Shown piece by piece: positions 1 to 64,000 of a stretch of 64,000 nt of DNA. The DNA is taken from assembly GCF_011806425.1 (NCBI RefSeq), contig NZ_JAATOV010000004.1:1-64000 (forward strand), written 5' to 3'. Origin of the DNA: Thalassospira lucentensis. Lineage in GTDB: Bacteria; Pseudomonadota; Alphaproteobacteria; Rhodospirillales; Thalassospiraceae. Within the stretch, counting starts at the first letter, position 1; every line of letters starts with the position of its first letter. Both the position numbers and the translations under genes were made by a program. The notes under the pieces were generated by a model. The model did not search any database, was not told the DNA's origin, and worked only from the letters and a program-made list of their open reading frames with translations.

Positions 1-142
1 TCCAGGATGCACAGACTTTGCGCCATAACGCTGCCCGCGCATCCCTTCCTACTGATCAACAATGTCAAAGAACTCTAAGGACCGAAGCCCATCCCGTCCG
101 CCCCGCGTCGCCATTCTCGTTGGCGCCGCACTGCGTCGGTGG
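1..142 (-). other. 5' leader of an rRNA operon (16S gene lies just outside the left edge)
   Basis: Read on the minus strand, this stretch follows a strong promoter and carries agttctttgacattg (complement of about 61-75), which resembles the boxA-type antitermination element and the conserved leader found just before 16S rRNA in alphaproteobacteria. It continues into a purine-rich segment (gtaggaagggatgcgcggg) typical of pre-16S processing stems. The 16S gene itself is not in the window. A plus-strand open frame also ends at 76-78, but it has no recognisable protein features. The call rests on resemblance to known leaders and on the promoter, so it is an inference. Confidence 0.6.
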
Positions 143-148
143 AGGCGG

Positions 149-177
149 GTTATAGGGCGCTGTCACAGAACTGTCAA
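149..177 (-). promoter_or_regulatory. Strong sigma-70 promoter, probably rRNA operon P1
   Basis: The minus strand has TTGACA (172-177), a 17-bp spacer and TATAAC (149-154). Downstream is a GC-rich discriminator (ccgcctcc), as in stringently controlled rRNA promoters. Upstream (about 178-220) are A/T runs that could serve as an UP element. Transcription would run out of the left edge. Confidence 0.75.
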
Positions 178-995
178 ACCCTTTTTGGAAAGAAAATGCA
201 TTAAAAACGCAAAAACTTTCATTCGCGCAGATCTCATATAAAGAGACGTGTTTTACGCCCTCACCCTATGATTGAGCATGCCCCATAGACGTCAAAACCA
301 AACGAAATCACCATGCATGGAAAACTGCGGATTTTGCGGTTTCGCCGCCTCCGAATGCCCCCTGTCGAGCCAGCCTTTAAACACATACATATATATGTGT
401 CAGATCAGGGAACATTTCGAAGGTCCCTATAACGCACCCTATAAAAGGTGAAAGCTTTGGCGAATCTTTTGGGATGTGTTTTTCATAAAAATCCACGGCA
501 AAGTGTTGTAATTCACATCCTTCGTGACGATGTAGCGACTGATCTTGCATCGCATTGCGATTTTTTTTACCCAATGTGGCAAGAAAACGCCGTGGGGGAA
601 TATGCCCATTATGACCGGAAGGCGGCTGCGCAAATATTTGTTTTAACAGGTGAAGTTTTCGCACCCCGCCGACAGCGCGCAGCGGCCCGTAAAAGACAGG
701 CGTGCAGATTGCGCCAGATACAGGCTTTATGAACCGTGCTTTTGGTGTTCACCCGCCTTTATCTTGCCATTGTCGGGTGGCACCTCAGCGCCGCCCAAGA
801 TCGAAATGGCGTCGGTGTTCCTCAACGGTTCGTAAAGGAAATAGCGCCATGATATGTGATCGGGCGATGTCAGCCCCATGTTAATTGGCATTTCACAACC
901 GCATCACTTTTTTGTATAAGGGGTGCGCCGGTGTTGCCAAAAAGAGCAACGGGTTGAGCATACTGCATTTTTGGTTCGAGGGGAGTTCTACGGCC
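178..995. other. Long intergenic region between the rRNA promoter and the M23 peptidase gene
   Basis: About 800 bp without a convincing gene. Short open frames on both strands (for example 448-732 plus and 377-664 minus) overlap each other, lack family features and have poor ribosome-binding sites. The only structured element I see is an inverted repeat at 381-400 (arms acacata and tatgtgt, 6-bp loop). The end of the region should hold the promoter of the peptidase gene, but no clear consensus stands out. Confidence 0.6.
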
Positions 996-2291
996 ATGGC
1001 CGGAAGAGACTTGGTATCTATTGTCACTGTGTTGGCAATTCTGGGGGGAACAGCGGGTTATCTGCTGTCCGATCATTATTCCACCGCTGACGATACAGCC
1101 TTATCGGCGAGCGCTGCCGAAAGCTTGCCAGAGAACGTCACCGAGACAGCAAGCATTCCTGTTCAACCTGCACGCCGTGAAACGGTTGTGCTTGAGCAGG
1201 GCTCAAACTTGATGGCAGCACTCACCTCCACCGGGGTTGAACGCAACACAGCCTATAGTGCGATTGAAGCACTGCGCGATGTTTACAATCCGCGCAAACT
1301 TCGCGCGGGTCAGAAATTTGAACTGGTTTATTCCGCTGACGCGCAAGACAGCGATGACCTTCTTGACGTGTTAAGCTTCCAGCCGGATCCCGAGACAATC
1401 GTTTCGGTTTCACGGACCGATGACGGTTTTGACGCCGCCACCGACAAAGTCGAATTGACCCCTGCTGAGAATGCGGCATCTGGCACCATTCAGCAGAGCC
1501 TTTTCCTTGCGGCGGAAAATAATGGTGTTCCGGTTCCGGTTCTGATGGAAATGATCGAGCTTTATTCTTACGAAGTCGACTTCCAGCGTGACATTCAGCC
1601 CGGCGACAGCTTTGAAGTCATGTATGAGCAGCTCAACAATGATGCTGGCGAACGGGTGCGCTACGGCGATATCCTTTATGCCAGCATGACGCTGAGCGGC
1701 AATGAAGTCCGGCTTTATTCCTATACCGACAGCAATGGCGACACTGACTTCTATAATCAGAAGGGTGAGTCTTATCGTCGTGCGCTGATGCGGACCCCGA
1801 TCAATGGTGCACGCCTGTCCTCGGGCTATGGCGCACGCCGGCATCCGGTTCTTGGCTATACCAAAATGCACAAAGGTGTGGATTTTGCCGCACCGCCGGG
1901 CACGCCGATCTTTGCTGCGGGTAACGGCACCATCGCACGCATCGGTCCGTTCAGCAGTTATGGTAACTATATCCGTATTCGCCACAATGATTCCTACTCG
2001 ACCGCTTATGCTCACATGCGTGGTTTTGCCAAGGGCCTGCACCAGGGATCGCGCGTTAAACAGGGCGACGTGATTGGCTATGTCGGGGCGACCGGCCGTG
2101 TGACAGGACCGCACCTGCATTACGAAATCCTCAAAGATAATGTTCAGGTCAATCCGATCAAAGTCAGAATGCCCAGCGGCAAGAAGCTCAAAGACAAAGA
2201 ACTTGAACGTTTCATTGCCAGCGCGAACATGCGCCGCAAACAATATGCTGAGCTGTCGCTTAAAAACCGCAAGATCGCCAGCGCGGATTAA
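996..2291 (+). CDS. M23 family metallopeptidase (LytM/lysostaphin-type murein endopeptidase)
   Basis: Predicted envelope-anchored peptidase that cuts peptide cross-links in peptidoglycan, or a LytM-type activator of amidases. Residues 5-25 form a signal anchor, followed by a LysM/OapA-like region (about 60-200) and a C-terminal M23 domain (about 270-395). The M23 zinc ligands are all visible: His in GARRHPV, Asp in GVDFAAP and the HLH of GPHLHYE, so the enzyme looks active. I chose the ATG at 996 (431 aa) because gaggggag precedes it. The in-frame ATG at 885 would add 37 residues that do not look like protein. The gene is monocistronic and followed by a strong terminator. Family assignment is firm; the exact cell-wall role is unknown. 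Confidence 0.9.
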   Translation: MAGRDLVSIVTVLAILGGTAGYLLSDHYSTADDTALSASAAESLPENVTETASIPVQPARRETVVLEQGSNLMAALTSTGVERNTAYSAIEALRDVYNPRKLRAGQKFELVYSADAQDSDDLLDVLSFQPDPETIVSVSRTDDGFDAATDKVELTPAENAASGTIQQSLFLAAENNGVPVPVLMEMIELYSYEVDFQRDIQPGDSFEVMYEQLNNDAGERVRYGDILYASMTLSGNEVRLYSYTDSNGDTDFYNQKGESYRRALMRTPINGARLSSGYGARRHPVLGYTKMHKGVDFAAPPGTPIFAAGNGTIARIGPFSSYGNYIRIRHNDSYSTAYAHMRGFAKGLHQGSRVKQGDVIGYVGATGRVTGPHLHYEILKDNVQVNPIKVRMPSGKKLKDKELERFIASANMRRKQYAELSLKNRKIASAD

Positions 2292-2320
2292 GCTGCATAA
2301 GCATCCGAAACACGATGATC

Positions 2321-2350
2321 AAAAAGCCCGCCAGTTTGGCGGGCTTTTTT
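2321..2350 (+). terminator. Rho-independent terminator after the M23 peptidase gene
   Basis: Perfect stem aaaaagcccgcc / ggcgggctttttt with a 5-nt loop, ending in a T run, 30 nt after the stop codon. Confidence 0.9.
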
Positions 2351-2494
2351 AGTGCTTGCGCTATGTCCGCCCTACTTATCGACAAAGGCAACGCTTGCCG
2401 CCCTGCGGGACGAACGACACATGCCGGACGCACGGAGGCAGTACCCATTCCCCGCTAGCTGTTGCGCCATTACCGTCCTGTCAGAGCGCCACGC

Positions 2495-2530
2495 AAAAAC
2501 AAAGCCCCTGACCAGATGGCAGGGGCTTTC
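2495..2530 (-). terminator. Rho-independent terminator after the ABC exporter gene
   Basis: On the minus strand gcccctg and caggggc form a stem, followed by tttgttttt. It lies about 40 nt beyond the ABC transporter stop codon. Confidence 0.8.
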
Positions 2531-2569
2531 GCTTTAGAGCGCCTTAACGGCTCGGTCGATAAAGACGGA

Positions 2570-4366
2570 TCAGGCGGCGTCACGTTCAAATTGCAACTTG
2601 GCCAAACGCCCATATAACGGGGAGCTTTCGAGCAATTCCTGATGGGTGCCGATCGCAACCAATTTACCATCATCGACCACAGCAATCCGATCCGCATGCA
2701 GCACAGTCGCCAAACGGTGTGCAATAACAAGTGTGGTGCGTTCTTTCATGATGGTTTCAAGCGCCTTTTGAACCACCTGTTCGCTTTCGGCATCGAGCGC
2801 ACTGGTCGCTTCATCAAGCAACAACACAGCCGGATTGCGCAAGATCGCACGCGCAATGGCAATGCGCTGACGTTGTCCCCCTGAAAGGCGCACGCCCTTT
2901 TCACCCAGGAAGCTGTCAAAGCCATCGGGCAAGCGATCCAGGAATTCACTGGCATAGGCCGCATCCGCCGCCGCACGCACATCCGCATCCGACGCATCCG
3001 GGCGACCATACCGAATGTTATCCCAGGCATTTGCCGCAAAGATCACCGGATCCTGTGCGACAAGGCCAAGCCGTTCACGCACATCAATCGGATCGGCATC
3101 GCGGATATTCACACCATCAACGCAGATGTTTCCGCTGTCGGGATCATAGAACCGCAGCAAAAGCTGAAACACGGTGGTTTTACCCGCACCTGACGGCCCA
3201 ACAAGCGCGACGGTCTCGCCGCGTTTGACCTTAAGCGTGAATCCTTCAAGCGCGGATTGGTCTGGGCGGGCCGGATAGTGGAAGGTCACATTGTCAAAGC
3301 TGACAGATCCCTGATGCGGGACCGGCAAGGCCACCGGATTTTCCGGGGCGGCAATGGCGGGCTTCGTCGCCAGCAGGGCGACAAGGCGTTCGGCCGCCCC
3401 CGCAGCGCGCTGCAAATCACCGATCACTTCGCTGATCGCGCCAACCGATCCGGCAACCACGACGGCATAAAACACAAAGGCCGAAAGCTCCCCGGCGGAA
3501 ATCGCGCCATCAAGAACGTCATGCCCACCAATCCAAAGGATGGTCCCCACCGCACCAAAGACCATCACGATCACAATCGCAGTCAAAAGGGCACGGGCTG
3601 AAATCCGCGCGACAGCGGTTTTAAACGCCCCTTCGACGTAACCGCCAAAACGGGCACTTTCGATTTCTTCGTGAGTATAGGCCTGCACGGTGCGCAGCGC
3701 ATTGAGCGTTTCTTCGGAAAAGGCGCTGACATCGGCAACGCGGTCTTGGGACTCGCGCGATAAACGCCGAACCCGTCGGCCATACCCGATAATCGGCACT
3801 ACCACCAACGGCACGACAAGAAGAACAAGGGCGGTAAGCTTGGGACTGGTGATGGCAAGCATGGTCAGCCCGCCAACAAACATCAGCATATTGCGAAGCG
3901 CAATCGACACGCTCGAGCCAATCACCGACTGCAACAATGTGGTGTCGGTGGTCAGACGCGAAAGAACTTCGCCCGTTCGGGTGACTTCAAAGAAGCTGGT
4001 ATCAAGCCGGATGACATGGCGATAGACCGCCGCACGGATATCGGCAACAACGCGTTCGCCAATCCACGACACCAGATAAAACCGTGCATAGCTTGCCCCG
4101 GCCATCAAAAGTGTGACGCCAAACAAAACGAACAATGCACGATCAAGCAGGGTCGAGTCGCCTTCAGCAAAGCCTTGGTCGACAAGCATGCGCAGGCCAT
4201 TACCAAGTGCCAACACCGTCCCCGATGCGGTAATCAGCGCAATCAACGCGCCAAAAAGCTGCAATCGGTAAGGTGTGACAAAGGGGATGATGGCCTTTAA
4301 CGAGGACATATCCCGGCTTTTTTCGCGGTCGGTTAATTTTGCAGAAGCAGATGGTCTACGCGCCAC
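2570..4366 (-). CDS. ABC exporter, fused permease-ATPase (MsbA/multidrug half-transporter)
   Basis: Inner-membrane half-transporter of the ABCB/MsbA type, expected to act as a homodimer. The N-terminal half (about 25-310) holds six hydrophobic helices. The C-terminal ATPase has Walker A GPSGAGKTT (about 389), signature LSGGQRQR (about 495), Walker B VLLLDEATSALD (about 515) and the H-loop VIAHRL, so it should be catalytically competent. The substrate cannot be told from sequence; lipid, peptide or drug are all possible. The start is GTG at 4366. An ATG at 4309 (MSSLKAI) is an alternative, but the preceding basic segment is common in close relatives. The gene stands alone with its own terminator; cyaY lies upstream on the same strand. 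Confidence 0.9.
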   Translation of the reverse strand: MARRPSASAKLTDREKSRDMSSLKAIIPFVTPYRLQLFGALIALITASGTVLALGNGLRMLVDQGFAEGDSTLLDRALFVLFGVTLLMAGASYARFYLVSWIGERVVADIRAAVYRHVIRLDTSFFEVTRTGEVLSRLTTDTTLLQSVIGSSVSIALRNMLMFVGGLTMLAITSPKLTALVLLVVPLVVVPIIGYGRRVRRLSRESQDRVADVSAFSEETLNALRTVQAYTHEEIESARFGGYVEGAFKTAVARISARALLTAIVIVMVFGAVGTILWIGGHDVLDGAISAGELSAFVFYAVVVAGSVGAISEVIGDLQRAAGAAERLVALLATKPAIAAPENPVALPVPHQGSVSFDNVTFHYPARPDQSALEGFTLKVKRGETVALVGPSGAGKTTVFQLLLRFYDPDSGNICVDGVNIRDADPIDVRERLGLVAQDPVIFAANAWDNIRYGRPDASDADVRAAADAAYASEFLDRLPDGFDSFLGEKGVRLSGGQRQRIAIARAILRNPAVLLLDEATSALDAESEQVVQKALETIMKERTTLVIAHRLATVLHADRIAVVDDGKLVAIGTHQELLESSPLYGRLAKLQFERDAA

Positions 4367-4413
4367 GGCACTCTATCCCGTCGTCAAATAAAACATGAAA
4401 GCCAATCAACAGA

Positions 4414-4746
4414 TCAGCCCAGGTCCAGCTTGTTTCCGGTCTTTACGGCCAGATCGGCGGACAATTGATCATGCAATGTCGTGGACCCACGGGTCGAGGT
4501 CCAGGTCTCGTTATCATCGTCGAAATCATAATGGCTGGCCCCGCTTACCGGGGATGACAGCCAAAGCTGACGGTTCGGACCGTGCTTATTGATGATGAAT
4601 TGTTCACCCGAATCGAGTTCGATGGTCAAGATGCCAGCTTGCAAATCGACATCAAGGCTATCTCCGATCGCGTCATCAATGACGTCGGAGAGATTTTCTA
4701 TCGTGTCATCTGCAATCTGATGAAATCGGGTTTCCTCAAGGGCCAC
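4414..4746 (-). CDS. cyaY: Frataxin-like iron donor CyaY
   Basis: Small acidic protein (110 aa) of the frataxin family, thought to bind iron and modulate iron-sulfur cluster assembly by IscS. The hallmarks are an acidic first helix (EETRFHQIADDTIENLSDVIDD), the strand LTIELDSGEQFIINKHGPNRQLWLSSP and the conserved W in ETWTSTRG. The length is normal for the bacterial family. The start is GTG at 4746 with ggagaac upstream. It lies 47 nt before the ABC exporter start, so the two may share a transcript. No other isc/suf genes are nearby, which is usual for cyaY. Confidence 0.92.
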   Translation of the reverse strand: MALEETRFHQIADDTIENLSDVIDDAIGDSLDVDLQAGILTIELDSGEQFIINKHGPNRQLWLSSPVSGASHYDFDDDNETWTSTRGSTTLHDQLSADLAVKTGNKLDLG

Positions 4747-4963
4747 AGTGCTGTTCTCCGTCTGTCATCGGGGGGAACACGCCCCCGTTTCGGCGATAAT
4801 CATTCGTTGGCGCACCATACTATATAAAGAGTGCTGTGCAAGTATGCATAAGACCCCATGCGAGAAAAGCTTGAAACGCGGGCTGCGTACTGCTAAACGA
4901 CCGCGAGATCGCTACTGCACTCCCTTCTATTTACGTTATTCGGCTAATTACCGTTTACAGGGG

Positions 4964-4992
4964 TTGCGCGAGCCGATTTTTTACACTATACA
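4964..4992 (+). promoter_or_regulatory. Probable sigma-70 promoter of rpmE
   Basis: TTGCGC (4964-4969), 17-bp spacer, TATACA (4987-4992), about 30 bp before the rpmE start codon. Confidence 0.55.
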
Positions 4993-5022
4993 CCGCGCTT
5001 CAAATTCCGGAGTGATTAGGCG

Positions 5023-5247
5023 ATGAAAAAAGATATCCATCCCGATTACCATGAGATCACCGTTCAGATGACTGACGGCAGCACCTTCACCACGCAATCG
5101 ACCTGGGGCAATCCGGGCGATGTGTTGAAGCTCGACATCGATCCAAAAAGCCATCCGGCTTGGACTGGTGTTCACCGTCTGCTGGACAGCGGCGGGCAGC
5201 TTGCGAAATTCAAAAAGCGCTTCGCTGGTTTCAATATCGGTAATTAA
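5023..5247 (+). CDS. rpmE: 50S ribosomal protein L31
   Basis: Structural protein of the large ribosomal subunit that bridges it to the small subunit. The 74-residue sequence begins [20 protein letters not shown] and contains the family signature SHPAWTG and the C-terminal KFKKRFAG. The four cysteines that bind zinc in the C+ form are absent, so this is the zinc-independent type that bacteria can use under zinc limitation. The start has a good Shine-Dalgarno (ccggagtg). It has its own promoter and terminator. Its closeness to rcdA (7.5 kb) resembles an arrangement I recall from other alphaproteobacteria. Confidence 0.97.
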
Positions 5248-5281
5248 GAAAAGAACGTTTCTTTGCGTTCTGACGGATCAG

Positions 5282-5317
5282 CGCCCGCCGCATCTTCTTG
5301 ATGCCGCGGGCGTTTTT
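5282..5317 (+). terminator. Rho-independent terminator after rpmE
   Basis: Near-perfect stem formed by cgcccgccgcatc and gatgccgcgggcg (one mismatched pair), followed by tttttctt. Confidence 0.8.
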
Positions 5318-5503
5318 CTTTGTCATATTGCAAAATCTGTTCAATTGTAACGAACAGACGCAAGTACCCTCTTCTATTCGTCGAGCTCGACATCATATGT
5401 AATGGTGAATTGGGATGTTGTTTGCCATAATCGGCAGTTCACGGGCTTAGATCGCGGGCGTTTCGCTGTCTCTGTCGCTTTGCAAGAGTTACCGGACTAT
5501 TAG

Positions 5504-7360
5504 ATGAACCAAACGGTTGCGCGTAACCAGGTAAGTTATGAGGTCTATGTCAAAGACCGTTCGGGGCGTTGGGAGATTCACGCTCACTTTACTGGTGCAC
5601 AAAAATCGCAGGCTGAAGAAGAAGCAAAGCAGATTGAGCGTTCGGCCCATGTCAGCGCCGTCAAAGTCATTCGTGAAATTTACAGTCACGCGACCAACAG
5701 TTCCGACGAATACGTTATCTACGAAACCCGCGACAAGGGCGGTAAAACCGCACCGGGCGCACAAGCCCAGGCACCGCGTGGCAAAGCGCCAGCAAAACCC
5801 GCACCGTTTGTTAAACCTGCGGCCAATTGCGCGCCAAAGCCCCAAGCCCCGGCTCATTTCCGCACCACCACGGTCAAGAACGCACGTTCGGAACCGGACG
5901 AGTTTGGCATCATCGGTCTGTCCCTGAAAATTGCGATCACGTTCTGTGCTGCGGTTGCCCTTGGCCTAGCGGCCATGCTTCTTGGCGCCAAGGGACTTGA
6001 ATATCTGGGCAAGTCAGGTGTCCACATCAGCCGGGACATTGTCGATAAAGCCAACTTTATGTTCTTTATCATCGGTTTCTTGGCAAGTGCCGTGCCCATG
6101 CTGATGGTGGTGACCAAGAAATACAAAGCCGCCCCGCGCAATCCATCGGCCAAGCCAGAACCCGTTTCACGGACCTCCGCCCAAATCGCTGCGGGGCCCA
6201 AAGACTCCGAAACGTTTGAAAGTGCGAACAGTGCTAACGCGGCACCGGCTTCTCATTCAACAACACCGGCCGCCGAGGTTACTGCTGAAAGCAGCACGGA
6301 TACCACGCCCCCTGCGGCGTTTGACGTCGGGAACATGGGTGCGAATGACGTTGAGCCTGATAACGTGCTTTCTGAGCAAACCGATAGCGACGACGAAGCC
6401 TCCGCAATAACTGCCGACATTCCCGATACGCAGCCTATTGATACGCCGCGCATGCGCACCACACGTGCGAAGATGAAGGATTTTATCACCGGCTCGGTCA
6501 ATGCGATCAAACGCAATGTCCAAAATCTGGATGCCTATAACAAGTTCGGGCTCAATCTTTATGTCGCAGGCGCCTGCGATGCCTGTAGCGAGAAAAACGA
6601 GCTGGAGCAAAAAGACGGCCGCACGGTGCTGCGCGATTGCATCACCGCCCTTGGCGCGGACAAAAGCATGGCCGATACGTTTTGTAAGAATGTCGATAGC
6701 TACATCCTCGAGCCGAAATACAAGGATATGTATGGTGCCGGGCGCCAATCGATGGATTCATATTTTGAAGATGAAAACAGCATCACAGAATCCGTTTCAA
6801 ACGCGTTGAAATCATGGGGCGATAAAACCAGCTCCAAACCGCAAACGCCGAACGGCCCCAAACTCCATGCCCTGATGTTCACCGATATTGTGAATTCCAC
6901 CCAAAGAACGCAGGAACTGGGCGATCACGGCGCACAACAAATGCTGCACGTTCACAATCAGATCGTGCGCACCGCGCTGATCAATAACTATGGCAAGGAA
7001 GTCAAACATATGGGGGACGGCATCATGGCTGTTTTCCCATCCTCAGCCAGTGCGGTTGAAGCCAGCATCGAGATTCAGAAAAACATGGCAGGCCACAACG
7101 CCAATAATGATCTGAAGTTCCAAATCCGGATCGGCATCAATAGCGGCGAAGCAATTGCCGAAGAAAACGATCTGTTTGGCACGGTGGTGCAGTTGGCAGC
7201 GCGCGTTTGCTCTCAGGCGGGCGGCGATGAAATTCTTGTGTCTGAGAACACCAAGAACACCTATGCCGGCAGCCGGGCCAGCTTCACCTCCCGCGGGCCC
7301 CGGACCATGAAGGGCTTTGCCGAGCCGGTCGAAGTTTTTGCCGTGACCGCGCGCGCTTAA
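5504..7360 (+). CDS. Membrane-anchored class III adenylate/guanylate cyclase
   Basis: Predicted cyclic-nucleotide synthase of 618 aa. Residues 1-80 form a small folded domain I do not recognise, followed by a Pro/Ala/Lys linker. Two transmembrane helices lie at about 137-165 and 184-206, then a long acidic, low-complexity linker. A cysteine-containing helical segment follows (about 345-415, with CDAC, DCITA and FCKN), and a class III cyclase domain occupies about 450-615. The metal-binding aspartates are present in FTDIVNST and KHMGDG. The substrate-selecting Lys precedes HMGDG, favouring ATP. The transition-state Arg is in QLAARV, where the usual Asn is Gln. The domain therefore looks active, probably an adenylate cyclase. 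The Shine-Dalgarno is weak. It is a single gene with no adjacent cyclic-nucleotide effector. Confidence 0.88.
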   Translation: MNQTVARNQVSYEVYVKDRSGRWEIHAHFTGAQKSQAEEEAKQIERSAHVSAVKVIREIYSHATNSSDEYVIYETRDKGGKTAPGAQAQAPRGKAPAKPAPFVKPAANCAPKPQAPAHFRTTTVKNARSEPDEFGIIGLSLKIAITFCAAVALGLAAMLLGAKGLEYLGKSGVHISRDIVDKANFMFFIIGFLASAVPMLMVVTKKYKAAPRNPSAKPEPVSRTSAQIAAGPKDSETFESANSANAAPASHSTTPAAEVTAESSTDTTPPAAFDVGNMGANDVEPDNVLSEQTDSDDEASAITADIPDTQPIDTPRMRTTRAKMKDFITGSVNAIKRNVQNLDAYNKFGLNLYVAGACDACSEKNELEQKDGRTVLRDCITALGADKSMADTFCKNVDSYILEPKYKDMYGAGRQSMDSYFEDENSITESVSNALKSWGDKTSSKPQTPNGPKLHALMFTDIVNSTQRTQELGDHGAQQMLHVHNQIVRTALINNYGKEVKHMGDGIMAVFPSSASAVEASIEIQKNMAGHNANNDLKFQIRIGINSGEAIAEENDLFGTVVQLAARVCSQAGGDEILVSENTKNTYAGSRASFTSRGPRTMKGFAEPVEVFAVTARA

Positions 7361-7527
7361 CCCCCGCCCACCCCACTCCGCCTATAACATCGCAGAACAC
7401 ACGCAAGACGCGGCCGCTTAGCCGTGCTTTGGCATGGATCATTGTGCCCGCCACCCACGATAAAACGTATCGCGTGCGGCTCACGGGATAGTGGGTGATA
7501 GACTGGTGAATGTCCGAAGGAGAAGCG

Positions 7528-7986
7528 TTAAGCGTTACAGCGCGCCGCCACCTGAAGCTCCATGCGTGCGGCACGCATATAAAGCCCGTGGGCACGCTCC
7601 ATCAAATCAAGCAGTTCTGGTGACAGAAGGGTACAATCGGCGCGCTGATCATCAATACAGACCCGAAGATCCGTCATGAGATTGTCCGTATCCACGGCGT
7701 CTTCCCAATCAATTTCCCCGGCCTCAACCGCGCGCACTGTCATAAGCCAACCCATTGCGTGGATTAAACGCGTTGTCATACGCATTTCTTCGACGCATTT
7801 GGTCATCGCTTCCATGTCTCGTCCGGGTTTTTCGCGCTTGCTTCGATGATGCGAGAGATAATTTCTCGCCTCTACAAGCAGGGTAAAAGCTTCGTCATAG
7901 GTCCGCGAAAAATGAACGACTGCGAAATTGCTTTTGTAGGACGCCGAATTGGACGCCGCTGGATGCTCATTGTCCATATTAAGCAT
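7528..7986 (-). CDS. rcdA: RcdA-like protein (DUF1465), adaptor for regulated CtrA degradation
   Basis: In Caulobacter RcdA is a ClpXP adaptor that helps deliver CtrA and other cell-cycle proteins for degradation. This 152-residue helical protein carries the family core EEMRMTTRLIHAMGWLMTVRAVEAGEI, matching the DUF1465 pattern MRLTTRLMQxASWLL, and has the family length. Context supports it: a DUF1192 gene lies upstream on the same strand and rpmE is close. The C-terminus (about 110-152) diverges from what I recall of Caulobacter RcdA. The start is uncertain between ATG 7986 and ATG 7977, and neither has a strong ribosome-binding site. A possible promoter lies at 8120-8148, with a hairpin in the about 130-nt leader. 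The family call is good; the adaptor function is inferred. Confidence 0.78.
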   Translation of the reverse strand: MLNMDNEHPAASNSASYKSNFAVVHFSRTYDEAFTLLVEARNYLSHHRSKREKPGRDMEAMTKCVEEMRMTTRLIHAMGWLMTVRAVEAGEIDWEDAVDTDNLMTDLRVCIDDQRADCTLLSPELLDLMERAHGLYMRAARMELQVAARCNA

Positions 7987-8038
7987 ATTGGAAATGCATC
8001 CGCAGGCTTCAAGGATGAAATGTCACCCCAAATAGAAA

Positions 8039-8058
8039 GACCGCCCTTTTTAGGGCGG
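8039..8058. repeat. Hairpin in the rcdA leader, inverted copy of the sRNA terminator hairpin
   Basis: gaccgccctttttagggcgg is a 7-bp-stem palindrome. The same 20 bp occur in inverted orientation at 8268-8287, 209 bp away. On the minus strand it lies between the proposed rcdA promoter and start codon and is followed by only a weak T run. Confidence 0.6.
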
Positions 8059-8119
8059 CCTCACCTCAACCTGCTAAACTTGCCGGACTTTTTTAGTATT
8101 GTTCTTGTTTGTGGGACGA

Positions 8120-8148
8120 ACTGTAGCCAGCGGTTCATTAGTGGTCAA
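8120..8148 (-). promoter_or_regulatory. Possible sigma-70 promoter of rcdA
   Basis: Minus strand TTGACC (8143-8148), 17-bp spacer, TACAGT (8120-8125). It would give a leader of about 130 nt before ATG 7986. A 10-bp palindrome (cacaattgtg, 8161-8170) lies just upstream. Confidence 0.35.
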
Positions 8149-8259
8149 GGCTATTAATGGCACAATTGTGACAATACGTAGTAACCCGTACCCCATTTTG
8201 CCCCTTTTATGGCAGCCAAACCCAGCAAACCGCTAAGTCCTTCAAGAATAAGCTGAAAC

Positions 8260-8346
8260 AAAAAAAACCGCCCTAAAAAGGGCGGTCTAGTTTAACAGGG
8301 AGGCATCGAAACATCACGTTCGACGGGGGTCAACAGATGACCCTTA
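8260..8346 (-). ncRNA. Candidate small RNA, about 87 nt, with CCUCCC motif and intrinsic terminator
   Basis: A promoter (TTGAAA 8374-8379, 16 bp, TATATA 8352-8357) precedes a short transcript with three hairpins. These are GGGTCA/TGACCC (8343-8338 with 8332-8327), TCGAA/TTCGA (8323-8319 with 8310-8306), and a terminator stem ccgccct/agggcgg (8268-8285) with eight Ts. Between the last two is an unpaired tgcctccctgttaaac containing an anti-Shine-Dalgarno-like CCUCCC, as in many alphaproteobacterial trans-acting sRNAs. There is no open frame inside. It could instead be only a 3' UTR of the upstream DUF1192 gene. Confidence 0.45.
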
Positions 8347-8368
8347 ACCCATATATAAGACGTTAGAT

Positions 8369-8384
8369 TTAAATTTCAATTAAC
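8369..8384 (+). promoter_or_regulatory. Consensus CtrA box TTAA-N7-TTAAC
   Basis: ttaa (8369-8372), seven bases, ttaac (8380-8384) is an exact match to the CtrA consensus. It overlaps the -35 hexamer (8374-8379) of the proposed minus-strand small-RNA promoter, the usual position for CtrA-controlled promoters. The region is AT-rich, so a chance match is possible. Confidence 0.45.
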
Positions 8385-8527
8385 TCAGGGTATAAAAAAC
8401 TATACATATGAATAATAAATTATACCCTGCGTATACCCTTCCAACGGTTGCAGCGTCAAATCCGCAGAAAACCGCCACGCATCAGTTGCACTCTTGGCAC
8501 ACCTAAACCGTGTTCCACTGATCGCGG

Positions 8528-8716
8528 TTACGATTTAAATAACGCCTGTGCCCCGGCCAAGGCCCCTTCGCGATGCGACAGCGCATGCTCGACACTGGCA
8601 ATTTCTTGTTCCAACGCCGTGCGATATGCCTTCAAACTGTCAACGGACATGCCTTCCAGGCTGCGTGGCAACCCAAATTCCTGTGCTTTCGCGGCAAGCA
8701 GATCATCCTCGTTCAC
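8528..8716 (-). CDS. DUF1192 family small coiled-coil protein
   Basis: A 62-residue protein with the DUF1192 pattern: a core LEGMSVDSLKAYRTALEQEIASVEHAL that would form a short coiled coil, then a C-terminal ALAGAQALF. I start it at GTG 8716 because ggagg sits 6 nt upstream; the longer frame from 8749 would place codons upstream of this Shine-Dalgarno. The family is confined largely to alphaproteobacteria and often neighbours DUF1465 genes, as here. Its molecular function is unknown to me. Divergent from the quinone oxidoreductase gene (134 bp apart). Confidence 0.8.
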   Translation of the reverse strand: MNEDDLLAAKAQEFGLPRSLEGMSVDSLKAYRTALEQEIASVEHALSHREGALAGAQALFKS

Positions 8717-8850
8717 AATGAACCTCCAGTGCATTTTGGCCAACACCACACCTTTGCCTCTTTGAGGGCGTAAAGGTTTGTTGGTTTGAACAATTACCGT
8801 TTCTCGGTATTACATAGTTACAGATGTTTCCATTCGCCACGGAGGTCGAT

Positions 8851-9885
8851 ATGTCCCGGTCCAATTTTTCCCAAACTGATGGGTCCCACGCTGAAATACC
8901 AAAGCGCATGCAGGCCATCGAAATCAAAAACGACCGCAAAGATCCCTATCTGGCAATGACCGAGGAAGACGTGCCCGCCTTTGGCGCCGAAGATGTTTTG
9001 GTCCGTGTGCGCGCATGCGGGGTCAACCGCCCCGACTTGATGCAGGTTGCTGGCATGTATCCCCCGCCCCCGGGTGCCTCGCCGATTGTCGGGCTTGAAC
9101 TGGCTGGGGAGATTGTCGCTGTTGGTGCAGATGTCACCGAATGGCGTGTGGGCGACGAAGTATGTGGCCTGGTAACCGGTGGGGCGTACGCGCAATACGC
9201 CACCGTTCCCGCCGCGCAATGCCTGCCAATCCCCAAAGGGCTTAATATGGTTCAGGCCGCCGCCCTTCCCGAAACCTTTTTCACCGTTTGGCATAACCTG
9301 TTTGATAAGGCCGGTTTAAAAGCGGGCGAAACCCTGCTGGTGCATGGCGGCACATCGGGTATTGGCACCACCGCCATTCAAATGGCCAAGGCCATGGGCG
9401 TTACGGTCATGACAACCGCGGGCTCGGATGAAAAATGCCAGGCCTGCCGCGATCTGGGTGCGGATATCGCAATCAATTATAAAACCCAGGACTTCGTCGA
9501 AGAAGTCAAAGCCGCAACCGACGGCAATGGCGCCAATGTAATTTTGGATATGGTTGGCGGCGATTACGTCAGCCGCAATTTCAAGGCCGCCGCCTTCGAA
9601 GCGCGCATCTTGGTCATCGCGTTCCTAAACGGCCCCAAAGCAGAAACCAATTTCACCCCGCTTTTGATGAAGCGACTGACCCTGATGGGGTCAACATTGC
9701 GCGCCCAGCCCGTCGCAAGCAAAGGCGCAATTGCCCAAAACCTGCGTAAAACGGTCTGGCCTTTGATCGAAGCAGGTAAAATCGCGCCGGTGATTTATAA
9801 AACACTTCCGCTTTCCGACGCCGAAGACGGCCATGCGATTTTGAAGGGTGGCGCGCATGTCGGAAAAGTGATACTTGAGGTATAG
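8851..9885 (+). CDS. NAD(P)H-quinone oxidoreductase (zeta-crystallin/PIG3 type, MDR superfamily)
   Basis: Zinc-free medium-chain dehydrogenase/reductase expected to reduce quinones with NADPH in the cytoplasm. The N-terminal GroES-like domain shows VRVRACGVNRPDLMQVAGMYPPPPG. The Rossmann domain carries VHGGTSGIGTTAIQMAKAMG (about 170-190) and, downstream, LDMVGGDYVSRNF. Catalytic zinc ligands of alcohol dehydrogenases are missing, as expected. The start at 8851 is chosen because ggagg ends 5 nt upstream; many relatives begin at the equivalent of Met 8908 (MQAIEI), so a shorter form is possible. The quinone substrate and physiological role are not determinable. Confidence 0.9.
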   Translation: MSRSNFSQTDGSHAEIPKRMQAIEIKNDRKDPYLAMTEEDVPAFGAEDVLVRVRACGVNRPDLMQVAGMYPPPPGASPIVGLELAGEIVAVGADVTEWRVGDEVCGLVTGGAYAQYATVPAAQCLPIPKGLNMVQAAALPETFFTVWHNLFDKAGLKAGETLLVHGGTSGIGTTAIQMAKAMGVTVMTTAGSDEKCQACRDLGADIAINYKTQDFVEEVKAATDGNGANVILDMVGGDYVSRNFKAAAFEARILVIAFLNGPKAETNFTPLLMKRLTLMGSTLRAQPVASKGAIAQNLRKTVWPLIEAGKIAPVIYKTLPLSDAEDGHAILKGGAHVGKVILEV

Positions 9886-10198
9886 GTTGAGGCACTTTCA
9901 ACCGATTACGGATCAAGTTGGCAGGTGACGGCTAACCGATCTTGGGCGGCAATTGATTGATTGCGGCGCGCCAAAGAAATATTCTTTTGGCAAACCCGCA
10001 ACAGATTGTTGCATTTAACCGCACATTGATCGAAAAGAACGCTGTGGCGGATCTGGTGATGCGCGGCAACACTCGTGGTTGCCTTCGCAGCATTGCCGGA
10101 CCACCAAAAGAGATTATATTCTGGGGCAGACATTCCTGCGTATTTGGGATCATCCCCATCGCCGGTCTCCAGAGAGATAGAAGGAAATAGGAGGAATC
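9886..10198. other. Intergenic region upstream of trcR
   Basis: About 310 bp with no gene I can support. There is a short hairpin right after the oxidoreductase stop (ggttga/tcaacc, 9886-9902) without a T run, and a TTAACC half-site near 10016. The trcR promoter must be here, but I cannot place it. Confidence 0.5.
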
Positions 10199-10879
10199 AT
10201 GGCACAGCCCCTCATGCCCAAAGCAACCGCTGTATGGCTTATCGACAACACTGGTTTGTCATTCCGGCAGATTGCAGCCTTTACCGAACTGCATGAGCTT
10301 GAAATTCAGGCAATTGCCGACGGTGATGTAAGTCAGGGCATTGTTGGCCGTGACCCGATCGCCAACAGCCAGTTGACCCAAGAAGAAATCGCGCGCTGCG
10401 AAGCAGACCCGCGGGCTCTTTTGAAAATGGCCAAAAGCGATCTGCCGCGCCCGCGTACCCAGTCAAAGGGCGCGCGCTATACCCCGGTTTCCAAGCGCCA
10501 GGATCGCCCGAACGCGATTGCTTGGCTGCTCAAACATCACCCGGAACTGTCCGATGCCCAGGTTTGCAAACTGATCGGCACCACCAAGGACACCATCGGC
10601 AAAATCCGTGACAAAAGCCACTGGAACTCGGCCAACCTTGCGCCGCGCAACCCAGTGACCATGGGCCTGTGCACCGAACTTGACCTTGAAAAACAGGTCG
10701 TGATCGCGCGCTCTAAAAACCCGGAAAAAATCGTCACGAATGTCGAGCCGGATCCGCTGCCAGAAGAATTGCAGATCAATCCGGAACCAGAATATCCGGG
10801 CAGCAAAAAAAGCGACAAAAAAGAAGAGCCGAAAACTTCCGATTACATGGAAGCCGCAGAAAACCTCTTCCGCTCTTAA
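10199..10879 (+). CDS. trcR: Cell cycle transcriptional regulator TrcR (DUF1013)
   Basis: DNA-binding regulator of the alphaproteobacterial DUF1013 family, named TrcR in some annotations and linked to cell-cycle transcription. The 226-residue protein has two helix-turn-helix-like segments: WLIDNTGLSFRQIAAFTELHELEIQAIADG (about 13-42) and AIAWLLKHHPELSDAQVCKLIGTTKDTIGKIRD (about 102-134). A charged C-terminal tail follows. The start has an excellent Shine-Dalgarno (aggaggaatc). It is monocistronic with a strong terminator. Together with rcdA and the CtrA box, cell-cycle functions cluster within 3 kb, but a regulatory link is only inference. Confidence 0.9.
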   Translation: MAQPLMPKATAVWLIDNTGLSFRQIAAFTELHELEIQAIADGDVSQGIVGRDPIANSQLTQEEIARCEADPRALLKMAKSDLPRPRTQSKGARYTPVSKRQDRPNAIAWLLKHHPELSDAQVCKLIGTTKDTIGKIRDKSHWNSANLAPRNPVTMGLCTELDLEKQVVIARSKNPEKIVTNVEPDPLPEELQINPEPEYPGSKKSDKKEEPKTSDYMEAAENLFRS

Positions 10880-10886
10880 TATCTTT

Positions 10887-10918
10887 AAAAGGCTGCCTTC
10901 ACCCGGCAGCCTTTTTTC
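10887..10918 (+). terminator. Rho-independent terminator after trcR
   Basis: Stem aaggctgcc / ggcagcctt with a 7-nt loop and a T6 tail, about 10 nt after the stop codon. Confidence 0.9.
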
Positions 10919-11073
10919 TTTGGGCCCTGTTCACGCTCGGCGAAGTCTTCGATGTCTTCGAAATCCGACGCACAATCTTTCATATGAACGCCGTTAAACC
11001 GTAATGAAACGGACATATGCGCGGCTTACCATGCGAAAGATTTTCGGATGAACAGCGCCAAAGATACATTTCC

Positions 11074-11886
11074 ATGCAAAAACGCCCAACCGAACGCCAA
11101 GCTGGCATCGTTGAACTTGTGCGCGCCGATGGTTTTCGCACCATCGAACAACTTGCAGAACGCTTTGACGTCACCCCCCAAACCATCCGACGCGACGTAA
11201 ACGCATTATGTGACGAAGGGTTGTTGCGCCGCCGTCATGGTGGTGTCGAACCTGCCCTTGAACATGAAAACATCGCTTATCGCGCGCGCAAGGTTCTCAA
11301 TGTGAATGAGAAACGTAAAATTGCCGCCTTGGTCGCGCGCCAAATCCCTGATGATGCATCGCTGTTCTTTTCCATCGGAACCACGCCCGAACTGGTGGCC
11401 AGCGCACTTTTGCAGCATCGCAATTTGCGGGTATTCACCAACAATCTAAACGTCGCCTATGTTGCCGCCACCAATGACAGCTTTGATGTCACCTTGATCG
11501 GCGGGCGCTTGCGCAATCGCGACCGCGATGTACTGGGCCCCGACGTCGAGGCATTCTTTAACAGCTACAAGGTCGATTACGGCATCTTTGGCGTTGGCGG
11601 CATTGAAAGTGACGGCAGCCTGCTTGATTTCGACGAACAAGAAGTCCGCGCGCGCTCCGCCATTCTCAACAATGCACGGCAAAACTATCTGGTTGCTGAT
11701 CATACCAAGTTTGGCCGCAACGCCGTGGTCCGCGGCGGCTCAATCACACAGGTCACAGCATTCTTCACCGATTGCCCACCGCCTGCTCATATTACGCAAA
11801 TGATCAATAAGGCCGGTGTTGATCTTTACACCCCTGACGCAAATGCAGATTACCCAACCTTTATCCTGCCAAGCGACGCGGATTAG
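11074..11886 (+). CDS. DeoR/GlpR-family transcriptional repressor
   Basis: Sugar-phosphate-responsive repressor type. The N-terminal DeoR helix-turn-helix is clear (ERQAGIVELVRADGFRTIEQLAERFDVTPQTIRRDVNAL, then GLLRRRHGGV). The C-terminal ligand-binding domain has FSIGTTPELVA, NNLNVA, IGGRLRNRDRDVLGP, GVGGIESDGSLLDFDEQEV and VADHTKFGRNAVV, all GlpR/DeoR landmarks. I start at ATG 11074 (270 aa) because the HTH begins right after it; ATG 11017 would add 19 residues. Neither has a strong Shine-Dalgarno. No sugar or glycerol genes adjoin it, so it is an orphan regulator and its effector cannot be inferred. Convergent with prpE. Confidence 0.87.
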   Translation: MQKRPTERQAGIVELVRADGFRTIEQLAERFDVTPQTIRRDVNALCDEGLLRRRHGGVEPALEHENIAYRARKVLNVNEKRKIAALVARQIPDDASLFFSIGTTPELVASALLQHRNLRVFTNNLNVAYVAATNDSFDVTLIGGRLRNRDRDVLGPDVEAFFNSYKVDYGIFGVGGIESDGSLLDFDEQEVRARSAILNNARQNYLVADHTKFGRNAVVRGGSITQVTAFFTDCPPPAHITQMINKAGVDLYTPDANADYPTFILPSDAD

Positions 11887-11940
11887 GCAGAGTTTCATCA
11901 ATAACGCAAAGCCCAAAAATCCCGGCCGATGCCCTGGCCA

Positions 11941-11978
11941 TAAAAAAACACCCGTCATCGGGGGAAATGACGGGTGTC
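11941..11978 (-). terminator. Rho-independent terminator after prpE
   Basis: Stem acacccgtca / tgacgggtgt (11948-11977) with a 10-nt loop. On the minus strand it is followed by seven Ts, so it serves prpE. It may also slow plus-strand readthrough from the DeoR-type gene. Confidence 0.8.
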
Positions 11979-12025
11979 AATTCGGCGACCTTTAAAATCG
12001 GGCCGCCAAAATATGAAGGGTACGG

Positions 12026-13921
12026 CTATTTCGCGTAGCCAATTTCCTTAAGGGCCTCGGAAATTTCCGGCAAAATCGCTGGATCATCGATGGTTGCGGG
12101 CGTGTTATAGCTTTCGCCATCGGCAATCGATCGCATGGTTTTGCGCAGGATTTTGCCCGACCGGGTTTTGGGCAAACGATCAACAATCGTTGCCTGCTTA
12201 AACGCTGCCACCGGGCCGATTTTATCGCGGACCATGGCAACAAGTTCGGCAATGATGGTTTCATTGGGCCGTGTGACCCCGGATTTCAACACGACAAAGC
12301 CAAGCGGCAATTGCCCCTTAAGGTCATCATGCACCCCAATCACCGCACATTCGGCAACGTCTTGATGCCCCGATAGGGCTTCTTCCATCGCACCAGTCGA
12401 CAAACGATGCCCGGCGACATTGATGATGTCATCGGTCCGCGACATCACATAGATATAGCCATCATCATCAATAAAGCCCGCATCCCCCGTGGCATAGTAT
12501 CCTGGGAATTCTTCCAAATAGGCCGACTTAAACCGGTCGTCATTCTGCCAAAGGGTCGGCAAGGTTCCCGGTGGCAGGGGCAGCTTGGTCACCAATGCGC
12601 CAATCTTGCCGCGTTCAAGCGGCTTGCCACCTTCGTCCACCACCTGCACGTCCCAGCCACAGACCGCGACAGTTGGGGAACCATATTTAATCGGCATCAT
12701 TTCGATCCCGCGCGGATTGGCGCAAATCGACCAACCGGTTTCGGTTTGCCACCAGTGATCAATCACCGGCACGCCAAGGCTTTTCTCCGCCCATTGCAGG
12801 GTATCGGGATCGGACCGTTCCCCCGCAAGGTAAAGCGCCTCAAAACAGCTCAGATCATAATCGGCCATCAAGGATGCATTGGGATCATCCCGCTTAATCG
12901 CGCGAAATGCCGTCGGGGCGGTAAACAGGACCTTGACCCGATGTTGTGAAATCACCCGCCAAAACGCGCCCGCATCGGGCGTTCCGACCGGTTTTCCTTC
13001 ATACATCACGGTGGTGCAGCCCGCCAAAAGCGGCCCATAAACGATATAGGAATGGCCAACAACCCACCCGACGTCGGACGCCGCCCAATACACATCGCCC
13101 GCATCCACGCCGTAAATATTCTTCATCGACCAATGCAACGCGACCATATGCCCGCCATTGTCACGGACAACGCCCTTTGGCTGGCCCGTGGTGCCCGACG
13201 TATACAGAATATAAAGCGGATCGGTCGCCGCCACCGAAACGCAATCAGCCGGTGTTGCCTTGGCGCATTCCCCGGCCCAATCATAATCACGCCCGTCAAC
13301 AAGTTCGGCTGTGCATTGCGCACGCTGGAACATCAAAACGCTTTCGGGTTTGTGATCGGCCATTTCAATCGCACGATCCAAAAGCGGTTTATATTCAATC
13401 ACCCGACTGCCTTCGATCCCGCAACTCGCCGCCAAGACCAGTTTTGGTTTCGAATCATTAAACCGCGTTGCCAATTCATTGGCGGCAAAGCCACCAAACA
13501 CCACCGAATGGATCGCCCCGATCCGCGCACAGGCCAACATCGCCATCGCGGCCTGCGGGATCATCGGCATATAAATGATCACCCGATCACCTTTGGTCAC
13601 GCCGCGCGCCTTAATCGCCCCGGCAAGGCGGGCAACTTCGTCGCGCAACTGGCGATAGGTGAATGTCTCAACGGTGGATGTGACCGGGCTGTCATAGATC
13701 AGGGCCGCTTGGTCGCCCCGACCATCGTCGATATGACGATCCAGCGCGTTAAAGCATGTATTGACCATGCCACCGGCAAACCAGCGGTAAAACGGCGGAT
13801 TACTGTCATCAAGAACGCGGTCCCACTTCTTGTCCCAAGACAGCTTCTGCGCAGCCTCCCCCCAGAATTCTTCTGGGTTGGCAATCGAACGATCATAGAT
13901 TTCCTGATAGCGACCGGTCAT
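12026..13921 (-). CDS. prpE: Propionyl-CoA synthetase (acyl-CoA synthetase, ANL superfamily)
   Basis: Activates propionate (and probably acetate) to the CoA thioester through an acyl-adenylate. The 631-residue length and sequence match PrpE: N-terminal GRYQEIYDRSIANPEEFWGEAA, ATP-binding loop YTSGTTGQPKGVVRDNGGH (the VRDNGGH extension is PrpE-like rather than Acs-like), WWQTETGW, GYYATGDAG, SRTDDIINVAGHRLSTG and the C-terminal KTRSGKILR, whose Lys is the usual acetylation site. The ATG at 13921 is preceded by gggagg; an in-frame TTG lies 7 codons upstream. No other methylcitrate or methylmalonyl genes are adjacent. A 10-bp-arm inverted repeat (14066-14095) in the upstream region may be an operator. 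Confidence 0.9.
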   Translation of the reverse strand: MTGRYQEIYDRSIANPEEFWGEAAQKLSWDKKWDRVLDDSNPPFYRWFAGGMVNTCFNALDRHIDDGRGDQAALIYDSPVTSTVETFTYRQLRDEVARLAGAIKARGVTKGDRVIIYMPMIPQAAMAMLACARIGAIHSVVFGGFAANELATRFNDSKPKLVLAASCGIEGSRVIEYKPLLDRAIEMADHKPESVLMFQRAQCTAELVDGRDYDWAGECAKATPADCVSVAATDPLYILYTSGTTGQPKGVVRDNGGHMVALHWSMKNIYGVDAGDVYWAASDVGWVVGHSYIVYGPLLAGCTTVMYEGKPVGTPDAGAFWRVISQHRVKVLFTAPTAFRAIKRDDPNASLMADYDLSCFEALYLAGERSDPDTLQWAEKSLGVPVIDHWWQTETGWSICANPRGIEMMPIKYGSPTVAVCGWDVQVVDEGGKPLERGKIGALVTKLPLPPGTLPTLWQNDDRFKSAYLEEFPGYYATGDAGFIDDDGYIYVMSRTDDIINVAGHRLSTGAMEEALSGHQDVAECAVIGVHDDLKGQLPLGFVVLKSGVTRPNETIIAELVAMVRDKIGPVAAFKQATIVDRLPKTRSGKILRKTMRSIADGESYNTPATIDDPAILPEISEALKEIGYAK

Positions 13922-14065
13922 AGACAAAACATCCTCCCGCAAAGTTGGGTCTTACGCCCAAATGGTCTGCGTCGTGTGGCGCCGTGTATTGTCTGCTGAC
14001 CGATCGGGTCAATCGCGCGCCAGCAAAATCAGCCGGGTCAGCGACAATGCGGATTGGCCTAAACC

Positions 14066-14095
14066 AATAAATCGGCATTATAATACCGATTTATT
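14066..14095. promoter_or_regulatory. Inverted repeat around a -10-like element, possible operator
   Basis: Perfect 10-bp arms aataaatcgg and ccgatttatt around a 10-bp centre that contains tataat. It lies 145 bp upstream of prpE and about 98 bp upstream of a small plus-strand frame. Confidence 0.45.
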
Positions 14096-14192
14096 TTCCA
14101 CTTGCCCCTTAGACATTGGTCGAGACCCCAAAACCCGCAGAAACCTGCGGACTGTAATCACTCCAAATTCATACCCTTACAGGGGATGATCC

Positions 14193-14369
14193 ATGCAAGG
14201 CGGTCTTGACGTATATCGTGAAAGGATCAAAGCACGTGGCTTGAAGGGTGCCCACAAGAATGCCGCCTCACGTCGTGGGCGACTGTCGGAGGCGGCAAAA
14301 GATAAAGGATCAGAGTTTACGACGTCTCGAAACCGTCAGCACAGGTCAATCACGCTGATCATCACGTGA
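14193..14369 (+). CDS. Possible small basic protein, 58 aa
   Basis: A short open frame beginning MQGGLDVYRERIKARGLKG, rich in Arg, Lys and Ser. Support is limited to a fair ribosome-binding site (aggggatg, 6 nt before ATG) and a 7-residue-spaced basic helix. It ends 20 nt before the end of the convergent YdcH-type gene. No family is recognised and no terminator follows, so it may be spurious. Confidence 0.3.
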   Translation: MQGGLDVYRERIKARGLKGAHKNAASRRGRLSEAAKDKGSEFTTSRNRQHRSITLIIT

Positions 14370-14389
14370 CGATGACCTTGCATCGACGG

Positions 14390-14554
14390 CTAATGGGTTA
14401 TTCGGTTTATCTCGTCCTTGATTTCAAGCTTGCGACGTTTAATGTCTGCGACAATCGAATCATCGGGCGCCGGTCGGCGCTGCTCGTGATGGAGGTCCTG
14501 CTCAAGTGCAGCATGTTTGGCAGTTAGAGCTTCGATATGGCTTTGAACGCTCAT
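14390..14554 (-). CDS. YdcH family protein (DUF465), first copy
   Basis: A 54-residue helical protein (MSVQSHIEALTAKHAALEQ ... RRKLEIKDEINRITH) with the DUF465/YdcH layout: helix, a short acidic turn (APDDS), then the diagnostic KRRKLxIKDEI segment. aaggag lies 6 nt before the ATG. It is divergent from ubiX, 114 bp away. The family is abundant in alphaproteobacteria and its function is unknown. A second member sits at 17176-17382. Confidence 0.85.
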   Translation of the reverse strand: MSVQSHIEALTAKHAALEQDLHHEQRRPAPDDSIVADIKRRKLEIKDEINRITH

Positions 14555-14668
14555 CGCCTACTCCTTATATCTGACATTGCCCACAAGAAGATGGTAGTAA
14601 TTTTGTAACATGATTTCCAGTCTTTCGATCACCATCGTGAACTAGAACACAGGCCAACAAGGATCGGC

Positions 14669-15292
14669 ATGACCCAAAAAGATCGACTTATCATTGGCAT
14701 AACCGGCGCATCCGGGGTGATTTACGGCATACGTTTTTTACAATTGCTCAAAAACACGCCGATCGAGACTCATTTGGTCCTCTCTAAGGCGGCAGAGCGT
14801 ACCATCGCCTATGAGACCGATTTTAAAATTCGCGAAATCAAAGAGATGGCCGACGTCCTGCACGACATCGCCGACATCGGTGCACCGATTGCGTCTGGTT
14901 CCTTCCGGGCACGCGGCATGGTGATTGCCCCCTGCTCGATGAAGTCCCTGGCCGAGGTTGCCAGCGGAGTCGCCGATAATTTGATCGCACGCGCCGCCGA
15001 TGTGATGCTCAAAGAACGCCGTCGTCTGGTCCTGATGGCGCGTGAAACCCCGCTGCATGCCGGGCATATTCGCAACATGGCGCAAGCCACGGAAAACGGC
15101 GCAATCATTGCCCCGCCGGTCCCGGCCTTCTATGCCCGTCCGACATCGCTTGATGAAATGGTCACGCAAAGCTGCGGTCGGATTTTGGATCTCTTTGACA
15201 TTGATCTGCCCGAAACCGCCCGCTGGGGCGACGAAGATGCCCTAAACCACATCCCGGTAACCGGCAAGCCGCGCAATCGGCAACCAGACTAG
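14669..15292 (+). CDS. ubiX: Flavin prenyltransferase UbiX
   Basis: Makes prenylated FMN, the cofactor of UbiD-type decarboxylases in ubiquinone synthesis. The 207-residue protein shows the FMN-binding N-terminus IIGITGASGVIYGIRFLQLL, the PCSMKSLAEVASGVADNLIARAADV core, and ETPLHAGHIRNMAQATENGAIIAPPVPAFYARP, all typical of UbiX. Length is normal. No ubiD is adjacent; ubiquinone genes coq9 and ubiG are elsewhere in the window. Ribosome-binding site aaggat. Confidence 0.95.
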   Translation: MTQKDRLIIGITGASGVIYGIRFLQLLKNTPIETHLVLSKAAERTIAYETDFKIREIKEMADVLHDIADIGAPIASGSFRARGMVIAPCSMKSLAEVASGVADNLIARAADVMLKERRRLVLMARETPLHAGHIRNMAQATENGAIIAPPVPAFYARPTSLDEMVTQSCGRILDLFDIDLPETARWGDEDALNHIPVTGKPRNRQPD

Positions 15293-15414
15293 GGTGATAG
15301 CTTAATAGGCTAAAAAGGCTGATAGGGCTCATAAGACTGATCCGCCAAGCGCCCGTCATCGCACGTGCGCTTGGCCGAAAACCTCTCGGCTTTGCGGTTT
15401 CGGATCACTTGGCT

Positions 15415-15888
15415 TTATGCCGTCTCGCTCAACCCCATCAAGCCACAAAGCGATGCAAACGCCGCGTCACATTCCGCCTGGCTTAAATCAAACCGTGTCG
15501 GCGATAAATACGCCCGTGCTGCCGCCAAACCATCGCTGGCGGCAACGGTTTGAACGGTGTCACACAGAATATGTTGCTCGATCCGTTCGGCCTGAAGCTC
15601 GTCTGATTTGACTTTCTGGCGCAATGCTTGCGCCGCATCGCCTTGGGCATTTTTCAAATACCGTCGGGTTTGGCGCAACGGAATAATCACATTATCCCGC
15701 CAGTCTTTCACCGCGGTTTCAAGCGCCGAAATACTGCTGGGGGCTTTGCCCTGCGTGCCCAGATAGAACATGAACAACATCATGTTCACATCCAGCCCGC
15801 AGCGCTCCTGAAGCGTTAGAAATAACGGCGCAACGCCGTCACGGCCATACATCTTGACCGTGAACTGCCAAACATCTTCGTGGTCCAT
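15415..15888 (-). CDS. TIGR02444/DUF2390 family protein
   Basis: A 157-residue helical protein whose N-terminus (DVWQFTVKMYGRDGVAPLFLTLQERCGLDVNMMLFMFYLG) matches the TIGR02444 family, which is common in proteobacteria and of unknown function. The ATG at 15888 is taken as the start; an in-frame TTG lies two codons upstream. It shares strand with pfk but is separated by about 70 nt on the downstream side, so they may be cotranscribed. Confidence 0.75.
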   Translation of the reverse strand: MDHEDVWQFTVKMYGRDGVAPLFLTLQERCGLDVNMMLFMFYLGTQGKAPSSISALETAVKDWRDNVIIPLRQTRRYLKNAQGDAAQALRQKVKSDELQAERIEQHILCDTVQTVAASDGLAAARAYLSPTRFDLSQAECDAAFASLCGLMGLSETA

Positions 15889-15960
15889 CGCCAACCCAAC
15901 CTATGTGTTTTTTGTTCTCTGACGGGCTTATTGCGCGCCAGATCTTAAACCGTCTTTATC

Positions 15961-17067
15961 TTAAACCGTCTTTGCCGTGCGCGCGATCTTTGGCGGTTCA
16001 CCAAGATACGCGCCAAGCCCCTTGGCGGTCGAAACCATCGTTCCGGCGGTCTCGACCAAACGCGGGCCGACAATAACATCTTGCATGGCAACATCGACGA
16101 CTTTGCGGCGTGACCATGCAACAACCCGGTCAAATTTCTGATCGGCAATCAAATCGACCGCATGCACGCCAAAGGCCGATGCAATCACCCGGTCGCGTGG
16201 TGATGGAATACCACCGCGTTGAACATGGCCCAAAACCGTCACCCGGGTTTCCCAGCCGGTGCGCGCCCCCAATTCATCGGCCAACCAATGACCAATGCCG
16301 CCATATCGGGCCTTTTGGCCGTCATTACCCTGTGTCACTGCCGCGCCGTCATCGCGTTTAACCGCCTCGGCAACAATCACCAGCGCATGATTGCGCCCGC
16401 GCTTGCGGATATTCAGGCAATGCTCGGTCAGGGCCTCAAGATCATAATCCATTTCCGGGATCAAAATCGCATCCGCCCCACCGGCCACCCCGGCAAACAG
16501 GGCAATATGCCCGGCATCACGGCCCATCACCTCAAGGATCATGATCCGATCATGGGATGCGGCCGTTGGCTGCAACCGATCAAGTGCTTCCACCGCAACA
16601 TTAACCGCCGTGGTAAAGCCGACCGAATATTCCGTCAGGGCCAAGTCGTTATCAATCGTTTTGGGAATCCCCACCAGATTGATGCCGCCCTTTTTGGCAA
16701 GGCGGTGCAAGATGGACATGCTGCCATCCCCGCCAACCCCGATCAGCGCATCAAGACCCAGCGTGTGATACCCGCGAATGACATCATCGGACCGGTCGGC
16801 AAAGCTGCCATCGGGCATGGGATAGTTAAACGGATCACCCTTGTTGATCGTGCCAAGGATTGTGCCGCCCATGCGCAACATCGCGTCGTTATTAACCTGA
16901 TCATTCAGGTCAATCGCCTGTGGCGGGTCTTGCATCAAACCATGGGTGCCTTGGCGAATGCCGACCACGTCCCAGCCATAGCCAAGGACAGCGCGCCGCA
17001 CCACCGCCAGAATAACCGCGTTCAATCCCGCGCAATCCCCACCGCTGGTCAAAATACCGATCCGCAT
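15961..17067 (-). CDS. 6-phosphofructokinase, mixed ATP/PPi-type signature
   Basis: Phosphorylates fructose 6-phosphate in glycolysis (or works reversibly if PPi-linked). The 368-residue protein has the PFK fold: ILTSGGDCAGLNAV, LGTINKGDPF, GVGGDGS, the catalytic TIDND, MGRDAGHIAL and HVQRGG. At the position equivalent to E. coli Gly104 it has Gly (as in ATP enzymes), but at the Gly124 position it has Lys (PKTIDND, as in PPi enzymes). This combination occurs in some ATP-dependent bacterial PFKs, so the donor cannot be settled from sequence. ggagaaggcag precedes the ATG. Confidence 0.9.
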   Translation of the reverse strand: MRIGILTSGGDCAGLNAVILAVVRRAVLGYGWDVVGIRQGTHGLMQDPPQAIDLNDQVNNDAMLRMGGTILGTINKGDPFNYPMPDGSFADRSDDVIRGYHTLGLDALIGVGGDGSMSILHRLAKKGGINLVGIPKTIDNDLALTEYSVGFTTAVNVAVEALDRLQPTAASHDRIMILEVMGRDAGHIALFAGVAGGADAILIPEMDYDLEALTEHCLNIRKRGRNHALVIVAEAVKRDDGAAVTQGNDGQKARYGGIGHWLADELGARTGWETRVTVLGHVQRGGIPSPRDRVIASAFGVHAVDLIADQKFDRVVAWSRRKVVDVAMQDVIVGPRLVETAGTMVSTAKGLGAYLGEPPKIARTAKTV

Positions 17068-17175
17068 CTGCCTTCTCCGTCCTATTGGCGCTTTTGTAAC
17101 AAATCATATGGGTTGCCCATGTGATATCTGTTAATATCATTCTCACTTCGCGTTGATTAAGAAGCTGGATCAAAA

Positions 17176-17382
17176 ATGGACGAAATCAATCAGATCGAGA
17201 TTGAAAAGAAATTGATGTCGTTGCGCGAGGAACACCGGGATCTCGATGTTGCCATTGAACAAATGGCAAGCTCCCCGCATCACGACCAACTGCGTCTTGG
17301 GCGCATGAAAAAGCGCAAACTCGGCCTTAAAGACGAAATTCGTTATGTCGAGTCGCAGCTGGTTCCAGACATCATTGCCTGA
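17176..17382 (+). CDS. YdcH family protein (DUF465), second copy
   Basis: A 68-residue helical protein with EEHRDLDVAIEQM and RMKKRKLGLKDEIRYVE, the two halves of the DUF465/YdcH pattern. It is divergent from pfk (108 bp apart). Shine-Dalgarno weak (ctggatc). Function unknown. It is more typical of the family than the 14390-14554 copy and could form antiparallel helical hairpins. Confidence 0.88.
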   Translation: MDEINQIEIEKKLMSLREEHRDLDVAIEQMASSPHHDQLRLGRMKKRKLGLKDEIRYVESQLVPDIIA

Positions 17383-17684
17383 TGGACGCCCATTTACTTC
17401 ATGATATTGGGGTGCCCTGCCCGGCGTATTAAACGCCGTCGGCCTCCCTGCATCTTGGCATCCTCGCATCCCATATCAGATGCAAACGCGCGACCGTGAC
17501 GTTCCACAAAACGCAACGTCATAGAACTGAACCAATCCACGCCCCTTCACCGCACCACGTGACAGCGTGAAAACAACGCAGCGGCCTTAAAAAGCCGTGG
17601 CGATAGCGATCTCTCGGTCAATTTCGTCAGCGGGAAGGTTTATCGCCGGGGTGATGGATGCCCGCAAAGGCAAGCTGCCTTAAA
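17383..17684. other. Intergenic region between ydcH-2 and the GGDEF-like gene
   Basis: About 300 bp between convergent genes. Only a weak inverted repeat is seen (gacgtt/aacgtc, around 17500-17522) with no T run. I see no gene or clear terminator. Confidence 0.5.
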
Positions 17685-18524
17685 TCACACCCCGAACGGA
17701 ATGCGGGCAAGTTGGGCAAGACAGGTTTGTTTTTCCGCACGCAGCGAAGAATCCGCGGCATTTAAGGCCGAATGCGCATCATCCCCATTGCGTATTTCAT
17801 AAATGCCAAACACCGGATGCACGGCGACCGCCTGCCCATTATGGGAATACGGTTGGCGGGAAATCTGACGGATAATGGCATCGGCCCGTTGGCGCGTATC
17901 GTCCTTATCGACATTATACAGCAACGCGACAAAGTCATTGCAGCCCAGATACCCCAACTGATGGGGTGGCATGATAAATTGCGCCATTGTTTGATGCACA
18001 TGGCGAAACACACCGTCTTTGCAGTCCTGCCCATGAAGCTGCAAAATCTCTTCAATATTGGCCAATTCACACACAACCAGCATCCGGGTCGTTCGATCCG
18101 TGCCCTGAATGGTCATTTCATTTTCAAGGATTTGCATAAAGGCCGGACGGCTCAGCGCACCGGTAAACGGATCGCGCCCTTCGGTCCGGGCCAAAAGGCT
18201 GTGATGCTTTTTAAGGTTGGTCAGCTTATCGCTTAACCCGTTAATCCGCACCATCAGCCGGCCAATCGCCTGCTCGACCGCGGGCGTTACCTGTTCATCG
18301 GGAATGCCCAAAACATTGGCGATATCGGCACTTTGTACTGGGGGTTTTTCAATGGGATCTGGCAGGTCAGCGGTATCAATATCCACGGCATGACGTTGGT
18401 CATCGCGCGAACGACGGCCCGTCGCGTCCTTGCCATAGGCAAACGCCGTATATGGATTTGATGAATACCTTCCATCTCCTCCACCCATAGAGGGTATCGA
18501 CGATGGCGGTCTTGTGACCTTCAT
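17685..18524 (-). CDS. Degenerate GGDEF-domain protein
   Basis: A 279-residue cytoplasmic protein. Residues 1-75 are low-complexity and probably disordered. A helix at about 75-105 leads into a diguanylate-cyclase-like domain that begins with the linker DPFTGALSRPAFMQIL. The active-site loop reads GYLGCNDFVALL instead of GG[DE]EF, so catalysis of c-di-GMP synthesis is unlikely. The rest of the fold (VFRHVHQTMAQFIMPP, RADAIIRQISRQ, HSALNAADSSLRAEK) is preserved. It may sense or scaffold. The start ATG has gaaaggtcagac upstream. It is divergent from purE. Confidence 0.8.
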   Translation of the reverse strand: MKVTRPPSSIPSMGGGDGRYSSNPYTAFAYGKDATGRRSRDDQRHAVDIDTADLPDPIEKPPVQSADIANVLGIPDEQVTPAVEQAIGRLMVRINGLSDKLTNLKKHHSLLARTEGRDPFTGALSRPAFMQILENEMTIQGTDRTTRMLVVCELANIEEILQLHGQDCKDGVFRHVHQTMAQFIMPPHQLGYLGCNDFVALLYNVDKDDTRQRADAIIRQISRQPYSHNGQAVAVHPVFGIYEIRNGDDAHSALNAADSSLRAEKQTCLAQLARIPFGV

Positions 18525-18718
18525 GTCTGACCTTTCCGCGCTACGTGCGCAGTTATATAAGAATTACTTAAATAATAAATTAAAACTGCCGCCAAGTCAC
18601 CTGCTATTCAACCATAAATAAGGATAGGCTTGATCTATACATATGATCAGGTTTGCGTACGCTTGCGGCGATCAGTCGTGTGTTTAAAACTCTGTCTTGT
18701 CTTGGCGCGTCAGTAAGC

Positions 18719-18746
18719 TTGCATGATACCGGTTGCTGCATATAAT
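18719..18746 (+). promoter_or_regulatory. Probable sigma-70 promoter of purE
   Basis: TTGCAT (18719-18724), 16-bp spacer, perfect TATAAT (18741-18746), giving a leader of about 35 nt before ATG 18787. Confidence 0.65.
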
Positions 18747-18786
18747 GCGGCCCTTCACGAAACCGCCCGCAAACGGAGCCGCCAAC

Positions 18787-19287
18787 ATGAGCGATCAAAC
18801 CCCGGTCATCGGCATTATTATGGGAAGCCAGTCAGACTGGGAAACCATGAAAAACGCTGCAGATGTCCTTGATGTGCTGAACGTTCCTTATGAAACGAAA
18901 ATCGTTTCAGCCCATCGCACCCCTGATCGCCTGTATGATTATGCCAAATCGGCAAAATCGCGCGGCCTGAAGGTCATCATTGCTGGCGCGGGTGGTGCCG
19001 CCCACCTTCCGGGTATGGCCGCTGCCATGACCCCGCTTCCCGTCCTTGGCGTTCCGGTACAAAGCAAAACCCTTAAAGGGCTGGATAGCTTGCTGTCGAT
19101 TGTCCAGATGCCGGGCGGCGTTCCGGTCGGGACCCTTGCCATTGGATCGGCCGGGGCAAAGAATGCCGGGCTGATGGCTGCTGAAATCATGGCGCTGATG
19201 GATGATAATCTCGCCAGCCGCCTTGATGACTGGCGCGCGGCCCAAACCGATGCCGTGGCAGACGCGCCGGTTGATCCGGCCCCGTAA
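18787..19287 (+). CDS. purE: N5-carboxyaminoimidazole ribonucleotide mutase PurE (class I)
   Basis: Converts N5-CAIR, the PurK product, to CAIR in de novo purine synthesis. The 166 residues show [42 protein letters not shown] and [32 protein letters not shown], all canonical for class I PurE. I start at ATG 18787 (ggag 9 nt upstream and right after a good promoter) instead of the upstream frame at 18733. purK follows 131 nt later on the same strand, but a terminator-like hairpin lies between them. Confidence 0.96.
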
Positions 19288-19302
19288 CACGCAACACACG
19301 AT

Positions 19303-19330
19303 GCGCGCCCGGTGGGGCGCGTTTTTGTTT
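19303..19330 (+). terminator. Terminator-like hairpin between purE and purK
   Basis: Stem cgcgccc / gggcgcg (19304-19321) with a 4-nt loop, then tttttgtttt. It would reduce purK transcription from the purE promoter unless purK has its own promoter. Confidence 0.75.
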
Positions 19331-19418
19331 TGGTCACATACCGCCAAAGCACGAAAACACCGAAACACAAAATACCCAACGGCCGCATACCGGCATCCAA
19401 TGATCATTCGAGGAACAC

Positions 19419-20507
19419 ATGTCGCAGGACTTCGACACGCGCGTTATCGCACCGGGCAGCACCATCGGCATCATGGGCAATGGCCAGTTGGGCCGAATGG
19501 CCGCCTTCTGTGCCGCCGAACTTGGTTACAAGGTCCATGTGTTTGGTCCGGGTTCTGACAGCCCGACCGAACAGGTCTGTGCCAAGGCAACCGTTGCCAA
19601 TTACGATGATCTTGATGCCCTGCGCGCCTTTGCCGAAGATGTCGATGTGGTGACATTTGAATTTGAAAATGTCCCCCATGATAGTGTGAAATTGCTGTCC
19701 GAACTGGTCCCGGTGCGTCCGGGTTGGAAATGTCTGCATCTTTCGCAAAACCGTCTGCGCGAAAAATCCTTCTGCAATGATCATGGCATCGGCACCGCCC
19801 CGTTTGAGGCCGTCCGTTCCCTTGCCGATCTCGAATCCGCCGTTGCCAAACTTGGCCGCCCATCGGTTCTGAAAACCACCGAAATGGGCTATGACGGCAA
19901 AGGTCAGGTCAAGATCACCGACGAGATCGATCTTGCCGATGCTTGGGCCGAAATGAACAATGCCGAAGCCATCCTTGAAGGTTTCATTTCGTTTGAACGC
20001 GAAATCTCGGTCATTGTCGCGCGCGGTGTCACCGGCGATACCGCCTGCTTCTGCCCGGTCGAAAACGTGCATACCAACCATATTCTCGATGTCACCGTCG
20101 CCCCGGCAGAAATCGCCGATGACCTGTCGAAAAAGGCCGAAGCCATGGCGATCAAACTCGCCCATGCGATGGAATTTGTGGGTCTGCTGGCGGTTGAAAT
20201 GTTTGTCACCACCGATGGCAGCATTCTGGTCAATGAGGTCGCTCCGCGCCCACACAATTCCGGGCATTGGACGATTGATGCCTGTGTCACCAGCCAGTTC
20301 GAACAATTTATCCGGGCTGTCTGTGGCCTGCCGCTTGGCGATCCGACCCATCATTCCAAAGCCCGGATGAAAAACCTTTTGGGTGACGACATTAACGACT
20401 GGCAGGCAATTTTGGCCGACCCGACGGCAAAACTGCACCTGTATGGCAAGGCCGAAGCAAAACCGGGCCGCAAAATGGGCCACGTCACCTGGGTCCTGCC
20501 AAAATAA
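19419..20507 (+). CDS. purK: N5-carboxyaminoimidazole ribonucleotide synthetase PurK
   Basis: ATP-grasp enzyme that carboxylates AIR with bicarbonate to give N5-CAIR for PurE. The 362-residue protein starts with the PurK-type N-terminus (GSTIGIMGNGQLGRMAAFCAAELGYKVHVFG). It has the ATP-grasp landmarks TTEMGYDGKGQVKI, EGFISFEREISVIVAR, FCPVENVH, GLLAVEMFVT and the conserved NEVAPRPHNSGHWTIDACVTSQFEQ. Length is normal. gaggaacac precedes the ATG. Together with purE it supplies the standard bacterial two-step route. Confidence 0.96.
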   Translation: MSQDFDTRVIAPGSTIGIMGNGQLGRMAAFCAAELGYKVHVFGPGSDSPTEQVCAKATVANYDDLDALRAFAEDVDVVTFEFENVPHDSVKLLSELVPVRPGWKCLHLSQNRLREKSFCNDHGIGTAPFEAVRSLADLESAVAKLGRPSVLKTTEMGYDGKGQVKITDEIDLADAWAEMNNAEAILEGFISFEREISVIVARGVTGDTACFCPVENVHTNHILDVTVAPAEIADDLSKKAEAMAIKLAHAMEFVGLLAVEMFVTTDGSILVNEVAPRPHNSGHWTIDACVTSQFEQFIRAVCGLPLGDPTHHSKARMKNLLGDDINDWQAILADPTAKLHLYGKAEAKPGRKMGHVTWVLPK

Positions 20508-20540
20508 GGCTGATACCCCGGTCCCAGAACCCCGCATTTA

Positions 20541-20576
20541 CGCCCCGGATACCACACTGTATCCGGGGCTTTTCTT
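20541..20576 (+). terminator. Rho-independent terminator after purK
   Basis: Stem gccccggata / tatccggggc (20542-20569) with an 8-nt loop, followed by ttttcttt. Confidence 0.88.
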
Positions 20577-20686
20577 TGCGCATCAATCCGTTACCGCCAA
20601 AACACCCGGCCAAGCATTTTGTGCCGGGCGAACTGGCATCAGACTTGCTGATAGGAAGGCAGGAAACTCTTTTCGGATGAAACGCG

Positions 20687-21346
20687 ATGAAAAAACTGCT
20701 CTTCATTGTTTCGGTACTGTTTGGCGTCCTGTTTATTCAGGGTCCCCAAAACCGCGCTGTTGCGGCCCCCGGTGCTGCGGGCTTCCCGCAAGTCATCGAA
20801 GGCGACAAGCTGCGTTTTGGGAATATGATTGTCGAACTGTTTGGCATTCGCGCCCCGCGTACCGGCATGATCTGCCGGGCGGGCAGCATTGAATTTCAAT
20901 GCGGTGACGCCGCCACACAGGCCCTGCGCCGCATCATCGAAAACTATGCGGTTAAATGCCAGCAAGTCTCAGAAACCCAACTGTTTCCGATGCTGACCGA
21001 ATGCACCATGGGGCGCAGTGACCTGAACCGTCTTTTGCTGCGTGCCGGCTGGGCCTTGGTCGATATGGCCAGCTGCGACAGCAACCCGACCTGTGCGACA
21101 TATTTGCGCGATCAGGCCTTTGCCAAGGAAAACCGCAAAGGCATGTGGATGGGCACCCCGCCCCATGAATTGGTCGCCCTCGCCGCCAAACCAAAATCAC
21201 GCGACACCAATGTCGCCAGCGATGACAATAATTCCGACGACGAAAATTACGTCACCGGGCCAATCGCGATCAACCTTGCCGCGGAAATGGAAAAAGCCAA
21301 CGAGCCGGATCGCACGTTGCTAAGCTTCCTCGACCCGACATCTTAG
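20687..21346 (+). CDS. Exported staphylococcal-nuclease-fold (thermonuclease family) protein
   Basis: A 219-residue protein with a Sec signal peptide (about 1-27, ending AVAAPG) and an SNase-like OB-fold (about 33-150). Family landmarks are VIEGDKLRFGNMIVELFGIRAPRTG and the late motif LNRLLLRAGWALVDM, KENRKGMW. In the usual LxGIDAPE motif the Asp is replaced by Arg and the Glu by Arg, and I cannot find the second catalytic Glu. Nuclease activity is therefore doubtful. Five cysteines (CRAGSIEFQC, CQQ, TECTM, CDSNPTC) suggest disulfides in the periplasm. The C-terminal 50 residues are acidic and likely disordered. Single gene. Confidence 0.8.
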   Translation: MKKLLFIVSVLFGVLFIQGPQNRAVAAPGAAGFPQVIEGDKLRFGNMIVELFGIRAPRTGMICRAGSIEFQCGDAATQALRRIIENYAVKCQQVSETQLFPMLTECTMGRSDLNRLLLRAGWALVDMASCDSNPTCATYLRDQAFAKENRKGMWMGTPPHELVALAAKPKSRDTNVASDDNNSDDENYVTGPIAINLAAEMEKANEPDRTLLSFLDPTS

Positions 21347-21410
21347 GTCTTGGGTCTTAAGCCTAAAACAAACACACCGTGCTGAGTTTCCTTTGGCACC
21401 GCCACAAAAA

Positions 21411-21448
21411 AACGCCACCGCGCATTATGCCGGTGGCGTTTTGTTTTA
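21411..21448. terminator. Bidirectional terminator between the nuclease-fold gene and coq9
   Basis: Stem aacgccaccg / cggtggcgtt with a 10-nt loop, flanked by A7 on the left and ttttgtttta on the right, so it can act on both convergent transcripts. Confidence 0.88.
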
Positions 21449-21473
21449 TCTGTCGGCAGAAGTTGGCTTGAAC

Positions 21474-22169
21474 TTAACTGCTAAACTGGCGGCGGATACG
21501 CCCCGGTGTCGGCATACAGCGGGCAACCTTGGCACCGATCTTAAACGGTGCTTTGGCAATTGCGCCAGCTTTGCTGATCTTGCCGGTGATTTTCGGGATT
21601 TGCATCACATTGCCAATCCGGCGATCCAAAAACGCCCATGTATCGCCATGGCCCTCGGATGTGTCATCAAGCCAATAGGCCAATGTCGATGCATAGACAC
21701 CCGCCAGCAACATGCGCTTGGTGTACCAATTGTGATCGGTCGATGTGTCGCCCGCGGCAATCCACATTTTATCAACCGTCCCATGGGTCAGTTTAAGCCC
21801 CTTGGCGACATTTTGCGGCAACGCGGTCCATGCAAGGGCGGCCCGCACGGCATCTTTATGCTTTTCCACAAGATCAAGACGGGTTTTCACCGCAACCGCG
21901 ATCCGTTCACGGATTTTCATCTGATCAAGTGACAGTTCATCGAGTGCCTCGACCATCTTGCGGTCGGTCAGCTCGACAAAGGTGATGATCGCCTGTCCGG
22001 TGCCCTGTGGCAAAAGGCGATCAACCTCGCCCGGTGCCAGATCAAGGTCCTCGGCCCCGGCCAACAAGGCCTGCTTGGTCCAACCATCAAAAGGCACATG
22101 TTCCAATGCGGCTTCGACCAAGGCTTCGCGCTGGGCGCGCAGTCGGGATATGCTTTCGGAAACGGTCAT
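21474..22169 (-). CDS. COQ9 family protein (ubiquinone biosynthesis accessory factor)
   Basis: Homologue of mitochondrial COQ9, a lipid-binding helical protein that presents substrate to the COQ7 hydroxylase. The 231 residues include AALEHVPFDGWTKQALLAGAEDLDL near the N-terminus, and the family core AWTALPQNVAKGLKLTHGTVDKMWIAAGDTSTDHNWYTKRMLLAGVYASTLAYWLDDTSEGHGDTWAFLDRRI. Translation is probably coupled to def: the coq9 Shine-Dalgarno (taaggagg) overlaps the def stop codon, and the genes are 10 nt apart. The family is typical of alphaproteobacteria and eukaryotes. Confidence 0.92.
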   Translation of the reverse strand: MTVSESISRLRAQREALVEAALEHVPFDGWTKQALLAGAEDLDLAPGEVDRLLPQGTGQAIITFVELTDRKMVEALDELSLDQMKIRERIAVAVKTRLDLVEKHKDAVRAALAWTALPQNVAKGLKLTHGTVDKMWIAAGDTSTDHNWYTKRMLLAGVYASTLAYWLDDTSEGHGDTWAFLDRRIGNVMQIPKITGKISKAGAIAKAPFKIGAKVARCMPTPGRIRRQFSS

Positions 22170-22179
22170 TTATGCCTCC

Positions 22180-22767
22180 TTAAGGTTCATCAGACTCGAC
22201 CACCGCATCACCCGATGCCGCGGCTTGCCTGAATGTCGTTTCAGGCGGGTATTCGCGTAATTCTTCGTTGAAACCAAGCAACGTCATATCTTCTATACGT
22301 TCCGGATACATCACGCCGATCAAATGATCATATTCGTGTTGCAGCACACGCGCATGGAAACCACCCGCGATGCCTTCAACTTCTTCGCCCTTTTCATTTA
22401 ACCCGCGGTAACGGATTTTGTTCCAACGCGGCACCACGCCCTGCAATCCGGGAATCGACAAACAGCCTTCCCAGCCATCAACGATTTCATCGCCAATCGC
22501 CTCTATTTCCGGGTTGATCAGAACGCTCAGCGGAACTTCACCATCGTCGGGATCATCGCTTTTGCGAAGAGACGGCACAAAATAGACCATGATCGCTTTG
22601 GATTGAAACACCTGTGGCGCCGCAAGGCCAACGCCCCCGGCATCCTTCATGGTGTCCATCATATCCGCAATCAGTTGCTGGATCTCAGGATCAAGCGGGT
22701 CTTCGACCCGGTCTGCGACAGCACGTAAAACCGGGTGGCCCATCCGGGCAATTCTAAGGATCGACAT
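22180..22767 (-). CDS. def: Peptide deformylase
   Basis: Metalloenzyme that removes the formyl group from nascent proteins. The three family motifs are intact: GVGLAAPQV (motif I), EGCLSIPG (motif II, metal-binding Cys) and QHEYDHLIG (motif III, HExxH). The 195-residue length includes an acidic C-terminal tail. ATG 22767 (MSILRIARMGHPVL) is chosen; a TTG six codons upstream is in frame. First gene of a def-coq9 pair. No fmt is adjacent, unlike the common def-fmt order. Confidence 0.95.
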   Translation of the reverse strand: MSILRIARMGHPVLRAVADRVEDPLDPEIQQLIADMMDTMKDAGGVGLAAPQVFQSKAIMVYFVPSLRKSDDPDDGEVPLSVLINPEIEAIGDEIVDGWEGCLSIPGLQGVVPRWNKIRYRGLNEKGEEVEGIAGGFHARVLQHEYDHLIGVMYPERIEDMTLLGFNEELREYPPETTFRQAAASGDAVVESDEP

Positions 22768-23002
22768 AGCCCTATATCCAACCAAAATGCCCCCTGTGTA
22801 AAGCCCCTATGCATCCCCCATCATGCCTTGGCGTTTTAAGCCAGCCCCACGAATAAACGCCAAAGGCGAATATCCTCTTCCCTCTTTTCTTTTTCGCCGG
22901 TTTGCACTATATACAGCCCACGGTCATGTTGACCGTAAATCCAACCGGTAGGCATTCCGCCTGTCCGGGTGTTTTTGTTTTTTTGAAAGGAGCGTGGTTT
23001 CC

Positions 23003-23206
23003 GTGCAGGTAATCGTTCGCGACAACAATGTCGATCAGGCTCTGAAAGCCCTTAAGAAAAAGATGCAGCGTGAGGGCATTTTCCGTGAGATGAAACTCCG
23101 TCGTCACTTTGAAAAGCCGTCGGAGAAGAAAGCTCGCGAAGGGGCGGAAGCAGTCCGTCGTTCCCGCAAGCTGGAGCGTAAGCGCATCGAGCGTGAAGGC
23201 TTCTAG
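23003..23206 (+). CDS. rpsU: 30S ribosomal protein S21
   Basis: Small basic protein of the 30S subunit, involved in start-site selection. The sequence [45 protein letters not shown] is unmistakable. I start at GTG 23003 (67 aa), which gives the usual MQVxVRDN N-terminus with aaggag 10 nt upstream. GTG 22994 is an alternative, but it almost touches the Shine-Dalgarno. Monocistronic, with a 22-bp palindrome and a strong terminator downstream. Confidence 0.95.
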
Positions 23207-23252
23207 TCTTCTTTTTCACTTTCGGGGTATCTCGAACGTGATACTGCATGGT

Positions 23253-23274
23253 CGAATTTAGCGCGCTAAATTCG
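23253..23274. repeat. Perfect 22-bp palindrome downstream of rpsU
   Basis: cgaatttagcg followed directly by its complement cgctaaattcg, with no loop. It sits between the rpsU stop and the rpsU terminator. It could be a protein-binding site or an RNA processing hairpin. Confidence 0.6.
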
Positions 23275-23283
23275 GACCCGTGC

Positions 23284-23327
23284 GCCAAACCCGCCTCGGA
23301 GCAATCCGGGCGGGTTTGGTTTTTTAT
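23284..23327 (+). terminator. Rho-independent terminator after rpsU
   Basis: Stem ccaaacccgcc / ggcgggtttgg (23285-23319) with a 13-nt loop, followed by seven Ts. Confidence 0.9.
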
Positions 23328-23455
23328 GGCCCCTGCTGATTCCCCAGATTTCAAAACCGAATAATTCTCGTGGTCTAGTCCTTTGAAATCGGCTAAAAAG
23401 AATACAGGTCGTTGTCATTGAGCTCCCCTCAATGACATCACTTGGGGAACGATCC

Positions 23456-23839
23456 ATGTCAGGTTTGCGATCAAAAGCTCGGTTGATGGTCCGCATTTTA
23501 TGCGTGACAGCCTTGATGCTTGCGGGTGTGTCGCACAAGCTGGCGTCATTTGGACCCGTTCCCGACGCGGATCTTGCAAATTATGCCTTGCCTGACGGCA
23601 CGCTTCCCGTTCTGTGCCTGAGTGGCCAGGCAAGCGATCCGGACAACGACAAGGGATTGCTTGAGTCGTGCGAATTCTGTCGTATCGCTGCGGCGGTTAT
23701 CCTGCCCGATAATCCATCCGTTCCGACACCGATCGAATTCGTAACACGTGTGTTCCCCCAACTGCCCAGACGGGTTGAACTGCGTGTGGCAATCCATGAC
23801 ACACCCGCGATCCCGCGCGCCCCACCCTTCTTCGTCTGA
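23456..23839 (+). CDS. DUF2946-like secreted or membrane-anchored protein
   Basis: A 127-residue protein with an N-terminal hydrophobic segment (about 10-32) that could be a signal peptide or anchor, a central CLSG ... CEFCRIAAA cysteine motif and a Pro-rich tail. The arrangement (leader, CxxC with following Ala-rich stretch, just upstream of a PepSY membrane protein) resembles DUF2946 proteins found with metal-uptake genes. The residue similarity is modest, so the family call is tentative. ATG 23456 has ggggaacg upstream; ATG 23432 is an alternative. Confidence 0.55.
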   Translation: MSGLRSKARLMVRILCVTALMLAGVSHKLASFGPVPDADLANYALPDGTLPVLCLSGQASDPDNDKGLLESCEFCRIAAAVILPDNPSVPTPIEFVTRVFPQLPRRVELRVAIHDTPAIPRAPPFFV

Positions 23840-23928
23840 TCTGCCCATCATTGACCGCAGTGATTGCACTTCCTCATCGCAGCTTTCTGCGGTTTTTTGT
23901 GCATTTCTGATGAAAAAGGTACATCTCC

Positions 23929-25353
23929 ATGACAAAGCAAACCGCTTTGGCGGATGCGCCTGTGCGTGATCGCGAACAACGCACAGTTTCACGCAAATTC
24001 TATATGGCCGCATGGCGCTGGCATTTTTATGCTGGCCTCTATGTCGTCCCGTTCCTTTTGATGCTGGCTGTGACCGGCCTGATGATGATGTATTTCAACG
24101 TCATCGAAACACGCTTTGGTGACCGCATCCTTGCGTCCGCTGGCCAACATCAATCCCTGACCGCACAGGCCAAGGCCGCCGCCAACAGCCTTCCGGACGG
24201 ATCAGTCAGCCAATATATCGCGCCGATTGACGATAACCTTGCCACCATGTTTCTGGTCGATAGCGGCGGAAAGCAGCATGTTGTCACCGTTGACCCGGTC
24301 ACCACCGAAATCCGTGAAACCATTGTCAAAGATGACAGTTGGTTTTATTGGGCAAGTGATATCCACGGCGAACTTCTGATTGGCGATCTTGGTGACCGCC
24401 TGATCGAAATTGCCGCAGGTCTTGGCATCGTTCTAATAATCACAGGCCTCTATATGTGGTGGCCCCGCAACGGCAAAGGCCTTCGCAGGGTACTTTGGCC
24501 CGATTTTTCAGCAACGCGTCGGACATTCTGGAAAGAACTCCATGTCACATCAGGTTTTTACATATCTGTTGTTTTGTTCTTTTTCCTGATTTCCGGCCTG
24601 TCTTGGGCTGGAATATGGGGTGGACAGTTCGTTCAAGCCTGGAGCACCTTTCCCGCCGAAAAATGGGATAATGTTCCACTTTCTGACGATATCCATGCCG
24701 ATATGAACCATGGCGTACTGCATGATGCACCATGGGGCCTCGAACAGACCCCGATGCCCGCATCCGGATCAGACATCGGCACAACCGGCCTTCCAAAAGG
24801 TACGGCTATCAACCTTGACAGCATGAACACCTTCGCGCGCTCCATCGGGTTTAGCGGCCAGTACCGCATCAACCTGCCGCATGGCGAAGACGGCGTTTAC
24901 ACCCTTTCCGCCGACACCATGAGTGGCGATAGCGTCCCTCCCACCGGGGACCGCACCATTCATATCGACCAATATAGCGGCAAGGTTCTGGCCCAAGTCA
25001 CATATGATGACTATTCGCTTGGCGCCAAAAGCATGGCCGTTGGGATTGCCCTTCATCAGGGCGATCTAGGATGGTGGAATGTCATCGCCAATACGCTTTT
25101 CTGCCTGACCGTCATCTTCCTGTGTATCAGTGGGATTGTGATGTGGTGGATGCGCCGTCCGGCAAATGCGCAAAGTCTGCGTTTAACCCCGCCGCCGCTT
25201 CCCAACAATTTGCCACTGTGGAAGGGCGCTGTGTTCCTGATGCTGGTTCTGTCCTTGGCCTTCCCTCTTACCGGAATAACCCTTGTGACAGTGCTGGCAC
25301 TTGATGTGCTTATCTTATCAAGGGTGCCTGCCCTACAACGTGCCTTTGGCTAA
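23929..25353 (+). CDS. PepSY-associated TM helix domain protein (PiuB-like)
   Basis: A 474-residue inner-membrane protein of the PepSY-TM family, often linked to iron-siderophore or copper uptake and to reduction at the membrane. Four main hydrophobic helices are seen: AGLYVVPFLLMLAVTGLMMMYF (about 33-55), LIEIAAGLGIVLIITGLYMWW (about 158-178), ISVVLFFFLISGLSWAGIWG and VIANTLFCLTVIFLCISGIVMWW, plus two near the C-terminus. PepSY-like periplasmic segments (about 60-150, 300-370) lie between them. Conserved histidines (WRWHFYAG, DIHGELLIGD, ELHVTSGF, ALHQGDLG) could bind haem or metal. Likely cotranscribed with the DUF2946-like gene 89 nt upstream. No TonB receptor is adjacent. Confidence 0.85.
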   Translation: MTKQTALADAPVRDREQRTVSRKFYMAAWRWHFYAGLYVVPFLLMLAVTGLMMMYFNVIETRFGDRILASAGQHQSLTAQAKAAANSLPDGSVSQYIAPIDDNLATMFLVDSGGKQHVVTVDPVTTEIRETIVKDDSWFYWASDIHGELLIGDLGDRLIEIAAGLGIVLIITGLYMWWPRNGKGLRRVLWPDFSATRRTFWKELHVTSGFYISVVLFFFLISGLSWAGIWGGQFVQAWSTFPAEKWDNVPLSDDIHADMNHGVLHDAPWGLEQTPMPASGSDIGTTGLPKGTAINLDSMNTFARSIGFSGQYRINLPHGEDGVYTLSADTMSGDSVPPTGDRTIHIDQYSGKVLAQVTYDDYSLGAKSMAVGIALHQGDLGWWNVIANTLFCLTVIFLCISGIVMWWMRRPANAQSLRLTPPPLPNNLPLWKGAVFLMLVLSLAFPLTGITLVTVLALDVLILSRVPALQRAFG

Positions 25354-25355
25354 CC

Positions 25356-25391
25356 CATCCCCCGCCAAACCCTTTGGCGGGGGATTTGTTT
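25356..25391 (+). terminator. Rho-independent terminator after the PepSY gene
   Basis: Perfect 13-bp stem atcccccgccaaa / tttggcgggggat (25357-25385) with a 3-nt loop, followed by ttgtttt. Confidence 0.9.
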
Positions 25392-25490
25392 TCTAAGCTG
25401 ACTTGCAGATCGAATTCCCGCCATCTGCCAGCATCGGCGTGCCAGTAACAAAGCTTGACGGATCAGACACCAGGGACAAGGGGCAAAGGG

Positions 25491-26078
25491 TCAATTGCCA
25501 GAAACCCATGCCCGGATGTCATCAAGCACAGACGGCTCATAGCCAATCGGCTTTGGCATCGGCTCTGATCGCACCAAAATCCCCGCCTGCCCGCGATACA
25601 CCGTGTAAATCACATCTGGCGCAATATCGGTAAAGGTCGAACTGCCATATTCGGCATCGACAAAAAAGTTCCAGTCCGAAAGGTAATTGGCAATGTCGCG
25701 CACATCGCCCTGACCAAGTTCATAGGCCAGATGCGGTCGGGTGTTTTCTTTCTCAATATCGCCATACCGTCCTTCAAACCGCACAAGCTTATAACGCGCA
25801 TCCATGCCCAGAATATTGGCCCATGGCTTAAGCTTTAAAAACTCGGCATCAATGCGCCACTGATCGCCATAAATCTCATAAGTTCCACCAACGCCATCAT
25901 CATCGGACACCAGATGGGCGGTAAAAACATCTTCCGACACCGGCACAAAATAAAGCGACGCAATCGGGGTTTCGGCGGTCAGGCGCACATAGGTCAGCAC
26001 GGTCAATCCCATCGACGCCACCAATGCGACCGACAGAACAACCACCAACACCAACGAAATTTTCACCAACCGAAACAT
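25491..26078 (-). CDS. Hypothetical membrane-anchored protein
   Basis: A 195-residue protein with one N-terminal transmembrane segment (about 5-32, KISLVLVVVLSVALVASMGLT) and a soluble, probably periplasmic domain rich in aromatic residues (YEIYGDQWRIDAEFLKLKPWANILGMDARYKLVRFEGRYGD). I recall similar alphaproteobacterial proteins labelled multidrug transporter, but it has no transporter features. Function is unknown. It is a single gene; the sequence beyond its stop shows no clear terminator. Confidence 0.75.
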   Translation of the reverse strand: MFRLVKISLVLVVVLSVALVASMGLTVLTYVRLTAETPIASLYFVPVSEDVFTAHLVSDDDGVGGTYEIYGDQWRIDAEFLKLKPWANILGMDARYKLVRFEGRYGDIEKENTRPHLAYELGQGDVRDIANYLSDWNFFVDAEYGSSTFTDIAPDVIYTVYRGQAGILVRSEPMPKPIGYEPSVLDDIRAWVSGN

Positions 26079-26436
26079 GGGATGTTCCCCAACCAGAACC
26101 CACTTAACACACGCTGTTTTAAACTTATACGCAGCACATCGGACCTAAAAAAGGCAACCGCCCGCCCCATAAGCAGACCAGCAAAAACGGCGCATTTAAT
26201 CTTAACGGCTTAGCGCTTAATAAAGTTCCGCCGTCTGCGTGCCCGGCGTTTAATCGGCCAAATCCCAAGCAATATAAGTTTGACGTCACGTAGAATTGGG
26301 CTAAACACGCCGCTTAAGATCAATCGTCATGCGTGCTGCCCTTCTTTTTATGAAATCCCCCATCAGACCGATCTGTTTTGGCCCGACCGGGACGCGGCAT
26401 GTGTGACGCTCGCTTGTCCAACAGGGAGACCTGACT
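26079..26436. other. Intergenic region upstream of the antiporter gene
   Basis: About 360 bp between divergent genes, relatively AT-rich around 26110-26280. I see no gene, no terminator and no clear promoter hexamers, although promoters for both flanking genes should lie here. Confidence 0.5.
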
Positions 26437-27912
26437 GTGTCCTATCGCCCCACTGCCGATGCGGTCCCCGCCGCAGCGGATTATACTGGCCGATATCGCC
26501 TGACCCGCGTTCTGCCGGTTATCGTTGCCTTTGCCGCCATTTACGGCATCGCGATGATCGCCGACTATCATATCAATGCCGTGCTTCTGACCATTGCGGT
26601 CATGATCGCGCTGTGTTTGTTGCGGGTACCGGTTCCCATTGCGCTGATTTCGGCCGCCTTGCTTGGCGGGTTACATGCGGGCATGGATACCGCGACTGCC
26701 ATTGGCGCACTGAATGACAATCTGTTGGTTGGTGCGCAGGTCGGCATGACCTATGTGATGATCGGGGCCTTTGCGGTTGCGATTGCCCGCTCTGGCCTGT
26801 TGGATTTGTTCGCGCAAAAAATCGCCGCCCAGGTTGGCACGGATGCACAATCCACATCCAAGGGCCTGAAATGGTTCCTGTTTGCGATCTTTATCTTCTG
26901 CTCGCTGATTTCACAGAACCTTGTGCCGGTGCATATTGCCTTTATCCCGGTGATGATCCCGCCCCTTTTGGGCGTATTTAACAAGCTGCGCATGGATCGC
27001 CGTGCGGTTGCCTGCATTCTCGCCTGCTCCATGAGCACGTCTTACCTGCTGCTGCCCACCGGTTTTGGCGCGATTTACCTCAACGAAATCCTGATGGCCA
27101 ATGTCAACGACGTCGGGGCGGCGTATAACCTGTCCATGACAGCCGATATGGCCCCGCGCGCAATGTTTCTGCCGGTGATGGGGATTATTGCTGGCATGCT
27201 GGTGGCGGTGTTCATCACATACCGCAAACCGCGCGACTACGTGACGGACGAAACATCCGCCCTTGCCCTTAAAACTGCCGAGCCGGTTAAGATTAACCCG
27301 CTGCAACTGATCGCAACCCTTGCGGCCTTGGCCGCCGCCCTGATTTGTCAGTTGAAATTTGACAGCCTTTTGATCGGTGCGATGATCGGCTTTGTCATTT
27401 TGGCGGCATCGGGTGTGTTTCGCTGGCGCGAACAGGATGACGTCTTTACCGAAGGCATGCGCATGATGGCGCAGATTGCCGTGATCATTACCATTGCGTC
27501 GGGCTTTGCCGGGGTTTTGGATGCCACCGGCGAAATTGCCCCACTGGTGCAAGCCAGTGCCGAACTGATCGGCGACAACAAGGCACTTGGTGCTTTGATC
27601 ATGCTGCTGGTCGGCCTGTTCATCACCATTGGCTTTGGCGATTCCTTTGCCAGCGTGCCGATCTTGGCCCCGATCTATATCCCGCTGGCCTTGGCCCTTG
27701 GCTTTTCACCCATGGCAACCATTGCCCTGCTGGGTGCCTCGGCGGCATTGGGGGATGCAGGCTCCCCGGCATCGACCATTACGCTCGGCGCCACTTCGGG
27801 CCTTAATGCCGACGGCCAGCATGACCACGTCAAAGACTCCGTCATCCCAACCTTCATCCACGCCAACTTCGGTATGGTCCTGTTTGCCTGGGTCGCCGCA
27901 ATGGTTCTCTAA
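26437..27912 (+). CDS. Na+/H+ antiporter family carrier (YuiF/NhaC-like)
   Basis: Multi-span inner-membrane secondary transporter of 491 aa with about 11-12 hydrophobic helices. Sequence character (MTYVMIGAFAVAIARSGLLDLFAQKI, SLISQNLVPVHIAFIPVMIPPLL, GFGDSFASVPILAPIYIPLALALGFSP, LGDAGSPASTITLGATSGLNADGQHDH) fits the Pfam Na_H_antiporter/YuiF branch. Members of that branch have been proposed as Na+ or amino-acid (histidine) carriers, so the substrate is uncertain. The start is GTG 26437 with gggag 9 nt upstream. Single gene with its own terminator. Confidence 0.82.
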   Translation: MSYRPTADAVPAAADYTGRYRLTRVLPVIVAFAAIYGIAMIADYHINAVLLTIAVMIALCLLRVPVPIALISAALLGGLHAGMDTATAIGALNDNLLVGAQVGMTYVMIGAFAVAIARSGLLDLFAQKIAAQVGTDAQSTSKGLKWFLFAIFIFCSLISQNLVPVHIAFIPVMIPPLLGVFNKLRMDRRAVACILACSMSTSYLLLPTGFGAIYLNEILMANVNDVGAAYNLSMTADMAPRAMFLPVMGIIAGMLVAVFITYRKPRDYVTDETSALALKTAEPVKINPLQLIATLAALAAALICQLKFDSLLIGAMIGFVILAASGVFRWREQDDVFTEGMRMMAQIAVIITIASGFAGVLDATGEIAPLVQASAELIGDNKALGALIMLLVGLFITIGFGDSFASVPILAPIYIPLALALGFSPMATIALLGASAALGDAGSPASTITLGATSGLNADGQHDHVKDSVIPTFIHANFGMVLFAWVAAMVL

Positions 27913-27940
27913 CCCCATCTTGCGACCACAGCACCACAAA

Positions 27941-27981
27941 AAACACCCGCCTGACACAGATCAGGCGGGTGTTTTCGTTTA
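27941..27981 (+). terminator. Rho-independent terminator after the antiporter gene
   Basis: Stem aacacccgcctga / tcaggcgggtgtt with a short loop, followed by ttcgttt. Confidence 0.9.
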
Positions 27982-28073
27982 TGGCTTTAACCGCAAAGGG
28001 TTTGGCTGAAACTGACGTCTACAGTCCCGGCACCGAAACCTTCTTTGATCCCACCCCAGCCACCGCGACCAAA

Positions 28074-28105
28074 CAAAAAGGGCAGCCCGATGGACTGCCC
28101 TTTCG
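28074..28105 (-). terminator. Orphan terminator hairpin, probably the former pntB terminator
   Basis: Stem aaagggcag / ctgcccttt with a 9-nt loop; on the minus strand it is followed by five Ts. No complete gene lies directly upstream on that strand. It lies just beyond the pntB-end-like copy at 28133-28150. Confidence 0.65.
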
Positions 28106-28132
28106 CTAAGATCGATGGATCATGCTTAACCG

Positions 28133-28150
28133 CTAGTCATCCAGATGAAC
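28133..28150 (-). pseudogene. Copy of the pntB 3' end (remnant)
   Basis: The minus strand reads gttcatctggatgactag, coding V-H-L-D-D-stop, against the true pntB end ggtcatctggatgattag (G-H-L-D-D-stop). A 12-bp block tcatccagatga (28138-28149 and 28954-28965, plus strand) is identical in both places. It is followed, at about 30 nt, by an orphan terminator. This suggests that DNA between the two copies was inserted into or beside pntB. Confidence 0.5.
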
Positions 28151-28305
28151 AAAAAAAAATTTCGCGCTCAAACTTCACCTATAGAGAAGAACTTTAGTTT
28201 TTTCCTGCGTTTTTGAAGCCTAACCACCCCAAAGAATAACTTACTTAAGTGAAATAAAATTCAACCCATGATAGATTTATATTCCCCAATAAAACGGAGG
28301 ACGTC

Positions 28306-28845
28306 ATGAACGCAGCCTTAGCTGAAGCTCTTACTAAATGCACTCAAATCGTCGCGGGCCTAGATTTCAATCTACAAAAACGAAAAATGGTCGAGGTTCA
28401 AGGATGGACACAGGAAGCTGTCGATATAATGGAGAATGAGTACCGAAAGTTCTTAGCATTATCGGCCGCACTTGAAGTGACCCAAGACGAGACCGTAGTT
28501 GTCCCAAATAGGACAATCGACCTATTTTGGCATGCGCACATCATGGATACCGAGAAATATCACAATGATTGTGACGCCGTCTTTGGCCATTACTTACATC
28601 ACTTCCCATATTTTGGAATGCAAGACAGCGCAGATACACAAAACTGGCAAAACTGCTCAAGCAACGCAAACGCCCTTTGGGAAGAGGCATTTGGTGACCC
28701 TCTATACGAAGAGCATACGAACGAAGATGCTTATCAGTTAGACAAAAAATGGGCGACCGACCTATCAAAATCTATTGTTGTATCAGCTATGAGTCCTCCA
28801 AAACGGTGCATGAGAAAGAACTGTAAACCTCAAAAATGCAGATAA
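28306..28845 (+). CDS. Glycine-rich-domain-protein-like (GRDP-like) protein, probable acquired gene
   Basis: A 179-residue protein with the core VPNRTIDLFWHAHIMDTEKYHNDCDAVFGHYLHHFPYFG, which matches the GRDP-like domain (PF07173 type) known from plants, fungi and scattered bacteria. Conserved His residues (WHAH, YLHHFPYFG) could bind metal, but no activity is established. The N-terminal 80 residues are helical. The C-terminus ends in a Cys/Lys-rich tail (CMRKNCKPQKCR). Base composition is visibly more AT-rich than all neighbours, and the gene lies between two copies of the pntB 3' end, so horizontal acquisition is likely. cggagg lies 5 nt before the ATG. Confidence 0.78.
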   Translation: MNAALAEALTKCTQIVAGLDFNLQKRKMVEVQGWTQEAVDIMENEYRKFLALSAALEVTQDETVVVPNRTIDLFWHAHIMDTEKYHNDCDAVFGHYLHHFPYFGMQDSADTQNWQNCSSNANALWEEAFGDPLYEEHTNEDAYQLDKKWATDLSKSIVVSAMSPPKRCMRKNCKPQKCR

Positions 28846-28888
28846 TCTGTTACTAGATTTTTCAACCTCTTGTGCAAAGCCAAGAAAT

Positions 28889-28925
28889 AAAGAAAGGCGG
28901 CCCAAATGGGCCGCCTTTCTTTCTA
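28889..28925. terminator. Bidirectional terminator between the GRDP-like gene and pntB
   Basis: Perfect 13-bp stem agaaaggcggccc / gggccgcctttct with an aaat loop (28891-28920), followed by ttctac on the plus strand and ttatttctt on the minus strand. Confidence 0.88.
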
Positions 28926-28948
28926 CAAATCTTAGCTCTGATATTCGG

Positions 28949-30346
28949 CTAATCATCCAGATGACCGACGATTTCCTCACACATCTTTTTGGCGTCACCA
29001 AACAGCATCATCGTATTGTCCTTAAAGAACAACTCGTTCTGAATGCCGGCATAACCAGCCGACATGCCACGTTTGATGAACAGCACGGTTTTGGCTTTTT
29101 CGACCTCAAGGATCGGCATGCCAAAGATCGGGCTGGATGGATCGGTTTTGGCCGCCGGGTTGGTGATGTCGTTGGCCCCAATCACAAAGGCCACATCCGC
29201 CGACCCGAAATCACGGTTGATTTCGTCCATTTCCAACACGTCTTCATAGGGCACATTGGCTTCCGCCAGCAGCACATTCATGTGACCGGGCATACGCCCC
29301 GCAACCGGGTGAATGGCATAACGCACCTTAACGCCCTCGGCCTTAAGGATATCGGCCATTTCACGCAGCGCATGCTGTGCCTGCGCGACCGCCATGCCAT
29401 AGCCCGGCACGATGATCACGCTAGATGCGTTTTTCATGATGAATGACGCATCATCAGCAGACCCCGACTTCACAGGACGATCCGCATCGCCACCGGCAAC
29501 AGCGGCACTTTCGCCTTCGGCGCCAAAGCCGCCAAAGATGACGTTAAAGATCGACCGGTTCATGCCTTTACACATGATGTAAGACAGGATCGCACCCGAT
29601 GCCCCCACCAGCGCACCGGTGATGATCAAGGCATTATTTTGCAGCGTAAAGCCGATGCCACATGCCGCCCAACCCGAATACGAGTTCAGCATGGACACAA
29701 CAACCGGCATGTCCGCCCCGCCAATCGGAATGATCAACGTGATGCCCAGAACAAGGGCCAGGATTACCAAAATCCAAAACGCCATGTGGCTTTCGGTCAC
29801 CACCAAAATGACGCCAAAGACAACAATCGCAATCGCGATCGCAAGGTTCAGCATATGCTGCCCGGTAAAGCGCACAGGCGTGCCCGAGACAATGCCCTGC
29901 AACTTGCCAAACGCTACCAACGACCCGGTAAAGGTGATGGCACCAATCGCAACACCCAGCCCCATTTCAATCAGGCTGGCTGCACCGATATTACCCGCCG
30001 TTCCGATGCCATAGGCACCCGGCGAATAAAGGGCAGCACCGGCGACAAACACAGCCGCCAAACCGACAAGCGAGTGAAAGGCCGCCACCAATTGCGGCAG
30101 CGCAGTCATTTTGATCTTAAGCGCGATCACCGTACCGATCGAACCGCCAATCAGAATGCCGACGATAATGGTGGTATAAGACAGCACCTCGGGCGATGCC
30201 AGCGTGGTCGCAATGGCGATTGCCATCCCCACCATGCCAAGGATATTGCCCGTACGTGCAGAGTCAGGTGACGACAGCCCGCGCAATGACAGGATGAAGC
30301 AGACCGAGGCCACCAGATAAAGGAAAGCCGATAGGTTTTCCGACAT
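28949..30346 (-). CDS. pntB: NAD(P) transhydrogenase subunit beta
   Basis: Membrane subunit of proton-translocating transhydrogenase, which uses the proton gradient to reduce NADP+ with NADH. The 465-residue protein has about nine transmembrane helices (1-270) and the NADP(H)-binding domain III (about 290-465). The latter carries VIIVPGYGMAVAQAQHALREM, YAIHPVAGRMPGHMNVLLAEANVPYEDVLEMDEIN, FVIGANDITNPAA and KRGMSAGYAGIQNELF. The subunit is complete. It is the third gene of pntAA-pntAB-pntB, 12 nt after pntAB. Its last codons are duplicated at 28133-28150. Confidence 0.96.
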   Translation of the reverse strand: MSENLSAFLYLVASVCFILSLRGLSSPDSARTGNILGMVGMAIAIATTLASPEVLSYTTIIVGILIGGSIGTVIALKIKMTALPQLVAAFHSLVGLAAVFVAGAALYSPGAYGIGTAGNIGAASLIEMGLGVAIGAITFTGSLVAFGKLQGIVSGTPVRFTGQHMLNLAIAIAIVVFGVILVVTESHMAFWILVILALVLGITLIIPIGGADMPVVVSMLNSYSGWAACGIGFTLQNNALIITGALVGASGAILSYIMCKGMNRSIFNVIFGGFGAEGESAAVAGGDADRPVKSGSADDASFIMKNASSVIIVPGYGMAVAQAQHALREMADILKAEGVKVRYAIHPVAGRMPGHMNVLLAEANVPYEDVLEMDEINRDFGSADVAFVIGANDITNPAAKTDPSSPIFGMPILEVEKAKTVLFIKRGMSAGYAGIQNELFFKDNTMMLFGDAKKMCEEIVGHLDD

Positions 30347-30358
30347 TGTGTGTTCCCC

Positions 30359-30790
30359 CTACTTCTTCTTCTTGAACATTTGCAGCATGCGCTGGGCAAC
30401 AATGAAGCCGCCAAAGATATTGACCGACGCCAGCACAACAGCAAGGAAGCCCATGACCTTGGACAGGTTCATGTCAACCGGGCCGGACGCCAGAAGCGCA
30501 CCAACAATGATCACCGACGAAATGGCATTGGTCACCGCCATCAAGGGCGAATGAAGTGCCGGGGTTACTTTCCACACAACGTAATAGCCAACAAAGCAGG
30601 CCAGAACGAAAACCGTAAGCCCCATCACCGTCGGGCTGACACCCGTACTGTGAACGGTGGTTGTTACGGTGTTGGCCGCGTCCCCCGCACCATTGGCCAG
30701 CTTATCGGCCAACTGTGCAGCCTTTTCGGCCATTCCAAGGGCTGCATCGCGCAGCTCATTGGCATTTTGGGTTACCGACTGATCAGCCAT
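30359..30790 (-). CDS. pntAB: NAD(P) transhydrogenase subunit alpha, part 2 (membrane part)
   Basis: A 143-residue membrane subunit with three to four helices ([73 protein letters not shown]). It corresponds to the C-terminal membrane part of the alpha chain in E. coli. An N-terminal Ala-rich amphipathic stretch (about 1-50) is extra. ATG 30790 has ggagg upstream and overlaps the pntAA stop codon by 8 nt, so translation is coupled. The split alpha chain is as in Rhodospirillum rubrum. Confidence 0.93.
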
Positions 30791-31946
30791 TTGCGACCTC
30801 CTCGCCACCGAATTTCGGGTGAACGATCTTTCCATCGTGGGTCAGGCGGGTTTCTTTGATGATCTGATCTTCGCCATCAAAGACCAATGCGCCCTTTTCC
30901 GTATCGACAGAAAGCGTGATGAAGTTCAAAAGATTCTTGGCATACATCGCGGTTGCATCGGTTGCGACCGCACTTGTGATGTTTTCCGGGCCAATCAATT
31001 TCACGCCGTTATCCGTCGTGAAGGTCTGGCCAAGTTTCACACCCGCCACATTGCCACCGCGTTCGGCTGCCAAATCAATGATCACCGAACCCGGTTTCAT
31101 GCCTGCCACCATATCGGCGGTGACAATTTCCGGGGCCGGACGGCCGGGGATAAGCGCTGTTGTGATCACAACATCGGTTTTCGCCAGAACTTCCTTAAGC
31201 TTATCGGCCTGCTTTTTCTTGTAGTCGTCCGACATTTCCTTGGCATAGCCACCGGATGTCTCGGCATCTTTTGCACTGTCGTCGTCGACTTCAATAAACG
31301 TCCCGCCAAGCGACTGAACCTGTTCCTTAACCGCCGGGCGCACATCAAATGCGGACACCACAGCACCAAGGCGCTTGGCAGTTGCAATCGCCTGCAAACC
31401 GGCAACACCGGCCCCAACCACAACAACGCGCGCCGGGGCAAGTGTGCCCGCTGCGGTCATCATCATCGGGTAAATGCGGCCAAATTCATGGGCGGCGTCA
31501 AGCACCGCGCGATAGCCCGCAAGGTTGGACTGCGACGACAAAACATCCATCGACTGTGCGCGTGAAATACGCGGCATCAATTCCATGGAATAGCCATCGA
31601 CACCGGCCTTGGCCATGGCATCAAGAAGCTCTTTGCGGTCAAATGGTTCAAGCAGGGCCACAACCGCGGCCCCCTTTTTATAAGCACTAAGCTCATTGGT
31701 TTTACCGTCAATGACAGGTGGGCGCACCTTAAAGATGACATCGGCATCCTTAACGGTGGTTTTCATTGTCTTGGCAATGGTTGCCCCGGCATCGACAAAA
31801 CGATCGTCGGGTATGGCGGCATCTATTCCGGCGCCAGCTTCAATTGCAACGTCAAACCCCAGTGATTTCAGCTTTTTGACTGTCTCTGGTGTGACGGCAA
31901 CGCGCTTCTCACCGGGCCATATTTCCTTTGGAACGGCCAGTTTCAT
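30783..31946 (-). CDS. pntAA: NAD(P) transhydrogenase subunit alpha, part 1 (NAD-binding)
   Basis: Soluble domain I of transhydrogenase, which binds NAD(H) and exchanges hydride with PntB. The 387 residues begin [21 protein letters not shown], related to alanine dehydrogenase. They contain [25 protein letters not shown] and the Rossmann motif [28 protein letters not shown] (about 170-197). ATG 31946 has aaggagg 9 nt upstream. First gene of the pnt operon; a structured RNA with a terminator lies 130 nt upstream (32076-32220). Confidence 0.95.
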
Positions 31947-32075
31947 CGCGTTCGACCTCCTTCCCTTAAATCCTATGTTACGCATGGTGTTTTTTATTAT
32001 TTACCGTGTGATCGGTATCAGGGCATCACAGTGCGCCCTGTTTGCTTCCGATTACAAGCTTCCCTTGCCAGATAA

Positions 32076-32117
32076 AGAAAAAGGCGGTTCTTCCAGCTTA
32101 CGCAGAAGAAACCGCCC
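32076..32117 (-). terminator. Intrinsic terminator in the upstream region of pntAA
   Basis: Minus strand: ggcggtttcttc (32116-32105) pairs with gaagaaccgcc (32093-32083) with one bulge, followed by five Ts. No plausible gene precedes it on this strand. It lies 130 nt before the pntAA start codon. Confidence 0.7.
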
Positions 32118-32220
32118 ACTTTCCCACCACGCATTCCAAGACAGTTAAGTCTTAGCGACACATCAGGTCCCACCCGCCATCGGTGCTCAGGACAAACATT
32201 CAATGGCGCCCTTCTGTGTC
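32076..32220 (-). ncRNA. Candidate structured RNA upstream of the pnt operon (leader or small RNA)
   Basis: By eye the minus strand can form an outer helix GACACA/TGTGTC (32220-32215 with 32162-32157). Inside is a helix CGCCAT/ATGGCG (32208-32203 with 32180-32175). The loop GTCC (32193-32190) can pair with downstream GGAC (32170-32167), giving a pseudoknot. A hairpin AAGAC/GTCTT (32153-32149 with 32142-32138) and an intrinsic terminator follow. This layout is like a metabolite-sensing riboswitch with an expression platform, or a free small RNA. A 61-codon open frame crosses it but looks unlike protein. No known riboswitch class is recognised. Confidence 0.4.
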
Positions 32221-32684
32221 TGCGTTGAAAGCAAGATGCGTTTTCCGCTTGATAACCTCAATATCAAAAAACATCGAAAAATCACTTTAACCAAATAACG
32301 GTTTATAATTCTCGAAAATAAATATGTGCGATTTTCCACACATTTTATATCCCCTACGGAACAGGTCTTTAAACCCCGGCCCGCACAATAGATCTTTGAT
32401 ATTGGTCAGTTTCCCCCATTTTACCCCCACGCAAGAAGTGAACATTATCTTACAAATAAACGCATAAGTCTTCATTTATCATGCCAACACCACCCAGAAC
32501 GCGATAGGTTTTCGAACAAAAAGACGACGAAAAAAAATGCCGCGGGCACGAACACCTGCGGCATTTTGTCATGATAAGGGATCATTTCACGGACACTAGC
32601 ACACCAAAAGCATGCCGATTCCGGACACAGAAAACACATAAACTGCGAATCTAATCCCCAAAATCGCAACCGCGCTTTTTAAAG
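32221..32684. other. AT-rich intergenic region upstream of the pnt leader
   Basis: About 460 bp. It contains a TATAAA-like element at 32302-32307 (minus) that could start the structured RNA. A TTGATA/TATCAA inverted repeat with 7-bp spacer lies at about 32247-32265. A 62-codon AT-rich minus frame (32287-32475) has no good ribosome-binding site; I do not call it a gene. The ABC1-kinase terminator is at the right end. Confidence 0.5.
32529..32568 (-). terminator. Rho-independent terminator after the pepF-ABC1 pair
   Basis: Stem atgccgc / gcggcat (32537-32564); on the minus strand it is followed by eight Ts. It lies about 115 nt beyond the ABC1 kinase stop codon. Confidence 0.8.
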
Positions 32685-34055
32685 TTATGGCCTTTCCAAC
32701 CCAACCAACTTCAACGCCGCGTCCTGATCAGCGGCAAGTTTGGCGGGATCAAAGTCCCCAACCAGATCATTGAAAATCTGATACCAGTTCACATGCGCAT
32801 CAAGGCGCAGGAACACCGCACCAAGTCCAACTGCCGCCCGATCCACCAGAACAAACTCACGCGGCGGCTTTACCCCGCCCACGGATTTCAGTTCCTTGTG
32901 CACTTTGGCCGCCACTTCCGCGCCATAGGCAACAGAATTGGTTTCGCCCATCTTGCGTTTGCGATCATCCAAAATCGGGCCATAGACAAAGCTGGCCCAG
33001 ATGTTCAGCACATCAATCAGTTCGCGTGACGGATTTTCAAAGCCCCAGCTTTCATACGCCGAAACAGCCTTTTCCTCGTCCCCATCGCGAAGTGCTTCAT
33101 AAAGGGTCAGCACCGCATTGACGAATTCGGGTTTGAAAATACGGATACAGCCAAAATCAAGCAGGTTCACCGACAGATCATCGCGCAGCGTATAGTTGCC
33201 CAAATGCGGATCGCCATGAATAACGCCATAGCGATAAAACGGCACATACCATGCGCGGAACATGTTCAGCGCCACTTGATTGCGCGCATCCTGATCGGCA
33301 TCACTGTCCAAAAAGCTTTGGAATTTCTGCCCGCTTTGCCACGTCATGGTCAGCAAACGGCTGGTGGTTAAATCCTCCACCGGTTCGGGCACATGCACGG
33401 TGTTTTCGGTCGCCAGCATATGGCGATACAGCCGCATGTTTTTGGCTTCGCGTGTGTAATCAAGTTCTTCGCGCAGGCGTTCGGACAATTCATCTTGGAT
33501 ATTTTGCGCGTCAATCGCACTGTCATAGCGCTTATAAATCGCAAAGGCCGCGCGAAGCTGTTTTAGGTCGGCCTCAACCGTTGCCGACATATCGGGATAT
33601 TGCAGTTTGCACGCAACATCGCGCCCATCGGGCAAGGTCGCCTTATGCACCTGGCCAAGGGATGCGGCCGCAACGGCTTCGCGGCTAAAATCGGTAAAGC
33701 TTGATTGCCATCCCGCCCCCAATTCGCTGCGCATGCGGCGCTTGACAAACAGCCACCCCATGCTCGGCGCATCGGCCTGAAGCGATGCCAAGGCCTCGGT
33801 ATATTCCTTGGGCAGGGCATCGGGGATGCTCGATAAGATTTGCGCAACCTTCATCAACGGGCCCTTAAGCCCGCCAAGGGCTGAGGTCAGCTCGGCGGCG
33901 TATTTCGCATGATCGATTTCGCCGCCGAACACTTTCCCGGTGGCAAGGCGCGCAGCCAGCTTGCTGGCCGACGCCCCCACCCGTGCGTAACGACGAACCC
34001 GTCCGCCAAATCGGTTTTCTTCGTTTGGCGCGGTATAATCGTCGTCGTTACTCAT
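32685..34055 (-). CDS. ABC1/AarF/UbiB family atypical kinase
   Basis: A 456-residue protein of the ABC1 (ADCK/UbiB) family, atypical kinases or ATPases that support ubiquinone synthesis or lipid handling. Visible family features are KVAQILSSIPDALPKEYTEALASLQADAPSM (the KxGQ-type N-terminal motif, here KVAQ), AAASLGQVHKATLPDGRDVACKLQYPD (Ala-rich loop and the VAIK-type Lys), ELDYTREAKNM, VIHGDPHLGNYTLRDD (catalytic loop) and LLDFGCIR (metal Asp). There is no C-terminal membrane helix pair as in E. coli UbiB, so the ubiB symbol is not given. Start ATG is 1 nt after the pepF stop, so the two are coupled. Confidence 0.9.
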   Translation of the reverse strand: MSNDDDYTAPNEENRFGGRVRRYARVGASASKLAARLATGKVFGGEIDHAKYAAELTSALGGLKGPLMKVAQILSSIPDALPKEYTEALASLQADAPSMGWLFVKRRMRSELGAGWQSSFTDFSREAVAAASLGQVHKATLPDGRDVACKLQYPDMSATVEADLKQLRAAFAIYKRYDSAIDAQNIQDELSERLREELDYTREAKNMRLYRHMLATENTVHVPEPVEDLTTSRLLTMTWQSGQKFQSFLDSDADQDARNQVALNMFRAWYVPFYRYGVIHGDPHLGNYTLRDDLSVNLLDFGCIRIFKPEFVNAVLTLYEALRDGDEEKAVSAYESWGFENPSRELIDVLNIWASFVYGPILDDRKRKMGETNSVAYGAEVAAKVHKELKSVGGVKPPREFVLVDRAAVGLGAVFLRLDAHVNWYQIFNDLVGDFDPAKLAADQDAALKLVGLERP

Positions 34056-34056
34056 A

Positions 34057-35832
34057 TCAGGAAAGCTCCTCCAGCTCGTCGATCATGCGTTTGATCATGT
34101 TAAGCCCACGCTGCCAAAACGCCGGGTCCGATGCATCCAGACCAAACGGTGCCAGAAGCTCTTTATGGCGTTTCGTGCCGCCAGCTTTCAGCATCTCAAG
34201 ATATTTCTGCTGGAAGCCGTCCTCGGCATTTTCATAAACGTCATAAAGCGAATTGACCAAGCAATCGCCAAACGCATAGGCGTAAACATAAAACGGTGAA
34301 TGGATGAAGTGCGGAATGTAGGACCAGTAATATTTGTACTCGTCCTCATAGCGGATCGCATCACCCAGACTTTCATGCTGTACGGTCATCCAGATGTCGC
34401 AGATCTCATCGACCGTCAATTCACCTTCACGGCGTTTCTCATGGACGCGTTTTTCAAACTCAAAGAACGCAATCTGACGGACAACGGTGTTGAGCATATC
34501 CTCAACCTTACCCGCCAGCATGATGCGTTTCATTTTCGGATCGGTTTCCGCGCGCAACATCGACTGGAACGTCAACATTTCACCAAAGACCGACGCGGTT
34601 TCCGCCAGTGTCAGCGGGGTGTCAGACAGGAAATAACCCTGCTCACCGGCCAAAACCTGATGCACGCCATGGCCCAGCTCATGGGCAAGCGTCATCACAT
34701 CGCGGGTTTTCCCGTGATAGTTCAGCAACAAATAAGGATGGGCAGACGGCACCGTTGGATGGGCAAACGCGCCCGATGATTTGCCCGCACGCGGCGGCAC
34801 ATCAATCCACGGATTATCAAAGAATTTCTGACCCACTTCGGCCAGTTCCGGCGAAAATTCACCATAGGCCTTAAGCACGGTCGAACGTGCCGTATCCCAA
34901 TCGATCTGACGATCGTCATCATCAGGAAGCGGCGCATTGCGATCCCAATAATCAAGCTGATCAACACCAAACCATTTGGCTTTCAAACGGTAATAACGAT
35001 GCGACAGGTCCGCATGGCTGTCTTTCACCGCGGTATTAAGCGCATCAACAACTTCGTCTTCAACCTGATTGGTCAGGTTGCGCGAGGAAACCGGGGTGTC
35101 AAACTTACGCAGGCGATCATCAATTTCCTTGTCTTTGGCAAGGGTATTGGTGACATGCGCCAAAAGTTTGATGTTTTTGCCCAAAACCTCGCCAATCGAT
35201 TTGGCGGCCGCTTTGCGTTCTTCAACCTTGGTCGATGACAACATGTTCGACACGTCCGACATGGTCAGTTCTTCGCCATTAATCGGGAAACGAAGCTCGG
35301 CCATGGTCTGATCAAACAAACGCACCCACGCGGCCGATCCGGCCACACGGCGTTCATGCAAAACCTGCTCGACCTCATCAGAAAGCTGATGCGGACGGAA
35401 CGCGCGGTTTTCATCCAAAAACGGACGATAGCGGCGCAGCTCTTCGCTTTGGGCATATTTCGCATCAAGCGATGCGTCATCAATGCGGTTAATCTCCAAG
35501 CCAAAGAACAAGGTCAGGCTGGAAATGCCGGTCATTTCTTCTTGAACCGACTGATAGAACTGCCCAATCGCCGGGTCGGAACTATCCCCCGCATAAAGCA
35601 ACTGCGCATAAGACCCAATTTTACCGCAGATTTCGCTGACCGCTTCAAATTCGGCAATCGCCGCCATCAGCTCGTCCCCGGTCAGGCCATCAAGCTTGCC
35701 CTGATACGTGCTCTGAAATGCTTGCGAGCGGGACTTGGCATCATCAAGATCGCGCCGAATGGCCGGGTCTTTCGGATCGTTATAGAGATCAGTCAGATCC
35801 CACGTCGGCAAATTCTTGTTGATCGCGTTCAT
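34057..35832 (-). CDS. pepF: M3 family oligoendopeptidase (PepF type)
   Basis: Cytosolic zinc peptidase that hydrolyses oligopeptides. The 591-residue protein carries the HExxH zinc motif in MTLAHELGHGVHQVLAG (about residue 383) with the third ligand region ETASVFGEMLTFQSML downstream. The C-terminal FIHSPFYVYAYAFGDCLVNSLYDVY is characteristic of PepF/M3B. ggagg precedes ATG 35832. The upstream region contains a 17-bp inverted repeat (35870-35933). Confidence 0.93.
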   Translation of the reverse strand: MNAINKNLPTWDLTDLYNDPKDPAIRRDLDDAKSRSQAFQSTYQGKLDGLTGDELMAAIAEFEAVSEICGKIGSYAQLLYAGDSSDPAIGQFYQSVQEEMTGISSLTLFFGLEINRIDDASLDAKYAQSEELRRYRPFLDENRAFRPHQLSDEVEQVLHERRVAGSAAWVRLFDQTMAELRFPINGEELTMSDVSNMLSSTKVEERKAAAKSIGEVLGKNIKLLAHVTNTLAKDKEIDDRLRKFDTPVSSRNLTNQVEDEVVDALNTAVKDSHADLSHRYYRLKAKWFGVDQLDYWDRNAPLPDDDDRQIDWDTARSTVLKAYGEFSPELAEVGQKFFDNPWIDVPPRAGKSSGAFAHPTVPSAHPYLLLNYHGKTRDVMTLAHELGHGVHQVLAGEQGYFLSDTPLTLAETASVFGEMLTFQSMLRAETDPKMKRIMLAGKVEDMLNTVVRQIAFFEFEKRVHEKRREGELTVDEICDIWMTVQHESLGDAIRYEDEYKYYWSYIPHFIHSPFYVYAYAFGDCLVNSLYDVYENAEDGFQQKYLEMLKAGGTKRHKELLAPFGLDASDPAFWQRGLNMIKRMIDELEELS

Positions 35833-35869
35833 TTGTCCTCCAGACAGTCGACTTTATTTATATGCGTCA

Positions 35870-35933
35870 CAGTATCTTATGGGCTGCGGGCAAAGGCTAA
35901 GCATCCAGCTCACATTCAGCCCATAAGATACTG
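35870..35933. repeat. 17-bp perfect inverted repeat upstream of pepF
   Basis: cagtatcttatgggctg (35870-35886) and cagcccataagatactg (35917-35933) are exact inverted copies separated by 30 bp. They could form a cruciform or an RNA hairpin in the pepF leader, or be the ends of a small non-autonomous element. Confidence 0.75.
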
Positions 35934-36376
35934 CGCACCGATCATATATGACGCGACATGGGGCCGCGCCACCCCCCAATGGCATTGGCGTTGCACTTGG
36001 CCCCCATTGCGCTTGGCCCAACACACCCTGCCACCATACCGCGTGCGTGCCGCCGATCATATAAGCCCCACCACATGCTGCAACCTTGTTCACACCCCAA
36101 GGGATCAAATCCGGTGGTTTTTGCGTTTATCTGATCACAATATTGCGAGTGAAGGGCAATCACTGTCATTTTTTGGCTGCAAAGCACGATCATCCCTGAT
36201 ACCACACGTTTTTTTACGTAAATGTACGTAGGTGTCGACTTTATAAGGCAGTTGTGTAGACGTCACAGCATGCAGACCAGCACATTCTAACTGTGGTTGA
36301 ACTGTTCGGCATCTCGCGTAACATGTTGCGTGCCTATTGCGACAAACAGAAACGAAAATAAAGGCAAGGAACCGTC
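35934..36376. other. Intergenic region between pepF and the acyl-CoA ligase
   Basis: Divergent promoter region. It contains two similar ccgatcatata sequences (near 35938 and 36053) and a GC-rich run between them. Towards the right end there is a fragment that translates like the last part of a Fis-type helix-turn-helix (36287-36361). No complete gene is seen. Confidence 0.5.
36287..36361 (+). pseudogene. Possible remnant of a helix-turn-helix (Fis-like) protein
   Basis: The frame reads LTVVELFGISRNMLRAYCDK followed by QKRK and a stop. ELFGISRNMLRAYC resembles the recognition-helix region of Fis/NtrC-type HTH domains (LLGISRxTLxRK). The frame has an in-frame stop 10 codons upstream and no start with a ribosome-binding site. 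It would be a decayed gene end, but the match is short and may be chance. Confidence 0.25.
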
Positions 36377-38197
36377 ATGACGAATTTGCAGGATTATGCC
36401 AACTGGCAGAACTTGCCCGCGATGTTTTTTGAAAAGGCCAAGGCATACGGCGACGCACCGTTTGTTTGGACAAAAAGCCGCGAAACCGGGGAATTTGTCG
36501 CGACGACATGGAACGAGGCCGCCGATCAGGTGCGCGCAATCGCCAAATCACTGTATGATATTGGCGTGCGGCCCGGTGATCGGGTTTTGCTGGTGTCGGA
36601 AAACCGCACTGAATGGGGTATTGCCGACCTTGCCATCATGTGTGTCGGGGCGATGACCGTTCCGGCCTATACCACCAATACCGAACGCGATCACTTGCAC
36701 GCCATCGAAGACAGCGGTGCGGCGGTCGCCATCATCTCGACCAAAAAACTGGCCCAGCCCTTTTTGCATGCCGCCCTTGATAGCGGGCGCTGCCGTCATG
36801 CCATCATGATGGAAGAATGGGGCCAAAGCTTTGTCGGGGACATCACCATCACCCCCTGGACCGAGGTCATCGCCAATGGTCAGTGCCTCAACCACGATGT
36901 CGATGCGTGGGTATCTGGGATTAAGCGCGATGACATTGCCTGCCTGATTTACACATCGGGCACGGGCGGCGCGCCCAAGGGCGTCATGCTGTCGCACGGG
37001 GCGGTCATTTCAAACTGCATGGGTGCGTTTGACATCATTGATACGCTGGGCATTGGCGACGAAGTCTTTTTGTCCTTCTTGCCGCTGTCGCATTCCTATG
37101 AACACACCGCCGGGCTTTATTTCCCGATCAGTATCGGCGCACAGATCTACTATGCCGAGAGCATCGACAAACTTGCCGCCAACCTGGCCGAAGTTCGCCC
37201 GACCATCATGACCGCCGTGCCGCGCCTTTATGAAATGCTCTATCAACGCATGAGCCGCATGGTCGAAAAAGAAGGCGGCTTCAAACAGAAACTGTTTAAC
37301 CTGACCCTGCGTCTGGGGCGCAAAACCTACGAAGGCGAACGCCTTGGCCTGATTGAAAAATTCCAGAACTTTATCTGCGAAATCCTGCTCCGCCGCAAAT
37401 TGCGCCAGCGTTTTGGTGGCCGGATCAAGGCGATGGTGTCGGGCGGCGGGCCGCTGAACTATGAACTCGGCGTCTTGTTTGTGTCGTGTGGCATTCGCAT
37501 CCTCCAAGGATACGGTCAGACGGAATTTGCCCCGGTTGTGTCGTGTAACCGTGCCGAAAACAACAAACTGCGCACTGTCGGCCCACCGATGGTCGGCGCC
37601 GAAGTCAAAATCGCAGATGACGGTGAAATCCTGCTGCGCGGCGAAAGCATGATGAAAGGCTACTGGAACCTGCCCGACGTCACGGCGGCCACCATCATTG
37701 ATGGCTGGTTGCATACCGGCGACATCGGCATGTTCGACGAAGAAGGCAGCCTGATGATCACCGACCGCAAAAAGGATATCATCGTGAATTCCGGCGGCGA
37801 TAATATCTCGCCCCAGCGGATCGAAGGTCTGATGACCTTGGAAACCGAGATTTCCCAAGCCATGGTTTACGGCGATGACAAGCCCTATCTGGTGGCAGTG
37901 ATTTGGCCCGATGACGAGGTAATGCGTGAATTTGCCCGCGAACATTCGATCGCAAACAATATCGATGACCTCGCGCAAAATGATGCATTCCGCAAAATGA
38001 TCCGTGCGGCGATTGATCGGGTGAATACCCGCCTGTCGACCATCGAAAAAGTCCGCAGCTTCATGTTCGCAAACGAGGCCTTTGGCATCGACAATGCGAT
38101 GCTAACCCCGTCGATGAAAATCCGTCGTCATAAAATCCGTGATGCCTATGGCACGCAGCTTGATGCGCTCTATCAGCGTAAACGCAAGGGGCAGTAA
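36377..38197 (+). CDS. Long-chain fatty acid-CoA ligase (AMP-forming, FadD15-like)
   Basis: Activates fatty acids as CoA thioesters for beta-oxidation or phospholipid synthesis. The 606-residue ANL enzyme has the P-loop-like IYTSGTGGAPKGVMLSHGA (the usual second Thr is Gly), SFLPLSHSYEHTAG, the long insert with RKLRQRFGGRIKAMVSGGGPL, YGQTEFAP, GWLHTGDIGMFDEEG, ITDRKKDIIVNSGGDNISPQRIE and a C-terminal SMKIRRHKIRDAY. These are traits of the long-chain/very-long-chain group. aaggaacc precedes the ATG. The P-loop kinase gene follows 34 nt later. Confidence 0.9.
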   Translation: MTNLQDYANWQNLPAMFFEKAKAYGDAPFVWTKSRETGEFVATTWNEAADQVRAIAKSLYDIGVRPGDRVLLVSENRTEWGIADLAIMCVGAMTVPAYTTNTERDHLHAIEDSGAAVAIISTKKLAQPFLHAALDSGRCRHAIMMEEWGQSFVGDITITPWTEVIANGQCLNHDVDAWVSGIKRDDIACLIYTSGTGGAPKGVMLSHGAVISNCMGAFDIIDTLGIGDEVFLSFLPLSHSYEHTAGLYFPISIGAQIYYAESIDKLAANLAEVRPTIMTAVPRLYEMLYQRMSRMVEKEGGFKQKLFNLTLRLGRKTYEGERLGLIEKFQNFICEILLRRKLRQRFGGRIKAMVSGGGPLNYELGVLFVSCGIRILQGYGQTEFAPVVSCNRAENNKLRTVGPPMVGAEVKIADDGEILLRGESMMKGYWNLPDVTAATIIDGWLHTGDIGMFDEEGSLMITDRKKDIIVNSGGDNISPQRIEGLMTLETEISQAMVYGDDKPYLVAVIWPDDEVMREFAREHSIANNIDDLAQNDAFRKMIRAAIDRVNTRLSTIEKVRSFMFANEAFGIDNAMLTPSMKIRRHKIRDAYGTQLDALYQRKRKGQ

Positions 38198-38231
38198 CAT
38201 CGCCCCACCCACCGCAAAGGCTGCCCGGTAA

Positions 38232-38654
38232 ATGGCAAATCGCCCAAAATCATCGCAAAGCTTAACCCTGATCCGGGGCCTCCCCGGATCAGGGAAATCC
38301 ACCTTGGCCACCGCCTTGGCGGCCCAAACCGGCGCCACACATCTTGAGGCCGACCAGTTCATGGTCGACCGCTCAGGTGCCTATCGCTTTGATCCACGAC
38401 GCCTGCGCGATGTTCACCAAACCTGCGAAAACGCCTGTAATGACGCTTTGGGGGCTGGCAACAGTGTCATTGTCGCCAACACCTTTACCGAAATCTGGGA
38501 AATGCAGGCCTATCTCGACATGGCAGAACGCTTTGGCGTGACGCTTCAAATCATTGAATGTCACGCCCCGTTTGACAACACCCACGGCGTTCCAAACGAC
38601 AAGATCAAAATCATGCGCGACCGCTGGGAAACCCTGCCGGAAAAGTACCGCTAA
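38232..38654 (+). CDS. P-loop ATPase/kinase (AAA_33, N4BP2-like)
   Basis: A 140-residue protein with Walker A RGLPGSGKSTLA near the N-terminus and HLEADQFMVDRSGAYRFDPRRLRDVHQ, as in AAA_33/zeta-toxin-related small kinases. A C-terminal IIECHAPFDNTHGVPNDKIKIMRDRWE follows; the NxHGVP segment is seen in N4BP2-type polynucleotide-kinase relatives. The substrate is unknown. No antitoxin partner is adjacent, so a toxin-antitoxin role is unlikely. Probably cotranscribed with the ligase upstream, but the ribosome-binding site is poor. Confidence 0.78.
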   Translation: MANRPKSSQSLTLIRGLPGSGKSTLATALAAQTGATHLEADQFMVDRSGAYRFDPRRLRDVHQTCENACNDALGAGNSVIVANTFTEIWEMQAYLDMAERFGVTLQIIECHAPFDNTHGVPNDKIKIMRDRWETLPEKYR

Positions 38655-38704
38655 GCACCGACCTGCGCCGCTATGCCCTTAACAGCCGACCTTCCTGACA
38701 ACGC

Positions 38705-39544
38705 TTACTTCGCCGCCGAAAACACCTTTTTCAGCACATCCGTCGTCCACCGCGCCGGGTCACTTCGAATGTCGGCTTCCTGAACGGCGATATAATGAAA
38801 CAGCCCTTCCATCGCCTTGTCCGTGGCGTGATCGGTCAAAGAGCTTTTTAAATCCGGCACAAACGGCAATGTTTCATATTGCCCGACCATCTGATCATAC
38901 ATCGACAATGCCCCGGTATCGGCCAGCGCTTCGCTAATCACCGGGCGCAGACGGGATTCAATATCGCCCCCCGATACCCGACGTAAATAACGCGTCGCCG
39001 CATCATCAGGCCCCTGCAAAATGCCCTTGGCATCGGTCAGGGTCATCTGGCGAACCGCATTGACCAAAATATCGCCCGCTTCACTCATGGTGCTTTCGGC
39101 TGCCCGGTTCATGCGCAATTCGATTTCATCGGCATAGCTTCCAAGCCCGGCCTTGTTCATCAACTGTTGCGCGGTTTGAACACTTGCCGGCAATGGAATA
39201 TGCGCCGCCGGATCGGCGTTAAACCCATCCTTTGCGCCAAGCTGGGCGGTTACCGCATCCACCCCGGCATCCAGCGCCTGTTTCAATCCCTGCTCGACCG
39301 TATCGGATGACAATGCGGAAACCGCGGCACTGCCAACCGACGATGATGAAGTTGATGATGAAGATGAAGACGCAGCACCACTATCGCCGCCCTCAGATTG
39401 CTTCATCACATCGCCAAGCGCGTCTTTGGCCTTATCAAAAAAGGACTGCGCCATCACGGGCTGCGCAATACCCGCACCGATGATCCCGATGGCAAGGGCC
39501 ATGGTGCGCATGCGCACCGACGAACGATTTTTGACTGCCTGCAT
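38705..39544 (-). CDS. DUF4197 family exported protein
   Basis: A 279-residue protein with a signal peptide (MALAIGIIGAGIAQPVMAQS after a basic N-terminus), a Ser-rich low-complexity linker (about 50-75), and the DUF4197 domain. Domain landmarks are VEQGLKQALDAGVDAVTAQLG, DGFNADPAAHIPLPASVQTAQQLMNKAGLGSYADEIELRMNRAAE, DAKGILQGPDDAATRYLR, KAMEGLFHYIAVQEADIRSDPARW. Function unknown, periplasmic or lipid-facing location predicted. ATG 39544 is taken as start; the frame extends further but that part looks non-coding. Convergent with the P-loop kinase gene. Confidence 0.87.
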   Translation of the reverse strand: MQAVKNRSSVRMRTMALAIGIIGAGIAQPVMAQSFFDKAKDALGDVMKQSEGGDSGAASSSSSSTSSSSVGSAAVSALSSDTVEQGLKQALDAGVDAVTAQLGAKDGFNADPAAHIPLPASVQTAQQLMNKAGLGSYADEIELRMNRAAESTMSEAGDILVNAVRQMTLTDAKGILQGPDDAATRYLRRVSGGDIESRLRPVISEALADTGALSMYDQMVGQYETLPFVPDLKSSLTDHATDKAMEGLFHYIAVQEADIRSDPARWTTDVLKKVFSAAK

Positions 39545-39640
39545 GGTAAATCCCGGTCCGTTTTTTGATGGTAAACAATGATGGCGAATGCTGCTTTTGA
39601 ATATGGTTTCTATCGTGCCCAATAATCATGGCCCGAAAAA

Positions 39641-39674
39641 GACAAAACCCCGGCCAATTGACCGGGGTTTTGCA
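39641..39674 (-). terminator. Rho-independent terminator after clpB
   Basis: Perfect 11-bp stem caaaaccccgg / ccggggttttg (39643-39672) with an 8-nt loop; on the minus strand it ends in ttttgtcttttt. Confidence 0.88.
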
Positions 39675-39692
39675 TGTGTGGGTTATCGGGTC

Positions 39693-42284
39693 TTATTCAA
39701 TGACCTCGACCTTTTTACCGTTCAGCAAAAGGTCCGCGCCCTCGACGGAAACCGGGACAGCATCGCCATCCTTAATCCCGCCTTCAAGGATCTGCATCGC
39801 CAGCGGGTTTTGCAGATACCGCTGGATGACGCGTTTAAGCGGACGCGCGCCATAGACCGGGTCATAGCCTTTTTCCGCCAGCCAATCCTTGGCCCCGTCA
39901 TCAAGTTTCAGTTCAATCTTGCGATCAAACAGAAGCTTTTCCAAACGGCCCAGCTGGATATCGACAATCGTGCCCATCTGTTCGCGCTGCAAACGATGGA
40001 ACAGGATCACTTCATCCAGACGGTTCAGGAATTCCGGACGGAACGATGCCCGAACAATTTCCATCACCTGACTGCGCACTTCGCCACTGTCATGACCCGC
40101 TTCCTGATTGGCAAGAATTTCGCCCCCCAAGTTAGAGGTCAGGATAATCAGCGTATTGCGGAAATCGACAACACGTCCCTGCCCGTCGGTCAAACGCCCT
40201 TCGTCCAGGACCTGCAGAAGCACGTTAAACACATCTGGATGTGCTTTTTCGACCTCATCAAACAGGATCACCTGATACGGACGGCGACGGACCGCCTCGG
40301 TCAAGGAACCGCCTTCTTCATAGCCGACATACCCCGGAGGGGCGCCGATCAACCGCGCAACGGCATGTTTTTCCATGAATTCGGACATATCAATCCGCTG
40401 CATGGCCTGTTCATCATCAAACAGGAACTGCGCCAGTGCTTTGGTCAACTCGGTTTTACCAACCCCGGTTGGGCCAAGGAACAAGAACGACCCCATTGGA
40501 CGGTTCGGGTCTTGAAGGCCCGCACGTGCCCGGCGTACCGCATTGGAAATCGACCGCACCGCTTCATCCTGGCCGACGACCCTTTTGCGCAGGGTATCTT
40601 CCATTTCAAGAAGCTTTTCGCGTTCGCCTTCCAGCATCTTGTCCACGGGAATACCGGTCCAGCGTGACACGATCGATGCGATGTGCTTTTCAGTCACCGC
40701 TTCTTCCTTGATGCCGTCGGCCTGATCGTCCTCTGCTTTTTCCAGCAACCGCTCAAGTGCGGGGATTTCTTCGTATTGAAGCTGCCCGGCACGATCAAGC
40801 TTGCCATCGCGCATCGCACGTTCAAGTTCACCGCGTGCAATATCAAGCTGTTCCTTGATATGCGTCGATGCGGCCATTTCGGTTTTCTGCGCTTCCCACT
40901 TGGCGGTCAGCGACGCCGAACTGCTTTCAAGCCCGACAAGCTCTTTTTCCAGTCGACCAAGGCGATCTTTCGATGCGCTATCGTCTTCCTTCTTCAAAGC
41001 TTCTCGTTCGATCTTAAGCTGGATGATCCGACGATCCAGTTCATCGATTTCTTCCGGTTTGGAATCAAGCTCCATACGCATCCGCGATGATGCTTCATCC
41101 ATCAGGTCAATCGCCTTATCGGGCAAGAACCGATCGGTGATGTACCGGTTGGACAAGGTTGCCGCCGCCACAAGTGCGGCATCCGCAATCCGAACCCCGT
41201 GATGAAGTTCGTATTTATCCTTAATCCCACGCAGGATCGATACCGTATCGGCAACCGTTGGCTCGGACACGAACACCGGCTGGAACCGCCGCGCAAGGGC
41301 TGCGTCCTTTTCAATGTTCGTGCGATATTCATCAAGCGTCGTCGCACCGATGCAATGCAGTTCCCCACGGGCCAAAGCCGGTTTCAAAAGGTTGGAGGCA
41401 TCCATCGATCCCTCTGCCTTACCAGCCCCGACCAGGGTGTGCATTTCATCAATGAACAGCACGACCTTACCGGCCTCAGATTCAATTTCGCTCAAAACCG
41501 CTTTAAGGCGTTCTTCAAACTCGCCGCGGAATTTCGCACCGGCAATCAACGCCCCAAGATCAAGAGACAGAAGTTTCTTGTCCTTAAGCGTTTCAGGCAC
41601 ATCACCCTTCACAATCCGAAGGGCAAGTCCCTCGGCAATGGCGGTTTTACCCACGCCGGGCTCACCGATCAAAACCGGGTTGTTTTTGGTCCTGCGCGAC
41701 AGAACCTGTATGGCACGACGGATTTCCTCGTCCCGGCCAATCACCGGGTCAAGTTTGCCCTCACGCGCCGCTTCCGTCAGGTCGCGGGCGTATTTTTTCA
41801 ACGCGTCATACTGGTTTTCCGCACCGGCACTATCGGCAGTCCGGCCTTTGCGGATGTCATTGATCGCACCGTTCAACGCCTGTGCGGTCACACCTGCATC
41901 GGCCAACACTTTACCGGCGACGGATTTCGGATCAAGCGCAATGGTCAGAAGCAACCGTTCAGCGGTGACAAAGCTATCACCGGCTTTCTTGGCCACGTCC
42001 TGTGCCTGTTCGATCAGTCGGGCAAATTCAGATGACAGATAAATCTGGCCGTTTCCGCCAGATACCTTTGGCAATTTGGCAAGTTCCGCCGCACAGCGCT
42101 GCTGCGCCAGCTTTGGCTTGCCGCCTGCTGCCGTGATCAGATTGGCTGCCAGACCTTCTTCGTCGTCCAGCAACACTTTCAAAAGATGGATCGGCACAAA
42201 TTGCTGATGGTTTTCCCGCAACGCCAGCGACTGCGCCGACTGCAGGAAACCTTTTGACCGGTCCGTAAAGTTCTCAAATTCCAT
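39693..42284 (-). CDS. clpB: ATP-dependent disaggregase chaperone ClpB
   Basis: Hexameric AAA+ chaperone that, with DnaK, rescues aggregated proteins after heat stress. The 863-residue protein has a Clp N-domain (1-145), AAA-1 with Walker [10 protein letters not shown] (about 205) and [14 protein letters not shown], and a long coiled-coil middle domain (about 400-525). AAA-2 follows with GPTGVGKTE (about 605), [13 protein letters not shown] and the sensor-2 [18 protein letters not shown] 42284 ([10 protein letters not shown]) has gaggag upstream. A heat-shock-type promoter candidate lies at 42394-42421. Complete and typical. Confidence 0.97.
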
Positions 42285-42362
42285 TCCTGTTACTCCTCGA
42301 GTCAACAGTGTTCATAAGATGTGGACCTTCTTGGAAGCATCCACGGCCTAAACGATGAATAA

Positions 42363-42368
42363 ATTATA
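42363..42368 (-). promoter_or_regulatory. Possible sigma-70 -10 element upstream of clpB
   Basis: Perfect TATAAT on the minus strand, about 80 bp before the clpB start codon; no good -35 is seen. Confidence 0.3.
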
Positions 42369-42393
42369 GATTTTTTCACCGTCGACTACCTTG

Positions 42394-42421
42394 ATATGTA
42401 TCACTTTACCCGCTTCGCAAG
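42394..42421 (-). promoter_or_regulatory. Candidate RpoH (heat-shock) promoter of clpB
   Basis: Minus strand CTTGCGA, 13 bp, ATACATAT, compared with the sigma-32 consensus CTTGAAA-N13/15-CCCCATNT. Only the CTTG and CATAT cores match well. It is about 110 bp upstream of the start codon. Confidence 0.35.
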
Positions 42422-42625
42422 CCGATACCCCTACAAAAGTTGCAAGAATTATTTGTGCGCCGCAGCATATTTTCTGTCATTGTTAAAACCTACTGCCAAG
42501 GGCGCTGAATTTGCACGCAAAGCAAGGGTTGCCACGCGCAAAACAACGCATTAACGTCACGGCAAAACCATGCCACTGCGCCCGCCGAAAATGGCATGAT
42601 AAAGCGCCAAACAGGAAGAACGACC

Positions 42626-43390
42626 ATGACTGTCCAGCTCAAAGCCATCAAACGGTACCCGGTCAAAGGGATGCGCGGCATTGATATGTCCGAGGCCCAG
42701 ATCAAAGCCCACAAAATGATCACCGATGACCGGCGCTTTGTCATTGCCACCCAATCTTCGACCGGGCAGGACGGTGTTAACGCATGGGCACGCAAACGCA
42801 ACTTCCTGCAATTGGTCAACACCCCCAAACTGACCGAGATTGGCACCGAATATGACGAAGCCACCTCGACCTTAACGATCTTGCGCAATGGCCGCGCGAT
42901 CTGCAAAGGCAATCTTGATCAGGCGATGGGCCGCACCGTGATCGAAGATTTCCTGACCGCGTTTCTCAAAAACGATATCGCAGGCAGCCCCAAAATCTAT
43001 TCCGTGCCCGACGTTCAGTTTGGCGACATGGAAGAACCCTATATCTCGGTTCTGAACCTGGCCTCGATCCGCGATTTTGGCGAGCGGATTGTACAATCTG
43101 AAATCGATCCGATGCGCTTTCGCGGCAATCTTCTGATTGATGGCCTCGCCCCATGGAAAGAGCTTGAGTGGCAAGAAGGCCAGACCGTCACGATCAATGA
43201 CGCCACGTTCCGTGTTGTTCACCCCATCACGCGCTGCAAAGCCACCAGCATCGATCCGGAAACGGCCGTTTCGGATATCAACGTCCCGCTGATGCTGCGC
43301 AAAGGGGTCAATCACCTTTACATGGGCATGTATGTTGAGGCCACCAACGACGCAGTCATCAAACCGGGCGACGAACTGACCATCTCCTGA
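42626..43390 (+). CDS. MOSC domain-containing protein (YcbX-like)
   Basis: A 254-residue protein with a MOSC N-terminal barrel (LKAIKRYPVKGMRG, then DDRRFVIATQ) and the MOSC domain (about 120-245: LLIDGLAPWKELEWQEGQTVTINDATFRVVHPITRCKATSIDPETA). The conserved Cys in TRCKATSIDP is the expected molybdenum-cofactor sulfur/ligand residue, so it may act in reduction of N-hydroxylated compounds or in cofactor sulfur transfer. No ferredoxin domain is fused, unlike E. coli YcbX. aggaagaacg precedes the ATG. Convergent with the VirD4-like gene. Confidence 0.85.
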   Translation: MTVQLKAIKRYPVKGMRGIDMSEAQIKAHKMITDDRRFVIATQSSTGQDGVNAWARKRNFLQLVNTPKLTEIGTEYDEATSTLTILRNGRAICKGNLDQAMGRTVIEDFLTAFLKNDIAGSPKIYSVPDVQFGDMEEPYISVLNLASIRDFGERIVQSEIDPMRFRGNLLIDGLAPWKELEWQEGQTVTINDATFRVVHPITRCKATSIDPETAVSDINVPLMLRKGVNHLYMGMYVEATNDAVIKPGDELTIS

Positions 43391-43470
43391 TCTCACCTGA
43401 TCCTCTCGTAACCTCACCTGAGTATCTCACGCCCCTCACCGGATCCGCTCGTCATCCTCACCCGATCCGG
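43384..43470. repeat. Imperfect ctcacctgat repeats after the MOSC gene
   Basis: Three irregularly spaced variants (tctcacctgat, cctcacctgag, cctcacccgat) lie in the short convergent intergenic region. Their function is unclear. Confidence 0.4.
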
Positions 43471-43551
43471 CCGGGCAACGCATGCACCGCCGCCAACGCC
43501 CGCCAATCCGCACGCTTAAACACCCCGCCGCCGTTGGGGTGATCCGCTGCC

Positions 43552-45153
43552 CTAAGCGGGGTTATAGGTCGGCGCGTGCACGGCGATCCCGTCAAATAGC
43601 GGATCATGATACCAATCGATCCGGTGCGCCTTGATTGGCGGCACGCCCTTGCGAAACAGGATTTGTTCTTCCTTGGGAAAACGCGCAACGTCGGGCGATT
43701 TTAAAATCGGCTGCATGTCGCGCCCGCGCAAATGAACCGGGCGGTCGGTTGCCTCCCCACTTCCGGTATCGTCAAATTTTGACATCGCGGTCAGGCCCGA
43801 CACCCAATCAAGGTTAAACGCCCCGTCCTGGCTCAGCACCGAAATCGCATCCACCCGCCCAACAACATTTTCCCAATTCAGGCACACATCCATCAATCCG
43901 CTCACCCCGCTAAAGCCGGGCCAAACAACCATGCCTTCGCCGTATCCCCCGCCCAGCAAACGCTCAAACAACGGCATCCGCCCGACATGTTCAATCCCGT
44001 CCATCAGGACAAGGAATTCCGGATCGCCGCTTTTCCAATTGCGCTGACTAAGCAAGTTCATCATCGCCACCAGCATCACCCGGCTAAACGATATGTGGAC
44101 TTCCGGCGCATCCCCGCCCAGTTGCCCAATGACGAAAATGGAAACCGCCCCTTTGGCAATGTCGTCCAATTCAAAGCTGCTTTTGCTGACAACACGCGCG
44201 ATCTGCGGATTATCAAACTCCGCCGTGGCCCCGCGACAGGCCTCGATGATCTTCATGCGCTGATCTTCGCTCATATCAAGGATATTCAGCGCCACATCTG
44301 AAATCCGGCCATCGGCGGAATCAATGTTCATCAGCTCTTCAAGGATTTTATAAAACCGGTGCGATGGCATAATCAAGTTACGCCGCACTTCGCCCAATGT
44401 TCGGTTTTCCTTGGCACTGGTCAAAAGGGTATGAACAATAAAGCCCTGCAACAAAGACCGCGCAAGCCGCGCTTCCTTCTCGTCCAGTTCATTGACAAAG
44501 ACCGGCGCCAACAAGGTATCAGCGATCAAACCGGTATCGGTGATCATGCCCTCGCCCTGCTGGCGGATAAAATCAAACGGGTTGAACTGATCGGTTTCAA
44601 ATCCGCTCTGGCCATGCGGATCAATCACAATCAAATTTTGGCCAAGCCGCCGACGCCGTTCATGAATGGCGCGAAAAATACTGCCATAGCGTTCATAAAC
44701 AAACAGATTGCCAGTATGGAGCAACGCGTTGGGTTCGGCACTGGCGCGGTAATATTCTTCGGGCGTGGTCGAAAAGGTCAAAACACGTTTAAGGCCCGAC
44801 GCCCCGATCAAACTTTTATCATCGCCCCAACGCCCCAACACCAAGGTCGGATTGCTTTCAAGCATCTTGCGACCGTCCAAATCTTCGCGCTTGGCCCATT
44901 GGCCTTCGGCCTTGATTTTTGCCGCCTGTGCCGGGGACATCGATTTTGTCGGACGGCTGTTTTTGCCACCGGACGCGGATGATTTTGTCCGGTTCAGCGC
45001 AATCACAATCAGTGGCAAGAACATCGGGATGATAAAGCAAACAGCCCCCAAAAGCGCCATTTCATAATCGCCGCTAAACAGACCAAGTGCTACCACCATC
45101 GCACCAAGCGCCCACAGCAACACCATGACAACCCGAAACAAGCCTGTCCCCAT
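43552..45153 (-). CDS. Orphan VirD4/TraG-like membrane protein lacking Walker A
   Basis: A 533-residue protein with two N-terminal transmembrane helices (about 5-25 and 30-52) and a body that resembles type IV coupling ATPases. LGQNLIVIDPHGQSGFETDQFNPFDFI matches the VxDPxGxSxRxNPL segment, and FLVLMDGIEHVGRMPLFERLLGGGYGEGMVVWPGF matches the LLDEFxxLGRMPxLExxLxxGRGYG Walker-B block. The Walker A GxxGxGK motif is absent; the corresponding area reads NALLHTGNLFVYERYGS. The Walker-B Glu is replaced by Gly (DG), so ATP hydrolysis is unlikely. No conjugation genes are nearby. ATG 45153 has gggagtg upstream. The function is unknown. Confidence 0.7.
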   Translation of the reverse strand: MGTGLFRVVMVLLWALGAMVVALGLFSGDYEMALLGAVCFIIPMFLPLIVIALNRTKSSASGGKNSRPTKSMSPAQAAKIKAEGQWAKREDLDGRKMLESNPTLVLGRWGDDKSLIGASGLKRVLTFSTTPEEYYRASAEPNALLHTGNLFVYERYGSIFRAIHERRRRLGQNLIVIDPHGQSGFETDQFNPFDFIRQQGEGMITDTGLIADTLLAPVFVNELDEKEARLARSLLQGFIVHTLLTSAKENRTLGEVRRNLIMPSHRFYKILEELMNIDSADGRISDVALNILDMSEDQRMKIIEACRGATAEFDNPQIARVVSKSSFELDDIAKGAVSIFVIGQLGGDAPEVHISFSRVMLVAMMNLLSQRNWKSGDPEFLVLMDGIEHVGRMPLFERLLGGGYGEGMVVWPGFSGVSGLMDVCLNWENVVGRVDAISVLSQDGAFNLDWVSGLTAMSKFDDTGSGEATDRPVHLRGRDMQPILKSPDVARFPKEEQILFRKGVPPIKAHRIDWYHDPLFDGIAVHAPTYNPA

Positions 45154-45431
45154 TAAACACTCCCTCAATGTTGCCGTTTGCTTGGCCCCGTTGGTCCCGT
45201 CGCGCTGCGATACGGCGACGCAATGATCACTTCTTTACCGTGATCTTATATAAACAAATACCAACTATACGTAAGGGTTGCACGTCTTATTCTTCTAATT
45301 AACCCAAAGGCATAAGAGATAATCGCAATCCCCGCCCCAAATGACTGCCCCCAAATGACAGCATCCACCCGCGATCAGCGACAAACAGCAAACCGCCCCC
45401 AGTAAACCGCACCTCGTAAACCGCACATAGC
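45154..45431. other. Intergenic region between the DUF4167 terminator and the VirD4-like gene
   Basis: About 280 bp. It has an AT-rich stretch (45240-45320) that probably holds the VirD4-like promoter, and two pairs of short direct repeats (aaatgac and taaaccgcac, 45340-45430). No gene is visible. Confidence 0.5.
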
Positions 45432-45470
45432 AAAACACCCCGCAGAATGATTTCCGCTGGGGTGTTTTAC
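45432..45470 (-). terminator. Rho-independent terminator after the DUF4167 gene
   Basis: Stem aaaacacccc / ggggtgtttt (45432-45468). On the minus strand the stem ends in gggtgttttgctatg, so the T run is short. Confidence 0.8.
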
Positions 45471-45497
45471 GTAACAGGCAATTAGTAAATGTCGTGA

Positions 45498-46373
45498 TCA
45501 GGCCGAAACGGGTTCGGTCCCTTCATCAGATGACGCATCGCCACCTTCGCCGTCTTCACGGCCGGCTGCCCGGCTGCGTCCACGACGCGCTGTCGGATGA
45601 CGGCCACGTGTGCGCGCGGTACCTGCTGCGGCACGGCGCGGCTTTTTCTTTTCTTCGCCGTCCTGACCTGCATCGGTGCTGGCGTCTGGCGCTGCATTAT
45701 CTGCATCAGATGCTGCTGCCGCGGGCGTTGCGATTTCTGCTGGCGCATCCGCATTGGCACCCGCCACTGCAATCACGTCATCAGATGCCGGGGCCGCATC
45801 GGCATTTGCCGGTTTGCGGGGACGGCGTGCATCGGTACGACGGGCACGCGGTGCGCGTTTCGGCTTTTCTTCACCACCATCAGCAGACGCCGCAACGGTA
45901 TTTTCCTGGCTGGCATTGTCGCCGCCATTATTGTCCCGGTTGGTGTTGTCGCTGTTTGGTGCGCCGTTGGCTGCATCGTCAGATGCCGCAACCGTTTCGG
46001 TGTTTGCGCCCTGCCCATCGCGTTGATTGGGCTGGTTATCACCGCGATCGTCGCGATTGTTACGCTGATTACGTTGACGGTTGTTGTTGTTATTGCTGTT
46101 ATCGCCGCCGCGTTCTTCGCGACGTTGATTTTCCCATTCCTGCGCAGCTTGCAAGATACGGTAGTAATGTTCAGCATGCTGATAATAGTTTTCAGCCAGA
46201 ACCGGATCGTCAGTACAATCCTTGGCCAGCGAAACATATTTCTCGTGAACCTGTTGCGCGTTACCGCGAACACGTCCATCTGGACCATTACTATCAAAAT
46301 TCTGAAATTTTGGATTTACTGGACGTTTATTAGGCTGTTGCCGTCCGCGCGGACGTTTATTGTTATTTCTCAT
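45498..46373 (-). CDS. DUF4167 domain protein, RNA-binding-like basic protein
   Basis: A 291-residue alphaproteobacterial protein. The N-terminus has the conserved DUF4167 block: basic RPRGRQQPN segment, then FDSNGPDGRVRGNAQQVHEKYVSLAKDCTDDPVLAENYYQHAEHYYRIL (about 25-75). The rest is low complexity: Asn/Arg runs (about 88-115), then Ala/Asp/Glu stretches and Arg-rich patches (PRARRTDARRPRKP, GTARTRGRHPTARRGRSRAAGRE). It lies near prmC/prfA, as is usual for this family in Rhodospirillales. RNA or nucleoid binding is suggested by composition only. The start has a weak Shine-Dalgarno. Confidence 0.88.
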   Translation of the reverse strand: MRNNNKRPRGRQQPNKRPVNPKFQNFDSNGPDGRVRGNAQQVHEKYVSLAKDCTDDPVLAENYYQHAEHYYRILQAAQEWENQRREERGGDNSNNNNNRQRNQRNNRDDRGDNQPNQRDGQGANTETVAASDDAANGAPNSDNTNRDNNGGDNASQENTVAASADGGEEKPKRAPRARRTDARRPRKPANADAAPASDDVIAVAGANADAPAEIATPAAAASDADNAAPDASTDAGQDGEEKKKPRRAAAGTARTRGRHPTARRGRSRAAGREDGEGGDASSDEGTEPVSA

Positions 46374-46825
46374 ATCAACATGACTTTGGTGTTGAAGGAC
46401 AATCCGGTGACATCATCGGTCCCGGAACCACTCCGTCTGAAAAACATATTTCCCGCTAAACAGACCCGATCAAACGGCATCAAGATAAATCAACCAAGAA
46501 CCTTATCAGGAACGGAGATTATTAACTGTTTACTGGGGAACACGGCGCTTTCATAAGCGCGTCGGGCACCCGGCCCGTTCAAACCAACCTATATGGCTTA
46601 TTCAGTTATTCCAACTGTTTTTTTCATTGCCAAACGCTTTTTTTCACATAGGTCATATGCAGAAGCAAAAGCGTTTCACTTTTAAGCTGTGTCGTTTTGC
46701 CGAAGCCCGCCTTTTGCCAGGCAAAGAAAGCCCTACACAGCGCAGCAGCACAACGATCAAGGGCCTTGACGAAGCGCGGTAAAAGGCCGTCGCGACAAAA
46801 TGCTGCAGGTTAAATGCGCCACGCT
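46374..46825. other. Intergenic region between DUF4167 and prmC
   Basis: About 450 bp with AT-rich parts (46590-46680) and two similar acgcttttttt/aaaagcgtttca segments of opposite sense (46629 and 46667), which could form a weak hairpin. No tRNA, terminator or gene is identified. Confidence 0.5.
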
Positions 46826-47755
46826 CTAAATCACGCAGCGCCCCACGGAACAGCGGGTTTTCTTCGCGGCAACACACCGGACAATGCCGCCAAGATCTTC
46901 GCGGTGTTCAACGCCGACAAACCCGGCCTCCACCAGCAAATGCCCCACATCGGCTTCCTGCCCACGGCCAATCTCAAAAATCACAAACCCGCCCGGCTTG
47001 GTCAATTCAAACGCGGTCTTTGATAAAATCCGATAGGCTGCCAGTCCATCACCCTCGTCGGTCAAGGCACGCCGTGGGTCAAACTTTTGGACCTCCGGGC
47101 TTAAGCTGTCCATCTCGTCGCGGGTGATATAGGGCGGGTTGGACATCACAAGGTCAAACCCCGCTTCGCGCTCGGCGGGGCTTAGCGCACTATCCCAATC
47201 AGACACCCGAAATTCCGCCTGATCTTCCATCTCAAGCGCGGCTGCATTTTGCTGTGCGCAGGCAACCGCCCCGTCACTGATATCAAGCCCGATACCCGTT
47301 GATCCCGGCAAATCGCCAAGGGTCGACAACAACAAACACCCGGTTCCCGTCCCGAAATCAACGATGCGCGGCGCATCCGCGTCTTCAAGGAAATCAATCG
47401 CCCACTCGACCAGTGTTTCACTATCGGGGCGCGGTTCCAACGTATCGGGGGCCAGCTTAAAGGTATGACGCCAAAAATCACGCTCCCCCAAAATGCGGCC
47501 AACCGGCTCATTCTGGGTGCGCCGTGTAATCATATCGCGAAAGACCGCAACCTTGTCGGGCGCAACCGCGTCTTCGGGCCATGCCGTAATCCGGCCACCA
47601 TCCACACCCGCCGCACGGGCCAGCAAAATACGCGCATCCATGCGTGCATTTTCGATCCCGGCCGCATTCAGCGCCGCAACAGCCTCGGCCATCAACGTAC
47701 CAAGTGTCGCGCCACGGATCGCACCATCATGCGGGGTCGGATGGTCACCTGCCAT
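46826..47755 (-). CDS. prmC: Release factor glutamine N5-methyltransferase PrmC (HemK)
   Basis: Methylates the Gln of the GGQ motif in release factors RF1 and RF2. The 309-residue protein has an N-terminal helical domain, the SAM motif VDFGTGTGCLLLSTLGDLPGSTGIGLDIS (about 136-164) and the diagnostic NPPY motif in LVMSNPPYITRDEM (about 210). The C-terminus has an unusual Cys/Arg tail (KKTRCSVGRCVI). The gene starts 4 nt after the prfA stop, so enzyme and substrate are translated together. Last gene of the hisS-hemA-prfA-prmC cluster. Confidence 0.95.
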   Translation of the reverse strand: MAGDHPTPHDGAIRGATLGTLMAEAVAALNAAGIENARMDARILLARAAGVDGGRITAWPEDAVAPDKVAVFRDMITRRTQNEPVGRILGERDFWRHTFKLAPDTLEPRPDSETLVEWAIDFLEDADAPRIVDFGTGTGCLLLSTLGDLPGSTGIGLDISDGAVACAQQNAAALEMEDQAEFRVSDWDSALSPAEREAGFDLVMSNPPYITRDEMDSLSPEVQKFDPRRALTDEGDGLAAYRILSKTAFELTKPGGFVIFEIGRGQEADVGHLLVEAGFVGVEHREDLGGIVRCVAAKKTRCSVGRCVI

Positions 47756-47759
47756 GATC

Positions 47760-48842
47760 TTAACTTTCGATCTCGGCCAGTTTCTGTGCCTGTTCTTCGG
47801 AAATCAGGGCATCAACCATTTCATCGACCGATGGGCCACCGGCAATGAAATCATCCAACCGATACAGCGTCAGGTTAATACGGTGATCAGACACACGTCC
47901 CTGCGGGAAGTTATAGGTCCGAATACGTTCGGAACGATCCCCCGAACCGACCTGTGATTTACGGTCGGCGGCACGGGCGGTGTCCTTGCTTTCGCGTTCC
48001 TGATCATACAGGCGCGACAGCAACATCTTCATCGCTTTTTCTTTGTTCTTATGCTGGGATTTTGCTTCTTGGCTGGCCGCAACCACGCCGGTCGGAATAT
48101 GGGTAATCCGCACCGCACTATCGGTCGTGTTGACGTGCTGGCCACCGGCCCCTTGCGACCGGTATGTATCAATGCGCAAATCCTTGGGATCAACACGAAT
48201 ATCAACTTCTTCCGCTTCGGGCAAAACCGCAACCGTTGCCGCAGACGTGTGAATACGCCCGCCACCCTCGGTCACCGGCACACGCTGAACGCGGTGCACG
48301 CCACTTTCAAATTTCAACCGGGCAAACACATCGGTCCCCGACACGTTGACGATGACTTCCTTAAACCCGCCAAGGTCGTTTTCGCTGGCATCCATCTGCT
48401 CAAACTTCCAGCCGCGCCCTTCGGCATACCGCTGATACATCCGATACAGATCGGCCGCAAACAGGGCGGCTTCTTCGCCCCCCGTCCCGGCGCGGATTTC
48501 AAGGATGGCGTTCTTGCTGTCCGCACTGTCTTTGGGGATCAGCATCAGCTTAACGGCGTGTTCGGCCTCAGGCAGCTTTTCCTGAATTTCGTACTTTTCC
48601 GCCTCGGCCATTTCGCGCATATCGCGGTCGCCTTCTGGATCGGCCAAAATTTCCTTGGCTTCATCCAGATCGTTTAACAGCTTGCGATAAACTTCAATCG
48701 CCTCAACCACCGGCGACAAATCAGCATGTTCGCGCGACAGTTTGACAAAATCATCCCCATCAAGCTCGCCACTCGACAGAAGTGAATTAAGCTCGTCGAA
48801 CCGGCGTACAACACCATCGAGTTTCCCAAGGTCCAGACTCAC
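47760..48842 (-). CDS. prfA: Peptide chain release factor 1
   Basis: Recognises UAA and UAG stop codons and triggers peptide release. The 360-residue protein contains the anticodon-mimicking region and the catalytic GGQ in [24 protein letters not shown] (about 230), followed by the RNA-contacting QKNKEKAM-like region ([19 protein letters not shown]). The start is GTG, overlapping the hemA stop codon (GTGA), which indicates coupling. Confidence 0.97.
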
Positions 48843-50194
48843 TCTTTCTTCTCCTGTTCGGGGTCGGTCGGGGTGTCTTCATCCCCAACCCGTTTGTCAT
48901 CAAGATCAAATAAACGCGCCAACAGTTTCTGGGCCTTCACCCACTCAACCGTGCCAGCACCTTCTGTCGTCGTCGCCAAGTCTTTTAGGGCCTTGGTCGG
49001 CGTATGCAACAATCGATTAATCAAAAGCCGCGTTGCCTTTTCCGCATCGCCGTGACTTTCGTTTAACGCATCTGCGCGCACCATTTCAAAACGTCGGCGC
49101 AAATCGGCAATTGCGGGGACGGCGGCACGCTGGGCACGCCCGCGTACAAAACCATCCAGCTCCGCCTCAATCAGTGCCCAGGCCTCATCGGCCTTTTCTT
49201 CACGTCCGCCGCGCCCTTCGGCGGCAATATTTTCAAGGTCCTCCAGACGATACAGGAAAACCTCGTCAATCTCGTCAACCTGCGGATCAATGTCGCCGGG
49301 AACGGCGGTATCAATCATCAAAACCGGGCGATACCGGCGGCGCTTTACCGCGGCCAGCGCACGGTCGCGATCAATCATATACCGCCGTGAACCACCCGCC
49401 GTCAGGATAAGGTCCGCCTCAGCCATCAACCGATCAAGGTCATCCATTTCCGACCAATGGCAATCAAGACGCCGGGCGACAAGGCGTGCGCGTGCGGCCA
49501 AACGATCCGTCACCAAAATGCGGCCAATGCCGCGTTCGGCCAACGATGCGGCGATCAATTCGCCCATATCACCGGCCCCGGCCAGCAACAGGGTGCAATC
49601 TTTTAAATCGCCATGTAAATCACGCGCAACCGATTGGGCCGCTGCGGCAATGGAAACCGCCCCTTGCCCAATGCCGGTTTGATTGCGGACCTTTTTGGCA
49701 ATCGCATATGCCGTCTGGTAAACCAGTTCAAGCTCACGCCCAACAAGGTCATGCGCGCGTGCAATCCGATGGGCGTCCTTGACCTGACCAAAAACTTCCG
49801 GTTCGCCAATCACCAAACTGTCAAGCGATGCGGCAACCGCAAACATGTGGCGCAATGCATCGCGCCCGGACCGGATATAAAGCTCGGCGGCCAATTGATC
49901 ACGATCCACATCCGCCCAAAGCGACATCAGATCGATCAACCGTTCCCGGCCGCGCTCGGCCTCGGACGCCAAAAGATGAATTTCCGTGCGGTTGCACGTC
50001 GATAACACAACCGCCTGCCCCAAACGGGCTTGGGCAATTGCCGATAAAAACTGTGGCAGGCGGGCTTCGTCAATGAACAGACGGTCGCGGGTATCTTCGC
50101 TCGACCGCCGATGATTGGTGCCGATCACCAAAAGGCGATCTAGCGGCCAATCTCCGGCATCGTCCTGCGAAATCCCGTCTGCCCCGTCTGCCAC
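48839..50194 (-). CDS. hemA: Glutamyl-tRNA reductase
   Basis: First enzyme of the C5 route to 5-aminolevulinate and haem, reducing glutamyl-tRNA with NADPH. The 451-residue protein shows [17 protein letters not shown], the catalytic Cys in [39 protein letters not shown] and [18 protein letters not shown]. The C-terminal dimerisation domain and a charged tail follow. The C5 route in an alphaproteobacterium is notable because many members use ALA synthase. The start is GTG. It lies 8 nt after hisS and overlaps prfA by 4 nt. Confidence 0.95.
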
Positions 50195-50202
50195 GCCTTA
50201 AC

Positions 50203-51444
50203 TCATCCTTTGCTGATCACGTCAGCCAGTTGATCAAGGGCAACTTCACGCTGCTCACCTTTATCAAGGTCACGCAACTGCGCCACACCGTTTGCCAATT
50301 CATCATCGCCAAGGATCACGGCCATGCGTGCGTTGGCTTTATCGGCACGCTTCATGCGTTTTTTCATATTGCCCGAATAACCCAGCTCAACCGCAATCCC
50401 AGCTTCGCGCAGGCTCTGCGCAAGGGTCCGGCATTTTGCTTCGGCCGCGTCTCCCATCGGGATCAACGCAACCGGGCGCGGACCCGCCGGGGCTTCACCC
50501 ACCATCAGGGCCAAACGCTCAACACCCGCGGCCCAGCCAACACCGGCGGTCTGCGGGCCGCCCATGGTTGAAATCAGGCCATCATAACGGCCACCGGCCA
50601 TCACCGTGCCCTGCGCACCAAGGGTGTTGGTGGTGAATTCGAAACAGGTGTGGCAATAATAATCAAGGCCACGCACCAAACGCGGGTTCAATTCGTAATT
50701 GATCCCGATATCGCCAAGCCCTTCGGTCAGGCCCTTAAAGAATTCCTGACTGTGCGCATTCAGGTACTCGGCAAACAGCGGCGCATTGGCCACCAATTCG
50801 CGGTCGCCTTCATCCTTGGAATCAAGAATACGCAGCGGGTTCTTTTCAAGACGATTACGGCTGTCTTCTGACAGTTTATCGAAATGCCCCTTAAAGTAAT
50901 CGACCAGAACATCGCGATATGCCGCACGGCTTTCCGGATCACCAAGGGTATTAAGCTCAAGCGTGATGCTGTCCCAAAGACCAAGCGCCTTAAGGATATG
51001 CGCACCATAGCCGATCATCTCGATATCACCGGCAACCTGTTCCACACCCAGAAGTTCCGCACCGATCTGGTGGAACTGACGCTGGCGGCCTTTTTGCGGA
51101 CGCTCATAACGGAACATCGGGCCGTAATAGCTGACCTTTACCGGCGACATTTGCTGCATGCCGTTTGACATATACGCACGCGCAATCCCCGCCGTTCCTT
51201 CGGGACGCAGCGTGATCTGCTCACCGCCGCGATCTTCAAACGTGTACATTTCCTTGGTCACGACATCGGACGTATCGCCAAGGGTGCGGGCAAAGACATC
51301 GGTAAATTCAAAGATCGGCGTGGTCATGCGGTGATAACCATACAACTCGCCAATGTCGCGTGCAGTATTCGCGATATGATCCTGCAATCGGTTCTGTTCA
51401 GGCAGAAGGTCATGCGTACCACGGACGGGTTGAAGCGATGCCAC
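50203..51444 (-). CDS. hisS: Histidyl-tRNA synthetase
   Basis: Class II aminoacyl-tRNA synthetase charging tRNA-His. The 413-residue protein has motif 1/2 features (MRTTPIF-type MTTPIFEFTDVFARTLGDTSDVVTKEMYTF, TLRPEGTAGIARAY, FRYERPQKGRQRQFHQIGAE) and the histidine-specific loops RGLDYYCHTCFEF and VMAGGRYDGLISTMGG. A C-terminal anticodon-binding domain is present. GTG start with ggagacccc upstream. First gene of the four-gene translation/haem cluster. Confidence 0.96.
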   Translation of the reverse strand: MASLQPVRGTHDLLPEQNRLQDHIANTARDIGELYGYHRMTTPIFEFTDVFARTLGDTSDVVTKEMYTFEDRGGEQITLRPEGTAGIARAYMSNGMQQMSPVKVSYYGPMFRYERPQKGRQRQFHQIGAELLGVEQVAGDIEMIGYGAHILKALGLWDSITLELNTLGDPESRAAYRDVLVDYFKGHFDKLSEDSRNRLEKNPLRILDSKDEGDRELVANAPLFAEYLNAHSQEFFKGLTEGLGDIGINYELNPRLVRGLDYYCHTCFEFTTNTLGAQGTVMAGGRYDGLISTMGGPQTAGVGWAAGVERLALMVGEAPAGPRPVALIPMGDAAEAKCRTLAQSLREAGIAVELGYSGNMKKRMKRADKANARMAVILGDDELANGVAQLRDLDKGEQREVALDQLADVISKG

Positions 51445-51519
51445 TTTGGGGTCTCCGATCTAAGTTTAATTCCAGCACTTTACGCCCAATGCATTTGGCG
51501 CAAATTCTTGCAAACATGA

Positions 51520-51551
51520 AAATAGCTTCCCGCCAGTGTGGCGGAAAGCTA
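51520..51551 (-). terminator. Probable terminator after ispG
   Basis: Minus-strand stem agctttccgcc / ggcgggaagct with a 5-nt loop and one mismatch, followed by atttt. It lies about 20 nt beyond the ispG stop. Confidence 0.65.
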
Positions 51552-51572
51552 AAACTGATTAAGACAACTTTG

Positions 51573-52697
51573 CTATTCCGCCGCTGCCAGTTTGGCGGCT
51601 TCTTCGGCCTCGATCTTTGCCGCACGTTCTTCGACCAACTCAACGATATGGTCGACCATCTTTTCCGTGCTGACATTATGATCCGGGCGTCCGGAAATAT
51701 ACATTTTGTGGTTGCCGCCACCGCCACCCGTCAAACCGATATCGGTTTCACGCGCTTCGCCCGGACCATTGACGATACAGCCAATGATCGACAGCGAAAT
51801 CGGGGTCGAAATATGTGCCAAACGTTCTTCAAGGGCCGCGACGGTTTCCACCACGTTAAAGCCCTGACGCGCACAAGACGGGCACGAAATGATCTGCACA
51901 CCACGGGTCCGAAGACCAAGCGATTTTAGGATATCAAACCCGACATGGATTTCCTCAACCGGATCGGCTGACAGCGACACGCGCAACGTGTCCCCAATAC
52001 CGGCCCACAAAAGGTTGCCCATCCCGATGGATGATTTCACCGTCCCACCGCGCAGGCCACCGGCCTCGGTAATGCCAAGATGCAGCGGATAATCACAGGC
52101 TTCTGCCAGCCCATAATAGGCCGCAACTGCCAGGAACACATCCGACGCCTTGACCGAAATCTTGAATTCACGGAAATCAAGGTCTTCAAGGATTTTGGCG
52201 TGGTTTAACGCACTTTCGACCATCGCCTCTGGGCACGGTTCGCCGTAACGCTCAAGCAGCTCTTTTTCCAACGACCCGGCATTCACACCGATCCGCATCG
52301 AACAGCCATGATCTTGGGCGGCTTTGACAACTTCGCGCACACGCTCGGTCGATCCGATATTGCCGGGGTTAATCCGCAAGCACGCAGCACCGGCTTCGGC
52401 GGCTTCAATCGCGCGCTTATAATGGAAATGGATGTCGGCAACGATTGGGACATTGACCTGTTTGACAATGTCTTTCAGCGCAAAGGATGATTCCTGATCC
52501 GGGCAGGACACGCGCACGATATCTGCACCGGCCTCTTCCAACCGATGGATCTGCGCGACAGTCGCGTTCACATCGGTGGTCAGGGTGTTTGTCATCGACT
52601 GCACCGAGATCGGTGCGTCTCCGCCAACTTCCACATTTCCAACACGGATTTTGCGGCTTTGGCGGCGTTCAATATCACGATATGGGCGGACGCTCAT
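51573..52697 (-). CDS. ispG: 4-hydroxy-3-methylbut-2-enyl-diphosphate synthase IspG (GcpE)
   Basis: Iron-sulfur enzyme of the MEP isoprenoid pathway that converts MEcPP to HMBPP. The 374 residues include [44 protein letters not shown] and the three [4Fe-4S]-binding cysteines: [13 protein letters not shown] (CxxC) and [10 protein letters not shown]. It lacks the extra domain of plant-type enzymes, so it is the flavodoxin/ferredoxin-dependent bacterial form. ATG 52697 (MSVRPYRDI) is chosen; an in-frame TTG lies 7 codons upstream. rodZ is the upstream neighbour, but a terminator separates them. Confidence 0.95.
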
Positions 52698-52804
52698 TTC
52701 CGGTTCCAAAATGTTCAAGGTATCTTGTGGTGTATATAGCTTATCAAACGCCGATTAGAAACCGTTGGCTTGCGGATTTTCTCTGCGATCTTGCATGGCA
52801 GGTG

Positions 52805-52836
52805 CGAAAAAGGCGACCCAACCGGGTCGCCTTTGG
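52805..52836 (-). terminator. Rho-independent terminator after rodZ
   Basis: Perfect 11-bp stem aaaggcgaccc / gggtcgccttt (52809-52834), 4-nt loop; on the minus strand it ends in ttttt. It separates rodZ from ispG, which needs its own promoter. Confidence 0.88.
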
Positions 52837-52875
52837 CATTTAATCTGTCACATCTACCGTTTATCGGCGTCGTGT

Positions 52876-54204
52876 TTACTGAGAAGCTTGGGCTTGTGAA
52901 TTTTCCAAGTCATCCACATTCAACGAGAAGTCCGACATCACCGCACCATACTCACCAACCGGAAGAGCTTGGCTTCCGTCGATGCTATAGGTCAATGCGC
53001 CTGCATTCCCAACTTCAAGCTTAAGCCCGTCACGGTTTGGCACGCGGTAAGTATCACCCGCGGTCAACATCCGGGTCAGCAACACAGTGCCATCGGCTTC
53101 GCGAATACGAACCCAGCTGGTTTCAACCGCTGAAATGGTCACACGGCTGTCAACATTGACCGCGCCAAACACACGCGCCCCGCCCGCATCACCAACTTCT
53201 GGTGCATCGGGCACAGATGCCACTTCCGCAGCCGGGGCTGCTGGCGTGTTCTGGGCTGTGTTTTCGGCTGCGTTCTCAGTCGTCGCTTCGGCTGTCGCCT
53301 CTGGTGCTGGCTCAGCTGGTGCCTGCGCAACTTCTGGCGTTTCCAACGCCGCAGCAGGTGACGCACCTTGTGTTGCCGGTGCCTGTGCGACTTCTGCCGC
53401 TGGTGCTTCGGCTTGCTCTGCCGGTGCGGCGGCTTCTGCCTGCTCAGTTGGGGCATCTACTGCTTCTGATGCGACTTGATCGCCAGATGCATCCGCGGTT
53501 TCGGTGGTTGCCGCTGTATTTGCTGTATCCGCACCTTCATCAGAACCGGTTGCCGATGCTTGATCGGTCTGCGGAACACGAAGGGCGTCAGAACCACTGC
53601 CTTCGGACGACGCTTCGGCTGCTTGCGCATCGGCGGCGTTTTCAAGTGTGCGTGGTTCTCTGGTGTCTGATGTTGGCGTGGTATAGCTCGCCAATTGCTG
53701 CGGCAGCGGATCGACCAGATCGGCAATGGTTTTGCCCTGGCTCGACAAGTAGTACCACCCGCCATACGCACCAAGCCCAAACAGGGCCGCGATCAAAAGA
53801 ACCGCCCCGCCCGGAACCCGGCTTTCTTGAACCGGTTTGGGGAATGACAATTCCGACCGCACTGCCGGCGCGTGGCTTTCCTCGCGGAAGCGACGCGTAA
53901 TCTCTGCCCCATCAAGACCAAGATGCTCGGCATATGCTTTCACAAAGCCAAGGCCATAGGGTCCTTTGGGCAACAGCGCAAAGTCACTATTTTCGATGGC
54001 TTCGATGTAAATTTTGCGAATACGAAGCAGTTGGCAAACGTCATCAACGGATTGCCCTAAACCCAACCGGGTCGTTTTTAACAGATGGCCGACTTCGGCA
54101 TCTTTTCCGAACTGGTTGTTCTCTGCTTCCATATTAATATCATTCGAGGGATTATCCCCGGACAAAGGCCTGAAACGCAGGCGCCCGCGGGCATCCTCAT
54201 TCAA
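52876..54204 (-). CDS. rodZ: RodZ-like HTH and DUF4115 domain protein
   Basis: Membrane-anchored cytoskeletal adaptor type that links MreB to the elongation machinery. From the chosen start it has a HTH_25 domain (about 32-105: VGHLLKTTRLGLGQSVDDVCQLLRIRKIYIEAIENS, GFVKAYAEHLGLDGAEI) and one transmembrane helix (about 130-153). An Ala/Glu/Pro/Gln linker of some 190 residues follows, then a C-terminal DUF4115 domain (SAVETSWVRIREADGTVLLTRMLTAGDTYRVP). I use TTG 54204, preceded by aaagga at 7 nt. ATG 54132 and an upstream frame to 54288 are alternatives. The ptsP stop is about 97 nt upstream. Confidence 0.85.
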   Translation of the reverse strand: MNEDARGRLRFRPLSGDNPSNDINMEAENNQFGKDAEVGHLLKTTRLGLGQSVDDVCQLLRIRKIYIEAIENSDFALLPKGPYGLGFVKAYAEHLGLDGAEITRRFREESHAPAVRSELSFPKPVQESRVPGGAVLLIAALFGLGAYGGWYYLSSQGKTIADLVDPLPQQLASYTTPTSDTREPRTLENAADAQAAEASSEGSGSDALRVPQTDQASATGSDEGADTANTAATTETADASGDQVASEAVDAPTEQAEAAAPAEQAEAPAAEVAQAPATQGASPAAALETPEVAQAPAEPAPEATAEATTENAAENTAQNTPAAPAAEVASVPDAPEVGDAGGARVFGAVNVDSRVTISAVETSWVRIREADGTVLLTRMLTAGDTYRVPNRDGLKLEVGNAGALTYSIDGSQALPVGEYGAVMSDFSLNVDDLENSQAQASQ

Positions 54205-54300
54205 ATGATCATCCTTTCGCTTTTTGACCGCCAATTCACGCACCCCCACGTTACGATCTAGCAACAAACTAACAGATATCCCCACCAAAAGCGATTGTTT

Positions 54301-56583
54301 TTAAAGTTTTACACCGTGATCTATTGCAAAAGCCTTAAGACGAGATCGCAGAGATCTGGTGGAATTATCCATAATCGTCAGAACATAACGCTCAACTTCA
54401 GATTTACACATACTTCTAACCATTTCCTTTACAGGACCGATCGAAGCAGGCGCCATAGATAAACGCTTTATTCCCAAACCGATAAGGGCCATGGCTTCCA
54501 ACGGCCGACCGGCCATCTCGCCACAAATGGTTAAGCGTACACCTTGGGCGTCACACAGCGTCACCAACTGGCGCATAAATGCAAAAACACTTGGTGACAA
54601 TGTATCATATCGTCCTTCTATCCGCGGATTACCACGGTCAGCTGCAAACATAAATTGCAGCAAGTCATTGGTCCCCACGGATAAAAAGTCGACCCGTTTA
54701 AGCAATGCGGGTGCCTGCCAGATCAAGGCGGGCACTTCAAGCATCGCACCGACTTCAACTTTGCGCGGAATAAATCCGCGTGCGGCTTCGCGTTTTAACT
54801 GCTCATCAAGGACGGCTTTGGCCTGATCAAATTCCGCAACCTCGGCAATCATCGGGAACATGATATAAAGATCGCGGTCATGTCCGGCCCGGATCAATGC
54901 GCGCAGCTGATGAACCAACACAGCCGGCCGATCCAGCGTAATGCGGATCGAACGCCACCCCATCGCGGGGTTCTCTTCTGTCATATCTTCCCAATAGGGC
55001 AACAATTTGTCACCGCCGACATCCAGCGTCCGGAACACAATCGGGCGGCCTTCGGCCTGCTCAAAGATACGGTTATACAGTTTCGTCTGATCGGTGATGT
55101 CGGGCATGGCCGACCGCACCATGAACGGGATTTCCGTCCGATACAGGCCAATCCCGTCTGCCCCGCTTTCAATCACATGGGGCACATCAATCAAAAGCCC
55201 GGCATTCACATTCAGCGAAACATCCACCCCGTCCGTCGTGCAAGACGGCATGTCGCGCATCTGGGCATAAAGGGCCTTGCGTTCTGCGCGCGCTGTCAGT
55301 GCCCCGTCAATAACCGCGCGCACATCTTCACTTGGCCGCACAAAGAGCTGCGCATTATCCGCATCCACAATCAGCGGATCACCGGCCTCGACCTTGTTAA
55401 GAACCCCCTTAACCCCGCCAAGCACCGGAATATCAAGTGCACGTGCAACAATCGCAACATGGGAGGTGTGCGACCCTTCTTCAAGGGCAAGCCCGCGTAA
55501 AAGCTTGTGATCGTAGTCCAAAAGCTCCGCCGGGCCGATGTTGCGTGCCACCAGAATGATTTCTTCGGGCAGGTCGCCAAAGGCCGGGGATTGATACTGC
55601 CCGGACAAATGCTGCAACAACCGATTGGCAAGATCTTCAAGGTCCTGCAACCGTTCGCGCAAATACGGATCGGTGACTTGCGCCATGCGTGCACGCGTGT
55701 CGTCATGCACCTTTTGCACGGCAGCCTCGGCGGTAAGGCCGGTATGAACCGCCTCGGTAATCCGGTTCAGCCACCCGGTATCTTGCGCAATCATCCGATA
55801 GGCTTCAAGGATGTCACCGGGATCATCGGCCTCATCAAGGCCGTCAATATCGGACACCGCCTCAAGCATCTTATCAAGATGGTTTTGCAGGCCGCGCATC
55901 GCTTCGCGCAGCCGTGTTAATTCTTCTTCCGGGTCATCAGAAACCATGCGGTCAATGACGATGCGCGGTTCATGCAAAACCGCAATCCCCTTGCCGATCC
56001 CCGGTGCAAGTCGCGCCCCGCCAAGGCGCAGCGGCAACAGCGCGATCCCATCGGTTGGCATCAATTCATCGCGGCTGACAAGCTCGCCACCCGCCACCAT
56101 TTCGGCCAGCACCATGGCAACGTTTTCAAGCGCTTCTTGCTCGTCTTCGGAATATTGCCGTTCGGTGCGGTTCTGCACGGCCAACACGCCGATGATCCGG
56201 CCCCCGCGCAGGACCGGCACACCGATCATGGAATGATAAATTTCCTCACCCGTTTCCGGGCGATAGGCAAAGTTCGGATGGCTTTGCGCATCTTTAAGGT
56301 TCAAGGGCCGCGCATGGGCGGCAACAAACCCGACAATGCCTTCCCCGACCCGAAGGCGGGTCATGTGGATGGCTTCTTTGGACAGACCACATGTCGCAAA
56401 CAGCTCAAGCACTTCGCCCGCGCGCATGACATAGACCGAACACACCTCTGCGACCATATCGGCCGCAATGATGGTCACGATCTGTCCAAGGCGTTCCTCC
56501 GCCGTCCCCGGTCCGGCCATAACATCGCGGACGCGCTTTAAAAGGCGTCGCGGGCCAGAAACTGCGGCGGAGGGAATGCTCAT
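54301..56583 (-). CDS. ptsP: Phosphoenolpyruvate-protein phosphotransferase PtsP (EI-Ntr)
   Basis: First enzyme of the nitrogen-related PTS, passing phosphate from PEP to NPr and EIIA-Ntr. The 760-residue protein has an N-terminal GAF domain (about 15-165, IVTIIAADMVAEVCSVYV ... IGVLAVQNRTERQYSEDE) and a PEP-utiliser N domain. The phospho-His swivel is at GSHTSHVAIVARALDIPVLGG (about 372), followed by the PEP-binding barrel (FRTLDVGGDKLLPYW, SVGTNDLLQFMFAADRGN, CGEMAGRP). It lies 5 nt after the NMO gene. Regulation by glutamine through GAF is known for the family. Confidence 0.96.
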   Translation of the reverse strand: MSIPSAAVSGPRRLLKRVRDVMAGPGTAEERLGQIVTIIAADMVAEVCSVYVMRAGEVLELFATCGLSKEAIHMTRLRVGEGIVGFVAAHARPLNLKDAQSHPNFAYRPETGEEIYHSMIGVPVLRGGRIIGVLAVQNRTERQYSEDEQEALENVAMVLAEMVAGGELVSRDELMPTDGIALLPLRLGGARLAPGIGKGIAVLHEPRIVIDRMVSDDPEEELTRLREAMRGLQNHLDKMLEAVSDIDGLDEADDPGDILEAYRMIAQDTGWLNRITEAVHTGLTAEAAVQKVHDDTRARMAQVTDPYLRERLQDLEDLANRLLQHLSGQYQSPAFGDLPEEIILVARNIGPAELLDYDHKLLRGLALEEGSHTSHVAIVARALDIPVLGGVKGVLNKVEAGDPLIVDADNAQLFVRPSEDVRAVIDGALTARAERKALYAQMRDMPSCTTDGVDVSLNVNAGLLIDVPHVIESGADGIGLYRTEIPFMVRSAMPDITDQTKLYNRIFEQAEGRPIVFRTLDVGGDKLLPYWEDMTEENPAMGWRSIRITLDRPAVLVHQLRALIRAGHDRDLYIMFPMIAEVAEFDQAKAVLDEQLKREAARGFIPRKVEVGAMLEVPALIWQAPALLKRVDFLSVGTNDLLQFMFAADRGNPRIEGRYDTLSPSVFAFMRQLVTLCDAQGVRLTICGEMAGRPLEAMALIGLGIKRLSMAPASIGPVKEMVRSMCKSEVERYVLTIMDNSTRSLRSRLKAFAIDHGVKL

Positions 56584-56588
56584 GTGTC

Positions 56589-57617
56589 TTAGCTGTCTCT
56601 CTTAACCAAAGATTGAACGGCCTGTTCGACCAGCTCATCAAGAATTTCGGAAACCGGTTGTTCTTTCTTTACCATACCAACCGACTGTCCTGCCATAACC
56701 GATCCGCTTTCCACATCACCATCAATCACGGCCCGGCGCAATGCACCCGCCCAGAAATGTTCAATTTCAAGCTGTGCCGCGCCTTGATCTAGCTCACCCG
56801 CGCGGAACTTTTCGATCACCGAACGCTGTTTTTCACGGAATTCATCCGTCCCCTTATTGGCAAGGGCACGCACCGGAATAACCGGGAACCGTTCATCAAG
56901 CTGAACCGTGGTGATCGCATCGCGCGCACTGGCCCGGATAAATGCTTTTTTGAAATCAGGATGGGCAATGCATTCTTCGGCACACACCAAACGCGTGCCA
57001 ATCTGAACACCCGATGCCCCCTGCTCAAGCAAACCGGTAATTGCTTCACCGCGGCCAATCCCCCCGGCACAGAACACCGGAATATCGGCAACATGAGGCA
57101 AAATTTCTTGTGCCAGAACCGTCAACGATACCGGGCCAACATGGCCACCGGCTTCGCTGCCTTCAATCACCAGCGCATCGGCACCGGATCGGATCAGCTT
57201 TTTGGTCAAAACAAGCGCCGGGGCGAAACAAATCACCTTGGCAAATTCTTTGGCCTTTTTGATTGATGCTGACGATGGCAACCCACCGGCCAGAACCACA
57301 TGCCCGACATTATGTTCGCGGCAAACCTCAATCAAATCATCAAGCATCGGGTGCATGGTGATCAGATTGACGCCAAATGGCTTGGATGTCATTTCCTTGG
57401 TTGCGGCGATTTCAGCTGACAGCAAGTCAGGCGTCATCGAGCCACACGCAATCACCCCAAAACCGCCCGCATTCGACACAGCCGATACAAGGTGACGTTC
57501 TGACACCCACGACATTGCGCCCGCCATAATGGCGTAGTCGGTGCCCAGAAAGTCCTTGCCCGCTGCCCACAATTCTTCAAGGCGCGCGCGTGCTGCGTCA
57601 AATTTCGGATCGCTCAT
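56589..57617 (-). CDS. Nitronate monooxygenase-like FMN enzyme
   Basis: A 342-residue TIM-barrel flavoprotein of the NMO/FabK/2-nitropropane dioxygenase family. Landmarks are IMAGAMSWVSERHLVSAVSNAGGFGVIACGSM near the N-terminus, KPFGVNLITMHPML, GADALVIEGSEAGGHVGP (about 155-172; the catalytic-type His) and PVFCAGGIGRGEAITGLLEQGASGVQIGTRLV. It may oxidise nitronates or act as an enoyl-ACP reductase; residues do not decide between these. Cotranscribed with ptsP (5-nt gap), which is unusual to interpret. Confidence 0.85.
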   Translation of the reverse strand: MSDPKFDAARARLEELWAAGKDFLGTDYAIMAGAMSWVSERHLVSAVSNAGGFGVIACGSMTPDLLSAEIAATKEMTSKPFGVNLITMHPMLDDLIEVCREHNVGHVVLAGGLPSSASIKKAKEFAKVICFAPALVLTKKLIRSGADALVIEGSEAGGHVGPVSLTVLAQEILPHVADIPVFCAGGIGRGEAITGLLEQGASGVQIGTRLVCAEECIAHPDFKKAFIRASARDAITTVQLDERFPVIPVRALANKGTDEFREKQRSVIEKFRAGELDQGAAQLEIEHFWAGALRRAVIDGDVESGSVMAGQSVGMVKKEQPVSEILDELVEQAVQSLVKRDS

Positions 57618-57639
57618 ATTCTATGTTCCCCAAAGCAGA

Positions 57640-57668
57640 AATGCAGGGAACGCGTGTTTCCCTGCCAT
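57640..57668 (-). terminator. Possible terminator between lysC and the NMO gene
   Basis: Stem gcagggaa / ttccctgc (57643-57665) with a 7-nt loop; the minus-strand tail atttctgcttt is only moderately T-rich. Confidence 0.4.
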
Positions 57669-57794
57669 TTCATCATAACGGCCAAGACAGATCGTCCCAG
57701 CCAGAGCACATCTAAGGCAACATGCTCTACTATGTAATATTACACGTAATTTAACAGTGCCTTAATCGCCTAAAAAGCGATAGCACCCTGAAAA

Positions 57795-59015
57795 TTAATC
57801 CGCGTCCAGACCGTATGCGGTGTGCAAGGCACGGACCGCAAGCTCGGTATATTCCTCGGCGATCAGAACACTGACCTTAATTTCCGAGGTGGAAATGACC
57901 TGAATGTTGATGCCCTTTTCCGCAAGGGTTTCAAACATTTTGCGGGCCACCCCAACGTGGGATCGCATGCCAACACCAATGATCGACACTTTGGTCACAT
58001 CAGACGTGCTCAGCAATTCCTGATACGCGATTTCAGGTTTGTTTTTTTCAATCACCTGAAGCGCACGCTGGAATTCTCCGCGCGGAACGGTAAAGGTCAT
58101 GTCCGTGCTTTTGCCGTCTTCAGAGACGTTCTGCACGATCATATCGACATTGATATTCGCCTCAGCCAACGGGCTGAAGATAGAAGCAGCGATGCCCGGC
58201 TTGTCCGCAACTTTAACCAAGGTAATCTTGGCTTCGTCACGGCTATAGGCAATCCCGCTCACGACTTCCTGTTCCACGATTTCGTCCTCGTCTACAACAA
58301 GTGTTCCTTCTGCTTCGCTAAAGGTCGACCGGACCTGCACCCGAACGCGATGGTTCATGGCCATCTCGACGGAACGGGTCTGAAGGACCTTCGCACCCAG
58401 CGAAGCCAGTTCCAGCATTTCTTCGTAGGTAATCTTTTCGATCTTGCGTGCCTTGGGCACAATGCGCGGGTCGGTGGTATAAACACCTTCAACATCGGTG
58501 TAGATATCGCAACGATCTGCTTTCAACGCCGCGGCCAAGGCCACCGCCGATGTATCAGACCCACCACGCCCAAGTGTCGTGATCCGGTTGTCCGGCGCGA
58601 TCCCCTGGAACCCGGCAACACAAACGACTTCGCCGCCATTCATGCGCTTATCAAGTTCGGTGGTATCGATATCCTTGATCCGGGCCTTGGCATGGGCGCC
58701 ATCGGTCCGAAGCGGAATTTGCCATCCCAACCATGACCGCGCAGGCACATCCATGCTTTGCAATGCCATGGCCAAAAGACCGACAGTCACCTGCTCGCCC
58801 GATGATACGATGACGTCATATTCACGCGCATCATACATCGGCGACACTTCCTGTGCCCAGCCAACCAGTTCGTTGGTCTTGCCCGACATCGCGGAAACAA
58901 CAACAGCAACCTGATTGCCGGCATCCACCTCGGATTTGACCCGACGCGCGACATTCTTGATTTTTTCGACATCAGCGACCGAAGTGCCGCCAAATTTCAT
59001 GACAATACGGGCCAT
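57795..59015 (-). CDS. lysC: Aspartate kinase
   Basis: First enzyme of the aspartate family pathway (lysine, threonine, methionine). The 406-residue protein starts VMKFGGTSVADVEKIKNVARRV, contains TLGRGGSDTSAVALAAALKADRCDIYTDVEGVYTTDPRIVPKA, and ends with paired ACT domains (about 265-405, including VGMRSHVGVARKMFETLAEKGINIQVISTSEIKVSVLI) for allosteric inhibition. This is the alpha/beta-type aspartokinase without an internal start that I can support. Divergent from ubiG across a nearly 600-bp region. Confidence 0.96.
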   Translation of the reverse strand: MARIVMKFGGTSVADVEKIKNVARRVKSEVDAGNQVAVVVSAMSGKTNELVGWAQEVSPMYDAREYDVIVSSGEQVTVGLLAMALQSMDVPARSWLGWQIPLRTDGAHAKARIKDIDTTELDKRMNGGEVVCVAGFQGIAPDNRITTLGRGGSDTSAVALAAALKADRCDIYTDVEGVYTTDPRIVPKARKIEKITYEEMLELASLGAKVLQTRSVEMAMNHRVRVQVRSTFSEAEGTLVVDEDEIVEQEVVSGIAYSRDEAKITLVKVADKPGIAASIFSPLAEANINVDMIVQNVSEDGKSTDMTFTVPRGEFQRALQVIEKNKPEIAYQELLSTSDVTKVSIIGVGMRSHVGVARKMFETLAEKGINIQVISTSEIKVSVLIAEEYTELAVRALHTAYGLDAD

Positions 59016-59612
59016 GAAGTATCCCCGCTATGCTCGCCGTCGATCGGCTATCCGAAAATGACGGTATGTGATCCGGTCCCGAACAGGTGCGCTTGTGAAT
59101 TAAAGCCGCCAATTACAGCCACCAATTACAGCCACAAGTCTCCTGATCCGGGCGGCGTTATCAATACTGCCATCCGCCGTATGAAACAAGCATCAACCAA
59201 ACCGAGAAACGCCGCTTTTGCATTTTTTCCGTGCGAAAAACGAACCGATCTGTTTCGAACAGGGTGATTTTGTGAAATTTTCCACCAATTTTACCCAATA
59301 ACCCTGAGGAACCATACCCTTTACGCAACGCTCCCTTTCCAAAAGCCAACAGGAAAACAACTGATCGCTGACTATCCCAACCGGCCTTGCGCGCACACCG
59401 CACAGCATATAACACCACGCATCCAAGCACGGCTCTCGCCCCACAGGCGAACAGATCGGAATGCCCCGCGTGATGCAGCTCGGCAAACACACAATCATCT
59501 GACAGTCATCTGACATTTCCCCGACCCCACATGCAGCACAGTCTTGCCTTGCCCGTCTGGCACGCGTAAACAGGGCATTCCACATTTGAATTCACGCCTT
59601 CGGAGCCACGCC
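59016..59612. other. Divergent intergenic region between lysC and ubiG
   Basis: About 600 bp. It contains a tandem ccaattacagcc repeat (59109-59133). A pair of adjacent 11-bp direct repeats (59495-59516) resembles a Pho box. No attenuator peptide or gene is convincing; a 109-130 codon minus frame (59161-59585) lacks protein character. Confidence 0.5.
59495..59516 (-). promoter_or_regulatory. PhoB-box-like tandem 11-bp repeats
   Basis: On the minus strand, two adjacent 11-mers ATGTCAGATGA and CTGTCAGATGA follow the Pho-box layout (CTGTCAT, 4 bp, CTGTCAT) with the 11-bp period. They lie about 97 bp before ubiG and 480 bp before lysC. Match quality is fair, and which gene would be controlled is unclear. 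Confidence 0.35.
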
Positions 59613-60371
59613 ATGTCGGATGCATCCGCCAAAACCAGCCGTACCGCCAATAGCGAGGAAATCGCACGTTTTTCCGCAATGGCCGAAAAATGGTGGGATC
59701 CCAATGGCGTGATGAAGCCGCTGCATAAATTCAATCCGGTGCGTTTGGAACTGCTGCGCGATAACATTTGCGCCCATCTGGGCCGCGATCCAAACACCAT
59801 TGAACCGCTCAAAGACATCGAAATCATCGATATCGGCTGTGGTGCCGGGCTTCTGTCTGAACCGCTTGCGCGCATGGGGGCCAAAATGACCTCGCTTGAT
59901 GCCGCGCAAAACAATATCGACGTTGCCAAGGTCCACGCCATGCAGTCGGGTCTGGAAATTGATTATCGCTGTGGCACGCCGGAAATGCTGGCCGACGAGG
60001 GCAAGCAGTTTGACATCGTGCTGAATATGGAAGTCATCGAACATGTCGATGATCCGCAATTCTTCATGCAGGCCTGTGCATCGGTTCTCAAACCGGGCGG
60101 CTTGATGTTTATCGCCACCCTGAACCGGACCTTGAAATCCCTTGCCTTGGCCAAGATTGGCGCGGAATACGTTCTGCGCTGGGTTCCCGCAGGCACCCAT
60201 GACTGGCGCAAATTCGTCAAACCGTCAGAAATGTCGGGTTACTTGCGCGGTGCGGGGCTGAACATGGTCGATATCACCGGTGTTGCCTATAACCCGATGA
60301 ATGACACATGGGCACCTGCCCCGCGTGATCTTGACATCAATTACATGGTCATCGCGCAAAAGCCTGAATAA
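59613..60371 (+). CDS. ubiG: Ubiquinone biosynthesis O-methyltransferase UbiG
   Basis: Carries out both O-methylations in ubiquinone synthesis. The 252-residue class I methyltransferase has the UbiG N-terminus EEIARFSAMAEKWWDPNGVMKPLHKFNPVRLE, SAM motif IIDIGCGAGLLSEPLARMGAKMTSLDAAQNNI (about 70-100), NMEVIEHVDDP and GGLMFIATLNRTLKSL. The C-terminal VKPSEMSGYLRGAGL and the NYMVIAQKP end are also typical. ATG 59613 has cggag upstream; the longer frame from 59544 looks non-coding. It is the classic neighbour of lysC in Rhodospirillales, as I recall. Confidence 0.96.
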   Translation: MSDASAKTSRTANSEEIARFSAMAEKWWDPNGVMKPLHKFNPVRLELLRDNICAHLGRDPNTIEPLKDIEIIDIGCGAGLLSEPLARMGAKMTSLDAAQNNIDVAKVHAMQSGLEIDYRCGTPEMLADEGKQFDIVLNMEVIEHVDDPQFFMQACASVLKPGGLMFIATLNRTLKSLALAKIGAEYVLRWVPAGTHDWRKFVKPSEMSGYLRGAGLNMVDITGVAYNPMNDTWAPAPRDLDINYMVIAQKPE

Positions 60372-60453
60372 GCTTGCGCCATAACGCATAACGCCCAGCC
60401 AACACCAACGCCGACACAGACGCTAAAGTGCCGCAAAACGGGTTGATCGCCGC

Positions 60454-61887
60454 CTAAAGCGCGACCACCCTGTTGCGGCCTTCGGCCTTCGCACTATACA
60501 TCCCGTTATCTGCCTGCCCGATCAGGTTTTCCAACATCTCGACCTTGTCGAGTTCCCGGCTCACGACACCAATGCTGGCCGTGATCGTGATCGGGGTGCC
60601 ATCGGCGGTCGGCACATGTGTTTCTTCCACCGCCTTTCGCAACCGATGTGCAAGCGCTTGCGCATCAATTGGCGCCATATCGGGCAACAGCAGGCTAAAC
60701 TCCTCGCCGCCCAGTCGGGCAAACAGGTCTTGGTCGCGCAGATTGGCGGAAATGATTTTGGAAATCGCGATCAACGCCTGATCCCCGGCCCGATGCCCAT
60801 AGGTATCATTGATCGATTTAAAGTGATCAAGATCAAGCACCATCACGCTCAGCCGCCCCTTTTGCGCGGCAACCGCTTCGACCATGGCTTGGCCCATCGC
60901 CATAAACGCCCCACGTGTGAGTGTGCCGGTCAAAAAATCATGCTTGGCGGCATGGGCCAGCCGGTCCACCAACTCAGATCGTTCACGGTCAATCGCGGCA
61001 ACCGTCAACGGACCAAAGGCCAGCATCGCAATCCCCAAACGCAGCGACAATGTCCCCAAATACGGATTTTCCGGGTCCGGCACCGTGGCAATCATGTCAA
61101 ATTCCAATCCCGCCATCAGCCACGGCGCGATCAGTGTAATCAAAAACGCCACCACCGGCAGCCGATAGGTCAGCGTACACCACAACAACGCCGGCAGCGG
61201 AAAGACCACAGCACCTGGCCCGCGCACCACCGTCACCATGGCCACACTGATAAACAGCAAAACTGCCGGGACGAAAATATAGAACGATTTGACGGCAAAC
61301 TCTTCGCGCAGGTCCGCATACAGACCAGATCGCCACGCCGCCCGGGTTAACGGCACCATCAATGCAAACGGCAAAATCACCATAAACGCGACAAAGTTCG
61401 ACGACGCCCAAAACATGAACGACACCAACGGATCGCCCTGCATCGCGACACCTTCGGCGACACTGGCAACAAGCCCCGCTGCCACCGATGCGGCCGAACT
61501 AATCAAAAACAGATACAGGATCGAAACAGCGCGTTTTAAAAACTGGTCCTCGGCACTTAAAAGCGCAAACAGGTATACACCAACCGCAACACTGGCAAGA
61601 TTGGGCAAGCTATACAAAACCGCCTTCACAGGGCTGGCCCCGGTGATTAGGTCCGCTGCCAAATACCCGGCAAATGCCGCCAACCAGCCAAGCGGCGTGT
61701 GGGCTTCTTTAACGCGAATAAATGCCACCAGCAAAAGCGCATTTGCCGGCCACAACACCGCCAACATGCCTTCAGGCCGGGTAGAAATTCCCGCCAAGGC
61801 CGATACAAAAATAAGGATGCCAACGCCAAACGCCCCCAAAACATATGGCGTGAACCTGAAATAAGCCGCCTGCAACAACGCCCCCAT
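60454..61887 (-). CDS. MASE1-GGDEF diguanylate cyclase
   Basis: Inner-membrane c-di-GMP synthase. The 477-residue protein has about eight helices forming a MASE1-type sensor (about 10-295). The GGDEF domain (about 310-477) has the linker HDFLTGTLTRGAFMAMG, DLDHFKSINDTYGHRAGDQAL, the active-site ARLGGEEFSLLL and IGVVSRELDKVE. An RxxD inhibitory-site motif (RDQD) sits five residues before GGEEF, so product inhibition is expected. The domain looks active, in contrast with the degenerate protein at 17685-18524. Convergent with ubiG; a weak gap without terminator separates them. Confidence 0.93.
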   Translation of the reverse strand: MGALLQAAYFRFTPYVLGAFGVGILIFVSALAGISTRPEGMLAVLWPANALLLVAFIRVKEAHTPLGWLAAFAGYLAADLITGASPVKAVLYSLPNLASVAVGVYLFALLSAEDQFLKRAVSILYLFLISSAASVAAGLVASVAEGVAMQGDPLVSFMFWASSNFVAFMVILPFALMVPLTRAAWRSGLYADLREEFAVKSFYIFVPAVLLFISVAMVTVVRGPGAVVFPLPALLWCTLTYRLPVVAFLITLIAPWLMAGLEFDMIATVPDPENPYLGTLSLRLGIAMLAFGPLTVAAIDRERSELVDRLAHAAKHDFLTGTLTRGAFMAMGQAMVEAVAAQKGRLSVMVLDLDHFKSINDTYGHRAGDQALIAISKIISANLRDQDLFARLGGEEFSLLLPDMAPIDAQALAHRLRKAVEETHVPTADGTPITITASIGVVSRELDKVEMLENLIGQADNGMYSAKAEGRNRVVAL

Positions 61888-62103
61888 TTAACAACTGCAA
61901 TCCTGTATAGGAACGCTATCGCACACAATTACGCCGCAGGAACCACCTTGTTCCCGCGGCTCCACAATTTATATTAGAATATAAGCGTTTTCGTTAAATC
62001 TTTGGCAGCAAAACCGAAATCGGCCTCAAACCCAAAGCTTCAAACCCAAAGCACAAAACAAGGTAAGCACGTCCGCAGAAGAAATCCGCACAAGAAAACA
62101 TGT

Positions 62104-62127
62104 GCCCCCAAAACCACCTTTGGGGGC
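62104..62127 (-). terminator. Possible terminator after the DUF1178 gene
   Basis: Perfect 9-bp stem gcccccaaa / tttgggggc (62104-62127), but the minus-strand tail (acatgttttctt) has only a delayed T run. Confidence 0.45.
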
Positions 62128-62164
62128 GTTATCGATCACTTCTTGCGCTGCCAGGGTCCGAACC

Positions 62165-62599
62165 CTAGTTCTTTTTGGTTTTGTCGTCCCAAGGCAAGGC
62201 ATGCACATCAATGCCTTCATCGACCAGCTCAACCGCTTCCTTGATCGATGCTTCGCCGTAAATGCCGCGCTTTTCGGTCTCGCCGTAATGGATTTTGCGC
62301 GCTTCTTCGGCGAATTTGGTCCCGACATTTTCGCAGTTGGTTTCAACCTGTTTGCGGATTTCGGCAATGGCGGCTTGTGTGGCTTGGGTGACGGCGACTT
62401 GGCGCTGCTTTTCCTGCGCCTCTTCTTTTTGGCGCGATGTGCGCAACCGTGGGGCCATCAACGCCTTGCCGACATTGGACGTCCCGCACACCGGACAGGA
62501 CAAATCCCCACCGGCGGCCTGCGCGTCATAAGTCGCGCCGTCCTTGAACCAGCCTTCAAATTCGTGATCATGTTCGCATTTAAGCTGAAATAGAATCAT
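62165..62599 (-). CDS. DUF1178 family zinc-ribbon-like protein
   Basis: A 144-residue protein beginning MILFQLKCEHDHEFEGWFKDGATYDAQAAGGDLSCPVCGTSNVGKALMAPRL, the DUF1178 signature with Cys/His positions (C8, C35, C38) that suggest a small metal-binding ribbon. A helical region (about 60-110) and IYGEASIKEAVELVDEGIDVHALPW follow. The family is common in alphaproteobacteria; function unknown. ATG 62599 is used because the upstream frame (to 62704) does not resemble the family. Confidence 0.9.
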   Translation of the reverse strand: MILFQLKCEHDHEFEGWFKDGATYDAQAAGGDLSCPVCGTSNVGKALMAPRLRTSRQKEEAQEKQRQVAVTQATQAAIAEIRKQVETNCENVGTKFAEEARKIHYGETEKRGIYGEASIKEAVELVDEGIDVHALPWDDKTKKN

Positions 62600-62715
62600 G
62601 ATGGTGTTTGCAGAAACCGTATTGTTCGTATGACGATAAGATAACTGTAATATGGACTGTCTGGGCGATGATCGCCAGTCAGGTGAGAAACCTTCAATAA
62701 ACAAGATTTATAAAA

Positions 62716-63258
62716 ATGTCATCCCAATTGCCATCCCCTTCCCCATCGCCTTGGATCACGCAGCACGCCCCGGCCCCCAAGCCAGCGCAAAATCATGCCC
62801 TCGACCTTGCATGTGGCACCGGCCGACACAGCTTTTGGCTGGCCGATCACGGATGGCAGGTCACCGCCCTTGATCGCGATCTGTCAAAAACCGACTGTGC
62901 TGCCAATCCTACGATCAATTGGCAACAGGCCGACCTTGAAACCGGCACGTGGCCCCTTGGTGACCAGCAATTTGATCTGATTGTCGTCGTCAATTACCTG
63001 CACCGGCCCCTGTTTGAACATCTGCGCGATGCAGTGCGGCAGGGCGGCTTCCTGATCTACGAGACCTTTATGATCGGGAACGCGGCATTTGGTCGCCCGC
63101 GATCACCGGATTTCCTGCTCCGCCCCGACGAACTCAAAGATACATTTTCCGACTGGACCCTCCTTGCCCACCAGCAAGGCCCGATTTACGCGCATAACGG
63201 TGATGAAATTCGCGCGATAAAACAATCGATTGTCGCGCAAAAGCCGTCAAAAACCTGA
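62716..63258 (+). CDS. Class I SAM-dependent methyltransferase (TehB-like)
   Basis: A 180-residue methyltransferase with a Pro/Ser-rich N-terminus (about 1-25) and the SAM-binding motif ALDLACGTGRHSFWLADHGWQVTALDRDLSK (about 28-58). FDLIVVVNYLHRPLFEHLRDAVRQGGFLIYETFM (about 92-125) and FLLRPDELKDTFSDW follow, which resemble TehB-type and related small methyltransferases. The substrate is unknown; tellurite, thiopurine or quinone substrates are all unproven. Shine-Dalgarno is weak. It is divergent from DUF1178, 116 bp apart. Confidence 0.82.
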   Translation: MSSQLPSPSPSPWITQHAPAPKPAQNHALDLACGTGRHSFWLADHGWQVTALDRDLSKTDCAANPTINWQQADLETGTWPLGDQQFDLIVVVNYLHRPLFEHLRDAVRQGGFLIYETFMIGNAAFGRPRSPDFLLRPDELKDTFSDWTLLAHQQGPIYAHNGDEIRAIKQSIVAQKPSKT

Positions 63259-63406
63259 TCAAAAGGTGCTTTGAAAATCGACTGCAATAAATCCGTAACG
63301 TCCTGTTTTTGCAAAAAGAAACATAACTTTCACAATCAAAACTTTTCGTTTCTGGCATTTTCTTCCCAGCCATTTCCCGCATAAGGCCCGTTGAGAGAGA
63401 AAAGCC

Positions 63407-64000
63407 ATGAGCGATAAATACGAAATCATCGAAGATAGCGACGATATCCCGTCCAACCCGACCAACAATCCGCGCATCGACGATCTGATCAGTGCCCGCC
63501 TTTCCCGGCGTGGCTTTTTCAAGGGCCTGATGGCAACATCGGCTGTTGTGGGTGCCGGCATCGCGACCCGTGGTGCCGCCAAGGCGGCCCCTGCCTCAAC
63601 CCTGACCTTTAAGTCGATCCCGCAGAAAATTACCGAAACCCACGCGGTTGCCGATGGCTATGACGCCAACGTGCTGATCCGCTGGGGTGACAAGGTTGTC
63701 GCCGACGCACCGGCATTCGTGCCCGGTCAGGTTGACGCCGCTGCGCAGAACAAACAGTTTGGCTACAATAATGACTTTGTCGCCTTTATGCCGCTGCCGG
63801 TCGGGTCGAACAATTCCGATCACGGCCTGCTGTGCGTCAGCCACGAATACACCAATGCCGAACTGATGTGGCCGGGCCTCGAAGACGGCATGGGGGCCAG
63901 CAAGGAACAGGCCCTTCACGAAATTGCCGCCCATGGTCATTCGGTCATTGAAATCAAAAAATCTGGCAATACGTGGCAGGTTGCTGACGGATCCGACTAT
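63407..64000 (+). CDS. phoX: PhoX family alkaline phosphatase, 5' part (runs off right edge)
   Basis: N-terminal 198 codons of a predicted calcium-dependent alkaline phosphatase exported by the Tat pathway. A twin-arginine signal is visible (LSRRGFFKGLMATSAVVGAG, about residues 32-51, ending near AAKAAP). The mature part contains YDANVLIRWGDKVVADAP, FGYNNDFVAFMPLP and DHGLLCVSHEYTNAELMWPG, the last with the CVxHEYTN motif of PhoX metal ligands. gagagagaaaagcc precedes the ATG. I see no convincing Pho box in the 150 bp upstream. The frame stays open at the window end. Confidence 0.9.
   Translation, partial: MSDKYEIIEDSDDIPSNPTNNPRIDDLISARLSRRGFFKGLMATSAVVGAGIATRGAAKAAPASTLTFKSIPQKITETHAVADGYDANVLIRWGDKVVADAPAFVPGQVDAAAQNKQFGYNNDFVAFMPLPVGSNNSDHGLLCVSHEYTNAELMWPGLEDGMGASKEQALHEIAAHGHSVIEIKKSGNTWQVADGSDY

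Follow-up and report, generated by a model that had tools for sequence, protein, structure and literature searches.

A structured RNA upstream of pntA in Thalassospira, absent from Rfam and apparently confined to the genus

RNA elements described upstream of pntA

The NAD+-I riboswitch occurs in a cofactor-related gene context, and RNA elements have also been proposed in front of pntA, which encodes the alpha subunit of transhydrogenase. In 'Candidatus Pelagibacter ubique', an RNA candidate with an especially conserved loop precedes pntA (PMC2704228), and the Streptomyces pntA motif WRC-36-2 is described as a weak riboswitch candidate before the same gene (PMC11109978). In a paper on small RNAs of Rickettsia conorii, pntAB is among the predicted targets chosen for testing. 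Here, we analyzed a stretch of 64,000 nucleotides from Thalassospira lucentensis (contig NZ_JAATOV010000004.1; referred to below as the window), in which a structured RNA of ~149 nt is located on the minus strand at 32226-32077, with pntA (30783-31946, minus strand; Pfam domains AlaDh_PNT_N and AlaDh_PNT_C) as its downstream neighbor.

Like the Pelagibacter element, the Thalassospira RNA is alphaproteobacterial, lies before pntA, and carries a highly conserved loop. The accessible text on the Pelagibacter element describes two consecutive stems, followed by a further ~60 bp ahead of the gene, and mentions no terminator (PMC2704228), whereas the Thalassospira RNA has a three-way junction and a terminator 95 to 215 nt before pntA, which sets the two apart by description only. 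WRC-36-2 is likewise an RNA candidate before pntA, but as far as its available description goes it is found in Streptomyces only, and the ribosome-binding site of pntA is part of its P2 stem (PMC11109978); the Thalassospira RNA ends 95 to 215 nt before the start codon in 25/25 genomes, again a distinction by description.

The first-pass annotation, made from the sequence alone, had recognized no known RNA family here, and this agrees with our search of the whole window, in which no Rfam 15 family reached its gathering score (0 matches). A permissive scan of positions 31500 to 32900 returned six matches at E values up to 10. The NAD+-I riboswitch was not among these six, nor was the NAD+-II riboswitch, which shares a cofactor-related gene context with our RNA (PMC7749635). 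The mir-1249 match touching the RNA had an E value of 5.1 (15.8 bits, against a gathering score of 83), and a FopS match covered the first two bases of the RNA only (E = 4.1, 19.6 bits against 56). An STnc550 match farther upstream (32398-32483; E = 0.015), with 21.1 bits where the gathering score is 48, was taken as chance. 6S RNA (RF00013), which the Thalassospira RNA resembles in length, was also set aside, the one match in this genome lying elsewhere, on contig C10 (138317-138476, 82.8 bits). Among the open-access papers listed, covered through titles and abstract openings and with most subscription journals outside, no description of the Thalassospira RNA was found. The RNA shares with bacterial small regulatory RNAs a single intergenic copy, a candidate promoter, a terminator, and an invariant unpaired loop, and it is more structured than typical mRNA-pairing small RNAs. 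Altogether, it represents a new, apparently genus-restricted RNA family, absent from Rfam and of a familiar kind.

Fold and covariation of the Thalassospira RNA

A structured RNA ending in a terminator had been proposed at this locus, and sequence, folding, and covariation in 25 genomes confirm it: the structured RNA upstream of pntA is real and well supported. It occupies 32077-32226 of the minus strand, as a block kept in 25/25 aligned genomes and marked by covariation, with a predicted 5' end at A32226 that is placed solely by promoter spacing. Folded as a single sequence (32060-32225), the region reached -65 kcal/mol, with a z score of -3.2 against dinucleotide shuffles, of which 2/200 were equally stable. 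All the nested helices named at first were located. GACACA (32220-32215) pairs with TGTGTC (32162-32157) to form P1; CGCCAT/ATGGCG belongs to the 8-bp helix P3, formed by CGCCATTG (32208-32201) and CGATGGCG (32182-32175); and AAGAC/GTCTT is part of hairpin P4 (CTAAGAC/GTCTTGG, 32155-32136), a helix of at most 7 bp that joins 32155-32149 with 32142-32136. In P2, the 5' side (32213-32210), mainly CAGG among relatives, pairs with CCTG (32167-32164), although the window itself has a mismatch at the first pair. One helix had been missed and was spotted by eye: the outer helix ACGCA/TGCGT, which joins 32225-32221 to 32133-32129 and closes a three-way junction. Its inclusion extends the RNA by a few bases beyond the limits first reported.

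Among the 25 aligned genomes, mean identity over 15-nt stretches is 0.92 to 1.0 across most of the RNA and lower, at 0.76 to 0.87, in the 3' strands of P2 and P1, in P4, and in the terminator loop. Past the terminator it falls to 0.61 to 0.73 and then recovers at the start of pntA, giving the conserved block sharp edges. Coding within the RNA is unsupported, because indels of one and two bases occur inside the element.

Covariation was assessed on an alignment of 25 sequences (23 distinct, 155 columns), using as the structure model the helices of the first-pass annotation plus the outer helix. Standard pairs occupied 98.2% of 1086 cells, with both-sided changes at 7 pairs, and pairing dropped to 31 to 45% when the partners were offset by 1 to 3 columns. 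Among 500 shuffles, between 0 and 5 reached each of the five measures taken, although shared ancestry by itself is enough to outdo this control. Because the structure had been derived from the same sequences, events were also counted by parsimony on a pntA tree, which gave 12 double compensatory, 24 single pair-keeping, and 10 breaking changes, compared to 0 to 2 double changes in six slid controls; compensatory changes in relatives, named at the outset as the check to make, are thus present. Four of the double changes fall in P1, one in P2 (A-U to G-C), four in P3 (with 10 single pair-keeping changes and 1 breaking change), and three in P4 (with 7 breaking changes); none were counted in the outer helix, in the pseudoknot, or in the terminator. 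One pair of P4 is unformed in 9/23 sequences. In the outer helix, 97.4% of cells are paired and 3/5 pairs are invariant, the last pair being unformed in 3/23 sequences. RNAalifold recovered the same nested helices from this alignment, except that the P3 loop formed a weak hairpin instead of the pseudoknot and that the terminator stem reached into the T run. P1, P2, P3, and P4 are therefore backed by covariation, as the fold of a transcription-terminating riboswitch should be, and the outer helix by invariant pairing alone.

It is scarcely credible that the locus contains no functional RNA and that its inverted repeats arose by chance in a conserved promoter region. The ~240 nt of DNA upstream are likewise conserved and contain short palindromes, as such a reading would have it, but 12 compensatory changes against 0 to 2 in the slid controls point to RNA structure, and the 1- and 2-base indels inside the element argue against a coding cause of its conservation.

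The part of the early description that found no support beyond chance is a pseudoknot between GTCC in the loop (32193-32190) and GGAC downstream (32170-32167). The letters are present, and the 4-bp match lengthens to GTCCTG/TGGGAC if G-U pairs are allowed; when loop and partner were shuffled, runs as long arose in 20% of 5000 trials under Watson-Crick pairing and in 21% with G-U included. All 6/6 pairs are invariant among the 23 distinct sequences, and since these columns never vary they are neutral, neither for nor against the pairing, which would cost P2 one base pair. The whole loop, TGTTTGTCCTGAGCA (32198-32184), is invariant in 15/15 columns of the 25 sequences. Such invariance indicates that the loop matters and does not tell its pairing partner; the loop is a possible pseudoknot partner of 32172-32167 or a possible contact surface. 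The linker GGTGGGAAAGTG (32128-32117) is G-rich and nearly invariant, with 11/12 columns unchanged in the 25 sequences.

An alternative nested helix of seven pairs was also seen at 32213-32188 on the minus strand (alignment columns 14-20 with 33-39), and each of its pairs can form in 88% or more of the 25 sequences. It would compete with P2, P3, and the pseudoknot and is a possible second fold.

Candidate promoter, terminator, and linkage to pntA

Upstream of the RNA, TTGAGG (32261-32256) and CATCTT (32238-32233) on the minus strand form a candidate promoter (32261-32233), fixed in 25/25 genomes as TTGNNN plus CATCTT, with 17 nt between the hexamers and 6 nt separating the second from the RNA start. 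CATCTT matches the E. coli -10 consensus poorly, and a consensus promoter scan found no promoter in the region. We take this pair as the putative promoter of the RNA, a choice tempered by the weak -10 and the negative scan. Separately, a stretch of ~240 nt upstream of the promoter-like element is conserved, at an identity of ~0.6 to 0.85, and includes three short palindromic boxes seen by eye at 32363-32287 (minus strand), which in relatives are close to TTCC-N4-GGAA, TGTGCG-N6-CGCACA, and TTAAC-N9-GTTAA; these are possibly binding sites for regulators.

At the other end lies the intrinsic terminator noted in the first-pass annotation, P5 with its T run (32116-32078), which consists of a stem joining 32116-32103 to 32095-32083 and a T run at 32082-32078. 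The terminator was found in 25/25 genomes by sequence and computed folding, its stem ranging from -18.1 to -21.8 kcal/mol, so that the RNA has a predicted terminator of its own, as expected of a small RNA gene. The 12-nt linker sets the terminator hairpin off from the junction. No conserved antiterminator emerged among alternative pairings of the terminator arms, for which conservation in at least 88% of the 25 sequences was required; the best conserved alternative had -8.0 kcal/mol, compared to -13.8 kcal/mol for nine stem pairs, both energies being those of the window's sequence.

The distance from the T run to the pntA start, first given as 130 nt, is 131 nt in the window. Across 25/25 genomes, the terminator lies 95 to 215 nt (median, 156) before the start codon, and the spacer past the terminator varies in sequence as well as in length. 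By eye, no conserved pntA promoter was recognized in this spacer of the aligned loci. The loop and linker paired with the pntA start region no better than shuffled sequences in all 25 genomes (0/25; 60 shuffles each; lowest fraction, 0.17). pntA adjoins the RNA in 29/29 genus genomes, 25 by alignment and 4 by coordinates, an adjacency that does not in itself amount to control of the gene. On the upstream side, the nearest same-strand gene in the window encodes an ABC1 kinase (end at 32685, ~460 nt away); the ABC1 kinase gene is the immediate upstream gene in 21/25 genomes, and another open reading frame takes this place in the other 4 (L020, L023, L024, and L025).

The first-pass annotation had left the choice between a pnt leader and an independent small RNA undecided. 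Our evidence leans to the latter, and the 29/29 linkage to pntA keeps the former alive. A separate transcript is indicated by the fixed promoter-like pair, the strong terminator, the absence of a conserved antiterminator, and the variable spacer, and on these sequence features we moderately favor a separate gene for a small structured RNA. RNA polymerase would start at about A32226 from the TTGAGG-N17-CATCTT promoter, and the ~149-nt RNA would fold into a three-way junction of the outer helix, a P1-P2-P3 arm bearing the invariant 15-nt loop, and the P4 hairpin. Transcription would then end at the strong terminator before pntA, which itself would be transcribed from its own promoter farther downstream, and the invariant loop and G-rich linker would serve as working surfaces, for mRNA pairing or protein binding.

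The strict linkage to pntA points against a separate transcript and toward a leader, since a free-standing RNA needs no such neighbor and pntA follows in 29/29 genomes, including the 4/25 in which the upstream gene differs. For this reason, the main rival is a cis-acting pnt leader, an attenuator or riboswitch, in which the promoter at 32261-32233 would drive pntA and the fold, together with a ligand or protein, would set read-through at the terminator; we regard it as a tentative and less probable reading. It would also account for the lack of a visible pntA promoter in the spacer, which, together with the weak -10 and the lack of a target among the loop and linker copies described below, weighs against a separate small RNA, and it has precedents in the RNA elements proposed before pntA in Pelagibacter (PMC2704228) and Streptomyces (PMC11109978). 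Against a leader stand the absence of a conserved antiterminator, the 12-nt linker between the terminator hairpin and the junction, and a post-terminator spacer that varies in length and sequence. A special form of this idea, a genus-specific pseudoknotted aptamer that would sense NAD(P)(H) and tune read-through into the transhydrogenase genes without a classical antiterminator, appears very unlikely. An intermediate arrangement, in which a terminated small RNA with a function of its own would be accompanied by partial, constitutive read-through into the pnt mRNA without ligand control, is compatible with strict synteny and with a strong terminator that lacks a conserved antiterminator, and we hold it to be unlikely.

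Distribution of the RNA and search for partners

By DNA search, the RNA was found in 25/25 genomes of the genus (T. lucentensis included) and in 0/16 genomes of other families, and a covariance model gave one match each in 29/29 genus genomes and, at E values up to 0.001, none in 268 genomes from the rest of the order. An exact pattern of two conserved stretches, searched in 84,980 species with one genome each, hit 22 contigs, 21 from Thalassospira and 1 a metagenome contig labelled 'Rhodospirillales'. A draw of 385 genomes from the class included two genus members, which matched, and gave weak matches in 5/383 others (E up to 0.1); in the order and class searches, only 8 to 10 candidates per genome were scored, under stricter filters, so that weak matches can be lost.

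The best match outside the genus in the class draw lies in a 0.9-Mb alphaproteobacterial genome (G482, locus L148, 1501-1609, plus strand; 32.1 bits, E = 1.2e-6). It keeps the linker and the terminator, along with portions of P1, P4, and the outer helix, without the P2-P3 core and the loop, ~50 model positions being replaced by 11 bases, and by eye no PntA was seen among the five surrounding open reading frames listed. With the core and loop missing and no PntA-like reading frame, the match was not counted as a homologue; it is probably due to chance and may be a remote relative.

Of 69 pntA loci from the order outside the genus, 43 were scored with filters off (40 and then 3), and none of the 43 gave a convincing match. 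The best of the first 40 reached 10.6 bits (E = 0.078), and the best of the further 3 reached 12.2 bits (E = 0.0029; L213, 222-330, minus strand) in a genome of another family. This last match lies on the pntA strand, ~120 to 230 nt before pntA. It was rejected because it overlaps the 3' end of an upstream open reading frame, contains neither the loop nor the linker sequence, and is no more stable than its shuffled versions (z = -0.73), and it is probably a chance match. The lack of a convincing match at these 43 loci also speaks against a leader, since a wider distribution might be anticipated for a general cofactor sensor.

If the RNA is a separate small RNA, the loop and linker would be the parts most likely to meet a partner, and copies of both were sought outside the RNA gene in the 29 genus genomes. 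A 12-nt loop pattern had 17 exact copies in 12/29 genomes, compared to 2 for the reversed control, whereas the linker pattern had 9 copies in 8/29 genomes, compared to 28 in its control. Five of the 17 loop copies, from 5/29 genomes, represent a single site within a DUF4167 leader, in the same sense as in the RNA; the remaining 12 lie at scattered positions, one of them a coding site that two close relatives have in common. In 9 of these 12, the longest open frame is in the RNA's own sense or near-equal on both strands. Most copies thus have the loop's own sense, not its complement, in the longest open frame, and several read Phe-Val-Leu-Ser; the excess over the control is probably a matter of codon usage. 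No small RNA target was found through loop or linker copies in the 29 genomes. The link between the loop and the DUF4167 leader was rejected, because the shared letters are not conserved even though the leader is conserved in 29/29 aligned loci. Nine tags picked from the tables of a report on Thalassospira 'miRNA' reads (PMC6413936) gave 0 matches to the 25 loci.

The DUF4167 gene (start at 46373) deserves mention in its own right. The ~250 nt upstream of it (46620-46374, minus strand) are strongly conserved in 29/29 genus loci, and a hairpin CGGGC/GCCCG in this stretch has changed in a compensatory way, to CAGGC/GCCTG, in 5 genomes. No Rfam match was obtained over this leader, and the stretch is a candidate for another structured leader.

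Altogether, the analysis adds to this marine genus a well-supported structured RNA that is absent from Rfam and whose fold is defined enough for direct tests. If the RNA is a separate transcript, as we favor, its invariant loop and linker would point to a partner. If it instead controls pnt, it would be the third reported RNA element before pntA, after those of Pelagibacter and Streptomyces, and would suggest that RNA control of transhydrogenase arose more than once.
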